In this document: positions 1 through 64,000 of the stretch, in pieces | How positions within the stretch are numbered: position 1 is the stretch's first letter | How the letters are laid out: every line of letters starts with the position of its first letter | Assembly: GCF_001427635.1 (NCBI RefSeq) | Contig: NZ_LMHA01000001.1 | Coordinates: 1,560,969-1,624,968 of the forward strand | Source of the DNA: Pseudoxanthomonas sp. Root65 | GTDB lineage: Bacteria > Pseudomonadota > Gammaproteobacteria > Xanthomonadales > Xanthomonadaceae | Reading direction: 5' to 3' | DNA: 64,000 bases | Translations under genes and position numbers: made by a program | Notes under the pieces: generated by a model | Seen by the model: the letters and a program-made list of their open reading frames with translations, nothing else | What the model was told of the DNA's origin: nothing | Database searches by the model: none

Positions 1-98
1 CCTGCGGGGGAGGGCCGGGGTGGGGGCGCGCGGCGAGGTTGACCGTTTGCCGACATATCCAGTCTCCGTCCGCCCCCATCCCAGCCTTCCCCCGCAGG
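1..98. repeat. Inverted repeat at left window edge
   Basis: Bases 1-28 and 71-98 are imperfect reverse complements, with four mismatches over 28 positions. Both arms are made of G-rich or C-rich runs. The element sits just upstream of the DUF58 gene and looks like one of the short intergenic palindromes common in Xanthomonadaceae. It could fold in RNA as a long hairpin. The left arm may extend beyond the window. Confidence 0.7.
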
Positions 99-117
99 CG
101 GGGGAAGGAGCACGTCC

Positions 118-1416
118 ATGAGACCGGCGCCGCTGCTGATCCTGCTGATCGCGGGCTGGGGACTGTCCGGCCTGGCGGTGCCGTTCCTCGGCTGGCCGCT
201 GTGGCAGTGGCAGGCCGTCGGCGCGGCGTTGCTGGTGCTGGCGGCGCTTGATGCGTGGTGGCTGCGGGGCCGGCCCACGCCGGAGATCGTACGCGAGGTG
301 CCGGAGGCGCTGCCGCTCGGCATCGAGCGTGACGTCGCGCTGAGCTTCGAGTCACGCGTGCGGCAGCGGCTGGAGGTGTTCGATCTGCATCCGGGCGCAT
401 GGGCGTCTTCCGGCCTGCCGCGCATGCTGACGCTGGCGCCGATGTCGGCGACCCGCATCCACTACCGCCTGCGTCCTGCCGTGCGCGGCGATGCGCAGTT
501 CGATGGCGTGCAACTTCGCCTGCGTTCGCCGTTGGCCTTGTGGCGGCAGTCGCGCGTGGCCGGCGCACCGCAGCGGGTGCGCGTGTATCCGAACTTCGCA
601 CCGCTCACGCGCTTCGCACTGTTCAGTGCCGAACAGGCCTCGCGCCTGGTCGGCGCGCACCTGAAGCGGCGTCGCGGCGAAGGCACCGACTTCCACCAGA
701 TGCGCGAGTACCGCGTCGGCGACAGCCTGCGCCAGGTCGACTGGAAGGCCACCGCGCGCGCGCGCAAGCTGATCTCGCGTGAGTACCAGGACGAGAAGAA
801 CCAGCAGCTGGTGATGCTGATCGACACCGGCCGCCGGATGATGGCGCGCGAGGACGCGCTGGGCCACTTCGACCACGTGCTCAACGCCTCGCTGGTGGTG
901 TCCTACCTGGCGCTGCGGCAGGGCGACGGCGTGGGCCTGTTCGCCGCCGGCGGCGACAGCCGCTGGGTCGCGCCGCAACGCGGCATGGCCGCCATCGATA
1001 CGCTGCTGCGCGCCAGCTACGACCTGCAGCCGCGTCCGGTGGCCACCGATTACCTGGCCGCCGCTACCGAGCTCAGCCTGCGCCAGCGCCGCCGCGCGCT
1101 GGTAATGCTGGTCACCAACGTGCGCGACGAGGACATCGACGACCTGCTCGCCGCCGTGCGCCTGCTGCAGAAGCGGCACCTGGTCTGCGTGGCCAGCCTG
1201 CGCGAAACCTCGCTGGACGATGCGCTGGATGGCGAGGTGCGCGACCTGCAGGGGGCGATCCATGCCGGTGCGGTCGCCCGCTACCTGGAACAGCGCACCG
1301 CCGCGCACGATGCCCTGCGCAGCCACCGCGTGATGGTGCTGGACGTCACCGCCGACGAGCTGCCAGCGGCATTGGTTGAGCGCTACCTGGCGGTCAAGCG
1401 CGACGGCGTGCTGTAG
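118..1416 (+). CDS. DUF58 family protein
   Basis: 432 residues. Two hydrophobic segments near the N-terminus (about residues 4-45) anchor the protein in the inner membrane. The rest is the DUF58 region, with the family hallmark around residues 180-225: RRRGEGTDF, MREYRVGDSLRQVDWKATAR, then a vWA-like strand LVMLIDTGRRMM. The Asp of IDTGR takes the place of the first MIDAS residue, although the usual DxSxS is degenerate here. DUF58 proteins are usually encoded beside a MoxR-type AAA ATPase and are thought to act in envelope or chaperone functions; no precise reaction is established. The start is supported by GGAAGGAG eight bases upstream. The gene is probably the last of an operon that begins before the window, because an interspersed repeat follows and the next gene points the other way. 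Confidence 0.85.
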   Translation: MRPAPLLILLIAGWGLSGLAVPFLGWPLWQWQAVGAALLVLAALDAWWLRGRPTPEIVREVPEALPLGIERDVALSFESRVRQRLEVFDLHPGAWASSGLPRMLTLAPMSATRIHYRLRPAVRGDAQFDGVQLRLRSPLALWRQSRVAGAPQRVRVYPNFAPLTRFALFSAEQASRLVGAHLKRRRGEGTDFHQMREYRVGDSLRQVDWKATARARKLISREYQDEKNQQLVMLIDTGRRMMAREDALGHFDHVLNASLVVSYLALRQGDGVGLFAAGGDSRWVAPQRGMAAIDTLLRASYDLQPRPVATDYLAAATELSLRQRRRALVMLVTNVRDEDIDDLLAAVRLLQKRHLVCVASLRETSLDDALDGEVRDLQGAIHAGAVARYLEQRTAAHDALRSHRVMVLDVTADELPAALVERYLAVKRDGVL

Positions 1417-1426
1417 ACGCTGTTCC

Positions 1427-1487
1427 GTAGGCGCGATGCGCGTGCTTCGCCCGCACGCAGGGCATCGCGGGCATGGCCCGCTCCTAC
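1427..1487. repeat. Interspersed palindromic repeat
   Basis: GTAGG at the left end and CTCCTAC at the right end delimit an imperfect palindrome rich in GCGGGC and GCATCGCGGGCATG. Elements of this style (a GTAGGAGCGGGC start on one strand) are scattered between genes in Xanthomonadaceae. It lies between the convergent ends of the DUF58 gene and the next minus-strand gene, where it may also act as a transcript end. Confidence 0.55.
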
Positions 1488-1524
1488 CGTCTCTTCGTCA
1501 TGGTCCCGTGATCGGGGTGCCAGA

Positions 1525-1881
1525 TCAGGCGCGCGCCGCCGCCGCGGCCTGCATCGCCTGGCAGGCGCCCCAGATCAGCATCACCAGGCCGATCGCGGAC
1601 ACCACGCCCAGCAGCATGCCGACGGCGCCGAACAGGCTCATCGCACTGCCCAGCGCGGCGTAGCCCTCGGTGGCGTTGTTGATCATCCAGGCCTGCCACA
1701 CCCCCATCACGCCACGCAGCAGGGTGGTGAGCAGCATCAGCACCGCGCCGGCCAGCGCCAGCTTGCGGCCGGGCGCTGCAGGCGCCCACATCGCCAGCAT
1801 CGCGACGCCGGCCACGCAGGCCAGCAGGTCGGGGAGCTGGTAGCCGAGCATGGTCAGCAGTTGGGTGAGGAATCCGTCCAA
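1525..1881 (-). CDS. Small hydrophobic membrane protein, unknown function
   Basis: About 118 residues with three to four hydrophobic stretches (for example LLACVAGVAMLAMWA, LALAGAVLMLLTTLLRGV and LLGVVSAIGLVMLIWGA), so almost certainly an inner-membrane protein. I do not recognise a family. The C-terminus is an Ala-rich tail. The start is uncertain. A TTG at 1881 has GGAG five bases upstream and is preferred. An ATG at 1851 would give 108 residues, and an in-frame ATG at 1929 has no ribosome site. The gene lies immediately downstream of the low-GC nuclease gene on the same strand and is itself of normal high GC. Confidence 0.6.
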   Translation of the reverse strand: MDGFLTQLLTMLGYQLPDLLACVAGVAMLAMWAPAAPGRKLALAGAVLMLLTTLLRGVMGVWQAWMINNATEGYAALGSAMSLFGAVGMLLGVVSAIGLVMLIWGACQAMQAAAAARA

Positions 1882-1949
1882 GTTTTGCTCCGGTAGCGGT
1901 CTGGGGCCGTTTGCGTGCGGCAACGGCATAGGTGTGCGAACCGATGCCT

Positions 1950-2750
1950 CTACTCGGTCGCGGCGGCGTCAGGCTCGGAGGTCTTCGCAGAGTCCTTTTT
2001 CTGCTGCGCCTTTGCATTCCTTGTCGCAGCTTTCTTCAGGCGCTGCTGCGCATCTTTGACTTTGTCACCGTCAAGAACCTCCCGCTTCAGTATCTCGTTG
2101 TTGAGAAGATCGGTGATGCTCTCAACCTCGATCTTCAGGTCTGGGAAGTAACGTCTCATTTCACGACGTATGGTGCCGGTGACCGTTTCGCCGAGGATGA
2201 CCTGAGCGACAGTGAACTTGTTGAGCACGGATATGTGCTGGTGATAGACGCCCATCGCATCTGTCGTGAGTCCTTCGCGACACAGAAGAAATAGCTTTCG
2301 TTGATCGTCCTCGTTCTTGAGGTTCAGATCGGGTAGGCAGAAGGATGAGACATGTTCGTAATCAACGGGCTGCCCGAACTTGATCTTGTACAGGCGCCAC
2401 TCAAGGGAGTTCGTCAGCACGATCCACTCGATCCCTTCGTGGGCGCCGTAGTTGATGGCTTGGCGCAGATGGTTGTCGTTGAGAGCCAGGGCTGCAGCTT
2501 TTACCTCGATCAGGATCCTGATCTTTCCTTCGACTTTGACCGCCAAGTCGCAAAACGTTCCCCGAATCTGCTGCTCGCTGGTCAACTCGTTGTACTTATC
2601 GAAGCCGAAAATCTCCGCAAGCATGTCTTTCACGAGCGTGACGGTGTCGGCCTCCGACACGTCCTTCGTCTTGTGGGACACCGCGACGCCGACCAGGTTC
2701 TTTACTGCAGCAGGCCACCGGTCCGAGACCTTCTTTGGAATCTTTAGCAT
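1950..2750 (-). CDS. Orphan HSDR_N-type (type I restriction R-subunit N-terminal) nuclease
   Basis: 266 residues. The N-terminal half matches the HSDR_N version of the PD-(D/E)XK nuclease fold: Asp68 in FCDLAV, the E82-V83-K84 triad after a hydrophobic strand, and the following QAINY (Q97-Y101) of the QxxxY type. The C-terminal half is charged and ends in a Lys/Ala-rich tail. No helicase domain follows and no hsdM or hsdS gene is near, so this is a stand-alone relative and not a working type I enzyme; its target is unknown. Start at 2750 is fixed by a strong AAGGAGGGT. The gene uses many A/T-ending codons and is visibly poorer in GC than its neighbours, suggesting horizontal acquisition. It could be a defence or DNA-processing protein. 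Confidence 0.72.
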   Translation of the reverse strand: MLKIPKKVSDRWPAAVKNLVGVAVSHKTKDVSEADTVTLVKDMLAEIFGFDKYNELTSEQQIRGTFCDLAVKVEGKIRILIEVKAAALALNDNHLRQAINYGAHEGIEWIVLTNSLEWRLYKIKFGQPVDYEHVSSFCLPDLNLKNEDDQRKLFLLCREGLTTDAMGVYHQHISVLNKFTVAQVILGETVTGTIRREMRRYFPDLKIEVESITDLLNNEILKREVLDGDKVKDAQQRLKKAATRNAKAQQKKDSAKTSEPDAAATE

Positions 2751-2752
2751 GT

Positions 2753-2761
2753 ACCCTCCTT
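2753..2761 (-). promoter_or_regulatory. Strong ribosome binding site deciding the nuclease start
   Basis: On the minus strand the sequence reads AAGGAGGGT, ending two bases before the ATG at 2750. It is close to the perfect anti-16S match. It shows that translation starts at the internal ATG and not seven codons upstream at 2771. Confidence 0.75.
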
Positions 2762-2792
2762 GAGTTATCAAAGTTCCACTTGCGTATTGCGC

Positions 2793-3641
2793 TCAATCCG
2801 CCGTCACCAGCACCTTGTCCCTGTCGCGCAATGCGGCATACACCGCATCCGTTTCCGGACGCACGCCATGCCACTGCTCGAAGGCTTCGGCGGCCTGTTC
2901 CACCAGCATGCCCAGTCCGTCCACCGCGTCGTGGCAGCCGGCCGTGCGGGCCCAGGCGAGGAACGGAATCGCCGCTTCGCCATAGTTGAGGTCCACCGCC
3001 AGCGTGCGCGGCGAGGCGAGGGTGAAGGGCAGGGTGAATGCGCTCTGGTCCTGGCGCGCCGCCGAGGTGGCGTTGACGATCAGCGAGAAGTCGCCGAGGT
3101 CGCGCAGGTCGTCCCAGTAGCGCGAATGCGCGCGATCCGGTTCGCCCAGGGCGTCGGCCAGCGCATCGGCGCGGTCGGCGGTGCGGTTGACGATGATCAG
3201 TTCGCTGATGCCGGCATCGAGCAGCGCCGGGGCGACGCCGCGCGCCGCGCCGCCGGCACCGAGCAGCAGCGCACGGCGACCGCGCAGGTCCAGGCCGTGG
3301 CGCTCGGTGAGGTCGCGCACCAGGCCGACGCCGTCGGTGTTGTCGCCATGCCACTGGCCGTCGTTGCGGGTCAGCGTATTCACCGCCCCCGCGCGACGGG
3401 CACGGTCGCTGGCCTGCGCGCAGATCGCGAAGGCGGCTTCCTTCAACGGCAGGGTGACGTTCGCACCGGCACCGCCCTCGCCGGCGAAACGGTCGAGCGT
3501 GGCCACGAAGTCGTGCGGCGCCGTGTCGATGGCGGTGTATTCCAGTGCAATGCCGACCTGCTGCGCGAAGGCCGCATGGATGCGCGGCGACAGCGAGTGG
3601 GTGACGGGATGGCCGAAGACGGCGTAACGATGGTGGGTCAT
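2793..3641 (-). CDS. aroE: Shikimate dehydrogenase (NADP+)
   Basis: 282 residues, normal length for AroE. It reduces 3-dehydroshikimate to shikimate in the cytoplasm, the fourth step of chorismate synthesis. The substrate-binding SLSPRIH motif is at residues 16-22. The catalytic Lys67 lies in NVTLPLKE, with Asn88 and Asp103 (NTDGVG) following. The dinucleotide loop is GAGGAARG at about 128-135. The start at 3641 matches the family N-terminus ([16 protein letters not shown]); the frame is open further upstream, but that extension has no family resemblance. It is followed 42 bases later by the acquired nuclease gene on the same strand. Chorismate made through this pathway is the substrate of the XanB2-like enzyme at 6.3-7.3 kb. 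Confidence 0.95.
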
Positions 3642-3941
3642 GGCGCGGGTCCCTGTCTTCAGTCGTTGTCCGCAGTCTACGCGCGCCCGCCCTGCCTTGA
3701 CAGGCGCTGCGGCGCGCTGCACTGTGCCGCCGCCGAAGGGGGTGTGCCAGGGAACAAGGCGACAGGCAGGCCGGGCTGGGGAGTCCGTCCGCCTTCCATC
3801 GAACTCTGCCACTGCGAGGATGCGCGTCGACCGTAAAGGGAGCGACGCTGCGTCGGCGCACGCTCACCCGTCGGCATCGCCATCCACCCCGCCGGTACCG
3901 CAAGGACGCGGGGATTCCACATGACCGAAAGGGAGACCACC
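3642..3941. other. Divergent intergenic region, aroE / beta-barrel gene
   Basis: A 300 bp gap between divergently transcribed genes. It should hold promoters for both, but I cannot point to a convincing pair of boxes. A TTGACA occurs at 3697-3702 on the plus strand without a clear -10 at the right spacing. No repeat or small gene was recognised. Confidence 0.4.
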
Positions 3942-4688
3942 ATGAAGCCGTTGTTCCGTTGCCTGCCGCTCGCGCTGGCGGCCTTTGCCCTGCACGCGCA
4001 GGCGCAGTCCATCTCGCCGGCGTACGAAGCGTTCCGCAAGAAGGAAGCCCCGCAGCCCGCGCCCACCCAGCCCGCGACGCCGCCCGCCCAGCAGGCGGCC
4101 CCGGCCGCAGCACCGGCTGCAGCACCGGCGCCCGCGCCGACGTACGCGGCTCCCGCACCTGCGCCCTACGTTGCCCCTGCACCCGCACGGGAAGCGCAGG
4201 CGAACGGCGGCTTCTTCGTCGGTGCGCAGGTGGGCCAGGGCTGGATCTATGAGGACGTCGAACAGGACGCCGTGGCCGTCAATGCCGGCTACCGCTGGCA
4301 GGCCGGTCCGTGGGCGCAGGTCGGTGTGGAGCTCTCGGGCGGCCGGCTGGACGAGACGACAGAAGGTGACTTGCGTTTCGCGAAGGCGACCTACAAGGCG
4401 ATCGGTGCCAACGCCCGCATGAACTTCGGCGACAGCCCGTGGTTCGCCACCGTGCGCGGCGGATACTTCGACGCCGAGGTCGACGGTGCCGATGAGGAGT
4501 TCGACGCCGACGGCGGCTACGCGGGCGTGGCGATCGGCGTGGACATCAACCGCCATTTCAACATCAGTCTGGGCTACACCGCTTTCGTCTACGCGGACGA
4601 CTACACGTACGACGACTGCGATGACGCTCTCGATTGCGACTTCAACCGTGCCGACACGGTGATGTTGGGCGTCGAAGCCCGCTTCTGA
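3942..4688 (+). CDS. Outer-membrane beta-barrel protein with Pro/Ala-rich linker
   Basis: 248 residues. Signal peptide about 1-22 (cleavage after HAQAQS or close). Residues 35-85 are a Pro/Ala-rich low-complexity linker. From about residue 88 (NGGFFVGAQVGQGW) the sequence shows alternating amphipathic strands with Tyr/Trp girdles and ends in GVEARF, the terminal Phe used by the Bam machinery. This fits an opacity/OmpA-like eight-stranded barrel. The last loop is very acidic and carries two cysteines (DDCDDALDCD), which could form a disulfide or bind a cation. Start at 3942 is set by GGGAG and the signal peptide. A strong terminator follows, so it is a single-gene unit. The function is unknown beyond the fold. 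Confidence 0.8.
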   Translation: MKPLFRCLPLALAAFALHAQAQSISPAYEAFRKKEAPQPAPTQPATPPAQQAAPAAAPAAAPAPAPTYAAPAPAPYVAPAPAREAQANGGFFVGAQVGQGWIYEDVEQDAVAVNAGYRWQAGPWAQVGVELSGGRLDETTEGDLRFAKATYKAIGANARMNFGDSPWFATVRGGYFDAEVDGADEEFDADGGYAGVAIGVDINRHFNISLGYTAFVYADDYTYDDCDDALDCDFNRADTVMLGVEARF

Positions 4689-4699
4689 TGCCGGAACGG

Positions 4700-4727
4700 A
4701 AACGGGAGCCGACAGGCTCCCGTTTTT
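4700..4727 (+). terminator. Rho-independent terminator after the barrel gene
   Basis: The stem AACGGGAGCC / GGCTCCCGTT has a 4-base GACA loop and is followed by a run of five T. It lies 12 bases after the stop codon of the beta-barrel gene. Confidence 0.9.
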
Positions 4728-4890
4728 CCTGCGCCACCGGGCTCGCGACGCGTCGGCTCACATGCAGATCGAAGGTGCCTGTGGTCGCACCATCTGCCCG
4801 CCGTCCATCGGATAGCAGAGCAGCGCGCACAGACGAGCCAGTTCCGCCGCATCGTCATGCCACGCATCACGGATGACGACAGCAGGCGGG

Positions 4891-6226
<1,336 letters not shown>

Positions 6227-6298
6227 CGAACGTACTCCGGCATTGGGCGCGCGAGACGGCGCCTCATGCCATCACTATGTGGTCAGCCGGCAGGCGCT

Positions 6299-7318
6299 TC
6301 AAGCACCGACGCCGTGCATGCCCTCGATCTCCACCAGCAGTTCGCGGCGGCAGACGTCGGCGTGCAGCATCAGCCACGGCACCCGCGTGCCCAGTCGCGC
6401 TTCCAGCTGCGCGGCCACGGCATCGGCATCGTCGGCGTCGCTCACGTAGATCTTGAGGCGCGAACTGGCATCCATGTGCGGCGGCAGCGACGGCGCATGC
6501 GCGCGTGCGGCACCGAGCAGGCTGTCGAGGTTGGTCAGGGTTTCGTCGAGCTGCGCGCGCAGCGAGTCGGCGTGCTGCGAGGCATGCCCCACGATGCTGG
6601 CCGTGCCGGACAGCAGCAGCGGCACGCGCGGCGACGGCGGCAGCAGGGCGCGCGCGAAGCTGGGCGACTGCGGGCCGTATTCGCGCGGATAGCGGTAGGC
6701 GCTGACCTGGCGGGGATTTTCCAGCGGCAGGCCGGGTTCGCGGGCGGCCAGCCAGTACACCTGCAGCACGCGACGGCCGCCGTGGCTGCCGATCGCCGTC
6801 GCCGCCGGCAACAGGCGCGTATCGACGTCGCCCAGCCCCTGCACGCGGCCGACGCAGAACTGCCGGTAGCGTTCGGCATCGCCTTCACCGTCGGTGATGG
6901 CGTCGAAGTAGTTCCAGATGCGCAACAGGTACGGATAGCCGCTGTCCCGCCAGAACGCCGCCATCGCCGCGTAGGCGTGGGCGCTGGCGTGCAGGATGCC
7001 GCCCTCGGGCTCCTCCCACTCCACCACGCCGAACATCAGGGCGCCGTCGTGGCTGTAGCGCACCGCGCCGTCGCGTCCGGTCGTGACCGGCCCGCTCGCG
7101 CGCCAGACTTCGTAGGGCGCGGCGGCTTCGCGCAGCGGCGACAGCGGCACGCGCAGGTAGCGGGGGTCGTCGATGCTGGCGGTCGCCGGCGCCAGCGCGC
7201 CGAAACCCAACACGGCCAGGGTCTCCGGCAGGCCCAGCAGCGCCTGCGGCGTCGGTGCATGGATGTAATCGACGGCCAGCCGCTGCGGGGCGGGTGGCTG
7301 GTCGGGGGCGGAGCTCAT
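6299..7318 (-). CDS. xanB2: XanB2-like chorismatase (FkbO/Hyg5 family)
   Basis: 339 residues. The C-terminal part shows the chorismatase fold related to YjgF proteins, with the family signature LRIWNYFDAI and, soon after, YRQFCVGR (about residues 130-155), plus a late LKIYVSDADDADAV strand. XanB2 of Xanthomonas hydrolyses chorismate to 3- and 4-hydroxybenzoate, feeding xanthomonadin-type pigments and ubiquinone. I therefore expect a cytoplasmic enzyme drawing on the pathway that includes aroE of this window. No polyketide or acyl-carrier genes of a pigment cluster are beside it. It is divergent from the lipoprotein gene at 7450. The family call is strong; the exact product (3-HBA, 4-HBA or both) is inferred. 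Confidence 0.82.
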   Translation of the reverse strand: MSSAPDQPPAPQRLAVDYIHAPTPQALLGLPETLAVLGFGALAPATASIDDPRYLRVPLSPLREAAAPYEVWRASGPVTTGRDGAVRYSHDGALMFGVVEWEEPEGGILHASAHAYAAMAAFWRDSGYPYLLRIWNYFDAITDGEGDAERYRQFCVGRVQGLGDVDTRLLPAATAIGSHGGRRVLQVYWLAAREPGLPLENPRQVSAYRYPREYGPQSPSFARALLPPSPRVPLLLSGTASIVGHASQHADSLRAQLDETLTNLDSLLGAARAHAPSLPPHMDASSRLKIYVSDADDADAVAAQLEARLGTRVPWLMLHADVCRRELLVEIEGMHGVGA

Positions 7319-7449
7319 CGTGCGGGAAACAGGGGCATGTCGGGGCGAAATGATAACCCGCCCACCCCGTCACGCCGGCCGGGCGCAGGCTGTGCCAACA
7401 TTCAGGCCTTGCGGCGGAAGATCGCCAGCATTCCCAGGGAGAAGCCGTC

Positions 7450-7920
7450 ATGACGTTCCGCACCGTTCCCGTCGTGTTCGCCATGTTGCTGGCCGCCGGG
7501 TGCGCCAGCAGTTCCAAGGTCATGCTGGGGCAGGCGCGCCCCGCCCTCGATCCATCGCAGGTCCAGGTGTACCGCACCGCACCGGCGGGATCACTGGAAA
7601 TCGCGCAGCTGGAATCGAAGAGCGCGGTCGGTTTCGGCACCCAGGGCCAGACCGATGCCGCCGTGGCCCGCCTCAAGCGCGAAGCCGCCGCCCTCGGTGC
7701 CAACGGCGTGGTGCTGATCGGCGTCGGCTCCAGCGGCTCCCCGGTCGGCATGTCGGTGGGCGCCGGCAGCTACGGCCGCCACTCCGGCGGCGGCCTCAGC
7801 ATGGGCATCCCTACCACGCAGAAGCAGGCGGCCGGCGTGGCGATCTACGTGCCGCCCGGCACGGCGGTGGAGCCGGGGTTGGTAGTTCCCGAGCCTGCGC
7901 CAGCCTCGAGTAACCCCTGA
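7450..7920 (+). CDS. Predicted lipoprotein, unknown function
   Basis: 156 residues. A signal peptide ends in the lipobox LAAGC with Cys18, so the mature protein is lipid-anchored. The middle shows a strand-rich segment (PSQVQVYRTAP, ARLKREAAALGANGVVLIGV) that resembles YbjQ/heavy-metal-type alpha-beta folds found in bacterial lipoproteins, followed by a Gly/Ser-rich stretch and a Pro-rich tail. GGGAG precedes the ATG. It is divergent from xanB2. I cannot name a function. Confidence 0.75.
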   Translation: MTFRTVPVVFAMLLAAGCASSSKVMLGQARPALDPSQVQVYRTAPAGSLEIAQLESKSAVGFGTQGQTDAAVARLKREAAALGANGVVLIGVGSSGSPVGMSVGAGSYGRHSGGGLSMGIPTTQKQAAGVAIYVPPGTAVEPGLVVPEPAPASSNP

Positions 7921-7996
7921 CCCATCCGCCACCCGCGCTCGCTCGGGTGGCATTCGCGTGTGATCGCAGGCAGCATCGGATCCGGAACGGATACCG

Positions 7997-10900
7997 ATGG
8001 GGAACGGCATGCGGAACCGCTGCATCGTGGCATGGGCGTGGTTGTTGGCAGGGGTGGCTGGACCGTTTGCCGTGCAGGCGGCGGAACCGCCGGTCGAGGC
8101 CGATTTTTCCTACGACGAATTGCAGCTGGAATTCGCCGAGCCCATGCGGGTCTGGGACAACCAGGTGCGCCGCGACCTCGTGCGCACGACGCCTGCGCTG
8201 CCGCTGTCCTGCCACTGGGACGATGATGTCCTGCTGCTGTGCGAGACCGAGGCGCCGGCCAGGCCGCAGGCGGCGACACGCTACCGCGTCGACCTTGCCT
8301 CGGGCTTGGTGACGCAGCAGGGCGCGGCGGTGCCCGCGCAGGTGCTGTACGTCGACACCGAACGCCCGCAGCTGCGCGCCCACGTGGACAACTGGGACGA
8401 AGGCATGCCGCGTTTCAAGGTCATGGGCAACATGGCGATGACGGTGGCCGACGTGCGGGCGGTGCTGAAGGTCCGCGTCGGCGAGCGCGATGTGTCCTAT
8501 TCGCTCGAGCGCCTCCCGCCGTCCCCTTACGACAGCGATGAGCGCAACTTCCGGCTGACGCTGTCGGGCGATCCGGGACCGGATGCACGGGTGCGCCTGC
8601 AGGTCGTTCCCGGACTGCGAAGCGAGGAGGGGGCGCTGCGAGGGCGCCAGCAGGAATCACTGCTCGTCGCACGCGCGAACGAGAGCTTCCGTGTGCGCAG
8701 CGTATCGTGCAGGCAGCGCAGGGATGACGAACTCCTCGATGCACTTGGCCCCCGCGCATCGGTGACCTGCTTGCCGGATGAATCGATCACGATCGTGGTG
8801 TCGCGCATGCCGGATGCCGCATCGCGTGCGCGCTTCGCCGCGCGATTGCCGGCGGGCGTGGCGGCAGGGGACTGGCAGGAGGGCAGCTTCTATTACGGGC
8901 AGGGCCGCCGGGGTGAACGGGACCTGCTGGCCCAGGGCGCCATGCTCCAGCTGACCGTCACGCCTGCCAATGCACGGGTCACGCTTGCGCTGGACGACAT
9001 GACCGACGAAGCCGGCGCGCCGCTGGCGCCGCTGGTGCTGGACGTGCGCACCACCGATGCGCAGCCCAGACTGAAAGCGGCGGGCGAACGCGTCCTGCTC
9101 GACCGCCATGCCTTGCCGCAAGCGCGCCTGCAGGGCATCAACGCGGGCGGCACGCCGCTGCGCGTCACCGGGCTGGGCAGGACCCTGCGGACGAGCGAGG
9201 CGCGCGCACCGGCCGCGCCGCCCAATACGATGGCGGCGGTGACCTCGCCGACCGACGATCACGCCCTGCGTGAGGGGGGATGGAGCCGGTGGGAAGTCAT
9301 GGCGGTCGCCGAGGACCGCGCTACCTACATGCGCACGCCGGGCGACGTGGAGTTCGCCGCGCCAGACTTTGATCTGGCCGCATGGGCCGGCCAGCGTGAA
9401 GTGATCGCGTGGGCGCGGGACTGGTCGGACGACCAGCCGATCGCGACGGCCCGCGTGGAATTGCTGCTGCAGGCATCGGCCGACGCTCCCCCGCAGACAC
9501 TCACCGAAACGCGCACCGACCGCGACGGAGTCGCCGCGCTGTCGCTGCCGGACGGCTATGTGCTGCCCGACGCGCTGGATGGCCAGTATCCGCGCTGGTG
9601 GCTGCGCAGCACGCACGGCACCGGTGCTCGCGCCGAGCGCGCGATACTGCCGCTGGGGGCGAGCCAACGTTATGGCCTGAGGCTGGGTGCTGCTGCGCGT
9701 CGCTACCTCTGGGGCGTCAGCGATCGCCCGATGTACATCGCCGGCAGCACCGTGCAATACCAGCTGTGGCAGCGCGAACGCGTAGCCGGTCGCCTGCAGC
9801 GCATTGCCCGGCCGGAGCCTGTCGAACTCGGCCTGGTTTCGGTGGGCGAAGCGAAGACCGTGTTGCGATGGCAGGCAGCGCCGGACGCGCAAGGCGTCAT
9901 CCATGCCGGGCTGTCGCTGCCCGTGCACCTGACCGACGGCACATACTGCATCGGCGCGCCCGATGCCGACGAGGAGACCGGCGCCTGCTTCTTCGTCGGG
10001 ACCTACCGCGCGCAGGATCTGTGGGCGCGTGCCGACGCGCAGGATCGCGTGCTGCGCGAGGGCGATACTTTCGTGTTCGATATCGAGGCCGGCTACTACT
10101 CCGGCGGCCCCGCCGCCGACATGCCGCTCGCGCGGATCAGCACGATGCTGACCGGCCTGCCGTTGCAGACCGCGTATCCGCGCTACGCCGACTACACCTT
10201 CATCGACGTGTGGGCTTCCGGCGGACGCGGCGGGATCGCGTTGAAGCCCTCCACCACGCCTGTGCGCACCGATGCCGACGGCAAGGCGCGGATCGCGCTG
10301 CCGGTGGCGTTCCCGAGTGGCGATTCGACCGCGGTCGAGCCGCCGGCGTTCGGCACCCTGCAAGCGGTGGTGGAGGCGAAACCCAGCGAACGCGAAGGTA
10401 CCGTCAGCAATGCCGCCAAGGTGCGTTACGCCCGCCACGCGCGCTACGTCGGCCTGCGCAGCGAGCCGCGCTGGTGGGATGCGAAGACGCCGCTGCAGCT
10501 GCAGGCGGTCGTCATCGATGCGGAAGGTAACGAGATGGCAGGGGCGCCCGTCGAGGTACAGGTTGATTACTTGGGGCAGGGCTGGCGCGAAGACAGCGGA
10601 ACCGACGTCCAGCGCCTGACGACCTGCACGCTGGTCGCCGGCAAGACCGTCCCCTGCGACGCTCCACGCACGCGCAGTGGCCGGTATCGGGTGGTCGCCC
10701 GCAGCGGGGACGCCGCACCGGCGACCCTGGTGCAGTACGTGTGGGCCGGCGATGCCACCACTTCCACCGGCTCGCGCGATGTCAGCCTGGCGTTGGCAGC
10801 GGGCGAACCGCAGTCCGGTGCACCGGTGACCGTGGTGCTGACCCAGCCCCAGGCCCGTGCGACCGCGTTGTTCGTGTTCCGCCAGCACGACGAAGTGCTC

Positions 10901-13900
10901 GGGCATCAAGTGGCCGAGGTGCACGCCGGCGCGCAGGAGGTGGCGCTACGACTGCCCGCTGGTGCGCAAGGCCCCCTCAACGTGCGTGTGTTTCTCCGTG
11001 ACCGCGGTGCGATCGTGGAGGTGGCGCCAGGCTACCGCGCACCGGTGCCGTTGCAGAGCGCCGGCCTCGACATCGTGGTGCCGCGACTGGCGCAGGCGCC
11101 TGCGCTCACGGTCGCGTTGCGCGCGGACAATGCGCAGCCAGGACAACCGGCGCGGCTGCTGTTGACCAACACCAGCGACCGGCCACGCCAAGTGGCCGTG
11201 GCCGTCACCGACGACGCCCTGCGCGCGATGGCAGGGCAATGGCTGGCCTATGCGGACCCGCTGGGCCGCTACTGGCTGGGCCGCGAGGCGGAGTACGGCG
11301 GCGCTTGGTCGACCGGATTCCACGAGTGGCGCAGCGACGGCTGGCGCTGGAGCCTGCCTTGGCCGCGCGCCGTGAAGGGCGACCTTAAGGCCGCTACGCC
11401 GGGCGAGCACTTTTCGCCACCGCGGACATCGCCGCTGCCGCCGCCTCCGCAGGCACCGTTGATGGAAGTGTCGGAGCCGCAGCCAACCGACATCGCCGTG
11501 CCGTCCTCGCCTCCGGCACCGCCCGCGGCAGCGGCATACGAGTACGACAGAGGTGTGGGGCTCATCGGCGGTGGCGATGGCGCGTCGCTCGACAAGATCC
11601 AGGTCACCGGCTCGCGCATCGACCTGACCGACATCTTCATGGCCGGTGAGCGGCCGCCGTCGGATCTGCGGCCACGCGAGCAAGGTGCGGCACAGTCGCC
11701 CTTGGCACGCGTGCGTACGCGCTTCGCCGACACCGCGTTCTGGCAGGCGGGCATCGTGCTTGCGCCCGGGGAATCGCGCAGCTTCGACATCGCGCTGCCC
11801 GACAACCTGACCCGCTGGCGCGCGGTGGCTTGGAGTGGCGATGCCGACGATGGGTTCGAGCAGGTGGACACCGCATTGGAGATCGGTCTGCCGGTGGAAG
11901 CCCGCCTGCAAGTGCCGGTGCGCCTCTATCCGGGCGACAGCGCGCGGCTCGCCGCGCATCTGCGGCAGGCGGGCGAGACCAAGATCGCGGCGCAGGCGCG
12001 CATCGCCATCCTCGGTGATGGGGTCGTGCAGCGCGAGGGTGGCGAACGCGCGCTGACGCTGGCGCCGCGCGGCCAGGCCAGCGTCGCATCGACCGTCGAG
12101 CCCACGGCGGTGGGCGCGATCCAGGTGGTGGCCTCGGTGGATGCGCCGACCGGCCGCGATGCCATCGCGACTCCCATCGAAATCGCGTCGCCGCGCGTGG
12201 TTGCGCGCCGCGTGCAGGCCGGCTGGCTGGACGATGCGCGCGTGGCGCTGCCGCTGCCGCTGCTACCTGCCGGTGCCAGCGATGCGCATCTGGCGGTGGA
12301 CGTCAGCCGGGGCGGCGCGGGTCTGCTCGAACGCTGGACGCGCGACCTGCACGCCTACCCGCACCGCTGCTGGGAGCAGATCCTCAGCCGTGCGGTCGGT
12401 GCGGCATTGGCGATCGAGCGCGGCGATACAGCGTCCTGGCCGGACGCCGCAACGGCGGTGCGGGAGGCGCTGGACAACGCGGCGGTCTTCCAGGGCGACG
12501 AGGGCGGCATGCGCTACTTCGCCGACGAACCCGGCATGGCGGACGACACGCCCGATGACCGTGGCCAGGTCGTGCTAACCGCGTACACGTTGCAGGCGTT
12601 CGCATGGCTGCGCCAGCGGGGACATGCCGTGCCCGCGCAGGTCGAGAAGGAGGCACGCGCCTTCCTGGCCCGCCAGCGCCTGCCCGCGGTGGAAGCACCG
12701 GTGCCGCATCGCCAGGTCGAAGCGCCAGCGGATGCGGAAACACGGCGGGCCTACGCCGCCGCGGACGCTGCCATGGCTGCCGCTGAAGCGGCTGCCGCCG
12801 CTGCCGATGCCGCTGCTGCGGACGATGCGGGTGCCGATGTGGCTACGGCCGATGCCGTCGTCTGGCGAGTTCAGCGCATTGCGTCCGGGGACGACGACGC
12901 CGTGCTTGCGCTCGCGGCCATCCGTACCGACCAGGCCAGCCTGGATGGCGTGTGGCGCGCATGGAGCAGGCTGGCCTTGCCGGCGCGTATTGCGGGACTA
13001 CGCGCGCTGGCGGCGGCACGGCATCCGGCGGCGGCCGACGCACTGGCATCGGTGCTGGCGCGGTTCCCGGCGCGCGGGCTGGCGCGGCATATCGACCGCG
13101 ACGATGGCTGGGCGCGCTGGATGGGCTCGCGCATGCGCGAGCAGTGCGCCTTGGCCGGCGTCCTCAACGACTATCCCGCGCTCGCGGACCGGCAGGTGCG
13201 CGACGCGCTGCTGAAAGGACTGGTGGACCTGTACGCCGGGGGTGTCGCCAGCGTCGACACGCAGACGGGCGCGTACTGCTTGGTGGCGGTGCAAGGTGCA
13301 GCCACCACTGAACCGGCACAGCAGCTCAGCGTGCAGGCCGGCGTCGGTGGCCTGCAGGCCACACTGTCGTTGCCGGTCGGTGAAACGCGCGCCCGCTGGT
13401 CCGTTCCGCAGGCACCTGCGGACGGCGATACGCTGACCCTGACGCAGGCCCCTGGTCAGCGCGCCTGGCTGGGTTACGTGGCCGAGGTCGACTACCAGGA
13501 AGACGCCCGCCACGCACAGCCTTCAGCCGTGGGCCTGTCGCTCGCACGGCACTACGAAGTCCTGCGCGACGGCCGCTGGCAGTCGCCGGGTACGCGAGCC
13601 GTGCAGGAGGGCGACTGGATCCGCGTGACGCTGGTGGTGCAGACCGCTTCGCCACACCATTTCGTGGCGCTGACCGACGATGTCCCCGGCGGCCTGCGTC
13701 CCACGGATCTCGCGCTATCCGCCGTAGCCGGACTGGATCTGAAGCAGGTGTCGTCGACCGGCAGTACCGTGTTCCGTACCCGCAAGCTGGACCCGCGCGC
13801 GCCGAAGTTCTACGCCGAATACCTGCCGGCAGGGCGCCATGACGTGCACTATTTCGCGCGGGTGGCGAACGCGGGCGATTATCTGGCCGCGCCCGCCACC

Positions 13901-13975
13901 GCAGAGCTGATGTACGGCAACGCCAGTCATGCGCGGACGGCAGCGGACCGCCTCCGGATATCGCCGTCGCCGTAA
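7997..13975 (+). CDS. Bacterial alpha-2-macroglobulin family protease trap
   Basis: 1992 residues. Signal peptide (cleavage near VQAAE) without lipobox, so soluble in the periplasm or secreted. A string of macroglobulin domains is followed at about residues 1136-1235 by a Pro-rich disordered stretch in the bait-region position, then the A2M core beginning near FADTAFWQAG. The thioester motif is CWEQ with Cys1458. An Ala/Asp-rich insertion sits at about 1588-1615, and the C-terminus is the receptor-like MG10-type domain. The family covalently traps attacking proteases after bait cleavage. It is longer than the E. coli proteins of the family (about 1530-1650 residues), partly because of the two insertions. 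The bait stretch contains KIQVTGSRI (1200-1208), a motif typical of TonB receptors. No pbpC gene is adjacent. The start could be the ATG at 8009. Confidence 0.9.
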   Translation: MGNGMRNRCIVAWAWLLAGVAGPFAVQAAEPPVEADFSYDELQLEFAEPMRVWDNQVRRDLVRTTPALPLSCHWDDDVLLLCETEAPARPQAATRYRVDLASGLVTQQGAAVPAQVLYVDTERPQLRAHVDNWDEGMPRFKVMGNMAMTVADVRAVLKVRVGERDVSYSLERLPPSPYDSDERNFRLTLSGDPGPDARVRLQVVPGLRSEEGALRGRQQESLLVARANESFRVRSVSCRQRRDDELLDALGPRASVTCLPDESITIVVSRMPDAASRARFAARLPAGVAAGDWQEGSFYYGQGRRGERDLLAQGAMLQLTVTPANARVTLALDDMTDEAGAPLAPLVLDVRTTDAQPRLKAAGERVLLDRHALPQARLQGINAGGTPLRVTGLGRTLRTSEARAPAAPPNTMAAVTSPTDDHALREGGWSRWEVMAVAEDRATYMRTPGDVEFAAPDFDLAAWAGQREVIAWARDWSDDQPIATARVELLLQASADAPPQTLTETRTDRDGVAALSLPDGYVLPDALDGQYPRWWLRSTHGTGARAERAILPLGASQRYGLRLGAAARRYLWGVSDRPMYIAGSTVQYQLWQRERVAGRLQRIARPEPVELGLVSVGEAKTVLRWQAAPDAQGVIHAGLSLPVHLTDGTYCIGAPDADEETGACFFVGTYRAQDLWARADAQDRVLREGDTFVFDIEAGYYSGGPAADMPLARISTMLTGLPLQTAYPRYADYTFIDVWASGGRGGIALKPSTTPVRTDADGKARIALPVAFPSGDSTAVEPPAFGTLQAVVEAKPSEREGTVSNAAKVRYARHARYVGLRSEPRWWDAKTPLQLQAVVIDAEGNEMAGAPVEVQVDYLGQGWREDSGTDVQRLTTCTLVAGKTVPCDAPRTRSGRYRVVARSGDAAPATLVQYVWAGDATTSTGSRDVSLALAAGEPQSGAPVTVVLTQPQARATALFVFRQHDEVLGHQVAEVHAGAQEVALRLPAGAQGPLNVRVFLRDRGAIVEVAPGYRAPVPLQSAGLDIVVPRLAQAPALTVALRADNAQPGQPARLLLTNTSDRPRQVAVAVTDDALRAMAGQWLAYADPLGRYWLGREAEYGGAWSTGFHEWRSDGWRWSLPWPRAVKGDLKAATPGEHFSPPRTSPLPPPPQAPLMEVSEPQPTDIAVPSSPPAPPAAAAYEYDRGVGLIGGGDGASLDKIQVTGSRIDLTDIFMAGERPPSDLRPREQGAAQSPLARVRTRFADTAFWQAGIVLAPGESRSFDIALPDNLTRWRAVAWSGDADDGFEQVDTALEIGLPVEARLQVPVRLYPGDSARLAAHLRQAGETKIAAQARIAILGDGVVQREGGERALTLAPRGQASVASTVEPTAVGAIQVVASVDAPTGRDAIATPIEIASPRVVARRVQAGWLDDARVALPLPLLPAGASDAHLAVDVSRGGAGLLERWTRDLHAYPHRCWEQILSRAVGAALAIERGDTASWPDAATAVREALDNAAVFQGDEGGMRYFADEPGMADDTPDDRGQVVLTAYTLQAFAWLRQRGHAVPAQVEKEARAFLARQRLPAVEAPVPHRQVEAPADAETRRAYAAADAAMAAAEAAAAAADAAAADDAGADVATADAVVWRVQRIASGDDDAVLALAAIRTDQASLDGVWRAWSRLALPARIAGLRALAAARHPAAADALASVLARFPARGLARHIDRDDGWARWMGSRMREQCALAGVLNDYPALADRQVRDALLKGLVDLYAGGVASVDTQTGAYCLVAVQGAATTEPAQQLSVQAGVGGLQATLSLPVGETRARWSVPQAPADGDTLTLTQAPGQRAWLGYVAEVDYQEDARHAQPSAVGLSLARHYEVLRDGRWQSPGTRAVQEGDWIRVTLVVQTASPHHFVALTDDVPGGLRPTDLALSAVAGLDLKQVSSTGSTVFRTRKLDPRAPKFYAEYLPAGRHDVHYFARVANAGDYLAAPATAELMYGNASHARTAADRLRISPSP

Positions 13976-13982
13976 GCCGCAT

Positions 13983-14016
13983 CCGCGGCGGCCTTCCGGC
14001 CTCCCGGCCGCCGCGG
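13983..14016. terminator. Hairpin between convergent genes, possible terminator
   Basis: Perfect 11-base arms at 13983-13993 and 14006-14016 with a 12-base loop lie seven bases after the macroglobulin stop and before the end of the opposing gene. There is no T run on either side, so termination is only likely, not shown. Confidence 0.45.
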
Positions 14017-14030
14017 GGCGCGCGGGAGCG

Positions 14031-14468
14031 TCAGTCGACTGGCGCGGGTGGCGCTTCGTCCAGCAGCACGATCCGCTCGCCACCCTCCACGTTCACCGCC
14101 AAGGTTTCATAGCGCCACTCGCCGGCATGCTTCTCCGCGACGACATAGAGCGTGCCGTCGGCGCGTGAACCGTCCAGCGGAACGGCGAGATCCGCGCTGC
14201 CACTCGCGCCGTCGACGCTGATGTTGCCCTGCACGAACCAGCCGCTGCGGATCGGTTCGCCCAGCGCGGCGATGACGGCAGGATCGGACTGCGCCCGCGT
14301 GATCGCATGCTGATAGGGGCCGGAGGATTTGATGGCGCCGAAGATCAGCGCCACGATGCCGAAGACGAAGGCGGCGAACAGCGCCAGCAACAGTGCGCCC
14401 AGCACCGGCACGCACCACTTCCAGTTGCGTTGCCACCAGCCGGGTCGGGCGGGAACGTGCGTCGACAT
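14031..14468 (-). CDS. Coa1/Tim21-like membrane protein
   Basis: 145 residues. A short Trp-rich cytoplasmic N-terminus (WWQRNWKW) leads into one transmembrane helix (about 20-44). The soluble domain shows the pattern IKSSGPYQHA, ALGEPI..GWFVQGNI, G.ADL.VPLDG, GTLYVVAEK, W.YETLAV seen in bacterial members of the Coa1/Tim21 fold (annotated as cytochrome c oxidase assembly factor Coa1 family). The role in bacteria is not established. It lies 19 bases upstream of the end of the next minus-strand gene and is transcribed after it, so the two are probably co-transcribed. Confidence 0.78.
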   Translation of the reverse strand: MSTHVPARPGWWQRNWKWCVPVLGALLLALFAAFVFGIVALIFGAIKSSGPYQHAITRAQSDPAVIAALGEPIRSGWFVQGNISVDGASGSADLAVPLDGSRADGTLYVVAEKHAGEWRYETLAVNVEGGERIVLLDEAPPAPVD

Positions 14469-14487
14469 GAGGGGGCTCCGGATCGGA

Positions 14488-16749
<2,262 letters not shown>

Positions 16750-16767
16750 TTATTGCACCCGCGAACC

Positions 16768-16833
16768 GTAGCGTGCGCCATGCGCACGACCACGGCATCC
16801 CCCATTGCGCATCGTGCGCAGAGCGCACGCTAC
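16768..16833. repeat. Interspersed inverted repeat overlapping a stop codon
   Basis: GTAGCGTGCGC at 16768-16778 is the exact reverse complement of GCGCACGCTAC at 16823-16833. The inner parts (GCGCACGA / TCGTGCGC) also pair. The element lies between the DPP-IV start and the GST end. The TAG stop of the GST gene (16830-16832, minus strand) is inside its right arm. Confidence 0.75.
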
Positions 16834-17531
16834 CGACCGAACAGGTGCTTGCGCTCTTCGTCGGTCAGCGGTTTGCCGGCATCCGGATTGACCTGCGTCT
16901 TCAACGCATACGCACGTTGCACGGCCGGGCGCGCGGCCACGTCCGCATGCCAGCGCTGCAGGTGGGAGTACGGCGAAAGGTCCAGCGGTGCCTTGTCGTA
17001 GGCGTTGATCCACGGATGGATCGCCATGTCGGCGATACCGTAGTCATCGCCCGCAACAAAGGCGTGCTTGGCCAGCTGCGCATCCAGCACGCCGAGCAGG
17101 CGCTGCACTTCGCGGGTGTAACGGTCGATGGCGTAGGGGATCTTCTCCGGCGCGTACACGGTGAAGTGGCCGTACTGCCCGCTCATCGGGCCCAGGCCGG
17201 CCATCTGCCACATCAGCCACTGGTTCACCGCCACTTTCTGTCGAGTGTCGGCACCGAAGAAGCGGCCGGTCTTGTTGGCCAGGTACAGCAGGATGGCGCC
17301 GGATTCGAACACGCTGATCGGCGCGCCGCCATCGGCCGGGGCGTGGTCGATGATCGCGGGCATCTTGTTGTTGGGCGAGAACGCCAGGTAGTCGGGCTTG
17401 AACTGGTCGCCCTTGCCGATGTTCACCGGCACGATGCGGTAGTCGAGCTTGGCGCCGGCCTCCGCCAGTTCTTCCAGCAACAGCGTGATCTTGTGGCCGT
17501 TCGGGGTGGGCCAGTAATAAAGGTCGATCAT
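16830..17531 (-). CDS. yfcG: Glutathione S-transferase, YfcG-like (Nu class)
   Basis: 233 residues. The N-terminal thioredoxin-like domain starts IDLYYWPTPNGHKIT, the signature of the E. coli YfcG/YghU group, where Thr9 and Asn11 take the place of the usual catalytic Ser/Tyr/Cys. FESGAILLYLA is the conserved GSH-binding segment. The all-helical C-terminal domain follows from about residue 90. Members use glutathione as a disulfide-bond reductase or peroxidase in the cytoplasm. The start at 17531 is chosen from family alignment; four extra codons upstream are possible. The last codons lie in an interspersed repeat. Confidence 0.88.
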   Translation of the reverse strand: MIDLYYWPTPNGHKITLLLEELAEAGAKLDYRIVPVNIGKGDQFKPDYLAFSPNNKMPAIIDHAPADGGAPISVFESGAILLYLANKTGRFFGADTRQKVAVNQWLMWQMAGLGPMSGQYGHFTVYAPEKIPYAIDRYTREVQRLLGVLDAQLAKHAFVAGDDYGIADMAIHPWINAYDKAPLDLSPYSHLQRWHADVAARPAVQRAYALKTQVNPDAGKPLTDEERKHLFGR

Positions 17532-17641
17532 GGGGAATTCCACGGCGTGGGGAGGCCTCCGAGTCTAGCGGTGCCGGCGGACTTGGCAGCGTCAAGATCC
17601 GCCGCTACCCTGCCGCATCCTTGGAAAACACCGTTCCCGAC

Positions 17642-18271
17642 ATGACCGACCCGAAATCCACGCGCCTGGGGCCGTTGCCAGCCCTGATCTTCAGTTCGCG
17701 CTGGCTGCAGCTCCCGCTGTACCTGGGCTTGATCGTGGCGCAGGGCGTCTACGTCGTCCTGTTCCTGAAGGAGCTGTGGCACTTGGTCCACGGCGCGACC
17801 AGCCTGAGCGAGCAGGACATCATGCTGCTCGTCCTGGGGCTGATCGACGTGGTGATGATCTCCAACCTGCTGATGATGGTCATCGTGGGCGGCTACGAGA
17901 CCTTCGTGTCGCGCATGGGGCTGGAGAAGCACCCCGACCAGCCGGAATGGCTCAGCCACGTCAATGCGTCGGTGCTGAAGGTCAAGCTGGCGATGGCGAT
18001 CATCGGCATCTCGTCGATCCACCTGCTGAAGACCTTCATCGGCGCCAGTGCGCTGGGCGGCCTGCCGCTGTGCGGTACGTCAGCTGCGTTCGCGGCAGCG
18101 GACGCGGCCAAGGTGGCGGGATGGGCAGCGAAGACCTGCAGCGACTTCACGCCCACAGGCGTGATGTGGCAGACGATCATCCACGCCATCTTCATCCTGT
18201 CGGCGATCGGTATTGCCTACACCGACCGGCTGATGAGCGCCAGCGCGACACCCAAGCACGCCGCACACTGA
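17642..18271 (+). CDS. yqhA: UPF0114 (YqhA) family membrane protein
   Basis: 209 residues with four hydrophobic helices. Characteristic stretches are FSSRWLQLPLYLGLI, LVLGLIDVVMISNLLMMVIVGGYE and LKVKLAMAIIGISSIHLLKTF. These match the UPF0114/TIGR00645 family of inner-membrane proteins of unknown function, though this protein is somewhat longer because of an inserted loop around 140-170 (LCGTSAAFAAADAAKV) with two cysteines. The ATG at 17642 is preferred; a TTG seven codons upstream is the alternative. The GNAT gene starts five bases after the stop, so the two form an operon. Confidence 0.88.
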   Translation: MTDPKSTRLGPLPALIFSSRWLQLPLYLGLIVAQGVYVVLFLKELWHLVHGATSLSEQDIMLLVLGLIDVVMISNLLMMVIVGGYETFVSRMGLEKHPDQPEWLSHVNASVLKVKLAMAIIGISSIHLLKTFIGASALGGLPLCGTSAAFAAADAAKVAGWAAKTCSDFTPTGVMWQTIIHAIFILSAIGIAYTDRLMSASATPKHAAH

Positions 18272-18275
18272 TCCC

Positions 18276-18776
18276 GTGACGACCGGGCCCGTGATACGCG
18301 ATGCGGACGATGACGACATCGCGGCCATCGTCGCGCTGAACACGTCCGAGGTCCGTCACACCAGCCCGATGGATGCGGACAGGGCGCGCCAGCTGGCGTC
18401 CCTGTCGGCCTACCTCCGCGTGGCGGAACTGGACGGCCGCGTCGTCGCCTTCCTGCTGGCGATGCGCGCGGGCGCGGACTACCGCAACGACAACTTTGCC
18501 TGGTTCGCCGAGCGCTTCGCTGACTTCCTGTACGTGGACCGCATCGTCGTGGACGCGTTGGTGCAGGGGCACCGGCTTGGCTCGGCGCTGTACGGCGACC
18601 TGTTCGCATTCGCCAGCGAAGCGGGCATCCCGCGCATCACCTGCGAGTTCAACGTGGTGCCGCCGAACGAGCCCTCGCGGCTGTTCCACGCCCGCCACGG
18701 CTTTGTCGAAGCCGGCCGCCAGTGGCTGGACGACGGCCGCAAGCAGGTCTCGATGCAGGTCGCCGAACGGGGCTGA
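18276..18776 (+). CDS. GNAT family N-acetyltransferase
   Basis: 166 residues with a GTG start four bases after the preceding stop. The GNAT fold is recognisable: an N-terminal IRDADDDDIAAIVALN strand-helix, a central beta strand FLYVDRIVV, and the acetyl-CoA loop in the variant form VQGHRLGSALYGDL (the Q/RxxGxG/A pattern). ITCEFNVVPPNEPSRLFH then leads to HGFVEAGRQ. The substrate is unknown. It forms a two-gene unit with yqhA and precedes uvrD by 49 bp. Confidence 0.85.
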   Translation: MTTGPVIRDADDDDIAAIVALNTSEVRHTSPMDADRARQLASLSAYLRVAELDGRVVAFLLAMRAGADYRNDNFAWFAERFADFLYVDRIVVDALVQGHRLGSALYGDLFAFASEAGIPRITCEFNVVPPNEPSRLFHARHGFVEAGRQWLDDGRKQVSMQVAERG

Positions 18777-18825
18777 ACAGGCCGCGTCTCAGGGTGTGGG
18801 CCGCCGCAGGCCGTAAAATGCACGG

Positions 18826-21030
18826 ATGGATGTCTCCCACCTGCTCGACGATCTGAATCCCGCCCAGCGCGACGCCGTCTCCGCCGAACCCGGGCACTAC
18901 CTGGTCCTGGCCGGCGCCGGCTCCGGCAAGACCCGCGTGCTGACCCACCGCATCGCCTGGCTCAACGAAGTCCACGGCGTGCCTACGCACGGCATCCTCG
19001 CGGTGACCTTCACCAACAAGGCCGCCGGCGAGATGCGGGCGCGCGCCGACGTGCAGCTGCGCAACGGCAGCCGTGGCATGTGGATCGGCACTTTCCATGG
19101 CCTGGCCCATCGCCTGCTGCGCCTGCACTGGCAGGAAGCGAAGCTGCCCGAAACCTTCCAGGTGCTGGACAGCGACGACCAGCAGCGGCTGGTCAAGCGC
19201 GTGGTGCAGGCGATGGAGCTGGACGAGGGCAAGTACCCGCCCAAGCAGCTCACCTGGTGGATCAACGAGCAGAAGGACGAAGGGCGCCGGCCCGAGCACA
19301 TCCAGCCGGCACCGAACGACGACTGGCTGGACGTGCGCCGGCAGGTCTACGCCGGTTATCAGGAGCGCTGCGACCGCGCCGGGCTGGTCGACTTCGCCGA
19401 ACTGCTGCTGCGCGCGCACGAAGTGCTGCGGGACACACCGGCGCTGCTGGCGCACTACCGCACGCGCTTCCGGCAGATCCTGGTGGACGAGTTCCAGGAC
19501 ACCAATGCCATCCAGTACGCCTTCGTGCGCGTGCTGGCCGGCGACACCGGGCATGTCTTCGTGGTGGGCGACGACGACCAGAGCATCTACGGCTGGCGTG
19601 GGGCGAAGGTCGAGAACATGCAGCAGTTCCTGCGCGACTACCCGTCCGCGCGGACGATCCGGCTGGAACAGAACTACCGCTCCAGCGCGAACATCCTGGG
19701 CGCCGCCAACGCCGTGATCGCGCACAATCCGGGTCGCATCGGCAAGCAGCTGTGGACCGACACCGGCGACGGCGAGCCGATTGACCTGTACGCCGCCTAC
19801 AACGAGATGGACGAAGCGCGCTTCGTCGTCGAACGCATCCGCCAGTGGGTGCGCGACGGCGGCAGCCTGGGCGATGCCGCCATCCTCTACCGCAGCAACG
19901 CGCAGTCGCGGGCCTTTGAAGAGGCGCTGCTGTCCGAGCAGGTGCCGTACCGCGTGTACGGCGGCATGCGCTTCTTCGAGCGCGCGGAAATCAAGGACGC
20001 GCTCGCTTATCTACGTTTGATGGCCAACCGCGCCGACGACGCCGCGTTCGAGCGCGTGGTCAATACGCCAACGCGTGGCATCGGTGAGCGCACGCTGGAC
20101 GAAGTGCGCCGGCTGGCGCGTGGCGCCCGCGTGTCGCTATGGGGCGCCGCCTCGCTGGCCGCACAAGGCACGGAGCTGGCCGGGCGCGCACGCAATGCGC
20201 TTGCCGCATTCGCCGCATTGGTCGATCAGCTGGCCGAGGAAACCGCGGAGATGACGCTGGCCGAACGCGTCGACCACGTGCTCGCGCGCTCCGGCCTGCG
20301 CGAGCACTGGGCGCGCGAGAGTCGCGGCGGGCTGGATTCGGAATCGCGCACCGAGAACCTCGACGAACTGGTGTCGGTCGCCTCGCGCTTCGTGCGCCGC
20401 GAGGACATCGCGGCCGAGGAGGAGGAGGCGCAGGAGGGCATGAGCGAACTGGTCGCCTTCCTGTCGTACGCTGCGCTGGAAGCCGGCGAAGGCCAGGTCG
20501 AGGCCGGCGAGGACGGTGTGCAGCTGATGACGCTGCACTCGGCCAAGGGCTTGGAATTTCCGCTGGTGTTCCTGGCCGGGCTGGAGGAGGGACTGTTCCC
20601 CAGCAACCGTTCGTTGGACGAGAGCGGGCGGCTGGAGGAAGAGCGGCGGCTCGCCTACGTCGGCATCACCCGCGCGCGGCAGAAGCTGGTGTTGAGCTAT
20701 GCCGAAGCGCGCCGCCTGCACGGGCAGGACATGTACGGCATCCCGTCCCGCTTCCTGCGCGAGATTCCCGCCAACCTGCTCAACGAGGTGCGGCCGCGCG
20801 TGCAGGTCAGCCGGCCAGCCTCCGGCTTCGCCACGCGGGTGACGCCGGGCCATGCCAGCCTGGAAACGCCGGGCCTCAAGCTGGGCCAGACCGTCACCCA
20901 CGCCAAGTTCGGTGCCGGCGTGGTGACCGATTACGAGGGCAGCGGCGCGCACGCGCGCGTGCAGGTCAACTTCGACAGCGAAGGCAGCAAGTGGCTGGTG
21001 ATGGCCTATGCGAACCTGCAGGCGGTATAG
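18826..21030 (+). CDS. uvrD: DNA helicase II UvrD
   Basis: 734 residues, close to E. coli UvrD (720). A 3'-5' superfamily 1 helicase that removes the incised strand in nucleotide excision and mismatch repair. Visible motifs: Walker A GAGSGKT (30-36), motif II DEFQDTN, motif III GDDDQSIYGWRGA, motif IV QNYRSS, the 2B-domain region, motif V LHSAKGLEFP and motif VI YVGITRARQ. The C-terminal Tudor-like tail ends LGQTVTHAKFGAGVV...MAYANLQAV, which is typical of UvrD and absent from Rep. It stands alone between a GNAT gene and a stress-protein gene. Confidence 0.95.
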   Translation: MDVSHLLDDLNPAQRDAVSAEPGHYLVLAGAGSGKTRVLTHRIAWLNEVHGVPTHGILAVTFTNKAAGEMRARADVQLRNGSRGMWIGTFHGLAHRLLRLHWQEAKLPETFQVLDSDDQQRLVKRVVQAMELDEGKYPPKQLTWWINEQKDEGRRPEHIQPAPNDDWLDVRRQVYAGYQERCDRAGLVDFAELLLRAHEVLRDTPALLAHYRTRFRQILVDEFQDTNAIQYAFVRVLAGDTGHVFVVGDDDQSIYGWRGAKVENMQQFLRDYPSARTIRLEQNYRSSANILGAANAVIAHNPGRIGKQLWTDTGDGEPIDLYAAYNEMDEARFVVERIRQWVRDGGSLGDAAILYRSNAQSRAFEEALLSEQVPYRVYGGMRFFERAEIKDALAYLRLMANRADDAAFERVVNTPTRGIGERTLDEVRRLARGARVSLWGAASLAAQGTELAGRARNALAAFAALVDQLAEETAEMTLAERVDHVLARSGLREHWARESRGGLDSESRTENLDELVSVASRFVRREDIAAEEEEAQEGMSELVAFLSYAALEAGEGQVEAGEDGVQLMTLHSAKGLEFPLVFLAGLEEGLFPSNRSLDESGRLEEERRLAYVGITRARQKLVLSYAEARRLHGQDMYGIPSRFLREIPANLLNEVRPRVQVSRPASGFATRVTPGHASLETPGLKLGQTVTHAKFGAGVVTDYEGSGAHARVQVNFDSEGSKWLVMAYANLQAV

Positions 21031-21039
21031 CCGGCGCGA

Positions 21040-21053
21040 TTGATCCAGATCAC
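21040..21053 (+). promoter_or_regulatory. FNR/Anr-type box upstream of the stress protein
   Basis: TTGATCCAGATCAC matches the FNR/Anr consensus TTGAT-N4-ATCAA in nine of ten positions. A -10-like TGTAAT lies at 21076-21081, which would put the start of transcription near 21088 and the box centre (21046.5) at about -41.5, the class II activator position. The inferred meaning is oxygen-limited induction of the universal stress protein gene at 21111. Confidence 0.65.
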
Positions 21054-21110
21054 GGCGCCGTAAGCCCGCCGGGCATGTAATGGCCGCACCCCAACCTCAT
21101 GAGGTGCGGC

Positions 21111-21557
21111 ATGTACCGGCATATCCTGATTGCGACCGACGGCTCCGAGCGGGCCAGCAAGGGCGTGCAGCACGGCCTGGCCCTGGCCGGCAGCCTGCAG
21201 GCCAGGGCGACGGTGCTGACCGTCAGCGAGCCCATCAGCACGGGCTTCGACGATGCGCTGGGCTGGAGCGCGGTGGCGACGTCGCTGCCCGATTTCCAGA
21301 AGGCGCGCGAGGATGCCGCGCGCAAGGTGCTCGATGCCGTCACCGTGCAGGCGCAGCAGGCCGGCGTGACGCCGCAGCTGCTGCATGTGGCCGACCGCTA
21401 TGCGGCCGAGGCCATCGTCGATACCGCCGAACGCGAGGGCTGCGACCTGATCGTGATGGCGTCGCACGGGCGGCGCGCGCTGGGCCGCCTGCTGCTGGGC
21501 AGCCAGACCAGCGAAGTGCTGGCGCGCTGCGGCGTGCCGGTGCTGGTGATCCGCTGA
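21111..21557 (+). CDS. Universal stress protein (UspA family)
   Basis: 148 residues, a single Usp domain. It starts MYRHILIATDGSERASKGV and carries the ATP-binding signature of the UspA/MJ0577 type near the end, VMASHGRRALGRLLLGS followed by VPVLVIR. GAGG lies six bases before the ATG at 21111; an ATG four codons earlier is less likely. Usp proteins help survival in stationary phase, low oxygen or oxidative stress. The FNR-type box in the upstream gap suggests anaerobic induction, as known for several Pseudomonas usp genes. Confidence 0.9.
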   Translation: MYRHILIATDGSERASKGVQHGLALAGSLQARATVLTVSEPISTGFDDALGWSAVATSLPDFQKAREDAARKVLDAVTVQAQQAGVTPQLLHVADRYAAEAIVDTAEREGCDLIVMASHGRRALGRLLLGSQTSEVLARCGVPVLVIR

Positions 21558-21567
21558 AGGCGGTGGC

Positions 21568-21870
21568 TCACCAGCCGTAGAGCTTCCAGTACACCGGCGA
21601 AACGTCGCTGTTGTCCTTGCTCTTGTCCAGGCGGCCGTCGCCGTCGGAGTCGTACAGGTAATACGGCGCACCGCGCGCGGGCGTGACCTTGACCATGCGC
21701 AGGTTGCCGGCCACGCGGTATTCCTCGATGGTGTCGCCGTTCTTCTCCGTGCGCACCGCGACCTGCGCATTGGCCAGGTCCATGTCGGCGGGATCGCCGC
21801 CAGTCGAGGCGCAACCGGCCATCGCCAACAGGCAGGACAACGGCAGGGCAAGGGTCGTCATGCGGTTCAT
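21568..21870 (-). CDS. DUF2782 lipoprotein next to polA
   Basis: 100 residues. The signal peptide has lipobox AMAGC, with Cys20. The mature part carries the DUF2782 pattern: TIEEYRVAGNLRMVKVTPA, APYYLYDSDGDGRLD, VYWKLYGW. The DSDGDG segment looks like a small Ca-binding loop. DUF2782 genes also sit beside polA in Pseudomonas, so the neighbourhood is conserved although the function is unknown. The start at 21870 gives a proper signal peptide; the longer open frame upstream is non-homologous. It is divergent from polA. Confidence 0.85.
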   Translation of the reverse strand: MNRMTTLALPLSCLLAMAGCASTGGDPADMDLANAQVAVRTEKNGDTIEEYRVAGNLRMVKVTPARGAPYYLYDSDGDGRLDKSKDNSDVSPVYWKLYGW

Positions 21871-21967
21871 GGTGGCGTCCGGTCGGGGGAATGACGGCCC
21901 GATTATGCCCCCAATGCGACGCGGCGCGCGTGACGCCGCGCGCAGGAGCGGGGCGTAGAATGCCGGC

Positions 21968-24745
21968 ATGACACGACTCGTACTGATCGACGGCTACAAC
22001 TACCTATATCGCGCGTACCACGCCATCAAGGTGCAGGGGCGTGAGCTGACAGCGCCGGACGGATTTCCTACCGGCGCGCTGTTCGGCGTGGTGAATATGC
22101 TGCGCGCGTACCTCAAGGAACGGCCGGAGTACGTCGCTTTCGTGGTCGATGCGCCAGGCAAGACGTTTCGGGACGACCTCTATCCCGAGTACAAGGCCCA
22201 CCGGCCGCCCATGCCGGACGACTTGCGGGTGCAGATCGAGCCGTTGCTGGAAATCGTCGCCGCGCTCGGATTTCCGATTCTTCGCGTACCGGGGGTCGAG
22301 GCCGACGACGTGATCGGCACGCTGGCATTGCAGGCTGCAGCGCAGGGCATTGACGTGACCGTCTCCTCCGGTGACAAGGACATGGCCCAGCTTGTTCGTC
22401 CTCACGTGGCGCTGGTCAACACCATGACGGGAAGCAGGCTGGATTCTGATGCGGCGGTGATCGAGAAGTTCGGCGTGCGTGCCGACCAGATCGTCGATTA
22501 CCTCGCATTGATGGGCGATACGGTGGACAACATCCCCGGCGTGCCCAAGTGCGGACCCAAGACGGCAGCCAAGTGGCTGACCGAATTCGACACGCTTGAC
22601 GGCGTCATCGCCAACGCAGACAAGATCAGCGGCAAGATCGGCGAAAGTCTGCGCGGCGCGTTACCGCGTTTGCCGCTGAACCGTGAACTGACGACGATCA
22701 AGACCGACGTGGCGCTCGACCATGCACCTTCCGACCTGCGCCTTCGCGAACGCCATGTCGATCAGCTGCGCGAGCTTTACGCGCGCTACGGCTTCAAGCA
22801 GGCATTGAAGGAACTGGAAGGCGGTGCGATCGACGCTTCATCCGTCGCCGAGAAGGAGCCCGGCCGTGCACGCGGCACCGGCCGGGTCGCCACGGCCGCG
22901 GTGGACGACGCTGTCGTCGATCCGGCGTTGGGCGTGGCCGGCGAGTACGCCGCCGTCACCGAGCCGGCGCAGCTTGATGCACTGGTTGCGAAGTTGCAGC
23001 AGGCGGCCGAATTCGCCTTCGACACCGAGACCGACAGCCTCGATCCCATGCGTGCCAACCTGGTGGGCCTGAGCTTCGCCACGGAACCCGGCAAGGCGGT
23101 CTACGTACCCGTGGGGCACGACTATCCCGGCGCGCCGCCGCAGCTGGACCGCGCGATGGTCCTTGCCGCGCTGGCGCCGGTGCTCGGCGATGCCGGCAGG
23201 CGCAAGCTGGGCCAGCATGGCAAATACGATCTGCACGTCCTGCGTCGCCATGGCGTGGACGTGCAGGGTTATGCCGACGACACGATGCTCGAGAGCTTCG
23301 TGTTGAATGCCGGCAGCAACCGCCACGACATGGACAGTCTGGCGAAGCGATTCCTTGGTTACGACACCGTCAAGTACGAAGACGTCGCCGGCAAGGGTGC
23401 CAAGCAGATCCTGTTCTCGCAGGTCGCCGTGGATGATGCCACCCGCTACGCCGCCGAAGACGCCGACATCACGCTGCGCCTGCATCACGCGCTGGCGCCG
23501 AAGCTGGCGGCCGAGCCCGGCCTGGAAAGCGTCTATCGCGACATCGAGATGCCGCTGGTGCCCGTGCTGGCCCGCATCGAGGCCAACGGCGTGATGATCG
23601 ACGGCGACGAACTGCGCCGGCAGAGCGCCGACCTGTCCAAACGCATGCTGGCTGCGCAACAGAAGGCGACCGAGCTGGCGGGCCGCACCTTCAATCTCGA
23701 TTCGCCCAAGCAGCTGCAGGCGCTGCTGTTCGACGAACTGAAACTGCCGGCCCTGGTGAAGACGCCCACCGGCCAGCCCAGCACCAACGAAGAAGCGCTG
23801 GAAGCCATCGCCGACCAGCACGAGCTGCCGCGGGTGATCCTGGAGTACCGCGGGCTGGCCAAGCTGCGCAGCACCTACACCGACAAGCTGCCGGAGATGG
23901 TCAATCCCGACACCGGCCGCGTGCACACCAGCTACCACCAGGCCGGCGCCGCGACCGGACGGCTTTCCTCCACCGACCCGAACCTGCAGAACATCCCGAT
24001 CCGCACCGACGACGGGCGGCGCATCCGCAAGGCCTTCGTCGCGCCGCCGGGCCGCAAGCTGGTGGCCTGCGACTACTCGCAGATCGAGCTGCGGATCATG
24101 GCGCACCTGTCGCAGGATCCCGGGCTGGTGCGCGCGTTCGAGTCCGGCGCCGACATCCACAAGGCCACGGCGGCGGAAGTGTTCGGCCGCAAGCTGGAAG
24201 ACGTCACCGGCAACGAGCGCCGCGCCGCCAAGGCGATCAACTTCGGCCTCATGTATGGCATGAGCGCATTCGGCCTGGCCCGGCAGCTGGGCATCGCGCG
24301 CGGCGAGGCGCAGGACTACATCGCGCTCTACTTCAGCCGTTATCCCGGCGTGCGCGACTACATGGAGCGTACCCGCCAGCAGGCGCGCGAGCTGGGCTAC
24401 GTCGAGACCGTGTTCGGCCGCCGCCTGTACCTGGAGTACATCAACAAGGGTACGCAGGGCCAGCGCGCGGGCGCCGAACGCGCGGCGATCAATGCCCCCA
24501 TGCAGGGCACGGCGGCGGACATCATCAAGCGCGCGATGATCGGCGTGGACGCATGGCTGTCGGCGCACCGCGAACGCGCGCTGATGATCCTGCAGGTGCA
24601 CGACGAACTGGTGTTCGAGGCCGAGGCCGACTTCGTGCCGACCCTGCTGGAGGAAGCGACCGCGCGGATGGCGGCGGCGGCACAACTCAGCGTTCCGCTG
24701 GTGGTCGACAGCGGGGTCGGGGACAACTGGGAAGAGGCCCACTGA
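21968..24745 (+). CDS. polA: DNA polymerase I
   Basis: 925 residues, as in E. coli (928). Three domains are present. The 5'-3' FEN-like exonuclease spans about 1-290, with VEADDVIGTLA and GDTVDNIPGVPKCGPKTA. The 3'-5' exonuclease runs about 320-515, with intact FDTETDSLD and YAAEDADITLRLH. The polymerase domain has motif A DYSQIELRIMAH, motif B RRAAKAINFGLMYGMSA and motif C QVHDELVFE. It fills gaps after excision repair and removes RNA primers. The first kilobase is slightly less GC-rich than the rest. An sX13-like small RNA is encoded in the gap downstream. Confidence 0.97.
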   Translation: MTRLVLIDGYNYLYRAYHAIKVQGRELTAPDGFPTGALFGVVNMLRAYLKERPEYVAFVVDAPGKTFRDDLYPEYKAHRPPMPDDLRVQIEPLLEIVAALGFPILRVPGVEADDVIGTLALQAAAQGIDVTVSSGDKDMAQLVRPHVALVNTMTGSRLDSDAAVIEKFGVRADQIVDYLALMGDTVDNIPGVPKCGPKTAAKWLTEFDTLDGVIANADKISGKIGESLRGALPRLPLNRELTTIKTDVALDHAPSDLRLRERHVDQLRELYARYGFKQALKELEGGAIDASSVAEKEPGRARGTGRVATAAVDDAVVDPALGVAGEYAAVTEPAQLDALVAKLQQAAEFAFDTETDSLDPMRANLVGLSFATEPGKAVYVPVGHDYPGAPPQLDRAMVLAALAPVLGDAGRRKLGQHGKYDLHVLRRHGVDVQGYADDTMLESFVLNAGSNRHDMDSLAKRFLGYDTVKYEDVAGKGAKQILFSQVAVDDATRYAAEDADITLRLHHALAPKLAAEPGLESVYRDIEMPLVPVLARIEANGVMIDGDELRRQSADLSKRMLAAQQKATELAGRTFNLDSPKQLQALLFDELKLPALVKTPTGQPSTNEEALEAIADQHELPRVILEYRGLAKLRSTYTDKLPEMVNPDTGRVHTSYHQAGAATGRLSSTDPNLQNIPIRTDDGRRIRKAFVAPPGRKLVACDYSQIELRIMAHLSQDPGLVRAFESGADIHKATAAEVFGRKLEDVTGNERRAAKAINFGLMYGMSAFGLARQLGIARGEAQDYIALYFSRYPGVRDYMERTRQQARELGYVETVFGRRLYLEYINKGTQGQRAGAERAAINAPMQGTAADIIKRAMIGVDAWLSAHRERALMILQVHDELVFEAEADFVPTLLEEATARMAAAAQLSVPLVVDSGVGDNWEEAH

Positions 24746-24919
24746 GCGGGGCTGAAAACGGTTTCCCTTCCGGAACAATCGCTTGCGAAACGTTCGGGAA
24801 AATCCTGTCAGGTATATTTGTATACCGACGAGTTCAATAAAATGAATTGCCCCTGAATCTTACGGTTTTTTAACCGGAATCTTCACGAACTATCCATGTG
24901 CGGAGTGGTCATATAGCCC

Positions 24920-25046
24920 GTGACAGATGCAACGTCTGTCACTGATCTCTCCCATCCCCTGGAGCGATCTCCCCCGGAGCGACGACCCCTCCCCAGGTCC
25001 CGCTCCCCTGGCCCCGCCGACCTCCCCCTGGTCTGCGGGGCTTTTT
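24920..25046 (+). ncRNA. sX13-like small regulatory RNA
   Basis: The polA downstream gap has no gene but encodes three consecutive hairpins, each with a C-rich loop. The first has GATC plus CTCC/GGAG arms (24944-24969) and loop CATCCCCT. The second has GGAGCG/CGCTCC and GACC/GGTC arms (24976-25006) and loop CCTCCCCA. The third, CCCCGC/GCGGGG with inner GACC/GGTC (25012-25040) and loop TCCCCCT, runs straight into TTTTT and is the terminator. An 8-bp stem GTGACAGA/TCTGTCAC lies just before, at 24920-24942. Xanthomonas sX13, a trans-acting sRNA of about 115 nt with C-rich loops that pair with G-rich mRNA sites, is known from the same place next to polA. The exact 5' end is uncertain; CATATA at 24910-24915 may be the -10 box. 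Confidence 0.82.
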
Positions 25047-25047
25047 A
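25012..25047 (+). terminator. Rho-independent terminator of the small RNA
   Basis: CCCCGC (25012-25017) pairs with GCGGGG (25035-25040), with an inner GACC/GGTC stem, and is followed by CTTTTTA. It forms the third C-loop hairpin of the sX13-like RNA and ends it before the DUF421 gene. Confidence 0.88.
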
Positions 25048-25110
25048 TTGCCTGTCGTGTGCCATACCCCGTGTGCGCTACCGTGCGCGCAGTCCTGACC
25101 GGGGTGAGCC

Positions 25111-25623
25111 ATGAGTGCGACGTTCGCCGAGATGTTCCAGCTGGCCATGCCGTGGTGGGCCTTCGTGCTGCGGGCCTGCGCGGTGTACTTCATCCTGCTG
25201 GCGATGATCCGGATGACGGGCAAGCGCACGATGGGGCAGTTCACCCCCTTCGACATGCTGCTGGTGGTGCTGCTCGGCAACGCCGTGCAGAACGCGCTGC
25301 TCGGCGCCGACACCTCGGTGGGCGGTGGCCTGCTGCTCGCGGCCACGCTGATCGCGTTGAACTGGACCGTCGGCCTGGTATCGGCACGCTCGCCGAAGGT
25401 GGAACGCTGGGTGGAAGGCGCGCCGGTCCTGCTGGCGCGCGACGGGCAGGTCTATCGCGACGTGCTGCGCCGCGAGCTGATCAGCCGCGAGGATTTCGAG
25501 AAAGCCATGCGCGAGGCGGGCTGCCTGGACATGGCCGACATACGCCTGGCCGTGCTGGAGAACAACGGCCATATCACGGTGGTGGGCCGGAAGCCGGAGA
25601 TCCCCGGTGTGGGAGCGACGTAA
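25111..25623 (+). CDS. DUF421 (YetF/YcaP-like) membrane protein
   Basis: 170 residues. Three N-terminal helices (about 15-33, 45-65 and 70-90) contain RMTGKRTMGQFTPFDMLLVV, the DUF421 signature with GKR and the acidic PFD. A small cytoplasmic alpha/beta domain follows, with GAPVLLARDGQVYRDVLRRELIS and LAVLENNGHITVV. The family function is unclear. The last residues (GAT and the TAA stop) are supplied by an interspersed repeat that begins at 25609, so the natural C-terminus may have been altered by insertion of that element. Confidence 0.85.
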   Translation: MSATFAEMFQLAMPWWAFVLRACAVYFILLAMIRMTGKRTMGQFTPFDMLLVVLLGNAVQNALLGADTSVGGGLLLAATLIALNWTVGLVSARSPKVERWVEGAPVLLARDGQVYRDVLRRELISREDFEKAMREAGCLDMADIRLAVLENNGHITVVGRKPEIPGVGAT

Positions 25624-25671
25624 GTCGCGATCGCGATCAAGGCAAACCTTCGCGACTTACGTCGCTCCCAC
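25609..25671. repeat. Interspersed inverted repeat, family A copy 1
   Basis: The arms at 25609-25630 and 25650-25671 are perfect 22-base reverse complements that begin GTGGGAGCGACGTAAG. The 19-base loop differs from that of the second copy at 44489. It overlaps the end of the DUF421 gene and supplies its stop codon. In RNA it would make a very stable hairpin between the convergent DUF421 and hemF transcripts. Confidence 0.92.
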
Positions 25672-25681
25672 AAAAACAAGC

Positions 25682-27188
<1,507 letters not shown>

Positions 27189-27194
27189 CACTGC

Positions 27195-29561
27195 TTACTT
27201 CAGGTTCTGCTCGAACAGCTTCAGCACGCGCTTGTACTCGTCCAGCCACGAGTCAGAGCGGGTGAAGCCATGGCGCTCCAGCGGATACGCCGCCAGTTCC
27301 CAGTTGTCCTTGCGCAGTTCGATCAGCTTCTGCGTCAGCACCACCGAATCCTTGAAGAACACGTTGTCGTCGATCATGCCGTGGGCGATGAGCAGGTGGT
27401 CCTGCAGGTCGGCGGCGTACTCGATCGGCGACGAGGTGCGGTAGGCCTCCGGGTCCAGCTCCGGCGTGTTGAGGATGTTGCTGGTGTACTCGTGGTTGTA
27501 CTGGGTCCAGTCCACCACCGGACGCAACGCGGCGCCGGCCTTGAACGTGCCGGGTTCGCGGAACAGCGCCATGAACGTCATGAAGCCGCCGTAGCTGCCG
27601 CCGTAGATGCCGGCGCGGTCGCGGTCGCCCTGCTTCTGCTCGACCAGCCAGTCCAGGCCGTCCAGGTAATCCTCAAGTTCGGGATGGCCCATGTTGCGGT
27701 AGATCGCGGTGCGCCAGTCGCGGCCGTAACCCTCGCTGGCGCGGTAGTCCAGGTCGAGCACGATGTAGCCGCGCTCCACCAGCAGGTGGTGGAACATCTG
27801 CTCGCGGAAGTAGTTGGGATAGCGCGCGGTGACGTTCTGCAGGTAACCCGCGCCGTGCACGAACATCACGATGGGATAGCGCTTGCCCGGTTCCATCGTC
27901 TTCGGGCCGTAGTACTTGCCCCACACCACGCCGGCGCCGTGCTTCGACGGCACCTGCACGTACTGCGGTTCGATCCACTCGCGCGCCTTGAACGCGGCCG
28001 TGCGGGTGTCGGTCAGTGGCCTGGCCTGGCCGCCGTCCATGCCGACGACCGACAGCTGGGCGGGCGTGTAGCTGCGCGAATGGCGGACCAGCAACTGGCG
28101 ACCATCGGGCGACGCGCTGAAGCCCTCGACACCGTCCAGAGCCGTGACCTCGCTGACTTGGTTGGCCGCAAGGTCCAGCCTGCAGACTTCGTAGTCGCCC
28201 GGCCAGTCGCGGTTGCACAGGAACAGGAAGCCGTTGCCGTCAGGCGCGATTTCCGGTTCGGAAACCTCCCACTTGCCGGTCGTGCGGGCGCGGAACTTCT
28301 CCGTGCCGCTGGCGGTGTACAGGTGCGAATAGCCTGATTCTTCGGATAGCAGCCACAGCGTCCGGTTGTCCGGCAGCCAGCCGAACTCGTTGAAGCTCCA
28401 GTTGATCCACGCCTCATCGGTCAGGCGATGGCGTGGCTGCAGCCTGGCGCCTGGCAGGTCGACGGTGGCGATCCAGCGATCCTTGTTGTCCACGGCGTGG
28501 ACCTGCACGGCGACCTGGTTGCCATCGTTCGTCCACGCCACCGCGTCGCCGTCGCGACCGCCTTCCACACGCACGTCGCGGTTGCCCTTCAGCGGCTCCT
28601 TGCCGGCGGCCTTGCGCAGCGATGCGAGCGGGTCCCGGTCGATGCCGGGCAGCGGGTCGAACGCGAGCGGCTTGACGCTGCCGTCGGCCAGGTCCACGCG
28701 CCACAGGGCGTGCGGCAACGGCGCATTGCGGCCCACCCGGGTGCGGACGTCCTGGAATTCCTCGTAGCCGGATTCGGTGACGTACAGCGGCATCTTGCCG
28801 CCCTGTCCGGCATCGGCGCCCTTCTTGCGCGTCACCACCAGCAGCCAGCGGCCGTTCGGCGACAGCGAACTGGATTCGATCTCGACCTCGGTGCCCAGGT
28901 AGATCGGCGTCGGTGCGCGGGTGGGGTCGGCCTTGCGCCAGGCGTCCGCCTGCTTCTGCGCGGCCTCGCGCTGGGCGCGGTCGTCGGCCAGCGTGCGCAG
29001 GGTGCGCAGCTGCTGCTCGCGCAGCGCGTCGGCCTTCGGCGGGGCCAGCGGATCGCGTTCGGCCTTGAGCTCGGCCACCGTCGACGTGCCGCTGCCGGCG
29101 GTCCAGCGGTACCAGCGTGTCCCGGTGCGCCAGAGCACCGCGCCGTCACGGGCGAAGCGCGCCTGCTGTTCGGCCTCGTTGGTGCGGGTGACCTGGGTCA
29201 GCGCGCCGTTGCGCAGGTCGCGTACGAACAGGTCGCCGTTGCGCGTCAGCAGCATGCGCTGGCGGGTGGCGTCGTAGACCCGGCCGGCCGCATCCAGTCC
29301 TGCGCGCTGGTCATCGCCGACGCGGCGTGCGGCGCCGCCATCGAGCGATTGCTCGAACGTGTCGCGCACCTGGCTGGCATCGCGCTTGAGTTCGTACTGC
29401 ACCTGCCTGCCGTCCCACGTCCACCAGGCGCGTTCGACCGGCGGCCCGATCCAGTCCGGTTCCGCCATGGCCTGTTCGATCGTCAGCGGCGCGGACGTCT
29501 GGGCGTGCGCCGGGGCGGCGAGGGCGAGCGGCAGCAACAAGGCGAGCAGGGCGGGGCGCAT
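27195..29561 (-). CDS. S9 family prolyl oligopeptidase / DPP-IV-like peptidase
   Basis: 788 residues with signal peptide 1-20 (AHAQ), exported. The N-terminal half is a beta-propeller. The C-terminal hydrolase domain has Ser656 in [13 protein letters not shown], Asp in [12 protein letters not shown] and His in [14 protein letters not shown]. The order of modules is that of the acylaminoacyl peptidase/DPP-IV group. The start at 29561 is set by the signal peptide; the frame stays open 47 codons further without family resemblance. First gene of the minus-strand run leading to hemF. The substrate is unknown; peptide scavenging is the usual role. Confidence 0.9.
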
Positions 29562-29724
29562 CGGGCATCCGTTAGTGCGAGGTGAAGAGCCCAAGATTAC
29601 CAGTCCCGTCGCGCGGTTCCGGCCGCCGATGGTCATGCACCGGCGTGAACGCGTGCGGGTTTCGCGCCTATCGCATTTCCCGCACAATCCCCGCTTGTCC
29701 ACACGCGGGGCGCGACACGCGCGG

Positions 29725-29982
29725 ATGCAAGCCTACGTCTACAAGAGCCAGCGCAAGGCCGACACGTTCGTCTACCTGGCGAAGCGCGATGATTTCACCC
29801 TCGTGCCGGAGCCGCTGCGCAGCCAGTTGGGCGAGTTGTCGTTCGTGCTGGAAGTGGCCCTGACGCCCGACCGCAAGCTGGCGCGCGAGGATGCCGCCGT
29901 CGTCCGCGAAAACCTCGCGGCACGCGGCTTCCATGTGCAGTTCCCGCCGCCGCTCGATCCCCGCGTCCGTCCCGATGCCTGA
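29725..29982 (+). CDS. ycgL: YcgL domain protein
   Basis: 85 residues. It matches the small YcgL family along its whole length: [20 protein letters not shown], then [23 protein letters not shown] and [11 protein letters not shown]. YcgL is a conserved gammaproteobacterial cytoplasmic protein of unclear function; E. coli work links it loosely to cell division or motility genes nearby. The last eight bases overlap the start of the ankyrin-repeat gene, so the two are translationally coupled. Confidence 0.88.
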
Positions 29983-32900
29983 GTCGCGCCTGCAGACCCG
30001 CCCGATCGCCGTCGCCGCCGTCCTGGCCGGCATGCTGCTGGCTGCCGGTGGCGGCTGGGTCGGCGGCGTGCTCGCGGCGCTCGCCGCCTGCCTGGCGCAA
30101 CCGGCGGTCGCGCTGGGCGTGTCGTGGTTGCGCGGCACGCGGGTGCTGGCGCCCGCCCGTGCGTGGCGCGAAGACCTGCCCGCCTTGCTGCTGGCCTGGG
30201 CGGTCGCGTTTGCCGGCAGCGCCGCGCTGCTGGCCTGGCCGCTGGCCTCGTTGCGCGACAGCGGCAGCCTGCCGGCGGCACTGGGCGTCAGTGCGGTGGT
30301 CGGTGCGGTGATCGTGGGGCTGTGGCGGACCTGGCCGCTGTGGCACGGGCTGGAACGCGATGGCGGCGCACTGTCCGCACACTGGCGTGGCCTGGTCGAA
30401 CGCGACTTCCATGCCTGGCGCGGCCTCGCCGTGGCGAGCCTGCTGGCGCTCGCGGTCGGCGGCGGACTCTGCCTGGCCTGGCCCGGCCTGCTGCCCGAGG
30501 CGGCGCGTGCCGGCACGGCGGTAGCCTATGCGCTGCTGCTGCCCGTGCTGCACTGGGGCGTGCAGCGCCTCGACGGTGCGGGCGTGCTGCCGGTGGTCGA
30601 GATGCCGGACCACCGCGAGGACGACGCCTTCGCAGTGCCCGCCAGTGAGGCGGTCGTCGAGGGGTTCGATCTGGAACAGGCCCTGTTCGATGCCGCCCGT
30701 TCCGGTCGCGTGGACCGCGCGCTGGAACTGATCGAAGCCGGCGCGGACCCGTATGCGCTGCCGGCCGAAAGCGCGCGCGACCAGCGCAGCCTCGGCGCAC
30801 TGGCGGCGGTGCTGCCCGACCTGCGCCTGCTGCGCACGCTGATCGCGCACGGCGTCGACCTCAACCATGCGCATGCCGGCGTCACCCCGCTGCTCGCGGC
30901 CACGCGCGACAGCTGGCATGGCCGGCCCGACGCCGTCACCACGCTGCTGGCCAACGGTGCCGACCCGCGCATCGCCGATGCCGAGGGCAACACGCCGCTG
31001 CACCATGCTGCCCGCAGCTCCGATCCCGGCGTGGTCGCCCTGCTGCGCGACGCCGCGGCGGAACTGGATGCGCTGAACCACGACGGCCTCACCCCGCTGG
31101 GCGTGGCCTGTGTGGCCGGCAACTGGCGACTGGCGAAGTTCCTGCTCGAGCGCGGTGCGCGGCCCGATCCGCAGGGCGGGCAACCGGTGCTGCTGGCGGC
31201 GGCCTCCACCGAAGAAGACGACCCCGCCGGCGTCCAGTTGCTGCTCAAGCACAAGGCCAAGGTGGATGCGCGCGATGCGCAGCGCCGCAGCGCCCTGCAT
31301 GAGGCTGCATTCGCCGGCCATGCCGACATCGCCACCACGCTGTTGGCCGCCGGCGCCGACGTGCACGCCCGCGACGGCCAGCAGCGCACGCCGTGGCTGG
31401 ATGCCGCGCGCGGTGCGCGCCTGGCGGTGCTGGAAAAGCTGGCCGACGCAGGCGCCGACCGCCATGCCGTGGACAGCGACCGCCGCAACGCGCTGATGCT
31501 GGCCTGCACGGCCGAACAGGCCTCGCCTGTCGTCGTGCGCCGCCTGCTGGAGTGGGGCGTGGATCCCGCGTCGGCCGACACGCAGGGCCGTCGCGCGGTC
31601 GATGTCGCCGCCGAAGCCGGACGCTGGGCGTTGGTCTCCGCACTGGACCCGGGCTACGCGCTGCCGACCGCGGTGGCGACCGCCGAAGACGAAACACCGG
31701 CCGACCGTGCCCCTGCCGCGTTGCTGCGCGAAGGTCTGGCGAGCGGGCAGTTCGATGGCCTGGATGCCCTGGCGCGACTGAGCTCGCGCGAGGAACTCGG
31801 CGCGCTGCTGCACGACAGGGAAATGCACCGGCCGGCACCGCTGGCATGGCTGTTGCGCCAGGGCGCCGACCCGGACAGCCGCGATGCGCAGGGCGACACG
31901 GTGCTGTTCGCCCTGCTCGCACAGGGACCGGCCGGGCAACCGGCGCTGGCCACGCTGCTGGCACGCGGCGCCTCGCCGGCGGGCGCGGGCGGACTGGCCC
32001 GCTTCATGGCGGCCTGCGCGGCGGACGACCAGGCGGCGCGGACGTTGGAATCCTGTGCGCTGGACCTGCTGGAACGCGGCGCCGATCCGTTCGCGCCTTC
32101 TACGCAGGGCGATCCGGCGCTGTCGCTGGCGGTACGGCTGGGATGGCAACGTCTGCTCGACCGCCTGCTCGACCTCGGCGTGGATCGCGAGGCGCGCGAC
32201 AGCCATGGCATGACGGCGCTGCACCTGGCGGCCGTGCTCGGCCGCGAGGCCGCGCTGAAGCAGTTGATCGCGAAGGGCGCCTCGCCGGATGCGCGCGCCG
32301 CCGACGGCCAGACGCCGCTGGGCGTCGCGCTGGCGTGCGGTCGTCGCGACCTGGCCGACTGGCTCGACTGGCGCGTCTGGTCGCTGCCACGGCGCGCGCT
32401 GCGCCCGGCCGACCTGCCGGCGGCCGCGATGGCTGGCGACCGCGATGCCGTGCGCCGGTTGCTCGACCTAGGTTTCGATGTCGATTCCCCGGACGCGCAG
32501 GGCTGCACGGCGCTGCTGCGCGCGGCCGGCGGCGGTGCCGCCACGACCGTCGAACTGCTGCTGGCGCGTGGTGCCGATCCGCAGCGGGCCGCCAACACCG
32601 GCGCAACTCCGCTGTCGGCGGCGGTGAGCATGCGCCAGGTCGAGATCGTCGGTGCGCTGCTGGCGGCCGGTGCCGACATCGAACATCGCCTGCCCGGTGG
32701 CGTCACCGTGCTGATGCTGGCGGCGGCGCTCGGCCTGCCGGAAATCGCCGCCCGCCTGATCACCGCCGGCGCCAACGTGCAGGCCGGCGATGCGCAGGGG
32801 CTCACGCCGCTGCACTGCGCGGCGCTCTACGGCTTCACCGCGCGCGAGAAGCCGCGGCTGCTAGCGCTGCTGGACACGCTGCTGCTGTCCGGCGCGGAAT

Positions 32901-33271
32901 CCGAACAGGTCGCCGCCGGCGCGGTGACGCCGCTGCTGCTGCTGTTGGGCGCGCGTGCAGAACCCGGCACCGCCTGCGACGAGGAGGTCGTGCTGGCCGG
33001 CCTGGAGCGCCTGCTCGATGAAGACGTATCGCTGGACGTGCAGGATCCGCGCGGCTTCGGGCCGTTGCACCTGGCGGCACTGCATGGCCTGCTGCGCGTG
33101 GTCAGCCGCCTGCTGCGGGCCGGCGCCGATCCGGAACTGCGCGATACCTTGAACCGCACGCCGCGCGAGATCGCGGTGATGCGCGGCTTCATCGACGTCG
33201 CGGCCGAGTTCGTGCCGGCCACGCCGGGCGCGGGCGCGTCGATGGCGCGCTTCCTGCGCGACCGCGGCTAG
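29975..33271 (+). CDS. Large membrane protein with about 20 ankyrin repeats
   Basis: 1098 residues. The N-terminal 200 residues contain about five hydrophobic helices ([80 protein letters not shown]). From about residue 230 on, ankyrin repeats follow to the end (pattern DxxGxTPLHxAAxxGxxxxVxxLLxxGADP), including a degenerate stretch near 560-640. Ankyrin arrays bind partner proteins, so this is likely an inner-membrane scaffold with a long cytoplasmic solenoid. The start ATG overlaps the ycgL stop (ATGCCTGA). The stop shares CTAG with the convergent Kef-type antiporter gene. Confidence 0.85.
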
Positions 33272-35061
33272 CGCGCGGGCGGCAAGTCCTCGCCGGTCGC
33301 GTCGGCTTCCAGCAACTTCTCCAGATCGCCGACCGCATCGCGCGCGGTCTGGATCACCGCCCCGTCGTCGTCGTAGACCAGGTACTGCGCCCGCAACAGC
33401 TTCTCGTCGTGCTGGCGGAAACGGCGGGTGTGCTCGGCGGCTGTTTCCGGCGGCAGGCCCAGCTCCACCAGCACCTGCTGGGCCATCTCCAGGCTGGATC
33501 CCAGCGTCTCGCGATAGGCCTCCGCGCTGAGATCCATCAACCGCCACGCATGCTGGCGGTTGCGCGCACGCGCCAGCACGCGCGCCTCCGGATACATGCG
33601 GCGGATCAGACGCGTCGCCTTGATGTTGGTGTCCGGCTCGTCCATCGCGATGACGAACACCTTCACGTGCTGCGCGCCGGCCGCCCTCAGCAGGTCCGGT
33701 CGCGTCGGGTCGCCGTAGTACAGCCGGATGTTGCCGAACCGCCGCAGCGTGTCGACGGTGTCCGGGCTGTGCTCCAGCGCGACGAACGGAATGCGCTGCG
33801 CGGTCAGCAGGCGCGCGACGATCTGGCCGAACCGGCCCATGCCCGCGATCAGCACCTGCGGCTGTTCGTCCGGGATCTCGTCGTACTGGCGCGTCGAGGC
33901 GGTCGGACGCTTCACCCCGGCCAGCACGTGATGCAGGCCGAGCAGCAGCAGCGGCGTCAGCGCCATCGACAGGCCGACGATGGCGGTCAGCTGGTTGCGC
34001 AACTCGACCCCCATGAGTTGCACCCGCGCTGCTTCGCTGAAGACCACGAACGCGAACTCGCCGCCCAGCCACAACGTGCCCGCCAGCATCAGCGCACCGC
34101 GCGGATCCAGCCGGCCCGGCCAGCGTCCCACGCCGAACAGCAGCGCGAACTTCACCGTCAGCAGGGTCAGCACGCCGGCCGCGATCAGCTCGGGTTGCGC
34201 CGCCACCGCATCCAGGTCGATGTCCATGCCGACGGCGATGAAGAACAGGCCAAGTGCCAGGCCCTTGAACGGGTCGATCTGCGATTCCAGTTCGTGGCGG
34301 AATTCCGAATCCGACAGCAGCACGCCGGCGAGGAACGCGCCCAGGCCCGCACTCAGGCCGGCCAACTGCATGAACCAGGCGATGCCCAGCACCACCAGCA
34401 GCGCGGTGGCGGTGAACACCTCCGGCATGCGCGTGCGCGCGACGACGCGGAACAGGTGCCGCAGCACCAGCCGGCCGCCCAGGATCACCACGGTGATCGC
34501 ACCGACGGCATGGAACACCATCGTCCAGGTGAGCGTCTCGTTCTTGGCGCCACCGAGCAGCGGAATGGCGGCCAGCAGCGGGATCGCCACCAGGTCCTGG
34601 AACAGCAGGATCGCGAAGCCGAGGCGGCCGTGCTCGCTGGTCAGTTCCTTGCGCTCGGACAGCAACTGCAGGCTGACCGCGGTGGACGACAACGCCAGGC
34701 CCAGGCCGATCACCAGCGCCGTCTTCCAGTGGTGTTCGAACGCCATCGCCAGGCCGCCCAGCAGCAGCGCACTCAACAGCACCTGCAACCCGCCCGCGCC
34801 GAACACCGGCTTGCGCATCACCCGCAGCCGCGACGGCGACAGTTCCAGGCCGATGACGAACAGCATCATCACCACGCCGATCTCGGCGGCGTTGAGGATG
34901 CGGTCCGCATCCCGCACCAGCGCCAGCCCGTCCGGCCCCAGCACCACGCCGGCCACCAGATAGGCCAGCACCGCGCCCAAGCCGAAGCGCTTGAACACCG
35001 GCACCGCGATCACCGCGGCCAGCAGGAACACCAGCGCCAACTCCAGACCACTACCGTGCAT
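33268..35061 (-). CDS. CPA2 monovalent cation:proton antiporter, KefB/KefC-like
   Basis: 597 residues. About 12 transmembrane helices (1-385), beginning LELALVFLLAAVIAVPVFKRFGLGAVLAYLVAG, with the CPA2 conserved polar stretch LGLALSSTAVSLQLLSE. A cytoplasmic TrkA-N/RCK domain follows, with nucleotide motif GMGRFGQIVARLL at about 410-422. The C-terminus is a charged 70-residue helix and tail. Kef systems export K+ in exchange for H+ and are gated by glutathione adducts in E. coli; whether this one is glutathione-gated cannot be read from sequence. The start at 35061 fits the family. It is convergent with the ankyrin gene, whose stop overlaps its own by the palindrome CTAG. Confidence 0.9.
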   Translation of the reverse strand: MHGSGLELALVFLLAAVIAVPVFKRFGLGAVLAYLVAGVVLGPDGLALVRDADRILNAAEIGVVMMLFVIGLELSPSRLRVMRKPVFGAGGLQVLLSALLLGGLAMAFEHHWKTALVIGLGLALSSTAVSLQLLSERKELTSEHGRLGFAILLFQDLVAIPLLAAIPLLGGAKNETLTWTMVFHAVGAITVVILGGRLVLRHLFRVVARTRMPEVFTATALLVVLGIAWFMQLAGLSAGLGAFLAGVLLSDSEFRHELESQIDPFKGLALGLFFIAVGMDIDLDAVAAQPELIAAGVLTLLTVKFALLFGVGRWPGRLDPRGALMLAGTLWLGGEFAFVVFSEAARVQLMGVELRNQLTAIVGLSMALTPLLLLGLHHVLAGVKRPTASTRQYDEIPDEQPQVLIAGMGRFGQIVARLLTAQRIPFVALEHSPDTVDTLRRFGNIRLYYGDPTRPDLLRAAGAQHVKVFVIAMDEPDTNIKATRLIRRMYPEARVLARARNRQHAWRLMDLSAEAYRETLGSSLEMAQQVLVELGLPPETAAEHTRRFRQHDEKLLRAQYLVYDDDGAVIQTARDAVGDLEKLLEADATGEDLPPAR

Positions 35062-35133
35062 GCATCACCTCGTGGCGATAGTATGCGGGCGACCGGGCCG
35101 GAGCGGCCCTCTTCCAGGGATCGAGGAGGACAC

Positions 35134-36000
35134 ATGAAGCAACGCGCTGCGTGGATGCTGTGCTGGCTGGCGGTGATGCTGGCCTGGGCGCCGGCAGTAT
35201 CGGCACAGGGGCCGGGCGGCGTGCGCAAGCAGGTGGAAGCCAGCATGCGGGTGACCGGAGCGATCACCATCGCCACGGACGGCAGCGTCGAGGCGGTCGA
35301 TCTGGATACGCCGGAGAAACTGCCGAAGGGTATCGCCGCGTTCGTCGGCCAGAACATCGCGGGCTGGCGCTTCGAGCCCGTCGTGGTCGACGGCGTGCCG
35401 CATCGCGCGCTGACCCGGGTGAGTGCACTGCTGGTCGGCAAGACGATCGGTGGCGGTCAGATGTCCGTCTCCATCCGAGGCGCCGACTTCAGCGACGACA
35501 CGGTCCTGCCGGAAGCCGAGCGCATCGCGGCCCGCCAGATGAAGCCGCCGGGGTATCCGACCAGCGCCGCGGAGGAGGGCGTGCAGGGCACGGTGTACCT
35601 ACTGGTCAAGGTCGCGCGCGACGGCACCGTCGGCGACGTCTCCACCGAACAGGTCAACCTGCGCTTCGTGGCCAGCGAGCCGCAGATGAACCGTCACCGC
35701 GACCGCCTGGCCCGTGCCGCGATGGCTGCGGCGCGCGGTTGGACGTTCGCGCCGCCGACCGCGGGCGAGCAGGCATCGCAGCCGCACTGGATCGTCCGCG
35801 TGCCGGTCGATTTCAACTTCACCGGCCTGCTGCCCTACGGCGAGTGGCAGGTCTATGTGCCCGGCCCGCGGACGCGACCCGACTGGGCGCCCGACGAAGA
35901 CGCCCCCGGCTTCTCGCCCGATGCGCTGGCCGAGGGCGGCATCCGTCTGGCGGGTGGCCATCGTGGCCCGAAGTTGCTGACGCCGCTGGATGGGGCGTGA
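35134..36000 (+). CDS. TonB C-terminal-like periplasmic protein, paralogue 1
   Basis: 288 residues. Signal peptide about 1-25. There is no transmembrane anchor and no Pro/Lys-rich spanning arm, so it is not a classical TonB. Two TonB_C-like halves can be seen. Residues 30-105 contain IATDGSVEAVDL and GWRFEPVVVDGVPH. Residues 135-235 contain MKPPGYPTSAAEEGVQGTV, VARDGTVGDV, ARGWTFAPPTAGE and VRVPVDFNF. The tail ends KLLTPLDGA. The ATG follows a strong GAGGAGG. It is followed 58 bases later by a clear paralogue. A periplasmic partner of receptors or a divergent member of the energy transducer TonB family is possible; no function is shown. Confidence 0.78.
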   Translation: MKQRAAWMLCWLAVMLAWAPAVSAQGPGGVRKQVEASMRVTGAITIATDGSVEAVDLDTPEKLPKGIAAFVGQNIAGWRFEPVVVDGVPHRALTRVSALLVGKTIGGGQMSVSIRGADFSDDTVLPEAERIAARQMKPPGYPTSAAEEGVQGTVYLLVKVARDGTVGDVSTEQVNLRFVASEPQMNRHRDRLARAAMAAARGWTFAPPTAGEQASQPHWIVRVPVDFNFTGLLPYGEWQVYVPGPRTRPDWAPDEDAPGFSPDALAEGGIRLAGGHRGPKLLTPLDGA

Positions 36001-36058
36001 CCTACGTAGTGGGTTGTGTGAAGAACGGAATGTCCGAAAAGACGAAAGGAGAAAAACG

Positions 36059-36907
36059 ATGATGCGCACGTGGATGGCAATGGGATTGATGGTGTTCTCG
36101 GCGTTGGCGCAGGCGCAGGGCGCCGGCGCGGTCCGCAAGCAGCTTGAAGCCAGCCTGCTGGTGCACGGCGAGATCACGGTGGACGAACGAGGCGAGATCG
36201 CCGATTACACGCTCAAGGACCCGGACAAGCTGCCCGCAGGCGTCGAAACGTTCGTGCGCCGTAACCTGGACGGCTGGACGTTCGAGCCGCCCAAGGTGGA
36301 TGGCAAGCCGGTCAGCCTGCGGAACAACATGAGTCTGCTGCTGGTGGCGAAGAAGCTGGACGACGACAACTTCCTCATGCGGATACAGGCGACAAGCTTC
36401 TACCCTCAGTCCACGGAAGAGGGCTACGAGGTCGCCAGTCGGAAGATGGATCCACCGCGCTACCCGCGAGCGGCGGCGCAAGGCGGCGCGCAGGGGACCG
36501 TGTACCTGATCGTCAAGGTCGGGCGCGACGGGAATGTGCAGGACGTAGTGGCCGAGCAAGTGAACCTGCGCGTCGTCACCACCGAAAACATGATGGTCAA
36601 ACTCCGCGAGATGTTCGCACAGGCATCGATTGCCGCCGCCAGGAAGTGGCAGTTCGCGCCCCCCACGCGCGGTGACGACGTGGACGCGGAATTCTGGTCG
36701 GTGCGCGTTCCGGTGGACTTCAACATGGGAACGCAGCGGCCAAGCTATGGCCGCTGGATCGGCTACATCCCCGGCCCCAAGGAAAAGGCTGGCTGGGTGG
36801 ATCCGGACCTCGCCGAGACATCGCCCGAGGCGATGGCGGCAGGCCAGCCACGCCAACTTGGCAAGGATGGTTTGCGTTTGCTGACGCCCCTCGACAGCGG
36901 CTCGTAA
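36059..36907 (+). CDS. TonB C-terminal-like periplasmic protein, paralogue 2
   Basis: 282 residues with signal peptide about 1-20 (LAQAQG). It is the tandem paralogue of the preceding gene and has the same two-half layout. The first half (about 25-95) has DERGEIADYTL and DGWTFEPPKVDGKPVSL. The second (about 125-225) has MDPPRYPRAAAQGGAQGTVY, VGRDGNVQDVVAEQVNLR and ARKWQFAPPTRG. It ends LLTPLDSGS, again like its neighbour. AAGGAG lies seven bases before the ATG. The codon choice is slightly less GC-rich than in paralogue 1. A bidirectional terminator follows, so the pair forms its own transcription unit. Confidence 0.78.
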   Translation: MMRTWMAMGLMVFSALAQAQGAGAVRKQLEASLLVHGEITVDERGEIADYTLKDPDKLPAGVETFVRRNLDGWTFEPPKVDGKPVSLRNNMSLLLVAKKLDDDNFLMRIQATSFYPQSTEEGYEVASRKMDPPRYPRAAAQGGAQGTVYLIVKVGRDGNVQDVVAEQVNLRVVTTENMMVKLREMFAQASIAAARKWQFAPPTRGDDVDAEFWSVRVPVDFNMGTQRPSYGRWIGYIPGPKEKAGWVDPDLAETSPEAMAAGQPRQLGKDGLRLLTPLDSGS

Positions 36908-36932
36908 CCGCGGTCGGTGCGGTCCAGAAAAC

Positions 36933-36964
36933 GAAAACGCCCCGCATCGCGGGGCGTTTTCTTT
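36933..36964. terminator. Bidirectional terminator between TonB-like gene and rho
   Basis: GAAAACGCCCCGC (36933-36945) pairs perfectly with GCGGGGCGTTTTC (36949-36961) with a 3-base loop. T runs on both strands make it work for the plus-strand TonB-like pair and for rho on the minus strand. Confidence 0.93.
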
Positions 36965-36982
36965 CGCCTCTCCGTCGCCGGA

Positions 36983-38680
36983 TCAGCGCTTCATCGAGCT
37001 GAAGAACTCGTCGTTGGACTTGGTGTTCTTCATCTTGTCCAGCAGGAATTCCATCGCCGCGATCTCGTCCATCGGGTGCAGCAGCTTGCGCAGGATCCAG
37101 ATCTTCTGCAGCAGCTCCGGCTCGATCAGCAGGTCCTCGCGGCGCGTGCCCGAGCGGTTGATGTCGATGGCCGGATAGACGCGCTTCTCGGTGATGCGAC
37201 GGTTCAGGTGCACTTCGCTGTTGCCGGTGCCCTTGAACTCTTCGTAGATCACCTCGTCCATCTTGCTGCCGGTTTCGACCAGCGCGGTGGCGATGATGGT
37301 CAGCGAACCGCCTTCTTCCACATTGCGCGCCGCGCCGAAGAAACGCTTCGGGCGGTGCAGGGCGTTGGCGTCCACGCCGCCGGTCAGCACCTTGCCGGAG
37401 CTGGGCACGACGTTGTTGTAGGCACGGGCCAGGCGGGTGATCGAGTCCAGCATGATCACCACGTCCTTCTTGTGCTCGACCAGGCGCTTGGCGCGCTCGA
37501 TCACCATCTCGGCGACCTGCACGTGGCGGGCGGCCGGTTCGTCGAAGGTCGACGACACCACTTCGCCGCGCACGGTGCGCTGCATCTCGGTGACTTCTTC
37601 CGGACGCTCGTCCACCAGCAGCACGATCAGGTGCACGTCCGGGTGGTTGGTGGTGATGGCGGTGGCGATCTGCTGCATCATGATCGTCTTGCCGGCCTTG
37701 GGCGGCGACACGATCAGCGCGCGCTGGCCCTTGCCCTGCGGCGCCATCAGGTCGAGGATGCGGCCGGCGATGTCTTCCGACGAACCGTTGCCGCGCTCCA
37801 GGGTGAAGCGGCGGCGCGGGAACAACGGCGTCAGGTTCTCGAACAGCACCTTGTTCTTCGACGCTTCCAGCGGCTCGCCATTGATCGTGTCGATGGTCGA
37901 CAGGGCGAAGTAGCGCTCGCCGTCCTTCGGCCAGCGGATGCGGCCGGCCAGGTGGTCGCCGGTGCGCAGGTTGAAGCGGCGGATCTGGCTGGGGCTGATG
38001 TAGACGTCGTCCGGGCCGGCCAGGTAGCTGGCCTCGGCCGCGCGCAGGAAGCCGAAGCCGTCCGGCAGGATTTCCAGCACGCCATCGGCGGCCACGCCTT
38101 CACCGTGGCGGGTCAGCACCTTCAGCAGGGCGAAGATCACGTCCTGCTTGCGGGCGCGGGCGACGCCTTCCTGGATGTTCAGTTGCTCGGCGATGTCCAG
38201 CAGCTTGGGCGCCGGCATCCGCTTGAGGTCGCCCAGCGAATACTGCGGGAAGCCTTCGGGCACGTTCGGCATCATGCGCGGAACGAAGACTTCATTGCCA
38301 CCGCCGTTGGCGTCCTGCGGCATGCCGTCGTTGCCCGGGCGATCGCGGTTGCGCTCGCGGCGGTTGCGGAAGCGGTCGCGGCGGTTGTTGTTGTTGCCGT
38401 TATTGAAGCGGTTGCCGTCGCGCGCCTCGCCGCTTTCCTGCGACTGGCCGCCGCCCTGGGCCTGCGGAGCCTGGGCGTCGCCGCCGCCGTCGTGGGATGG
38501 TGCGGGTGCGGGTGCAGGGGGGCGTTCGGTCGCGACGGGCGGCAGCGGAAGCTGCGGCGCCGGATCGGGTGCGCGCTCGGCGGACGCCGGGGCGCCATCG
38601 GCGGACGGGGCTTTCGGGGCACGGGCTTTGCGCACGCGCTTCTCGGCGGGAGCGCCGGTTTCGTTGCTGCTGTCGGACAA
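36983..38680 (-). CDS. rho: Transcription termination factor Rho with long disordered N-terminal extension
   Basis: 565 residues against 419 in E. coli. Residues 147-565 are normal Rho: [20 protein letters not shown], the RNA-binding cold-shock fold ([28 protein letters not shown]), Walker A PPKAGKT, Walker [18 protein letters not shown]-loop and R-loop, ending [10 protein letters not shown]. Residues 1-146 form an unstructured extension: a Pro/Ala part and then an Asn/Arg-rich stretch around residues 90-117 ([20 protein letters not shown]). The start codon is TTG, with GAGG nine bases upstream. Such extensions are common in GC-rich bacteria and add RNA binding. The order rho-trxA with divergent rhlB matches E. 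coli. Confidence 0.96.
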
Positions 38681-38862
38681 GGTGCGATTCCTCGCTAGGT
38701 GGCGAGCGCCGGCGTTGCGGCGGCGGGGTGAAGTGAAGAGTGGGTGGTCAGATCAGATGGGTGCGGCGCATCCCCTGCGCCGGATTTCGGGTTCGACACT
38801 ACCACCGGCCCGAAAGGGCGGCAAGCCGTGCGGGGGCGACGGGTTCAAGCGGATTCAGCCTG

Positions 38863-38884
38863 GGCCCCCGCGCGGGCGGGGGCC
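38863..38884 (-). terminator. Hairpin after trxA, possible terminator
   Basis: GGCCCCCGC (38863-38871) and GCGGGGGCC (38876-38884) pair perfectly with a GCGG loop, ten bases after the trxA stop. No U tract follows, so it may only stabilise the 3' end or act with Rho. It lies in the 214-base rho leader region. Confidence 0.4.
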
Positions 38885-38894
38885 TGGCGGGGCA

Positions 38895-39236
38895 TCAGGC
38901 GGCTTGGGTCCCCAGGGCCTTGTCGATCATCTGGGTCAGCTGGCCCTTGCCGACGGCGCCGATCTGGGTGGCCTGGATCTGGCCATCCTTGAACAGCAGC
39001 AGCATCGGGATGGAGCGGACGTGGTACTTGATGGCGGTGGCGCGGTTCTCGTCCACGTTGACCTTGGCGACCTTCAGCTTGCCGCCGTAGGTCTCGGCCA
39101 GCTCGTCCAGGACCGGCGAAATCATCTTGCACGGGCCGCACCACTCGGCCCAGAAGTCCACCAGCACCGGCTCGCCGGACTGCAGCACGGCAGCATCGAA
39201 ATCGGCATCGCCGACGTGGGTCACTTTGTCGCTCAC
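38895..39236 (-). CDS. trxA: Thioredoxin 1
   Basis: 113 residues with one thioredoxin domain. The active site is WCGPCK with Cys33 and Cys36, and the cis-Pro loop is RSIPMLLLFKDG. It is a general cytoplasmic disulfide reductase and ribonucleotide reductase donor, kept reduced by thioredoxin reductase (not in the window). The start is GTG with AGGAGA upstream. It sits between rho and the divergent rhlB, as in E. coli. Confidence 0.96.
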   Translation of the reverse strand: MSDKVTHVGDADFDAAVLQSGEPVLVDFWAEWCGPCKMISPVLDELAETYGGKLKVAKVNVDENRATAIKYHVRSIPMLLLFKDGQIQATQIGAVGKGQLTQMIDKALGTQAA

Positions 39237-39461
39237 GGGGATCTCCTGCGGGGTCCGCGGGCGGGCGCGGACGGGTTCGGGCCGGGACGGCCACCACTAT
39301 TGGGGTAAACTGGGGCGTTCCGCGACCTTTTCAAGGTTTCCCAGGTGGTCGCGCAACCCGGCACAGGGGGCGCAGTGTGCGACGCCGGTCAGGCCGTTGC
39401 AAGCACACCCACCGCATTCATACGAGACGCGCGCGGAACACAGCGACGCAAAGAAGAAGGC

Positions 39462-41150
39462 ATGAGCGACAAACCGTTAACCGATATCACTTTCTCTTCG
39501 TTCGACCTGCATCCGGCGCTGCTCGCCGGTCTCGAAGGCGCAGGTTTCTCCCGTTGCACGCCGATCCAGGCGATGACGCTGCCGGTCGCGCTGGCGGGCG
39601 GCGACGTCGCCGGCCAGGCGCAGACCGGTACCGGCAAGACGCTGGCGTTCCTGGTGGCGGTGATGAACCGCCTGCTGACGCGCCCGGCGCTGGCCGAGCG
39701 CAAGCCCGAGGACCCGCGTGCGCTGATCCTGGCGCCCACCCGCGAACTGGCCATCCAGATCCACAAGGATGCGGTGAAGTTCGGCGCCGACCTCGGCCTG
39801 CGCTTCGCGCTGGTGTACGGCGGCGTGGACTACGACAAGCAGCGCGAGATCCTGCAGCAGGGCGTGGACGTCATCATCGCCACGCCGGGCCGCCTGATCG
39901 ACTACGTCAAACAGCACAAGGTGGTCAGCCTGCACGCCTGCGAGATGTGCGTGCTGGACGAAGCCGACCGCATGTTCGACCTGGGCTTCATCAAGGACAT
40001 CCGCTTCCTGCTGCGCCGCATGCCCGAGCGCACCACCCGGCAGACGCTGCTGTTCTCGGCCACGCTGTCGCACCGCGTGCTGGAGCTGGCCTACGAGCAC
40101 ATGAACGAGCCGGAGAAGCTCGTCGTCGAGACCGAGTTCATCACTGCGGCCAAGGTGCGGCAGAAGCTGTACTACCCGGCCGATGAAGAGAAGATCCCGC
40201 TGCTGATCGGCCTGCTGTCGCGCAGCGAAGGCGCACGCACGATGGTGTTCGTCAACACCAAGGCGTTCGTCGAGCGCGTGGCGCGCGCGCTGGAGCGGGC
40301 CGGCTACCGCGTCGGCGTGCTGTCCGGCGACGTGCCGCAGAAGAAGCGCGAGTCGCTGCTGAAGAAGTTCCAGGCCGGCCAGCTGGAACTGCTGGTGGCC
40401 ACCGACGTTGCCGCGCGCGGCCTGCACATCGACGGCGTGTCGCATGTGTTCAACTACGACCTGCCGTTCGATGCCGAGGACTACGTGCATCGCATCGGCC
40501 GCACCGCGCGCCTCGGCGCCGAGGGCGACGCGATCAGCTTCGCCTGCGAGCGCTATGCGATGTCGCTGCCCGACATCGAGGCGTACATCGAGCAGAAGAT
40601 CCCGTCCGAGCCGGTCACCGCCGAGCTGCTGACGGCGCTGCCGCGTCCCGAGCGTCCGAAGCCGGTGGCCGGCGAGGGCGACGACGAAGAAGAAAGCATC
40701 GGCCAGATCTTCCGCGAAGCGCGCGAACAGAAGGCGGCCGACGAAGAGCGTCGTGGCGGTGGTCGCAAGCCCGGTGGATCGGCGGGCGCCGGTCGTCGCG
40801 AGGGCGGTCGCCGCGAAGGTCCGCGTTCGGCCGATGGTAAGCCGCGTCCGCCGCGCGCACCACGTCCGCCGCGTGCCGAAGGCGAGGCGGTCGCCGCCGT
40901 CGCCGCACCGGTGGCGCCTGCGGTGCCTGTGCCGCGTTCCGAGACGGCCGCGTTGCCGGAAGGCGAGCGCAAGCCGCGCAAGCGTCGCCGCCGTCGCCAT
41001 GGCCGTCCGCTGGAGGGTGCCGAGGGTGCGGTGGCGAACGCCACGCCGGTCGCCGCGAAACCCGTGGCCGCGCCGACGCCGGCCGACGACAGTGCGGGCT
41101 TCCTGACCAGGCTGGGCCGCAAGATCCGTTCGCTGGTGTCGGGCGGCTGA
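39462..41150 (+). CDS. rhlB: DEAD-box RNA helicase RhlB
   Basis: 562 residues against 421 in E. coli. The core spans about 10-385: Q motif [13 protein letters not shown], Walker [44 protein letters not shown], then [18 protein letters not shown] and HRIGRTAR. The C-terminus is a 170-residue low-complexity tail rich in Arg, Pro, Gly and Ala, with a [11 protein letters not shown] patch, and it ends in [16 protein letters not shown]. In E. coli RhlB unwinds RNA for PNPase in the RNase E degradosome; the basic tail probably binds RNA or the degradosome scaffold. The start at 39462 (AAGAAGG upstream) follows E. coli RhlB. It is divergent from trxA. Confidence 0.93.
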
Positions 41151-41176
41151 GCCGCGCCGCACTGCGTATCGAGAAG

Positions 41177-41203
41177 AAGCCGGGCATGTCCCGGCTTTTT
41201 CTT
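41177..41203 (+). terminator. Rho-independent terminator after rhlB
   Basis: AAGCCGGG (41177-41184) and CCCGGCTT (41190-41197) form a stem with loop CATGT, followed by a TTTTTCTTT tract, about 25 bases after the rhlB stop. Confidence 0.9.
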
Positions 41204-41253
41204 TGCGCGCCGGCATCGCCAGCGTCTTGATCGCTCCGGCATAATCGAGGCAC

Positions 41254-41940
41254 ATGAGCGTCCTTCGATTCGAAAACGTCAGCAAGCAGTACCCCGGCGG
41301 CCATGCGGCGCTGGAGGACGTCAGTTTCGAGGTGGCCGAGGGCGAGATGCTGTTCGTCACCGGCCACTCCGGTGCGGGCAAGAGCACGCTGCTGAAGCTG
41401 ATCCACCTGAGCGAGCGGCCCAGCCGCGGCGCGGTCCTGTTCGCCGGCCGCAACCTGTTGAAGGTGCGCGGCGGCCGCATTCCGCTGCACCGGCGCGAGG
41501 TGGGCGCGGTCTACCAGGACCATCGCCTGCTCACCGACCGCACGGTGATGGAAAACGTCTCGCTGCCGCTGATCCTGCGCGGCGACCGCCGCAACGACAT
41601 CGGCAAGCGCGTGCGCGAAGTGCTGGCGCGCCTGGGCCTGGGCCATCGCGAGAAGGCCCTGCCCACGCAGCTGTCCGCCGGCGAGCAGCAACGCGTCGGC
41701 ATCGCGCGCGCCATCGTCGCCGAGCCGCGCCTGCTGGTGGCCGACGAACCGACCGGCAACCTCGACCCGACGCTGGCGGCGGAGATCATGTCGCTGTTCG
41801 CTTCCATGCCCGAGCGCGGCACCAGCGTGCTGGTCGTCAGTCACGACCTGTCGCTGCTCAAGCGGATGAAGAAGCGCGTGCTGATCCTCGACCACGGCAA
41901 GCTGGTCGACGACATTTCCCCGGCGGACCTGGCCGAATGA
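41254..41940 (+). CDS. ftsE: Cell division ATP-binding protein FtsE
   Basis: 228 residues, standard length. ABC ATPase with Walker [10 protein letters not shown] (37-45), Q-loop [11 protein letters not shown], signature [14 protein letters not shown], Walker [13 protein letters not shown] and switch His SHD. With FtsX it forms the septal complex that turns on periplasmic cell-wall hydrolases during division. The stop overlaps the ftsX start by four bases (ATGA). Confidence 0.96.
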
Positions 41941-42881
41941 GCGACGCGAAGAACAGCCGCGCGCAGGCGCGTTCCGGGTTCGGCATCTGGCTCGACCAGC
42001 ATCTCTACAGCTTCGTTTCCAGCCTGGGCCGCACCGTGCGTCGGCCGTGGGCGACGTTGCTGACGATCGGCGTGATGGCGGTGGCGTTCGTGCTGCCGCT
42101 GGGCCTGTGGCTGGCGTTGCAGAACATCGGCCATTTCGCCGGCGATGTGCAGCAGTCGCGCGAGATCGACCTGTTCCTGACGCCGGACACGCCGGTGGCG
42201 CGCGCGCAGGCGTTGGCGGAATCGCTGCGCAGTCGCGACGATGTCGCCCGCGTCGAACTGCGCACGCCCGAACAGGGCCTGGCGGAATTCCGCGAGCGCA
42301 GCGGCCTGGCCGGTTCGCTCGACCTGCTGGACGGCAATCCACTGCCCAGCCTGCTGGTGGTGGTGCCCGAAGGCGACGAAGCGCGACTGGTCGCCGCGCT
42401 GGAAGCGCTGCCCGAGACCGACCTGCTGCAGCACGATGCCGCCTGGCGCGAGCGACTCGCCGGCTGGATGGGCTTCGGCAAGCGCCTGGTCTGGGTGCTC
42501 GCGGCGCTGTTCGGGCTGGGCGCCTTGCTGGTCGTCGGCAACACCGTGCGCCTGGACATCCAGTCGCGGCGCGAGGAAATCGGTGTGTTGCAGTTGCTCG
42601 GCGCCAGCGATGGCTTCATCCGCCGCCCGTTCGTCTACCTGGGCGCGTGGTACGGCCTGGCGGCAGGCGCGCTGGTGCTGGGGCTGCTGACGCTGGCGGC
42701 ACTGGCATTGCGGGCGCCGCTGGCGGCGCTGGCGCGCAGCTATGGCAGCCCGTTCGTGCTGGTCGGGCTGGATCCCGCCGGTGCGACGGCGGTCGTGGCA
42801 GCGGCCACGTTGATCGGCTGGCTGGGCGCATGGCTGGTGACAGGCCACTTCTTGCGTCAGACTCGCCCGACTGCCACCTGA
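41937..42881 (+). CDS. ftsX: Cell division protein FtsX
   Basis: 314 residues. An N-terminal cytoplasmic segment precedes TM1 (LLTIGVMAVAFVLPLGLWLAL). A periplasmic domain of about 120 residues follows (DLFLTPDTPVARAQ...PEQGLAEFRERSGL), then three TM helices (LVWVLAALFGLGALLVVG, YLGAWYGLAAGALVLGLL, AGATAVVAAATLIGWLGAW). The cytoplasmic coupling helix is RLDIQSRREEIGVLQLLGAS. It links FtsE ATP use to cell-wall hydrolase activators. Overlapping start with ftsE; a response regulator follows 15 bases later. Confidence 0.95.
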   Translation: MSDAKNSRAQARSGFGIWLDQHLYSFVSSLGRTVRRPWATLLTIGVMAVAFVLPLGLWLALQNIGHFAGDVQQSREIDLFLTPDTPVARAQALAESLRSRDDVARVELRTPEQGLAEFRERSGLAGSLDLLDGNPLPSLLVVVPEGDEARLVAALEALPETDLLQHDAAWRERLAGWMGFGKRLVWVLAALFGLGALLVVGNTVRLDIQSRREEIGVLQLLGASDGFIRRPFVYLGAWYGLAAGALVLGLLTLAALALRAPLAALARSYGSPFVLVGLDPAGATAVVAAATLIGWLGAWLVTGHFLRQTRPTAT

Positions 42882-42896
42882 CCCCCGCGCATCTTC

Positions 42897-43736
42897 ATGG
42901 CCCAAGAGCTCCGGCATCTGATCAGCGACGCGCCCCGCGTGATGGTGGTGGACGGGTCCAAGCTGGTCCGCAAGCTGATTGCCGACGTGCTGCAGCGCGA
43001 CCTGCCGGGTGTGCAGGTGATCGGCTGCGCCAGCATCGCCGAGGCGCGCGAAGCGCTGGCGGCGGGCGAAGTGCATCTGGTCACCACCGCGCTGGCGCTG
43101 CCGGACGGCGACGGGCTGGAGATCGCGCGCAGCGTGCGCGAAGCGTCGGGCCAGGCCTACGTGCCGGTCATCGTGGTGTCCGGCGATGCGCAGCAGCATC
43201 TGGAAGAGCGCCGCTTCACCGAGTACGTCACCGACTATTTCGACAAGGCGCTGGGACACGAGGCGCTGGCGACCTTCATCCGCGGTTACGTGCAGCCCGA
43301 GCCGGTGACCGGCGCCACCATCCTCTACATCGAGGACAGCCGCGTGGTGGCCGAAACCACCAAGCGCATGCTGGAGCGGCAGTCGCTCAACGTGGTGCAC
43401 GTGCTGCGGGCGGAGGATGCCTTCGCGCTGCTCACCGCCGAGTCGCTGGGCCTGTCCACGCACAAGTTCGACCTGGTGCTGACCGACGTGATCCTGAAGG
43501 GCGAACTGAGCGGTCGTGACATCGTGCAGCGCATCCGCGTGGATTTCGCCTACGGCAAGCGCCGCCTGCCGATCCTGGTGATGACCGGCGACAGCAACCG
43601 CGACAACCAGGCCGAGCTTCTCCAGGCGGGCGCCAACGACCTGGTGCTCAAGCCGATCGCCGAACGCCTGCTGGTGACCAAGGTGCTGTTCCAGCTGCGC
43701 CTGGCGCGCATGGACGAATCGCGCAGCCTGGTCTGA
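42897..43736 (+). CDS. Response regulator with two receiver domains, first one degenerate
   Basis: 279 residues built of two CheY-like receivers and no output domain. Receiver 1 (about 13-130) has lost key residues: the acid pair is D19-G20, and the phospho-acceptor position in the [12 protein letters not shown] segment is Ala65. Receiver 2 (about 140-275) is intact, with E146-D147, phospho-acceptor Asp197 (DLVLTDVIL), Thr230 and Lys252 (LKP). A phosphorelay or protein-protein role is likely, with receiver 1 as a pseudo-receiver. No histidine kinase is adjacent. It lies 15 bases after ftsX, so it may be co-transcribed with ftsEX, and ung follows 16 bases later. Confidence 0.85.
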
Positions 43737-43752
43737 GCCTTACGCCACGCGC

Positions 43753-44460
43753 ATGACCGACGACGATCGCATCAGGCTGGAGCCTTCGTGGAAGGCGCAC
43801 ATCGGGGACTGGCTGCAGCGGCCGGACATGCGCGAGCTGTCCGCATTCCTGCGCCAGCGCAAGGCGGCGGGCGCGCGCATCTATCCACCGGGACCGCAGA
43901 TCTTCGCGGCGTTCGACGCCACCCCGTTCGATGCGGTGAAGGTGGTGATCCTGGGGCAGGATCCCTACCACGGTGCCGGCCAGGCGCACGGGTTGTGCTT
44001 CTCGGTGCTGCCGGGCGTGCCGGTGCCGCCGTCGCTGCTGAACATCTACAAGGAAATCAACGCCGACCTCGGCATCGCGCCGCCGGACCATGGCTGCCTG
44101 CTGCCATGGGCTCGGCGGGGCGTGCTGCTGCTCAATGCGGTGCTGACGGTGGAAGACGGTCGCGCGGGCGCGCACCAGGGCAACGGCTGGGAAGGCTTCA
44201 CCGACCACGCCATCGAGACGCTGGCGCGCGAGCGCGAGGATCTGGTGTTCCTGCTGTGGGGCAGCTACGCGCAGGCCAAGGGCAAGGTGATCGACACGCG
44301 CCGCCACCGCGTGCTGCGTGCGCCGCACCCCTCGCCGCTGTCGGCGCATCGCGGCTTCCTGGGCTGCGGGCACTTCAGCGCGACCAATCAATACCTCGCC
44401 CAGCGCGGCAGGACGCCCATCGACTGGCGGCTGCCGCCGCGCGATCAGCTGGTGCTCTAA
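43753..44460 (+). CDS. ung: Uracil-DNA glycosylase
   Basis: 235 residues, family 1 UDG. It removes uracil from DNA, starting base excision repair. The water-activating loop is GQDPYHG with Asp70 and His73. The uracil-binding GLCFSV and [10 protein letters not shown] follow, and the DNA-intercalating [11 protein letters not shown] is near residues 194-204. The start at 43753 is sixteen bases after the regulator stop. An interspersed inverted repeat follows. Confidence 0.96.
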
Positions 44461-44488
44461 GCGAGCACATGCTGTCGTGCAGTTCGAT

Positions 44489-44553
44489 GTGGGAGCGACG
44501 TAAGTCGCGATGAGGCTTTACCGGTAGATCATCGCGACTTACGTCGCTCCCAC
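44489..44553. repeat. Interspersed inverted repeat, family A copy 2
   Basis: The arms at 44489-44513 and 44529-44553 are 25-base reverse complements sharing their first 22 bases with the copy at 25609-25671. The loop is different. It lies between the convergent ends of ung and the DUF2059 gene. Confidence 0.92.
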
Positions 44554-44576
44554 AGTCGAGGATCCTGGGTCCGGCG

Positions 44577-45137
44577 TCAACGCGTACGGCGACGCTTCTG
44601 CGGCGGCGAGACCGGCGGGGGCGGGGTGACCGGGATGTTCCTGATCTCGGCCTGCAGTTCTTCCAGCATCGGCACCATCTTCTGCTGCACGGCGCTCATG
44701 ATGTTCTGCATCAGGGCCGGGTTCTTGTCGAGCATGCGCTGGCCGGCGGCGCTTTCGTAGAACTTGCTGATCGCGCGCACGTCCTCGCGCGTGTAGGTCT
44801 TCTTGTAGACATCCAGGTACACCGGCCGCATCTGTTCCCACGACAGCGCCTTGCGGATGATCTCCTGGGTCTTGGCCTGGATGCGGGCGACCTCGGCCTT
44901 CTGTTCCCCGGTCATTTCCTGGCCGGCGAAATGCTTGTCGAATTCCTGCTGCTGCACGGCCTCCATCTGCGGAACCATACCCGCCAGCAGGCTCTCGGCA
45001 CGCGACGCCTTGAGCAGGCGGTCGATGTCGGCGTCCGACGGTTCAGCCGCGAAGGCGGTGCCGGCAAAGGCCAGCGCGACGATGACGAGGAGAAGGCGGG
45101 CAAGCCGGCGGGCCGCGGTCAGCGAAGAGGCGATCAT
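44577..45137 (-). CDS. DUF2059 exported protein
   Basis: 186 residues. A long signal peptide (about 1-31, cleavage AFAAEP) is followed by an all-helical Gln/Glu/Lys-rich domain. The family hallmark is at about 105-130: YLDVYKKTYTREDVRAISKFYESAAGQRML. It ends in a Pro-rich, then Arg-rich tail (PPPPVSPPQKRRRTR). DUF2059 proteins are periplasmic with no known function. Divergent from arfB. Confidence 0.85.
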   Translation of the reverse strand: MIASSLTAARRLARLLLVIVALAFAGTAFAAEPSDADIDRLLKASRAESLLAGMVPQMEAVQQQEFDKHFAGQEMTGEQKAEVARIQAKTQEIIRKALSWEQMRPVYLDVYKKTYTREDVRAISKFYESAAGQRMLDKNPALMQNIMSAVQQKMVPMLEELQAEIRNIPVTPPPPVSPPQKRRRTR

Positions 45138-45261
45138 GCAGTGCGGGTGGCATGGAGCGGGGGCACAGGGTGCCTGCCGGGGAGTAAATCAGACGTTAAC
45201 TGGCGCCGATCCTGCGGCCGCACGCTACGAACCGTCGCCTATCCTGACTACAATCCGCCGC

Positions 45262-45696
45262 ATGGGGAGCACCGCACTCGAGATCACGCCGACGCTGGCG
45301 ATTCCGGACGACGAACTGGTCGAACGCTTCGTGCGTGCGAGCGGTGCCGGCGGACAGAACGTCAACAAGGTGGCGACGGCGGTGGAGCTTCGCTTCGACG
45401 TAGCCGGCTCGCCCTCGCTGCCCGAGGCGCTGCGCGAGCGCCTGCTGGCACGAAGCGACCGGCGCCTGACCGACGACGGCGTGCTGGTGATCGATGCGCA
45501 GCGCTTCCGCACCCAGGACCGCAACCGGCAGGACGCCCGCGAGCGCCTGGCCGGCATCATCGCCGCCGCGCTGGTGGTGCCGAAGAAGCGTGTCGCCACC
45601 AAACCCTCGCGTGCGGCCAAGGCGCGACGGCTAGACGCCAAGCGCGGGCGCAGCGACATCAAGCGCGGTCGATCGCAGAAAAGCCATTGGGAGTAA
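45262..45696 (+). CDS. arfB: Alternative ribosome-rescue factor / peptidyl-tRNA hydrolase ArfB
   Basis: 144 residues. It carries the class I release-factor GGQ motif (G30-G31-Q32 in ASGAGGQNVNKV) without a codon-recognition domain, and the long basic C-terminal tail (KARRLDAKRGRSDIKRGR) that in YaeJ/ArfB enters the empty mRNA channel of stalled ribosomes. It hydrolyses the peptidyl-tRNA of stalled ribosomes. The start at 45262 matches YaeJ. The next gene starts four bases after its stop. Confidence 0.93.
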   Translation: MGSTALEITPTLAIPDDELVERFVRASGAGGQNVNKVATAVELRFDVAGSPSLPEALRERLLARSDRRLTDDGVLVIDAQRFRTQDRNRQDARERLAGIIAAALVVPKKRVATKPSRAAKARRLDAKRGRSDIKRGRSQKSHWE

Positions 45697-45700
45697 GTGT

Positions 45701-46297
45701 TTGAGCAACGACATCATTCCGCGCATCCCGCCGAACATGCCGCAGGTGCCGCCCAACCGGTTCACCCGCTGGATGGGGCGCACCTTCCTGCGCATGTTCG
45801 GCTGGAAGATGACCGGCACGCTGCCGGACATCCCCAAGCTGGTGATGATCGTGGCGCCGCACTCGTCCAACTGGGACGGCATCTGGGGCATGGCGGCGAA
45901 GATCGCGATGGGTTTCCAGGTGCGGGTGCTGGGCAAGGCGCAGCTGTTCTGGTGGCCGTTGTCGCCGCTGCTGCGCAAGCTGGGCGTGGTGCCGGTGGAC
46001 CGCAGTTCGCCGCAGGGCACGGTCGAGCAGGCGGTGCGCATGCTGCGGCAGTCCGAGAAGATGTGGTTCGCACTGACACCCGAAGGCACGCGCAAGCGCG
46101 TGGACAAGTGGAAGGGCGGCTTTCTGAAGATCGCCCACCAGGCGCAGGTGCCGATCCTGATGGCGTACTTCCACTATCCCGAGAAGACCATCGGCATCGG
46201 CGACGTGTACTACCCGACCGGCAACATGGAAGTCGACATGGCCGCGATCCGCGCGTGGTACCAGCCGTGGCAGGGGAAGAATCGCGGCACGGTGTGA
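45701..46297 (+). CDS. PlsC-like 1-acyl-sn-glycerol-3-phosphate acyltransferase
   Basis: 198 residues. The acyltransferase HX4D motif is HSSNWD (His54-Asp59). The lysophosphatidate-binding block VPVDRSS and the TPEGTRKR block near residue 127 follow. The short length and sequence style resemble the bacterial PlsC-like family (LPLAT superfamily) more than E. coli PlsC, so the exact lipid substrate is open. The start is TTG at 45701 with GGGAG upstream; there is no ATG before residue 13. Co-transcribed with arfB. Confidence 0.82.
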   Translation: MSNDIIPRIPPNMPQVPPNRFTRWMGRTFLRMFGWKMTGTLPDIPKLVMIVAPHSSNWDGIWGMAAKIAMGFQVRVLGKAQLFWWPLSPLLRKLGVVPVDRSSPQGTVEQAVRMLRQSEKMWFALTPEGTRKRVDKWKGGFLKIAHQAQVPILMAYFHYPEKTIGIGDVYYPTGNMEVDMAAIRAWYQPWQGKNRGTV

Positions 46298-46325
46298 GGC
46301 GCGGGTGATGGGCCTGGTCGCCTGC

Positions 46326-46489
46326 GCCGCCGGGATCATGAAGCAACGTCGTCCCAGCGCAAGCTGGGACCCATGTTGATTCTGCGGTTCTGCGTCAGTG
46401 GCTGGACTTCGGCGACGTTTCGACGAACGCTTGAGGCCGCCGTGCAACAGCAAAAGCACAATGGATCCCAGCGTGCGCTGGGATGACGG
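46326..46489. repeat. 165 bp repeat with palindromic ends, copy 1
   Basis: Shares near-identical ends with copy 2 at 46578-46742. Near the left end is an imperfect 20-base palindrome (46351-46370, GTCCCAGCG core). At the right end is a perfect one (46465-46484, ATCCCAGCG core), followed by GATGACGG. Between them both copies hold ACCCATGTTGATTCTGCGG, and later AACAGCAAAAGC. The middle diverges. The structure resembles a non-coding mobile element of the MITE or REP-array kind. Confidence 0.85.
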
Positions 46490-46577
46490 CGTCGGGGTGT
46501 CCGGTACGCTGCAGGATTGGTGATTGCGTTATGCAGGGACGCTGGGTCCCGGCTTGACCAGCCTTCGGCGGTTGAAT

Positions 46578-46742
46578 GCCGCCGGGATGGTGAAGCAACG
46601 TCGTCCCAGCGCACGCTGGGACCCATGTTGATTCTGCGGTTCTGCGCCAGAGGCCGGCTTTCGACGAAATCTCGACAGAACGCTCGAGGCGCCGTGAAAC
46701 AGCAAAAGCGCAATGGATCCCAGCGTGCGCTGGGATGACGGG
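46578..46742. repeat. 165 bp repeat with palindromic ends, copy 2
   Basis: Direct repeat of 46326-46489. The palindromes are at 46603-46622 (GTCCCAGCG core) and 46717-46736 (ATCCCAGCG core). The left boundary begins GCCGCCGGGAT in both copies. The central ~50 bases differ from copy 1 by substitutions and small indels. Confidence 0.85.
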
Positions 46743-46789
46743 GTGAAGTTCAACGGTGGCTGCGTTGTCAGGGATTTCCCTCTGCAAAG

Positions 46790-46817
46790 AAAAGGCCCAC
46801 CTTGCGGTGGGCCTTTT
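46790..46817. terminator. Bidirectional terminator of the receptor operon
   Basis: AAAAGGCCCACC (46790-46801) pairs perfectly with GGTGGGCCTTTT (46806-46817), loop TTGC. It lies 22 bases past the TonB-dependent receptor stop on the minus strand, and the A/T runs make it usable in both directions. Confidence 0.93.
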
Positions 46818-46838
46818 CGCTGATGCGGCGGAGCAGGC

Positions 46839-49800
46839 TTACAGCGCTTCGCCACCCAGCTTCCAGGTGACCTGCACGAAATAGCTGCGGCCCATGGAGT
46901 CGAACCAGGAGGTGTCGTAGTACGGATAGTTCGCCCACGTGGCATCGCGCGGCGGCATCTTGTCCAGCAGGTTGTTGATGCTCAGCGACAGGCGCAGGTG
47001 GTCGTTGATGTCGAAGCGCGCACCGCCGTTGAAACGCCAGGTGGACCCGGTCCAGGCATCGTTGTTGTAGTTCGCCACCTGACCCAGGTAGTTGCCGAAG
47101 AAGCTCAGGCCGACCTTGTCGCGATCCCAGCTGATCGCCAGGTTGCCCTTGTTGCGCGGCAGGGTGGTGGCGCTGAAGCTCAGGTCCAGCATGTCCTCTT
47201 CGGGGTCGCCCGGGTACTGCTGGCGGGTGTGGGTGTCGGTCCAGGTGTAGCTGCCGGTGAAGCGGAAGTCGCCCGCGTTGGCGGTGGTCAGGCGGTAGTT
47301 GGCGGTCAGGTCGATGCCGGTGGTTTCTTCGTTGGCGATGTTGATCGGTGCGAAGCGCACGCTGGTGATGTCGCCATCCGTATCGCGGATGACGCGCGCC
47401 AGCGCATCCACGCAGGTCGGCGAGGCGATGTCGACCGGCGCGCCGCTTTCGGTGGTGCCGAGGCGGCAGTTCGCCTCGTCGATGCGCAGCTGTTCGCGGC
47501 TCTGGGTCTGCACCTGGTTGGATACGCGGATCTTGTAGTAATCCACGGCCAGGTCGAAGTTGGCGAACGGCGACCAGACGAAACCGGCCGAGAACGACTT
47601 GCTCGTCTCCACATCCAGGTCGATGTTGCCGGTGTAGACGTCGAACGTGTTGATGTCCCAGGTGCCGTCGTCGTAGCAGTCGGCATCGCTGAAGCCGGGC
47701 TCGTCGGTCCGGCACTGGTAGTAGTCGGTCGACAGGGTGCGGTAGTAGTCGTCGCCGGCGAACAGGTAGTGCATGTCCGGGGCGCGGAAGCCGGTGCCGT
47801 AGGAGCCGCGTACCAGCAGGGTGTCGAGCGGGCGCCATTCCAGGCCGGCGCTGTAGGTGAACTTGCCGGGGTTCTTGTTGCCGTACTCGTAGCGATCGTA
47901 GCGACCGGCCAGGCTGGCCTGCAGCGAAGACAGCAGCGGCAGTCGGAACTCGCCGGCCACGCTCCAGCGGTCGCGGTCGCCGCTGCCGTCGCCGTAGCGC
48001 GGGCCGTAATAGGCATCGGCGGTCAGCGCGAGCGGATCGGGGTTGATCTCGTACGACTGCTGGCCGTACTCGATGGCGCCTGCGAAGCCCACGTCGCCGG
48101 CCGGCATCGAGAACAGGGCGGGCGTGTCGACGGTGAAGCTGAGGGTGTCGTTGTCGGCCTTGGGCCGGAAGGTCGACATCGCGGCGATGGAGGCGAACTC
48201 AGCCTGCGTCAGCGGCGTGAACAGGCGCGTCGGGTCCGGGCTGAAGATCGCGTAGCCATCGGCGTCGTAGCCCTGCTGTTCGCCCAGGAACAGGCGGTTG
48301 GCCGCCGCCGCACGAATGCGGGGCATGCCAACGTCGGCGTTGTACTGCGAGTGGTTGTAGGCCGCTTCCCAGTTCCAGCTGTCGCCGAAGGCGCCCTGCA
48401 GGCCGGTCGTGACGGCGAACGTCTTCTGGGTGGTGACGTTCATGCGGTTGCGCAGGCCGCCGATCTCTTCTGGCGTGAACTGCCGCGACCAGATCTCGTA
48501 GTGGCCGGTGACGGCGTTGTAGAAGATCTTGTCGTTGTTGTCGGTCGAGGTGGGGTCGTGGAACTCCCAGCCCATGATGTCGCTGACCACGTCGTTGCCG
48601 TTGGTGCCGGTCAGCAGCCGTACTTCCTGGCGGCCGAGCTGGACATCGGCGAACCACGACAGGCTGTCCGAGAAGCGGTACTCGAACGAGCCGTACGCGG
48701 TGAAGCCCTTGCGCTCGTTCTGGATGGTGCGATACGCGATGGCGCGCTCGCTGCCGCAGTACGGCTCGCCGAAGCGGTCTTCGGCCAGCACGGTGGTGCC
48801 GTCGTTGAGGCCGGCCATGGCCGCGCAGTTGTCGGCCGGCGCGATGTTGATCTCGTCGTCCCAGTCGTAACGCTGGGCAGTGAGCCGCGGCAGTTGCCGG
48901 CGCGGTGTCGGCGCATCGAGGGTGGAATCCTGGTTCTCGCGCTCGAAGCCCCACAGCGGGCGCTTGTCCAGCAGTTCCAGGCCGACGATGCCGCTGAAGT
49001 CGTCGCGCTCGAAGCCGGCGGTCAGCGTCAGCCGATGCGACTCGCCGCCACCGCGCTCGGTGTCGCCGTAGCGGTAGTCGATGATGGTGCCGTCGGTCGA
49101 CTTCTTCAGGATGAAGTTGATGACGCCGGCCATGGCATCCGAACCGTAGACGGCCGAGGCGCTGCCGGTCAGCACTTCGATGCGGTCGATCATGCCGAGC
49201 GGGATGTTGCCGATGTCGGTGAAGTTGCTGCGGCCATTGAGCGGCAGCGGAAAGTCCGCGGTGCGTCGCCCGTTGATCAGGACCAGGGTGTGGTTGGGGC
49301 CGAGGCCACGCAGGTCGACCGCCTGCGCGCCGGGCGTCGACTGGGCGCTGGTGGTGTTCTGCTGCCCCTGCACGCTGCCGCTGTTCTGGCTGAGCGAGCG
49401 CAGCACGTCGGGCACGGAGGTGAAGCCGGCCGCCTGGATCTGTTCGGCCGTCACCACCGTGATCGGCGCCGGTCCCTCGATCTGCGCGCGGGGAATGCGC
49501 GAACCGGTGACCTGCAGGGTCTCGAGCTGGGTCACGGGTTCTTCGGCTTGCGCGGCGCCGCCACCGGGAGGCGCCTCCTGGGGCGCGGGCCGCGGCGCCG
49601 GTGCACGCCGCGGGCTGGCGTCGGCCTGCACGATCAGCACGGCACCGGAGGCATCGCGCCTGGCCTGGAAACCGCTGCCCTGCAGCAGCCGGTCCAAGGC
49701 CTGGTCGGTGGTGGTGGCGCCCTGCACGCCGGAGGTGCGGCGACCCTTCAACTGGTCGGCGCGATACACCAGCTGCGTGCCGGACTGCTTGGCCAGCGTG

Positions 49801-49922
49801 TTGAGCGCCGTGGTCAGTTCGCCCGCAGGCAGGTCGATGCGGCCGGGGGCCGCCTGGGCCTGCGCGGCGAGCGCCGCACTACAGGCCATGCTCAACAGCA
49901 GGACGCGCACTGGATACCGCAT
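46839..49922 (-). CDS. TonB-dependent receptor with STN signalling domain
   Basis: 1027 residues. Signal peptide about 1-24. Residues 27-100 form the secretin/TonB short N-terminal (STN) domain used by FecA-type transducers to talk to an anti-sigma factor. After a Pro-rich linker comes LETLQVTGSRIPRAQ (a TonB-box-like segment near 140) and the plug, with VDLRGLGPNHTLVLINGRRT and IEVLTGSASAVYGSDAMAGVIN. The rest is a 22-strand barrel ending VQVTWKLGGEAL. The substrate is unknown. The TonB receptor style (many aromatic girdle strands, VTGSRIPR motif) is that of Xanthomonas receptors, which often take up plant sugars or peptides. Last gene of the sigma-FecR-receptor operon. Confidence 0.93.
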   Translation of the reverse strand: MRYPVRVLLLSMACSAALAAQAQAAPGRIDLPAGELTTALNTLAKQSGTQLVYRADQLKGRRTSGVQGATTTDQALDRLLQGSGFQARRDASGAVLIVQADASPRRAPAPRPAPQEAPPGGGAAQAEEPVTQLETLQVTGSRIPRAQIEGPAPITVVTAEQIQAAGFTSVPDVLRSLSQNSGSVQGQQNTTSAQSTPGAQAVDLRGLGPNHTLVLINGRRTADFPLPLNGRSNFTDIGNIPLGMIDRIEVLTGSASAVYGSDAMAGVINFILKKSTDGTIIDYRYGDTERGGGESHRLTLTAGFERDDFSGIVGLELLDKRPLWGFERENQDSTLDAPTPRRQLPRLTAQRYDWDDEINIAPADNCAAMAGLNDGTTVLAEDRFGEPYCGSERAIAYRTIQNERKGFTAYGSFEYRFSDSLSWFADVQLGRQEVRLLTGTNGNDVVSDIMGWEFHDPTSTDNNDKIFYNAVTGHYEIWSRQFTPEEIGGLRNRMNVTTQKTFAVTTGLQGAFGDSWNWEAAYNHSQYNADVGMPRIRAAAANRLFLGEQQGYDADGYAIFSPDPTRLFTPLTQAEFASIAAMSTFRPKADNDTLSFTVDTPALFSMPAGDVGFAGAIEYGQQSYEINPDPLALTADAYYGPRYGDGSGDRDRWSVAGEFRLPLLSSLQASLAGRYDRYEYGNKNPGKFTYSAGLEWRPLDTLLVRGSYGTGFRAPDMHYLFAGDDYYRTLSTDYYQCRTDEPGFSDADCYDDGTWDINTFDVYTGNIDLDVETSKSFSAGFVWSPFANFDLAVDYYKIRVSNQVQTQSREQLRIDEANCRLGTTESGAPVDIASPTCVDALARVIRDTDGDITSVRFAPINIANEETTGIDLTANYRLTTANAGDFRFTGSYTWTDTHTRQQYPGDPEEDMLDLSFSATTLPRNKGNLAISWDRDKVGLSFFGNYLGQVANYNNDAWTGSTWRFNGGARFDINDHLRLSLSINNLLDKMPPRDATWANYPYYDTSWFDSMGRSYFVQVTWKLGGEAL

Positions 49923-50021
49923 CGACTCTCTCCCCGGGGGCGCTCGGAATGGCGCCTGTTGGCTATCAGGACGAACGAACCACGCAAATCCCCCCGTGAC
50001 CTTCGTCGTGGCGTGCGTGAC

Positions 50022-51080
50022 CTAGCGCGAGTACAGGACGATGCGGTCCGCACGCCGTTCGGCGCGGACCGGGAATCCCTGTTCCAGCAGGTGCGCGAAA
50101 CCTTCGGCATTGGACCAGCGGAAGTTGCCGCCCACGCGCAGGTCGGCGACGGCGTCGTCGCCCAGCTCCAGCTTGCGGGTGTTGAAGCGGTTGAACTCGG
50201 CGGCGGCCTCGGCCAGCGAGGTGTCGTCGAAGGTCAGGAAGCCGTCGCGCCATTCCAGGTAGCGCTCCGCCTCGGCCACCGGCAGCGAGCGAACGAGCAC
50301 GCCGTTGCGGCCGGCGGTGGCCACGCTGCCGGCCGGCAGCAGTGATACCGGCTGCGCGGGACCCTCGCGGCCTGCGCGGCTTTCCAGACGCACCTTGCCT
50401 TCGGTCACCACCACCCGCACGGCGTCCGGATCGCGGCGCACCGAGAAGCGCGTGCCCACCGCCTGCACGCGCCGGCCTTCGGTTTCCACCACGAACGGCC
50501 GCCGCGCGTCGTGCGCGACATCGAAGAAGGCTTCGCCCTGGGCCAGCGCCACGTGCCGTGCGCCACGGCTGATGCGGACATCCAGGCGGCTGTCGCTGCT
50601 CAGGGTGGCGATGGAGCCGTCGGGCAGCGTCACCGTCTGGATCTGGCCCACCGTGCTCGCGTAAACCGCCTGTTCGCGGCCGCTCAGTTGCCAGCCGCCC
50701 CAGGCGATCGAGCCGAGCGCCAGCAGCGCGAGCGTCGCCGCCACGCCCTGAGGCCAGCGCCGGTGGCGGTGGCTGCCGCGCTCGCGCGGCGCGAAGGTGA
50801 TGTCGCGCAGGTCCGGCCGGGCGTCGGTGGGCATGTCGTCCGCCTCGGCCATCGGCGTGCTGCGCGGCGGCAGCGCGCCGGCCGGCACGCCTGCGCCGAG
50901 CGCCTGCAGTCGGCCGGCTTCGGCCCAGGCGGACTGCAGGCGCAGGAAGGCGACCTTGTGCCGTGCGGATTCGGCCAACCAGGCATCGAGCGCCTGCTGC
51001 TCCTGCGCCGTCCAGTCGTCCGCGTCGCGGCGGGCCAGCCAGTCGGCGGCCCGTGCCTCAATCTGTCTGCTGTCGGTCAT
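50022..51080 (-). CDS. FecR-type anti-sigma/transmembrane sensor
   Basis: 352 residues. The N-terminal cytoplasmic FecR_N (DUF4880-like) region is IEARAADWLARRDADDWTAQEQQALDAWL. One transmembrane helix follows near 118-138 (GVAATLALLALGSIAWGGW). The periplasmic FecR domain has TVGQIQTVTLPDGSIATL..SRL and GEAFFDVAHDARRPFVVET. A C-terminal STN-like fold reads FNRFNTRKLELGDDAVADLRVGG. It passes the receptor signal to the ECF sigma factor. The start at 51080 overlaps the sigma gene by 23 bases, typical of coupled translation. Confidence 0.92.
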   Translation of the reverse strand: MTDSRQIEARAADWLARRDADDWTAQEQQALDAWLAESARHKVAFLRLQSAWAEAGRLQALGAGVPAGALPPRSTPMAEADDMPTDARPDLRDITFAPRERGSHRHRRWPQGVAATLALLALGSIAWGGWQLSGREQAVYASTVGQIQTVTLPDGSIATLSSDSRLDVRISRGARHVALAQGEAFFDVAHDARRPFVVETEGRRVQAVGTRFSVRRDPDAVRVVVTEGKVRLESRAGREGPAQPVSLLPAGSVATAGRNGVLVRSLPVAEAERYLEWRDGFLTFDDTSLAEAAAEFNRFNTRKLELGDDAVADLRVGGNFRWSNAEGFAHLLEQGFPVRAERRADRIVLYSR

Positions 51081-51651
51081 GCGCCTCGTCCTCGTCCATG
51101 ACGGGCCGGGCACGTCGCCCGTCCAGCGCAGGCACGGCGTCGCCGCCGTACAGATGGTCGGCGATCAGGCGCATCCCTTTGGCCAAATGCTTTTCCACGG
51201 TCTTCTCGCTGATGCCCAGTTGGCGGGCGACGTCCTTCTGCGGCAGTTCCTCCACGCGCCGCAGCCACACCACTTCGCGGCAACGGTCGGGGAGCCGGTC
51301 CAGGGCCTCGACCACGCGCTTGAGCGCCTGGCGGGTCCCGGTCCACCGCTCGGGCGACACCTCGTCGATCAGGTAGACGTTCGAGGACTCGAAATCACCC
51401 ACTGGCTCGATCGACACCACCCGGCTGCGGCGCAGGCGGTCGGTCATCAGGTGGCGCGCGGTGGCGAACAGGAAAGCCTTCGGCGTGTCCGGACGGTTGC
51501 GCGCCGCGGCTTCGTAGACGCGCGCGTAGACCTCCTGGCGCAGGTCGTGCCACTCGTCGCGGTGCGGCCACGCGCGCTGCAGGAACAGCGCCAGCGCGCG
51601 TTCGTGGATGAGGACTTCGCGGACGAACCAGTCGTCGAGTTCGGTGGGCAT
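51058..51651 (-). CDS. ECF sigma factor, FecI-like
   Basis: 197 residues. The sigma-70 region 2 is RDEWHDLRQEVYARVYEAA with AFLFATARHLMTDRLRR. Region 4 is LPDRCREVVWLRRVEELPQKDVARQLGISEKTVEKHLAKG, a helix-turn-helix. It directs RNA polymerase to the receptor operon when the FecR/receptor pair is activated. The start at 51651 is chosen from the family N-terminus (MPTELDDWFVREVL); a longer open frame extends into the divergent gap. First gene of the operon; divergent from the cyanophycinase fusion gene. Confidence 0.93.
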   Translation of the reverse strand: MPTELDDWFVREVLIHERALALFLQRAWPHRDEWHDLRQEVYARVYEAAARNRPDTPKAFLFATARHLMTDRLRRSRVVSIEPVGDFESSNVYLIDEVSPERWTGTRQALKRVVEALDRLPDRCREVVWLRRVEELPQKDVARQLGISEKTVEKHLAKGMRLIADHLYGGDAVPALDGRRARPVMDEDEAHDRQQTD

Positions 51652-51770
51652 GGCCGCACTGTATCCCAAGCAGCGGGCCGATCCGCATGGGGGAAGACGG
51701 GCGTCGCTTCGTCTCCACAAGGCATCGGTGCGTGGCATCCTGCCGCGACCTTCGACCCTGGGAGTACGGC

Positions 51771-53711
51771 ATGGTGTCTGTCTTCGGCCTGTTGCGGCGC
51801 GGCGCGGTCTGCGTGGTGGCGCTCGCGTTGTCCTTGCCGGCACTCGCCGCCCAGCCTGCGCATTACGTGCTCGGCGATGTCAGCGCGAAGACGCCGGGAC
51901 AGGTGCAGCCCGGCCTGCTGCTGATGGGCGGCGGCGACCGCAATTTCGATGCGCTGCGATGGTTCATGCAGAAGGCGGGCAACGGCCACATCGTGGTGCT
52001 GCGCGCGTCGCAGGCCGGCGAGATCGGCGAGGAATTCTTCAACGAGGTCGGCGGCATCGCCTCGGTCGAGACCTGGGTGTTCAGCGACCGCGAAAGCGCC
52101 AGCGATCCCGACGTGCTGCGCAGCCTGAAGCGTGCCGACGGCATCTTCCTGGCCGGCGGCGACCAGTCGCGCTACGTGCGCTACTGGCGTGGCACGCCGG
52201 TCGGTGCCGCGCTGGACGCGCATGTGCGCGCCGGCAAGCCGCTGGGCGGCACCAGCGCCGGCCTGGCGATGCAGGGCGAATACCTGTACGGCGCGATGGA
52301 TGGCGGCAGCCAGATCAGCCCACGCGCACTGGCCGATCCGCTCGGTCCGGACAACACCATAGAAACGGACTTCCTGCAACTGGCGCTGCTGAAGGGCGTG
52401 ATCACCGATACGCACTTCAGCGAACGCAATCGTCTGGGCCGCCTGATCGCCTTCGTCGCCAAGGCCGAATCGATCGCGCAGCGCCCGCTGATCGGCCTGG
52501 GCGTGGATGAAGACGCCGCTGTCGCCGTGGAAGGCGATGGCCGCGCGCGTGTCTACGCGACCGCGCCTGGCGCCGGTGCGACGGTGGTGAAAGGCGGCTT
52601 CGCGCAGAAACAGGTCGAAGACGAAGCGATGAAGCTCGATCGCGTCGACACCGTCATCGCCGGTGTCGATTCCGTGCTGCATCTGCCCAGCGGCCGCGTC
52701 GACAAGCCTGCCGCCGAACGCCGCTACGCCGTGCGCGATGGCGTGCTGGTCGCATTGGATGCGCCGGTGCTGGTGATCCATGGCGGCGCCGGCGTCGAGC
52801 GCGCCGGCATGACGCCCGCCGACGAAGACGCGGCCCGCAAGGCGCTGGAAGCGGCGCTGCGCGCCGGCCATGCGCAGCTCACCGCCGGCAAGCCGGCGCT
52901 GGAGGCGATCACCGCGGCCATTACCGTGCTGGAGGATGCGCCGCCGTTCAACGCCGGCCGCGGCGCGGTGTTCACCCACGACGGCAAGAACGAACTCGAT
53001 TCGTCGATCATGGATGGCGCCACCGGCAAGGCGGGTGCCGTGGCCGGCGTGCACCGGGTCAAGAACCCGATCACGCTGGCGCGCGCGGTGATGGAGAAAT
53101 CGCGCCACGTGATGATGGTCGGCGGCGGCGCCGAAGCCTTCGCCAAGGAGCAGGGCGTGACGCTGGTCGATCCGTCGTACTTCCGCACCGAGAAGCGCTG
53201 GCAGCAGCTGCAGAAAGCGCTGCAGGAAGAAGCGCAGGCTCAGGCGAGCAACATGCCGCTGGAACTGCCGGGCAAAGCCTACTTCGGCACCGTCGGCGCT
53301 CTGGCCCTGGACGCGACGGGCCACCTGGCGGCGGGCACGTCGACTGGCGGCATGACCAACAAGCGCTACGGCCGCGTCGGCGATGCGCCCATCATCGGTG
53401 CGGGCACGTGGGCCGACGACCGCTGCGCGGTGTCCGGCACCGGCTGGGGCGAGTACTACATCCGCGCCGCCGCCGCGCACGAGGTCTGCGCGCGCGTGCG
53501 CCTGGCCGGGCACAGCATCGCGCGCGCGTCGGACGCCGTGATCAACCGCGACATCCCCAAGGCGGGCGGCGACGGCGGTGCCATCGCCCTCGGCGCCGAC
53601 GGCAGCATGGCGTTCCCGTTCAACACCGAAGGCATGTACCGCGGCTGGATCGGCACCGAAGGGGTGCCGCACGTGGCCATCTACAAGGACGACCCGCTGC
53701 CTGCGCGCTGA
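51771..53711 (+). CDS. Secreted cyanophycinase / isoaspartyl peptidase fusion
   Basis: 646 residues with signal peptide about 1-27 (LAAQ). Residues 30-340 match the S51 cyanophycinase fold: LLMGGGDRNFDALRW, FLAGGDQSRYVRYW, and the nucleophile elbow GGTSAGLAMQGE with Ser162. Residues 345-646 are a type 2 asparaginase/isoaspartyl peptidase: VLVIHGGAGVER, FNAGRGAVFT, the autocleavage site FGTVGALALD with Thr507 as nucleophile, then AGTSTGGMTNKRYGRVGDAP and GTGWGEYYIR. Together they would cut cyanophycin to beta-Asp-Arg and then to Asp and Arg, or clean up iso-Asp peptides. GGGAG precedes the ATG. It is divergent from the ECF sigma operon. The two halves are normally separate proteins. Confidence 0.9.
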   Translation: MVSVFGLLRRGAVCVVALALSLPALAAQPAHYVLGDVSAKTPGQVQPGLLLMGGGDRNFDALRWFMQKAGNGHIVVLRASQAGEIGEEFFNEVGGIASVETWVFSDRESASDPDVLRSLKRADGIFLAGGDQSRYVRYWRGTPVGAALDAHVRAGKPLGGTSAGLAMQGEYLYGAMDGGSQISPRALADPLGPDNTIETDFLQLALLKGVITDTHFSERNRLGRLIAFVAKAESIAQRPLIGLGVDEDAAVAVEGDGRARVYATAPGAGATVVKGGFAQKQVEDEAMKLDRVDTVIAGVDSVLHLPSGRVDKPAAERRYAVRDGVLVALDAPVLVIHGGAGVERAGMTPADEDAARKALEAALRAGHAQLTAGKPALEAITAAITVLEDAPPFNAGRGAVFTHDGKNELDSSIMDGATGKAGAVAGVHRVKNPITLARAVMEKSRHVMMVGGGAEAFAKEQGVTLVDPSYFRTEKRWQQLQKALQEEAQAQASNMPLELPGKAYFGTVGALALDATGHLAAGTSTGGMTNKRYGRVGDAPIIGAGTWADDRCAVSGTGWGEYYIRAAAAHEVCARVRLAGHSIARASDAVINRDIPKAGGDGGAIALGADGSMAFPFNTEGMYRGWIGTEGVPHVAIYKDDPLPAR

Positions 53712-53755
53712 GGGCGGATGGCGCTATGCTTCGCCTGTCCCCGGGGAGGTGAAGC

Positions 53756-54502
53756 ATGCGCAGGATGCTGGGCGTTGCACTGTTGCTGGTGGCTGTAGGC
53801 GCGTCGTCGGCGGAACCGGAGAAGAAGCCGATACATTTCCGCGCCCATGCACGCGTTGCGCTGGACGCGCAGGGTGTGCCGCAGCAGGTCGAGGTCGATC
53901 AGAGGCTGCCCGCCGTCATTCGCGGCGCGGTCGCCGAGCGGGTGATGGCATGGCGGTTCGAGCCGGCACGGATCGACAATCAGGCGCATGCCGGTGCGAC
54001 GACCGTATTTGTCGATGCCTGCGCCGTGCCCTCCGACGGCGGCAACATGCGGCTGGCAGTGGAATACGACTGGAACGGACCCGGCTATGCCGATGGACGC
54101 TATTTCCATCCTGCACCTCGCTACCCGATCGATGCTGCCAAGCAAGGAAAAGTAGGCTCGTTCCGCGTCGTACTGAAGGTCGGTGCGGACGGACGCGCCA
54201 GCGTAGACACCATCGAAGTCCAGCGTGGCCAATTGCGCTTGTTTGAGGAAGCGCTGCGTAGTTGGGTCGCCCAGTTGCGCTATGTACCCGAAGAGGTCGA
54301 TGGCAAACCCGTTGCAACGCGCGTCGCCATTCCCGTGGACTTCTCGATGGGAGGGCCGCTAAGCACTCGCCAACAGGTACGCCAGGAGCGCGAGGACAAG
54401 CGAAACTCTTCCGAATGCATCGCAGCCATGGGCGGAGGCAAGGAAGAAGCCCCTCAGCCCGTCGTGCTCGATTCACCCTTCAAGCCGATCACGACAGGCT
54501 GA
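53756..54502 (+). CDS. TonB C-terminal-like periplasmic protein, paralogue 3
   Basis: 248 residues. Signal peptide about 1-19 (ASSAEP). The two-half TonB_C-like plan is VALDAQGVPQQVEVD and VMAWRFEPARIDNQ at 30-85, and APRYPIDAAKQGKVGSFRV, VGADGRASVDTIEV, WVAQLRYVPEEVDGKPVATRV at 120-205. The tail ends VVLDSPFKPITTG. A strong GGGGAGG is upstream. It resembles paralogue 4 most closely and shares the plan of paralogues 1 and 2. No membrane anchor besides the signal peptide. Two cysteines (DACAVP and SECIAA) are conserved with paralogue 4. Confidence 0.75.
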   Translation: MRRMLGVALLLVAVGASSAEPEKKPIHFRAHARVALDAQGVPQQVEVDQRLPAVIRGAVAERVMAWRFEPARIDNQAHAGATTVFVDACAVPSDGGNMRLAVEYDWNGPGYADGRYFHPAPRYPIDAAKQGKVGSFRVVLKVGADGRASVDTIEVQRGQLRLFEEALRSWVAQLRYVPEEVDGKPVATRVAIPVDFSMGGPLSTRQQVRQEREDKRNSSECIAAMGGGKEEAPQPVVLDSPFKPITTG

Positions 54503-54533
54503 CGTCCGCCGTCGCCGATTCAGGAGATCCACG

Positions 54534-55262
54534 ATGAAGCCATGGTGTGCGCTGGGCGTGTTGCTGGTGGCCGGATCGGCCTTTGCGGAAGGCAAGGACG
54601 ATCCCGTGCTGTTTCCCGCCACCGCCAGGATCGTATTGGACGCCGAAGGCGTCCCCCGGCAGGTGCAGGCCAATCCGAAGCTGCCCGTGCCGGTGCGCGA
54701 GGCGATCGAGCGGCGCGTGGCGCAATGGCGCTTCGAGCCGGCGCACGTCGACGGGGTGGCCAAGCCGGGTATCACCCACGTCAGGCTGCAGGCCTGCGCG
54801 ATTCCCAAGCCCGATGGCAGTCTGCACATCGGCATGGACTACCAGGGCAATGGCCCGGGCTATGCCAACGACGCCTTGCGACTGCCGCGGCTGCCTTATC
54901 CGCCCACCGCGATGCGGTCGGGGGCGCAGGCCAACATCAACCTCGACGTGCGGGTGGGCGAGGATGGGCTGGTCACGCTGCAGTCGATGAACGCCACGCG
55001 CGGCTCCGTGAAGGACTTCAAGGCCATCCTGGAAGCCTGGGTCGCGGTGATGCGTTATGTGCCCGAAGAGGTGGATGGGCGACCCATCGCCACCCAGGTG
55101 CGGATCCCGGTCAGTTTCTACTTCAGCGAGCGCTCCCAGCGACGGGAGTTGCAGGCCTCGGCGGCCCGCACGCCCGAATGCGTCGCCGCCGCCGGTCAGC
55201 CGAGCGAGCCGGCGCATCCGGTCGTGCTGGATTCCCCCTTCAAGCCCCTGCAGACGGGCTGA
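54534..55262 (+). CDS. TonB C-terminal-like periplasmic protein, paralogue 4
   Basis: 242 residues with signal peptide about 1-16 (GSAFAEG). Tandem copy of the previous gene: IVLDAEGVPRQVQA, VAQWRFEPAHVDGVA, LQACAIP, LPYPPTAMRSGAQANINLDV, GEDGLVTLQSM, VMRYVPEEVDGRPIATQV, then CVAAAGQPSEP and the tail VVLDSPFKPLQTG. GGAG lies before the ATG, 31 bases after paralogue 3, so the two are one transcript. Role unknown; see paralogue 1. Confidence 0.75.
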   Translation: MKPWCALGVLLVAGSAFAEGKDDPVLFPATARIVLDAEGVPRQVQANPKLPVPVREAIERRVAQWRFEPAHVDGVAKPGITHVRLQACAIPKPDGSLHIGMDYQGNGPGYANDALRLPRLPYPPTAMRSGAQANINLDVRVGEDGLVTLQSMNATRGSVKDFKAILEAWVAVMRYVPEEVDGRPIATQVRIPVSFYFSERSQRRELQASAARTPECVAAAGQPSEPAHPVVLDSPFKPLQTG

Positions 55263-55337
55263 CCCCTGCGGAAGCAGCGGCGGCCGCAGCCGTGACCCTG
55301 CTCGCCTTGCCCGGCGGCAGTTCAATGTGACCCATGT

Positions 55338-55381
55338 CGCAAATGTGAATTCTGTAAGTTAAGATACGGATCACATTTGCG
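55338..55381. promoter_or_regulatory. Palindromic TGTGA/TCACA operator-like element
   Basis: CGCAAATGTGA (55338-55348) and TCACATTTGCG (55371-55381) are perfect 11-base reverse complements separated by 22 bases. The inner ends are the CRP/Clp half-sites TGTGA and TCACA, though spaced too far apart for one dimer. The loop is AT-rich and contains TAAGAT, a -10-like hexamer (55358-55363). It lies 127 bases before the DUF11 gene. A further GTGAC is at 55327-55331. It could be two half-sites, a looped operator, or an RNA hairpin. Confidence 0.5.
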
Positions 55382-55508
55382 GTCGACCCCTCCTTGCCTG
55401 GACGGCGTCCTGGGTCGGCTTGCCACAGGGGGCAAGCAATAGGGTCCGTTGTCGGGATGGACCTGCGGAGCGCCTCTTCCACAGAAGCGTCAGGGGATCC
55501 GTTCGTCG

Positions 55509-57245
55509 ATGTCGTACCGCGCTATTGATGCCTTGCGTCCGCAGGGCGCACGTTCCACACGTCTGCCGTCCTCCCTCGTCTCCCGCCCCGCCCGCGTATT
55601 CCGTGGCCGGCAACGCCGTGCCGCGCAGGCCGGTCTGCTGATCGCCGGTTTGCTGGCGGCAGGATCCGCGCTGGCGCTGATTACCGGCACGTGGACCACC
55701 AGCGGGTCCGCCTCGGCCAACACGAATGTCAACGGCATCACGGTCACCTGGACGGGCGCGTCCGACCAGAACTATGCCAACGGCGCTTTCAACACGTCGA
55801 CCACCGGTGGGTGGTGGACCGAGCCCTACGGCGGCACCGTTCCCGGCGGCCCCTCGCTGGTGATGCTGCACGACAGCGGTACGCGCAACTACACCGTGAC
55901 CTTCAGCAAGGCGGTCGACAACCCCGTGCTGCACATCGACCGCCTCGGCGGCGCCATCGGCAGCGATCCCAACAGCTCGCGCTGGACGCTCGGCGCCACC
56001 AGCGCGACGGGCGGCACGGTCACGATGACGGAGTTGAGCGGCAACCCGCAGTTCGTGCTGAGTGGCAATACCTTCTTCCGGCAGACCGGCACTGCCTTCG
56101 CCGACAGTGCGGACGGCGAGTGCCGGACAGGCAATGCCGCGTCCGTGGCGCGCGGCACAGCGTGCGGCTCGATCCGCTTCAACGGTACCGGCGTCACCAG
56201 CCTGACCTTCAGCGTCTCCCAGTCGGGTCCTGCCGGCGGCGACGAGCTCGAACTCCGTTGGAGCGTCCCCGGTTCCAACGTCATCGTGCGCAAGCAGTCC
56301 GCCGGCGGAACCGGCACGTTCGGCATCACCGCCAGCAACGCGCTGTCGCAGAGCTTCAACCTGACCACCACGGCGCAGAACTCACCAGTGGCCTCCGCCG
56401 TGTACCCGGTGACCAACCATGCCGCCGCGATTACGCTGACCGAGACCACGGTGCCGTCGGGCTATGTGCTGACGGCCGGCAGCTGTACCGATCAGAGCAA
56501 CGCCAGCGTGCCCGCGACGATCAGCACGGCGACGCGCCAGCTCACCATCGCCGCCGGCGCCTACCGCGCCAACCAGACCATCACCTGCACGCTTAGCAAC
56601 AGCGCGACCGCCACGCTGGCACTGGCCAAGACGTGGGTGGATGCGGCCATCAACGACACCGCAGTGCTGGCGGCCACCGGCGGCGCCAACAACGCCGCGC
56701 TGTCATCCACCGCCAACAGCGCGTCGGAAACCGATACCGGCACCGCCGTGCAGGTAGCGCCGGGCAACGTCATCACCCTGGCGGAAACGCTGGGTGCCGG
56801 CAACGCGCGGAGCTACACCGCCAGCGCATGGTCGTGCAGTGGCGGCAGCCTCAGCGGCAACACGCTGACCCTGACCAGTGCCCATGCGGGCCAGGCCATC
56901 GTCTGCACGATCACCAATCGCGCGCGCGTGGTCGACGTGTCGGTGGTGAAGTCGGCCGCCGCCGGTGCCGCCACCAGCGGGCAGGTGAAGACGTTCACCG
57001 TGGTCGTGTCGAACGCCGGTCCCGCCGCCGCCGATGGTGCCGTGGTCAGCGACACGCCCGGTGCCGGCCTGACCTGCCCGGCGGCAGGCAATCCGATCAC
57101 CTGCGCGGCCAGCGGGGGCGGCGCCTGTCCGGGCGCGGGCGCGCTGCCCAGCCTCGTCGGCGGCGGCGTGGCCGTACCCGTGCTGCCGGCCGGCGGCGTG
57201 GTGACGTTCACCGTGCCCTGCCAGGTGAGCGCGAGCGGGTTCTGA
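55509..57245 (+). CDS. DUF11 domain surface protein with prealbumin-like repeats
   Basis: 578 residues. A long basic N-region, RPARVFRGRQRRAAQ, precedes a hydrophobic segment (LLIAGLLAAGSALALI, about 45-60), so export is by an unusual signal peptide or anchor. The body is Ser/Thr/Gly/Ala-rich and strand-rich. Two SpaA/prealbumin-like domains are marked by YPVTNHAAAITLTETTVPSGY and ITLAETLGAGNARSYTASAW. The C-terminal DUF11 domain is VVDVSVVKSAAAGAATSGQV...VVVSNAGPAAADGAVVSDT, ending VPCQVSASGF. DUF11 proteins are extracellular, adhesin-like. The ATG at 55509 is preferred; 20 upstream codons are open. Paired cysteines in each domain suggest disulfides. Confidence 0.75.
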   Translation: MSYRAIDALRPQGARSTRLPSSLVSRPARVFRGRQRRAAQAGLLIAGLLAAGSALALITGTWTTSGSASANTNVNGITVTWTGASDQNYANGAFNTSTTGGWWTEPYGGTVPGGPSLVMLHDSGTRNYTVTFSKAVDNPVLHIDRLGGAIGSDPNSSRWTLGATSATGGTVTMTELSGNPQFVLSGNTFFRQTGTAFADSADGECRTGNAASVARGTACGSIRFNGTGVTSLTFSVSQSGPAGGDELELRWSVPGSNVIVRKQSAGGTGTFGITASNALSQSFNLTTTAQNSPVASAVYPVTNHAAAITLTETTVPSGYVLTAGSCTDQSNASVPATISTATRQLTIAAGAYRANQTITCTLSNSATATLALAKTWVDAAINDTAVLAATGGANNAALSSTANSASETDTGTAVQVAPGNVITLAETLGAGNARSYTASAWSCSGGSLSGNTLTLTSAHAGQAIVCTITNRARVVDVSVVKSAAAGAATSGQVKTFTVVVSNAGPAAADGAVVSDTPGAGLTCPAAGNPITCAASGGGACPGAGALPSLVGGGVAVPVLPAGGVVTFTVPCQVSASGF

Positions 57246-57319
57246 CCCGGCGGCGCGCTTCCCAAGCGCGTGCCGAGTCTCCATGATGCGGCTCCGTTCT
57301 CCGCCGCCTCGCTGACGCA

Positions 57320-59419
57320 ATGAGTCGTACCGCCTGGCTGTGGGTGGTGGTGGTACTGACCACCATCGCCCTGGCCGCGACCTTCCTGGTCACCCCGCGC
57401 TTCCCCGTTCCCGTGCCCGACGCCGGTCCGCCCGTCACCGCGTTCGGCTGGACCGGACAACTGTCCCTGGTCGCCGGCGATGGTGTGCGTGGCACGCGCG
57501 ACGGCGCCGGCCCGCAGGCGCGCTTCGACGATCCCTGGGGCATCGTCGTGATGGAAGACGGCACGCGCTACGTCGCCGATGCCGGCGACAGCAACCGGAT
57601 CCGCCGCATCACCCGCGATGGCGTGGTGTCGACCCTGGCCGGCGGCAGCGAAGGCTTCACCGACGGCACCGGCGCGGCGGCGGCGTTCCACACGCCGTCG
57701 GCGCTGGCGCGCGATGGCGCCGGCAATCTCTACGTCGCCGACACCGGCAACCACGCCATCCGCCGGATCACCCCGGACGGCGTGGTGACCACGGTGGCCG
57801 GTACCGGCACGCCGGGGTTCCGCGACGGTCCTGCGTTGCAGGCGCAGTTCAACGGCCCGATCGGCGTAGCCGTGGACGGCGGCGGACGCGTTTATGTGGC
57901 CGACACCTACAACGACCGCATCCGCCTGATCGACCGCGATGGCAGCGTCACCACGCTGGCCGGTGGCGATGCACCGGGTTTCGTCGATGGTTCCGGCAGC
58001 GAGGCGCGCTTCGATACGCCCACCGCCATCGTCGTGGACGCCACCGGCGTGACCTGGATCGCCGACCTGCGCAACGACGCCATCCGCCGCATCGGGCGGC
58101 AGGGCGGCGTCAGCACGCTGCCGATGCAGCCCGACCTGCCGACGCAGGCCGGGCCGCGTCGACCGCTGTCGCTGGCGCTGACGCACGACGGCCATCTGTA
58201 TGTCGGCGAGCTGTTCACCGGTCGGGTGATGCAGGTGATGCGGGATGGTCGCTGGCACGCGCTGGCCGGCCACATGCCGGGACAGCGCCTGTCGCGGACG
58301 GCGGGACTCGCAGTCGACGCGGCAGGACAGGTGCATGTCACCGACGCGGGCAGCCATCGCGTGCACCGCATCGCGGCGCTGGCGGACGGCGCCCTGCCGG
58401 CACCGGCCATCGTCGGTCCCTCGGCGGAGGATCCGCTGCCGCAGACCGCGGGCCGCTGGCCGCTGGCGCCGCAGGATGGCTGGCACGAAGTCGTCGGCAC
58501 GCTGGGCGAAGTACGCGGCGACTACAGCGGCGAGAGCCGCCACCATCTGCACGGTGGCCTCGACATCCGCGGCGATGTCGGCGCCACGGTGCTCGCCATC
58601 GCCGACGGCAAGGTCAGCAGCCCGTCCGCCGCCTGGAACTTCGACGGCCTCAGCGAAGGCCTGGGCCTTGGCGCGCTGGACTACATCCACATGCGCGTCG
58701 GCCGCACGCCGCGCGGCGACCTGCTGGATCCCGTGCGCTTCCAACTGCTGCATGACCTCAGCGGCGATCCCAGCCGCATCCGCGTGCGCCGCGGGACGCG
58801 TTTCGCCGCCGGGGATGCGCTGGGCACGGTCAACCGCATGGCGCACGTGCACCTGTCGATCGGGCCGTCGGGCTACGAGCGCAACGCCATCGCGCTCGGC
58901 TTCGCCGGCTTCACCGACGCGTATCCGCCTCGCATCGACGAGGTCGCCCTGTTCGACACGCTGGACCAGCCCATCGACCAGCGGCAGGAGGGCCGCGTGC
59001 TGGTGCCGCGCGACCTGCAGGGCGTGCGCATCGTGGTGGATGCCTGGGACCAGGTGGACCGCAACCTGCCGCGGCGCCGGCTCGGCCTGCATGCGCTGGG
59101 CTACCAGCTGCTGCACGACGACGGCACGCCGGTCGCCGGCTTCGAGACGCCGCGGATGACCCTCGATTTCCAGCGCCTGCCTTCCGACGATGCGGTGCAG
59201 GTCGCCTACGCCCCCGGCAGCGGCATCACCGTGCACGGCAGTGCGGTGACGCGCTTCCGCTACAGCGTGACCAACACCGTCCGCGACGGCCAATGGGCCG
59301 AAGGCAGCTGGCAGGTGGGGTCATTGCCGCCAGGCGACTACACGTTGCGGATCACCGCCCGTGACTACAGCGGCAACGAAGCCCAGGCGCGCCGCGATTT
59401 GAAACTGCGCCTGCAGTAG
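57320..59419 (+). CDS. NHL-propeller protein fused to an M23-type metallopeptidase domain
   Basis: 699 residues. One N-terminal membrane helix (about 5-25) serves as signal anchor. Residues 50-365 are six NHL-type blades (LVAGDGVRGTRDGAGPQARFDDP, YVADTGNHAIRRITPDGVV, YVADTYNDRIRLIDRDGSV). Residues 390-520 look like an M23 (lysostaphin-type) domain. HGGLDI supplies the HxxxD pair (His411, Asp415) and AHVHLSIG the HxH pair (His509, His511). The last 160 residues form a beta-rich domain. M23 enzymes cut peptidoglycan cross-bridges; the zinc ligands are intact, so activity or a regulator-type role is possible. Joining to an NHL propeller is unusual. Confidence 0.8.
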   Translation: MSRTAWLWVVVVLTTIALAATFLVTPRFPVPVPDAGPPVTAFGWTGQLSLVAGDGVRGTRDGAGPQARFDDPWGIVVMEDGTRYVADAGDSNRIRRITRDGVVSTLAGGSEGFTDGTGAAAAFHTPSALARDGAGNLYVADTGNHAIRRITPDGVVTTVAGTGTPGFRDGPALQAQFNGPIGVAVDGGGRVYVADTYNDRIRLIDRDGSVTTLAGGDAPGFVDGSGSEARFDTPTAIVVDATGVTWIADLRNDAIRRIGRQGGVSTLPMQPDLPTQAGPRRPLSLALTHDGHLYVGELFTGRVMQVMRDGRWHALAGHMPGQRLSRTAGLAVDAAGQVHVTDAGSHRVHRIAALADGALPAPAIVGPSAEDPLPQTAGRWPLAPQDGWHEVVGTLGEVRGDYSGESRHHLHGGLDIRGDVGATVLAIADGKVSSPSAAWNFDGLSEGLGLGALDYIHMRVGRTPRGDLLDPVRFQLLHDLSGDPSRIRVRRGTRFAAGDALGTVNRMAHVHLSIGPSGYERNAIALGFAGFTDAYPPRIDEVALFDTLDQPIDQRQEGRVLVPRDLQGVRIVVDAWDQVDRNLPRRRLGLHALGYQLLHDDGTPVAGFETPRMTLDFQRLPSDDAVQVAYAPGSGITVHGSAVTRFRYSVTNTVRDGQWAEGSWQVGSLPPGDYTLRITARDYSGNEAQARRDLKLRLQ

Positions 59420-59544
59420 GGCGGGGCCCGTCGCCTTGTCCGCGCGCATCGATCCTCGCCGCGCGAATGTCGATCCGTTCCTCTCCGGTTCGTCGCACTC
59501 CTGAAAGCGGCCGGACTCCCCGGCCCGCACGACGGGAGAACACC

Positions 59545-59970
59545 ATGCGCGTGATGGTCATCGTGAAAGCCAACGCCGATAGCGAAGCCGGGCGGATGCC
59601 CAGCACGGAACAACTGACGGCGATGGGCGAATTCAATGAAGCCTTGGTCAAGGCCGGGATCCTGCTGGCCGGGGAGGGCCTGCACCCCAGCTCGCGCGGC
59701 GCGCGCGTGCGCTTCGACGGCAGGCAGCGCACGGTCATCGATGGGCCCTTCGGCGAAACGAAGGAACTGGTCGCCGGTTTCTGGCTGTGGCAGGTACGCA
59801 ATGTCGACGAGGCCATCGAGTGGATCAAGCGCGCGCCGTTCGACGGCGGCGAAGAGATCGAACTGCGCCCGGTCTTCGAGGCCGACGACTTCGGCGACGC
59901 CCTGACCCCGGAACTGCGCGAACAGGAAGCGCGCATCGCCGCACAGATCCCTTCATCCACTGAACGTTGA
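59545..59970 (+). CDS. YciI/YCII-related (DGPF) protein
   Basis: 141 residues. YCII family fold starting MRVMVIVKANADSEAG. It carries the DGPF variant motif VIDGPFGETKELVAGFWLWQV and ends with ELRPVFEADDFGDAL. The family has a ferredoxin-like fold with a conserved His-Asp pair in enzymes such as YciI; no function is fixed for DGPF proteins, which often lie beside ECF sigma genes and VOC proteins. A VOC gene follows ten bases later. GGGAG precedes the ATG at 59545. Confidence 0.82.
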   Translation: MRVMVIVKANADSEAGRMPSTEQLTAMGEFNEALVKAGILLAGEGLHPSSRGARVRFDGRQRTVIDGPFGETKELVAGFWLWQVRNVDEAIEWIKRAPFDGGEEIELRPVFEADDFGDALTPELREQEARIAAQIPSSTER

Positions 59971-59980
59971 GGTCCACAGC

Positions 59981-60388
59981 ATGAGTACGCAGATCTTCGT
60001 CAATCTTCCCGTACGCGACCTGCCGGCGTCGCGCGCCTTCTTCGGCGCGCTGGGCTACAGCGCCAACCTGAAGTTCACCAACGACGACGCGGCCTGCCTC
60101 GTCATCAGCGACACCATCTACGTGATGCTGCTGGTGGAGCCGTTCTTCCAGGGCTTCACCCGCAAGACGCTCTGCGATGCGCGCACGCACACCGAAGTGA
60201 TCCTCTGCCTGTCGGCCGACAGCCGCAGCGACGTCGACGCGCTGGTGGACAAGGCGCTGGCCGCCGGCGGCAGCGAGCCGATGGAGGCCAAGGATTACGG
60301 CTTCATGTACCAGCGCAGCTTCCAGGATCTCGATGGCCATCTGTGGGAAGTGGTGCACATGGACGAGGACGCGATGCCGGCCGATTGA
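59981..60388 (+). CDS. VOC family (glyoxalase/bleomycin resistance-like) protein
   Basis: 135 residues with the beta-alpha-beta-beta-beta pattern of VOC proteins: FVNLPVRDLPASRAFFGALGY, ACLVISDTIYVMLLVE, then the second module TEVILCLSADSRSDVDALVDKAL and FMYQRSFQDLDGHLWEVVHMD. The metal-site residues are only partly evident. This subgroup is close to the PhnB-like extradiol dioxygenase group of unknown substrate. GAGG upstream. Co-transcribed with the YciI-type gene. Confidence 0.85.
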   Translation: MSTQIFVNLPVRDLPASRAFFGALGYSANLKFTNDDAACLVISDTIYVMLLVEPFFQGFTRKTLCDARTHTEVILCLSADSRSDVDALVDKALAAGGSEPMEAKDYGFMYQRSFQDLDGHLWEVVHMDEDAMPAD

Positions 60389-60497
60389 CATACATGAATG
60401 TAGGTGTGGAATCGATGGCGTCGATGCGTGTGCGCTTGCGGGCAGGATGCATCTTTCGTATAGATGTCCCTGCACGCGCGACACGGGAGCTCATCGG

Positions 60498-61139
60498 ATG
60501 CAGGGAAGGAAGCCGCCAGTCTCGAGACGTTCACCCCGCCACGCGCAGTCGCTGGCGCTGGTCTCGGCGATGATCATTTCAACCGCAGGATGCCAGAGCA
60601 TGGCGATGACGCAGCAATCGGGAAACGCAGAAGCCGGGAACAGGATCGACAATACGGTCGCCGACTGGCCGTTGAGGTTCGTGCAGCACAACTTCGGTGC
60701 GCACTGCTTCGACACCATCGGCTGCAGGATCACCTACGCGGGCTTCACGCATGGGGTCGAGGGCCAGGATGAGGTCAGTCCTCCCTTGGCGTCCCGTCGC
60801 GGAACGCGGGAGCAGATTCTGCGGGCGGGCCACATTGCGCGGCGGAATTTTCCGCCGCCTGCCCATGTGGTCTGGCGATCGAAGGATGGCCAACCGCACG
60901 AGGCGGACGTCGACATCGGCGAGATCTTCCGTGATCAGAAGATCGTCCATCAGGTGCCGCGCGAAGACATCCGCGAAGGCGTCTCCATCACGGATCCCGA
61001 CATCGTGCTCGAAGTCGAGGACCGGACGATCACGGTGTACATGCGGGCTTTCATCCCGACCAAAGCGCTGCAGATTCCCGGTAACCCTTACAGCGGCCAT
61101 CGCGACGATCTCGTGCGCGTATGGAGCAGGACCTACTGA
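60498..61139 (+). CDS. Lipoprotein, candidate immunity partner of the DUF2235 lipase
   Basis: 213 residues. Signal peptide with lipobox STAGC, Cys32, so lipid-anchored. The mature domain has AGFTHGVEGQDEVSPPL, AHVVWRSKDGQPHEADVDI and a beta-rich end, IVLEVEDRTITVYMRAF. These resemble small lipoproteins found beside Tle-type lipase effectors (DUF3304-like or related), but the match is weak. The gene lies 23 bases before the lipase gene, in the order immunity-effector. GGGAG is upstream. The role as an inhibitor of a periplasmic lipase is inferred from context and location. Confidence 0.62.
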   Translation: MQGRKPPVSRRSPRHAQSLALVSAMIISTAGCQSMAMTQQSGNAEAGNRIDNTVADWPLRFVQHNFGAHCFDTIGCRITYAGFTHGVEGQDEVSPPLASRRGTREQILRAGHIARRNFPPPAHVVWRSKDGQPHEADVDIGEIFRDQKIVHQVPREDIREGVSITDPDIVLEVEDRTITVYMRAFIPTKALQIPGNPYSGHRDDLVRVWSRTY

Positions 61140-61162
61140 AGCGATAGTCCAGGGAGCAGGAC

Positions 61163-62512
61163 ATGGGCGGAGAACGACACCCCGATGGCGTGAGTACGAT
61201 ACCGGCGACGGCCTCGGACCTGGCGACCTTTCACCACGCCAGTGAACAGCTGGCGACATTCTCCGCGCCTGTCCTCCACGACAATGGCAAGCCAAACGAT
61301 CGTCTGTTCGTTGCGGCGTTCGACGGCACCGGCAACAGCATGGTCCAGGACGCGCCGGAGAACCACACGAACGTCGCGCGTATCGCCCGACAGATCGAGT
61401 CGCTGGGAGACCCCGGCATCGCACAAGGCTACGTGGAGGGCCCCGGGACGCAGGGTGGATTCGGCGGTGGCCTGGACCTTGTCAGGGGACATACCTACGA
61501 GTCGCGCATGGAGGACATGTACCTCCAGTTCGTGAAGCAGTCCGCCGCCTGGTTGAAGGAGAACCCGGACGCGGACATCCGCATCGCCGCCATCGGGTTC
61601 AGTCGTGGTGCGGAACAGGCGGCCGGTTTTACCCGGTTGGTCGAAGAGCGCGGCATCAGGAACCCGGAGGGTGCGCAAGTGACGCGCGATGGCGACGGCC
61701 GTGTGCTGCACGTCAACTACGTCGGCCCACCGCTACGCGAACCCGGTACCGTCATCCAGGCCGTCGGCCTGTTCGATCCGGTCGGCACGGGTGAGCCTCG
61801 CGACCACGATCGCCGTCTCCCGCCATCGGTGGTATCGGGCTTCCAGATCACCGCGGACGACGAGCGCCGCAACCTGTTCCCGTCCACGCGCATGCTCGAT
61901 CCCGGCGTGACCGATTGTGGGCGCTTTCTCAATGTCACGGTGGCCGGCGCGCACAGCGACATCGGCGGCGGCTACACCCAGGACGGCCTCGGCATCCGTA
62001 GCGGCAACCTGATGATCGACTACCTCAACGGCCTGAGCGACCGTCCCTTCCTGGACAAGCGGGAAGAACCGGACGATCCCGCGCGCAACGTCATCCATCG
62101 CTCGGAAGAGCACCAGTTCTTCTACCGCACCTCGATCTACGACAACGCACGCACGCGCGGGGCCAGAGAAGAACTGGCGCCGTCGCACCTGTGCAGGATC
62201 GATTGTCTGGATGCGCTCCCCCGCAATGAAGCGCTCGCCGCGGGACTGGCATGGCGGCCGGTCGCCATCGGCCCGGTGCCGACGCCCCGGCCGGAGGCGC
62301 AGACGTTCACGCCGGAGGGCGGGATGGTCGAGCGCCTGCTCGACGCTGCGAAGCGGGGCGATGGCAGCGCGGTCGAGCAGATTTCCCGAGAGCACCTGCA
62401 GGGAGACATGGGGCAGGCGTGGCTGCGCGCCGGGCAGCAGCGCCTGGAGGCCGCCACTCTCGAGCCCGTGCCCGTCGAGCGACAGCAGGAGCCGGCCGCG
62501 CTCGCGCGCTGA
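61163..62512 (+). CDS. DUF2235 (Tle1-like) alpha/beta hydrolase, probable phospholipase
   Basis: 449 residues. DUF2235 layout: FVAAFDGTGNS near 51-61, lipase elbow GFSRGAEQAA with Ser147, FDPVGTGEP with Asp205 and VAGAHSDIGGGYTQDGLGI with His264, which can form the Ser-Asp-His triad of Tle1 phospholipases. No signal peptide. The C-terminal 90 residues are Gln/Glu/Arg-rich. Tle-type enzymes are type VI effectors that attack competitors' membranes and are paired with periplasmic immunity lipoproteins, and such a lipoprotein gene precedes this one. No vgrG, hcp or T4SS gene is in the window, so the export route is unknown. A housekeeping DUF2235 hydrolase is the alternative. Confidence 0.78.
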   Translation: MGGERHPDGVSTIPATASDLATFHHASEQLATFSAPVLHDNGKPNDRLFVAAFDGTGNSMVQDAPENHTNVARIARQIESLGDPGIAQGYVEGPGTQGGFGGGLDLVRGHTYESRMEDMYLQFVKQSAAWLKENPDADIRIAAIGFSRGAEQAAGFTRLVEERGIRNPEGAQVTRDGDGRVLHVNYVGPPLREPGTVIQAVGLFDPVGTGEPRDHDRRLPPSVVSGFQITADDERRNLFPSTRMLDPGVTDCGRFLNVTVAGAHSDIGGGYTQDGLGIRSGNLMIDYLNGLSDRPFLDKREEPDDPARNVIHRSEEHQFFYRTSIYDNARTRGAREELAPSHLCRIDCLDALPRNEALAAGLAWRPVAIGPVPTPRPEAQTFTPEGGMVERLLDAAKRGDGSAVEQISREHLQGDMGQAWLRAGQQRLEAATLEPVPVERQQEPAALAR

Positions 62513-62609
62513 GACGCGTCGCGCAATGGCGTGACCGGGTGCGCTTGTCTGCCGTTGCCGCCCTGCGCTTTAATTCGTGCGGGGATACGCGATGCCAAGG
62601 GAGGCATCC

Positions 62610-64000
62610 ATGGGGTGGGGAACACGGAGTGCGGGCATCCTGCTGGGATGCCTGCTGGCGCCGCTGGCGCATGCGCAGGTCGACCTGGAGCCGTTCCTGA
62701 AGAAGGACGTGCTGCAGACGCTGAAGATTTCGCCCACCGGCGACTACTACGCGATGACCGTGCCGTTGGAGGACCAGACCATCCTGGCGGTGGTGCGGCG
62801 CGCCGACCAGCAGGTGACCTCGAAGATCACCGCCGGCAGCGACAGTGTCATCAGCAACGTGTGGTGGGTCAGCGACGACCGCGTGGTGGTGTCGGTGGCG
62901 AAGAAGTACGGTTCGCGCGACCAGCCTTACGCCACCGGCGAGCTGTATGCGACCAACGCGGACGGTACCCAGCGGCGGCAGATCTTCGCGCGCTACGGGC
63001 TGGACGCGACGCAGGTGCAGCCGCGCGCGGCGTACCTGATCGACACGCTGCCCGATGATCCGCGCAAGGTGCTGGCCGGCATGTACGCGCTGGACACCGC
63101 CACGCCCAGTACCCGGGTGGTACGGCTGGACGTGGTCAACGGCAACATGGACACCGTGGCCACGGCGCCGGTGCGCAGGGCCAGTTTCACCGTCGACGCA
63201 GCCCGCCGCGTGCGCTTCGCGCTTGGCGCGGGCGACGACAACATCAGCAAGCTCTACCATCGTGCCGATGACAGGTCGCCCTGGACGCTGGTCAACGACG
63301 AGGCGAAGTCGGGCTTCGTCGAATGGCCACTGGGCCTGTCGGCCGATGGGCGCACCGCCTACCTGCAGGCGCAGCAGGCGGACGGACCGGACGCCATCGT
63401 GGCGCTGGATACCGTGGCCGGTACGCGCGCGCAGGTGCTGCGCGATCCGGTGGTCGATCCGTACGACATCATCTATGCCGATGATGGCCGCACGCCGGTG
63501 GGCAGTTTCTTCATGCACGGCAAGCTGCGCACCGCGTTCTTCGACGAGAAGTCGCCGACCGCGCGCCTGTACCGCAAGCTGGAACGCTCGTTCCCCGGTT
63601 CTTCCATCGCCATCACCTCGGGCACGCGCGATGGCCGGCTGAAAGTGGTGCGTGCCTGGAGCGACACCAGTCCCGGCGATTTCTTCCTGTTCGACACCAC
63701 CACCAATTCCGCCGACCTGATCTTCAGCCGGCGCAGCTGGCTGGATCCAGCGGTGCTGGCGCCGAGCGAACCGGTCACGCTGCGCGCCCGCGACGGGCTG
63801 ACGCTGCATGGCTACCTCACGCGTCCACGCGACCGCCGCGATGCGCCGATGCCGCTGGTGGTGATGCCGCACGGCGGACCGTTCGGCCTCTTCGACGGCT
63901 GGGAGGTCAACGACGAGGCGGAGATGCTGGTGCGCGCGGGCTACGCGGTGCTTCGCGTGAATTACCGCGGCTCCGGCAACTACGGGCGCGCGTTCCAGCA
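62610..64000 (+). CDS. S9 family peptidase, cut by the window edge
   Basis: At least 463 residues, open at the right edge. A signal peptide (about 1-23, AHAQ) is followed by a beta-propeller region (FLKKDVLQTLKISPTGDYYA, VWWVSDDRVVVSVAKK, GLSADGRTAYLQAQ) and the start of the hydrolase domain (VTLRARDGLTLHGYL, PLVVMPHGGPFGLFDGWEV, VLRVNYRGSGNYGRAF). The order and the NYRGS oxyanion segment are those of S9C acylaminoacyl-type peptidases; the catalytic Ser-Asp-His lie beyond 64000. The ATG at 62610 has GGGAGG upstream. Third S9 peptidase of the window. Confidence 0.88.
   Translation, partial: MGWGTRSAGILLGCLLAPLAHAQVDLEPFLKKDVLQTLKISPTGDYYAMTVPLEDQTILAVVRRADQQVTSKITAGSDSVISNVWWVSDDRVVVSVAKKYGSRDQPYATGELYATNADGTQRRQIFARYGLDATQVQPRAAYLIDTLPDDPRKVLAGMYALDTATPSTRVVRLDVVNGNMDTVATAPVRRASFTVDAARRVRFALGAGDDNISKLYHRADDRSPWTLVNDEAKSGFVEWPLGLSADGRTAYLQAQQADGPDAIVALDTVAGTRAQVLRDPVVDPYDIIYADDGRTPVGSFFMHGKLRTAFFDEKSPTARLYRKLERSFPGSSIAITSGTRDGRLKVVRAWSDTSPGDFFLFDTTTNSADLIFSRRSWLDPAVLAPSEPVTLRARDGLTLHGYLTRPRDRRDAPMPLVVMPHGGPFGLFDGWEVNDEAEMLVRAGYAVLRVNYRGSGNYGRAFQ

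Follow-up and report, generated by a model that had tools for sequence, protein, structure and literature searches.

An exported fusion of a cyanophycinase-like S51 peptidase with an isoaspartyl peptidase, conserved beside an ECF/FecR/TonB receptor cassette in Pseudoxanthomonas sp. Root65 and its relatives

The window, that is, the whole stretch of 64,000 nucleotides of Pseudoxanthomonas sp. Root65 analysed here, holds a gene joining an S51 peptidase to an isoaspartyl peptidase, and a divergent set of genes for an ECF sigma factor, a FecR-type regulator and a TonB-dependent receptor. The features are as follows, with locus counts from a survey of the best 80 of 305 confirmed stretches.

46839..49922, minus strand: TonB-dependent receptor of the transducer type, with Plug, barrel and STN signalling domains (52/53 loci)
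49970..49994, minus strand: GGGGGA-N13-TTCGTC promoter-like motif before the receptor gene
50022..51113, minus strand: FecR-type regulator with FecR and DUF4880 domains (49/53 loci); its start is perhaps a later ATG at ~51080
51058..51651, minus strand: FecI-like ECF sigma factor with Sigma70_r2 and r4_2 domains, divergent from the fused gene (50/53 loci)
51689..51713, plus strand: the same GGGGGA-N13-TTCGTC promoter-like motif before the fused gene, conserved in part of the relatives
51771..53711, plus strand: fused gene for an exported S51 (cyanophycinase-like) and isoaspartyl peptidase protein of 646 aa (ATG 51771, TGA 53709-53711)
51771..51851, plus strand: Sec-type signal peptide, residues 1-27 (cleavage between LPALAA and Q), from our own reading and a home-made heuristic
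51900..52706, plus strand: S51 half, residues 44-312, with Q132, S162, D213, T214, H215, R219, R221, R224 and E247
52764..53684, plus strand: threonine-type isoaspartyl peptidase (IaaA) half, residues 332-638
53289..53291, plus strand: codon of Thr507, predicted autocleavage nucleophile (cut between FG and T), aligned with residue 1 of the 1jn9 beta chain and invariant in 40/40 rows
53756..54502, plus strand: downstream, lineage-specific TonB_C-domain protein, matched in 7/78 loci
54534..55262, plus strand: second downstream TonB_C-domain protein, by domain match

Both TonB_C proteins (53756-54502 and 54534-55262), as well as a third one at 35990-36907, have apparent signal peptides, and the pair directly behind the fusion was seen in some Pseudoxanthomonas relatives only. 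A mechanical ORF between an acyltransferase gene and the receptor gene (46395-46787) contains VIPAHAGIH twice and resembles a dispersed repeat.

The 646-aa product matched Peptidase_S51 (PF03575) over residues 113-257, with 41.3 bits for a gathering cut-off of 23.9, and Asparaginase_2 (PF01112) over residues 332-638, with 365 bits for a cut-off of 27. The original prediction that one polypeptide joins two enzymes suited to consecutive steps of cyanophycin breakdown was thereby borne out. Both Pfam domains were present in all 120 matches listed, out of 3196 at E ≤0.001 among 8000 candidates scored, so that an artefact or a chance ORF is excluded. An alternative in-frame ATG at 51687 (674 aa) was judged a poorer start than 51771 because it overlaps the conserved promoter-like motif at 51689-51713. 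The N-terminus, MVSVFGLLRRGAVCVVALALSLPALAAQ, reads by eye as a Sec signal peptide, with no lipobox at the cleavage site, and was positive in our heuristic, in line with the single signal peptide predicted. The heuristic was also positive for 39/39 fused non-Bacteroidota relatives, but it is a permissive one, accepting any ATG/GTG/TTG and taking the best window, and it was given only two negative controls (L002, L003). At the level of sequence, these data confirm that the ORF encodes a genuine, conserved and exported two-domain protein.

The S51 half has the predicted elbow GGTSAGL with Ser162. Residues named for CphB and CphE in the accessible part of PMC3235067 were mapped onto it through an alignment of 66 S51 rows, in which the window gene (WIN, L001) and the genome's own CphB (L003, L082) each stand twice. 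The Ser-His-Glu triad (S162, H215, E247) and the cyanophycinase pocket made of Gln, Asp and three Arg (Q132, D213, R219, R221, R224) were both complete. Catalytic and pocket positions were each kept in 65-66/66 rows, bar T214 and E247, the sole failure elsewhere being a partial row, L061, whose full ORF has every residue. Position 214 held Thr in 42 rows, Ser in 12, Gln in 11 and a gap in 1; with Ser in several tandem relatives and Gln in Bacteroidota rows, Thr214 does not strictly set exported enzymes apart. Position 247 held Glu in 62 rows, Gln in 3 and a gap in 1. The three Gln rows are related fused enzymes from the Rhodanobacter loci L035, L038 and L039, which have exchanged the catalytic Glu (GLGVDQ in two) and kept the remaining residues. 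Among 40 fused proteins, Q132, S162, D213, H215, R219, R221 and R224 were invariant and Glu247 and Thr214 were kept in at least 90%, and for this reason the S51 half does not look decayed.

This half scored 102.6 bits with the NCBIfam cyanophycinase equivalog TIGR02069, below the cut-off of 126.6, and we therefore describe it as CphE-like and not as a TIGR02069 member. The original assignment to cyanophycinase thus stood as regards the catalytic residues and fell short as regards this family. In a PDB sequence search, the best matches of the N half were the cyanophycinases 3en0, 7uqv and 7uqw (58.9-61.4 bits). Structure comparison of the model likewise placed the fold closest to solved cyanophycinases, far nearer to them than to PepE; among the three closest entries, one bears the title pseudo-CphB, and a match in fold does not by itself determine the substrate. 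The AlphaFold model is poor at residues 173-179, nearly throughout 395-506 and at 526-543, so that the case for the IaaA half rests on sequence.

For the C half, the best PDB match was the E. coli IaaA precursor (2zak, 278 bits), and the identity with IaaA/EcAIII (2zak, 1jn9) was 43% in the structure alignment. Thr507, predicted as the autocleavage residue, is indeed where the match to the beta chain of E. coli IaaA (1jn9) begins. Besides this G506-T507 site, we checked the counterparts of EcAIII T197, R207, D210 and T230, which we take to be functional residues, and found them matched by T525, R535, D538 and T557; all of these, G506 and T507 included, were invariant in the 40 fused proteins. 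The fusion scored 305.4 with the beta-aspartyl-peptidase equivalog NF007589 (PRK10226), below the cut-off of 567. EcAIII is a cytosolic, stand-alone enzyme. Unlike it, the mature IaaA part of the fused proteins directly follows the C-terminal strand of S51, without a second signal peptide. The distance from the elbow to IaaA was 170-176 residues in all proteobacterial rows bar L037 (192) and 182-184 in three Bacteroidota rows. The fusion is expected to be nicked before Thr507 and therefore to end as two chains, S51-alpha and beta.

Next to the fusion, the ECF sigma factor, FecR and STN-bearing TonB receptor make up a complete FecI/FecR/FecA-type cassette. Our neighbour survey covered 78 loci, 53 with S51 beside IaaA, 19 with IaaA alone and 6 from Bacteroidota, which belong to the best 80 of 305 confirmed stretches and are not a random draw. 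The 53 S51+IaaA loci are from Lysobacterales, L019 being named only to Proteobacteria. In this selection (best 80 of 305), the receptor was found at 52/53 loci, FecR at 49, ECF at 50 and all three at 49, with the sequence of L044 ending early on the receptor side. STN was present in 50 of the 53 receptors compared, namely the window's own and those of 52 loci, and the three without it (L037, L076, L080) are exactly those of the loci without FecR and ECF. At the IaaA-alone loci, also from the best 80 of 305, each of the three genes was found in 0/19; 15 of these loci are named Xanthomonas, and L058 and L071 have less than 4 kb upstream. The closest paralogue of the window receptor in its own genome stood at 484 versus 2372 bits. 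Of the genes tested next to the window locus, none was identified as an amino-acid carrier. The cassette goes with the fusion, and the fusion is common: the notion that it is a rarity was dropped in view of the 120 listed matches, the 78-locus survey and its presence in 20/99 family genomes.

In this family sample of 99 genomes, which includes the present one, 20 had the fusion in one match and 11 had adjacent separate S51 and IaaA genes. An in-frame fusion in G063, G071 and G098, where the genes share a frame, was considered and rejected, the DNA showing two ORFs in each, and likewise in G037. When separate, IaaA beside S51 had its own signal peptide in 14/14 proteobacterial and 3/3 Pedobacter loci, as judged by the lax heuristic, which suggests that the second step is exported independently of fusion. 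The separate proteobacterial S51 was negative in 1/14 only, the partial sequence L061. On a tree of 80 IaaA domains, with a midpoint root and weak deep branches, the label "fused" needs 8 changes, at least 4 of which are forced by well-supported branches, and fusion or fission thus appears to have recurred. Exported stand-alone IaaA genes, with neither S51 nor receptor cassette, were observed in Xanthomonas (L053-L059, L062, L063, L066-L069, L072, L074) and at L071. The signal peptides of the Xanthomonas copies were read by eye. On the tree, these stand-alone genes fall within the fused and tandem forms, and this looks like a loss of the first step.

In Bacteroidota, the gene order in Pseudoflavitalea L070 is sigma, FecR, SusC, SusD, fused enzyme; L064 and L073 are also fused. 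In Pedobacter L065 it is sigma, FecR, SusC-like receptor, SusD, S51, IaaA, a second S51 and a dicarboxylate symporter, and the second S51 lies above the TIGR02069 cut-off (156.3 bits). The S51-IaaA-S51 tandem of Pedobacter (L065, L078, L081) comprises two different cyanophycinase-like enzymes, in genomes that have CphA. At E 1e-100, CphA was found in 3/3 Pedobacter and 0/3 Chitinophagaceae genomes examined. Two Dyadobacter carry 81 and 96 SusC/SusD pairs, as a rule accompanied by FecR and sigma genes, according to the accessible part of PMC11573002, and as such sets are very common in some Bacteroidota, this context by itself says little.

Of 249 genomes sampled from the window's phylum, 6 gave a match at 1e-110; all 6 belong to the same order, and in 2 the match spans both halves. 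Within the phylum the gene is mainly a Lysobacterales trait, Novosphingobium excepted. In Novosphingobium, the fusion was found at two plasmid loci, each with a divergent receptor next to it. The receptor match begins after the STN region, and no FecR or ECF match was found at either locus. This plasmid-borne fusion suggests horizontal spread. The plasmids (L097, L098) are 1.8-Mb megaplasmids, one typed conjugative. On plasmid pDFI2 of Deinococcus ficus (L099), cphA, isoaspartyl peptidase and cyanophycinase are annotated in a row, which is a separate-gene, synthetase-linked arrangement.

The promoter-like motif was derived by aligning both upstream regions of the window and of 11 close loci. 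In its strict form, it occurs twice in the window versus 0 times in 100 shuffles, and three times in the whole genome, twice at the fusion locus. The third copy was rejected as a regulon member and is read as chance because it lies antisense within an ORF for an RND efflux pump (named from its translation). Across the 53 loci (from the best 80 of 305), 43/45 strict matches fell within the two upstream regions, which represent 36,734 of 1,743,840 strand-bases. Counted by locus in this same selection of the best 80 of 305, the strict motif was present on the enzyme side in 22/53, on the receptor side in 21/52 and on both sides in 12, and absent in 31/53 and 31/52, respectively; without the 11 discovery loci, the figures were 15/42 and 11/41. 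Allowing a spacing of 12-14 gave 30 loci on the enzyme side, 26 on the receptor side and 19 on both, with 56 matches inside the upstream regions and 3 outside. The motif was found in 0/19 IaaA-alone loci (from the best 80 of 305). In the 99 family genomes, it had 72 matches in 46 genomes, 27 at the locus and 45 elsewhere, and it marked 17/31 locus-bearing genomes (12 fused, 5 tandem). A reversed control pattern gave 17 matches in total, fewer than the 45 off-locus matches. We infer that the motif may be the target of the neighbouring ECF factor.

Scavenging of foreign polymer had originally been proposed on the grounds that no cyanophycin synthetase lies in the window. There is none in the window, but the genome encodes a full-length CphA (C1:1700747-1703383; 1109 bits, cut-off 850) ~86 kb from the fusion, and we abandoned the argument. 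An adjoining CphA-like match (1698841-1699977; 327 bits, below cut-off) sits in an ORF of 619 residues that has no domains other than those of Mur ligases. A CphB above the TIGR02069 cut-off (254.6 bits) and an IadA-type isoaspartyl dipeptidase (TIGR01975, 392.9 for a cut-off of 331.25) both lie on the other side of CphA; neither has a signal peptide by eye. The genome also has a separate IaaA without signal peptide (C1:2235144-2236073). In the stretch C1:1694000-1710000 (locus L096, 4749-11440), iadA, cphB, cphA and the CphA-like Mur-ligase ORF are on one strand. The organism should be able to make and recycle its own cyanophycin. Because the separate CphB, IadA and IaaA have no signal peptides, the genome holds a further cyanophycin pathway, presumably in the cytosol, to which the exported fusion runs parallel.

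At E 1e-150, CphA was above cut-off in 24/99 family genomes: 11/20 fused, 4/11 tandem and 9/68 of the remaining ones, or 15/31 with the locus versus 9/68 (Fisher p = 0.0003, phylogeny ignored). Nine of the 20 sampled fusion-bearing genomes were without CphA at this threshold, and in these the use of foreign cyanophycin is likely.

Among known enzymes, CphE of Pseudomonas anguilliseptica BI and P. alcaligenes DIP1 resembles the fusion in having a signal peptide, the Ser-His-Glu triad, the Gln/Asp/Arg pocket, a catalytic His preceded by Thr and the same spacing of 51 from Ser to Asp (CphE 171, 222), a likeness drawn from residue numbers in the accessible part of PMC3235067 and not from the CphE sequence. 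According to the same source the known CphE enzymes are extracellular. CphE is, however, a lone S51 enzyme, whereas the fusion adds an isoaspartyl peptidase and a putative sensing and import locus. Unlike the fusion, CphB (3en0, 7uqw) works inside the cell and has Gln173 and a spacing of 40 residues (132, 172), and the genome's own CphB follows it in both the Gln and the spacing of 40. S51 also includes PepE and the McC-resistance peptidase MccG, CphB and PepE forming different clades (PMC9239234, accessible part), and a cyanophycinase has been named in Thalassotalea (PMC7564069, accessible part).

Clusters of cyanophycinase and isoaspartyl dipeptidase genes, often with transporters, have been described (PMC10206079 and Ben Hania et al. 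cited there). The cyanophycin utilisation locus is described there as a cyanophycinase and an isoaspartyl dipeptidase, first IadA and by extension IaaA, accompanied by a transporter, and the present locus, with its IaaA-type fusion and putative TonB transporter, falls within this definition. The clusters consist of separate genes, with no fusion, TonB receptor or ECF/FecR regulation described in the accessible part of that paper, and the words "fusion", "fused", "periplasm", "secreted" and "signal peptide" are absent from its main text. Two of the clustered enzymes, one IadA and one IaaA, are promiscuous for beta-aspartyl dipeptides (same part), and hence iso-Asp peptides of any kind may be substrates of the second step. 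A TonB receptor beside a cyanophycinase was proposed as cyanophycin importer in Citromicrobium (PMC3400609), from one gene neighbourhood and with no fusion or promoter described in the accessible part; the words "FecR" and "isoaspartyl" are absent from the text. The locus resembles FecI-FecR-FecA signalling in its ECF sigma factor, FecR and STN-bearing TonB receptor, and departs from it in having a polymer-degrading enzyme as partner and the motif also before the enzyme gene. In our search of open-licence papers, we found neither the fusion nor a regulation of cyanophycin use by ECF/FecR described, and no account of Gram-negative cyanophycin sensing with complete extracytoplasmic digestion.

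Cyanophycin is a nitrogen-storage polymer, and lysed cells can leave it to others. We consider it probable, with fair confidence, that the fusion serves as the enzyme in a locus for cyanophycin utilisation, working together with the receptor, FecR, ECF factor and shared promoter motif. In the mechanism that we infer, the STN-bearing receptor would bind cyanophycin, or oligomers of it, on the cell surface for import. FecR would pass the binding signal on to the ECF sigma factor, and this factor would turn on both the receptor gene and the divergent enzyme gene via the shared motif. Sec would export the fusion, most likely into the periplasm, a site that we prefer to the medium, since the conservation of a TonB receptor would suit mainly a ligand too large for porins, cyanophycin oligomers for instance. 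There, the S51 half (Ser162-His215-Glu247) would trim the aspartate backbone to beta-Asp-Arg, while self-cleavage before Thr507 would activate the isoaspartyl peptidase half, giving S51-alpha and beta chains. This second half would split beta-Asp-Arg into Asp and Arg for uptake by ordinary carriers, so that joining both steps would release amino acids and not a dipeptide.

Cassettes of the ECF/FecR/TonB type are also found with genes for lasso peptide isopeptidases. It is conceivable, if unlikely, that the locus is used to scavenge isoaspartyl or beta-linked peptides of other origin (fragments of aged proteins, lasso peptides or other natural products), the S51 half being a general Asp-X peptidase and cyanophycin not the main substrate. 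The promiscuity of the two clustered enzymes (PMC10206079) and the presence of PepE and MccG in S51 (PMC9239234), both from the parts accessible, would fit this; yet the Arg-pocket residues of cyanophycinase are kept in 65-66/66 S51 rows (duplicates counted), the modelled fold is much nearer to cyanophycinase than to PepE, and Pedobacter L065 adds a second S51 passing TIGR02069. A lasso peptide isopeptidase locus in particular was not favoured, as no lasso B protein stood above cut-off in the genome (PF13471, one match of 21.4 bits, cut-off 26).

FecI/FecR/TonB systems classically serve iron uptake, and the enzyme might be secreted outside the cell to digest insoluble polymer there, as the extracellular Pseudomonas CphE enzymes would suggest (PMC3235067, accessible part), with a receptor for an unrelated ligand such as a siderophore. 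We hold this to be rather improbable: the receptor stands beside the enzyme in 52/53 loci (best 80 of 305) and in both Novosphingobium loci, the same motif precedes both genes in the window, two Bacteroidota loci have a SusC/SusD counterpart, and the window receptor reached the cut-off in none of the 25 families listed, iron receptors included. It is very improbable that the S51 half is degenerate, with no role beyond binding or dimerisation in an exported asparaginase/isoaspartyl peptidase. The missed TIGR02069 cut-off, the Glu-to-Gln exchange in three Rhodanobacter relatives and the exported IaaA retained alone in Xanthomonas would fit such a reading; against it, none of the 40 fused proteins departs from Ser162, His215, Asp213, Gln132 or the three Arg, and at least 90% retain Glu247. 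These readings overlap in part, and their probabilities need not add up to a whole.

Collectively, the data point to a real, conserved and exported two-step enzyme, of predicted activity, within a locus that probably serves sensing and import. Such a locus predicts receptor, regulator, promoter and enzyme in one place, and a fused enzyme turning polymer straight into Asp and Arg could serve amino-acid production. With somewhat better than even confidence, we propose a widespread, so far undescribed class of cyanophycin loci, found in Proteobacteria and, in a SusC/SusD, PUL-like form, in Bacteroidota, with recurrent fusion or fission of the two enzymes. In this class, FecA-type signalling would sense the polymer and co-induce the receptor and the exported two-step enzyme. 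As many carriers also make cyanophycin, cells may use the locus to recycle the polymer of lysed kin.
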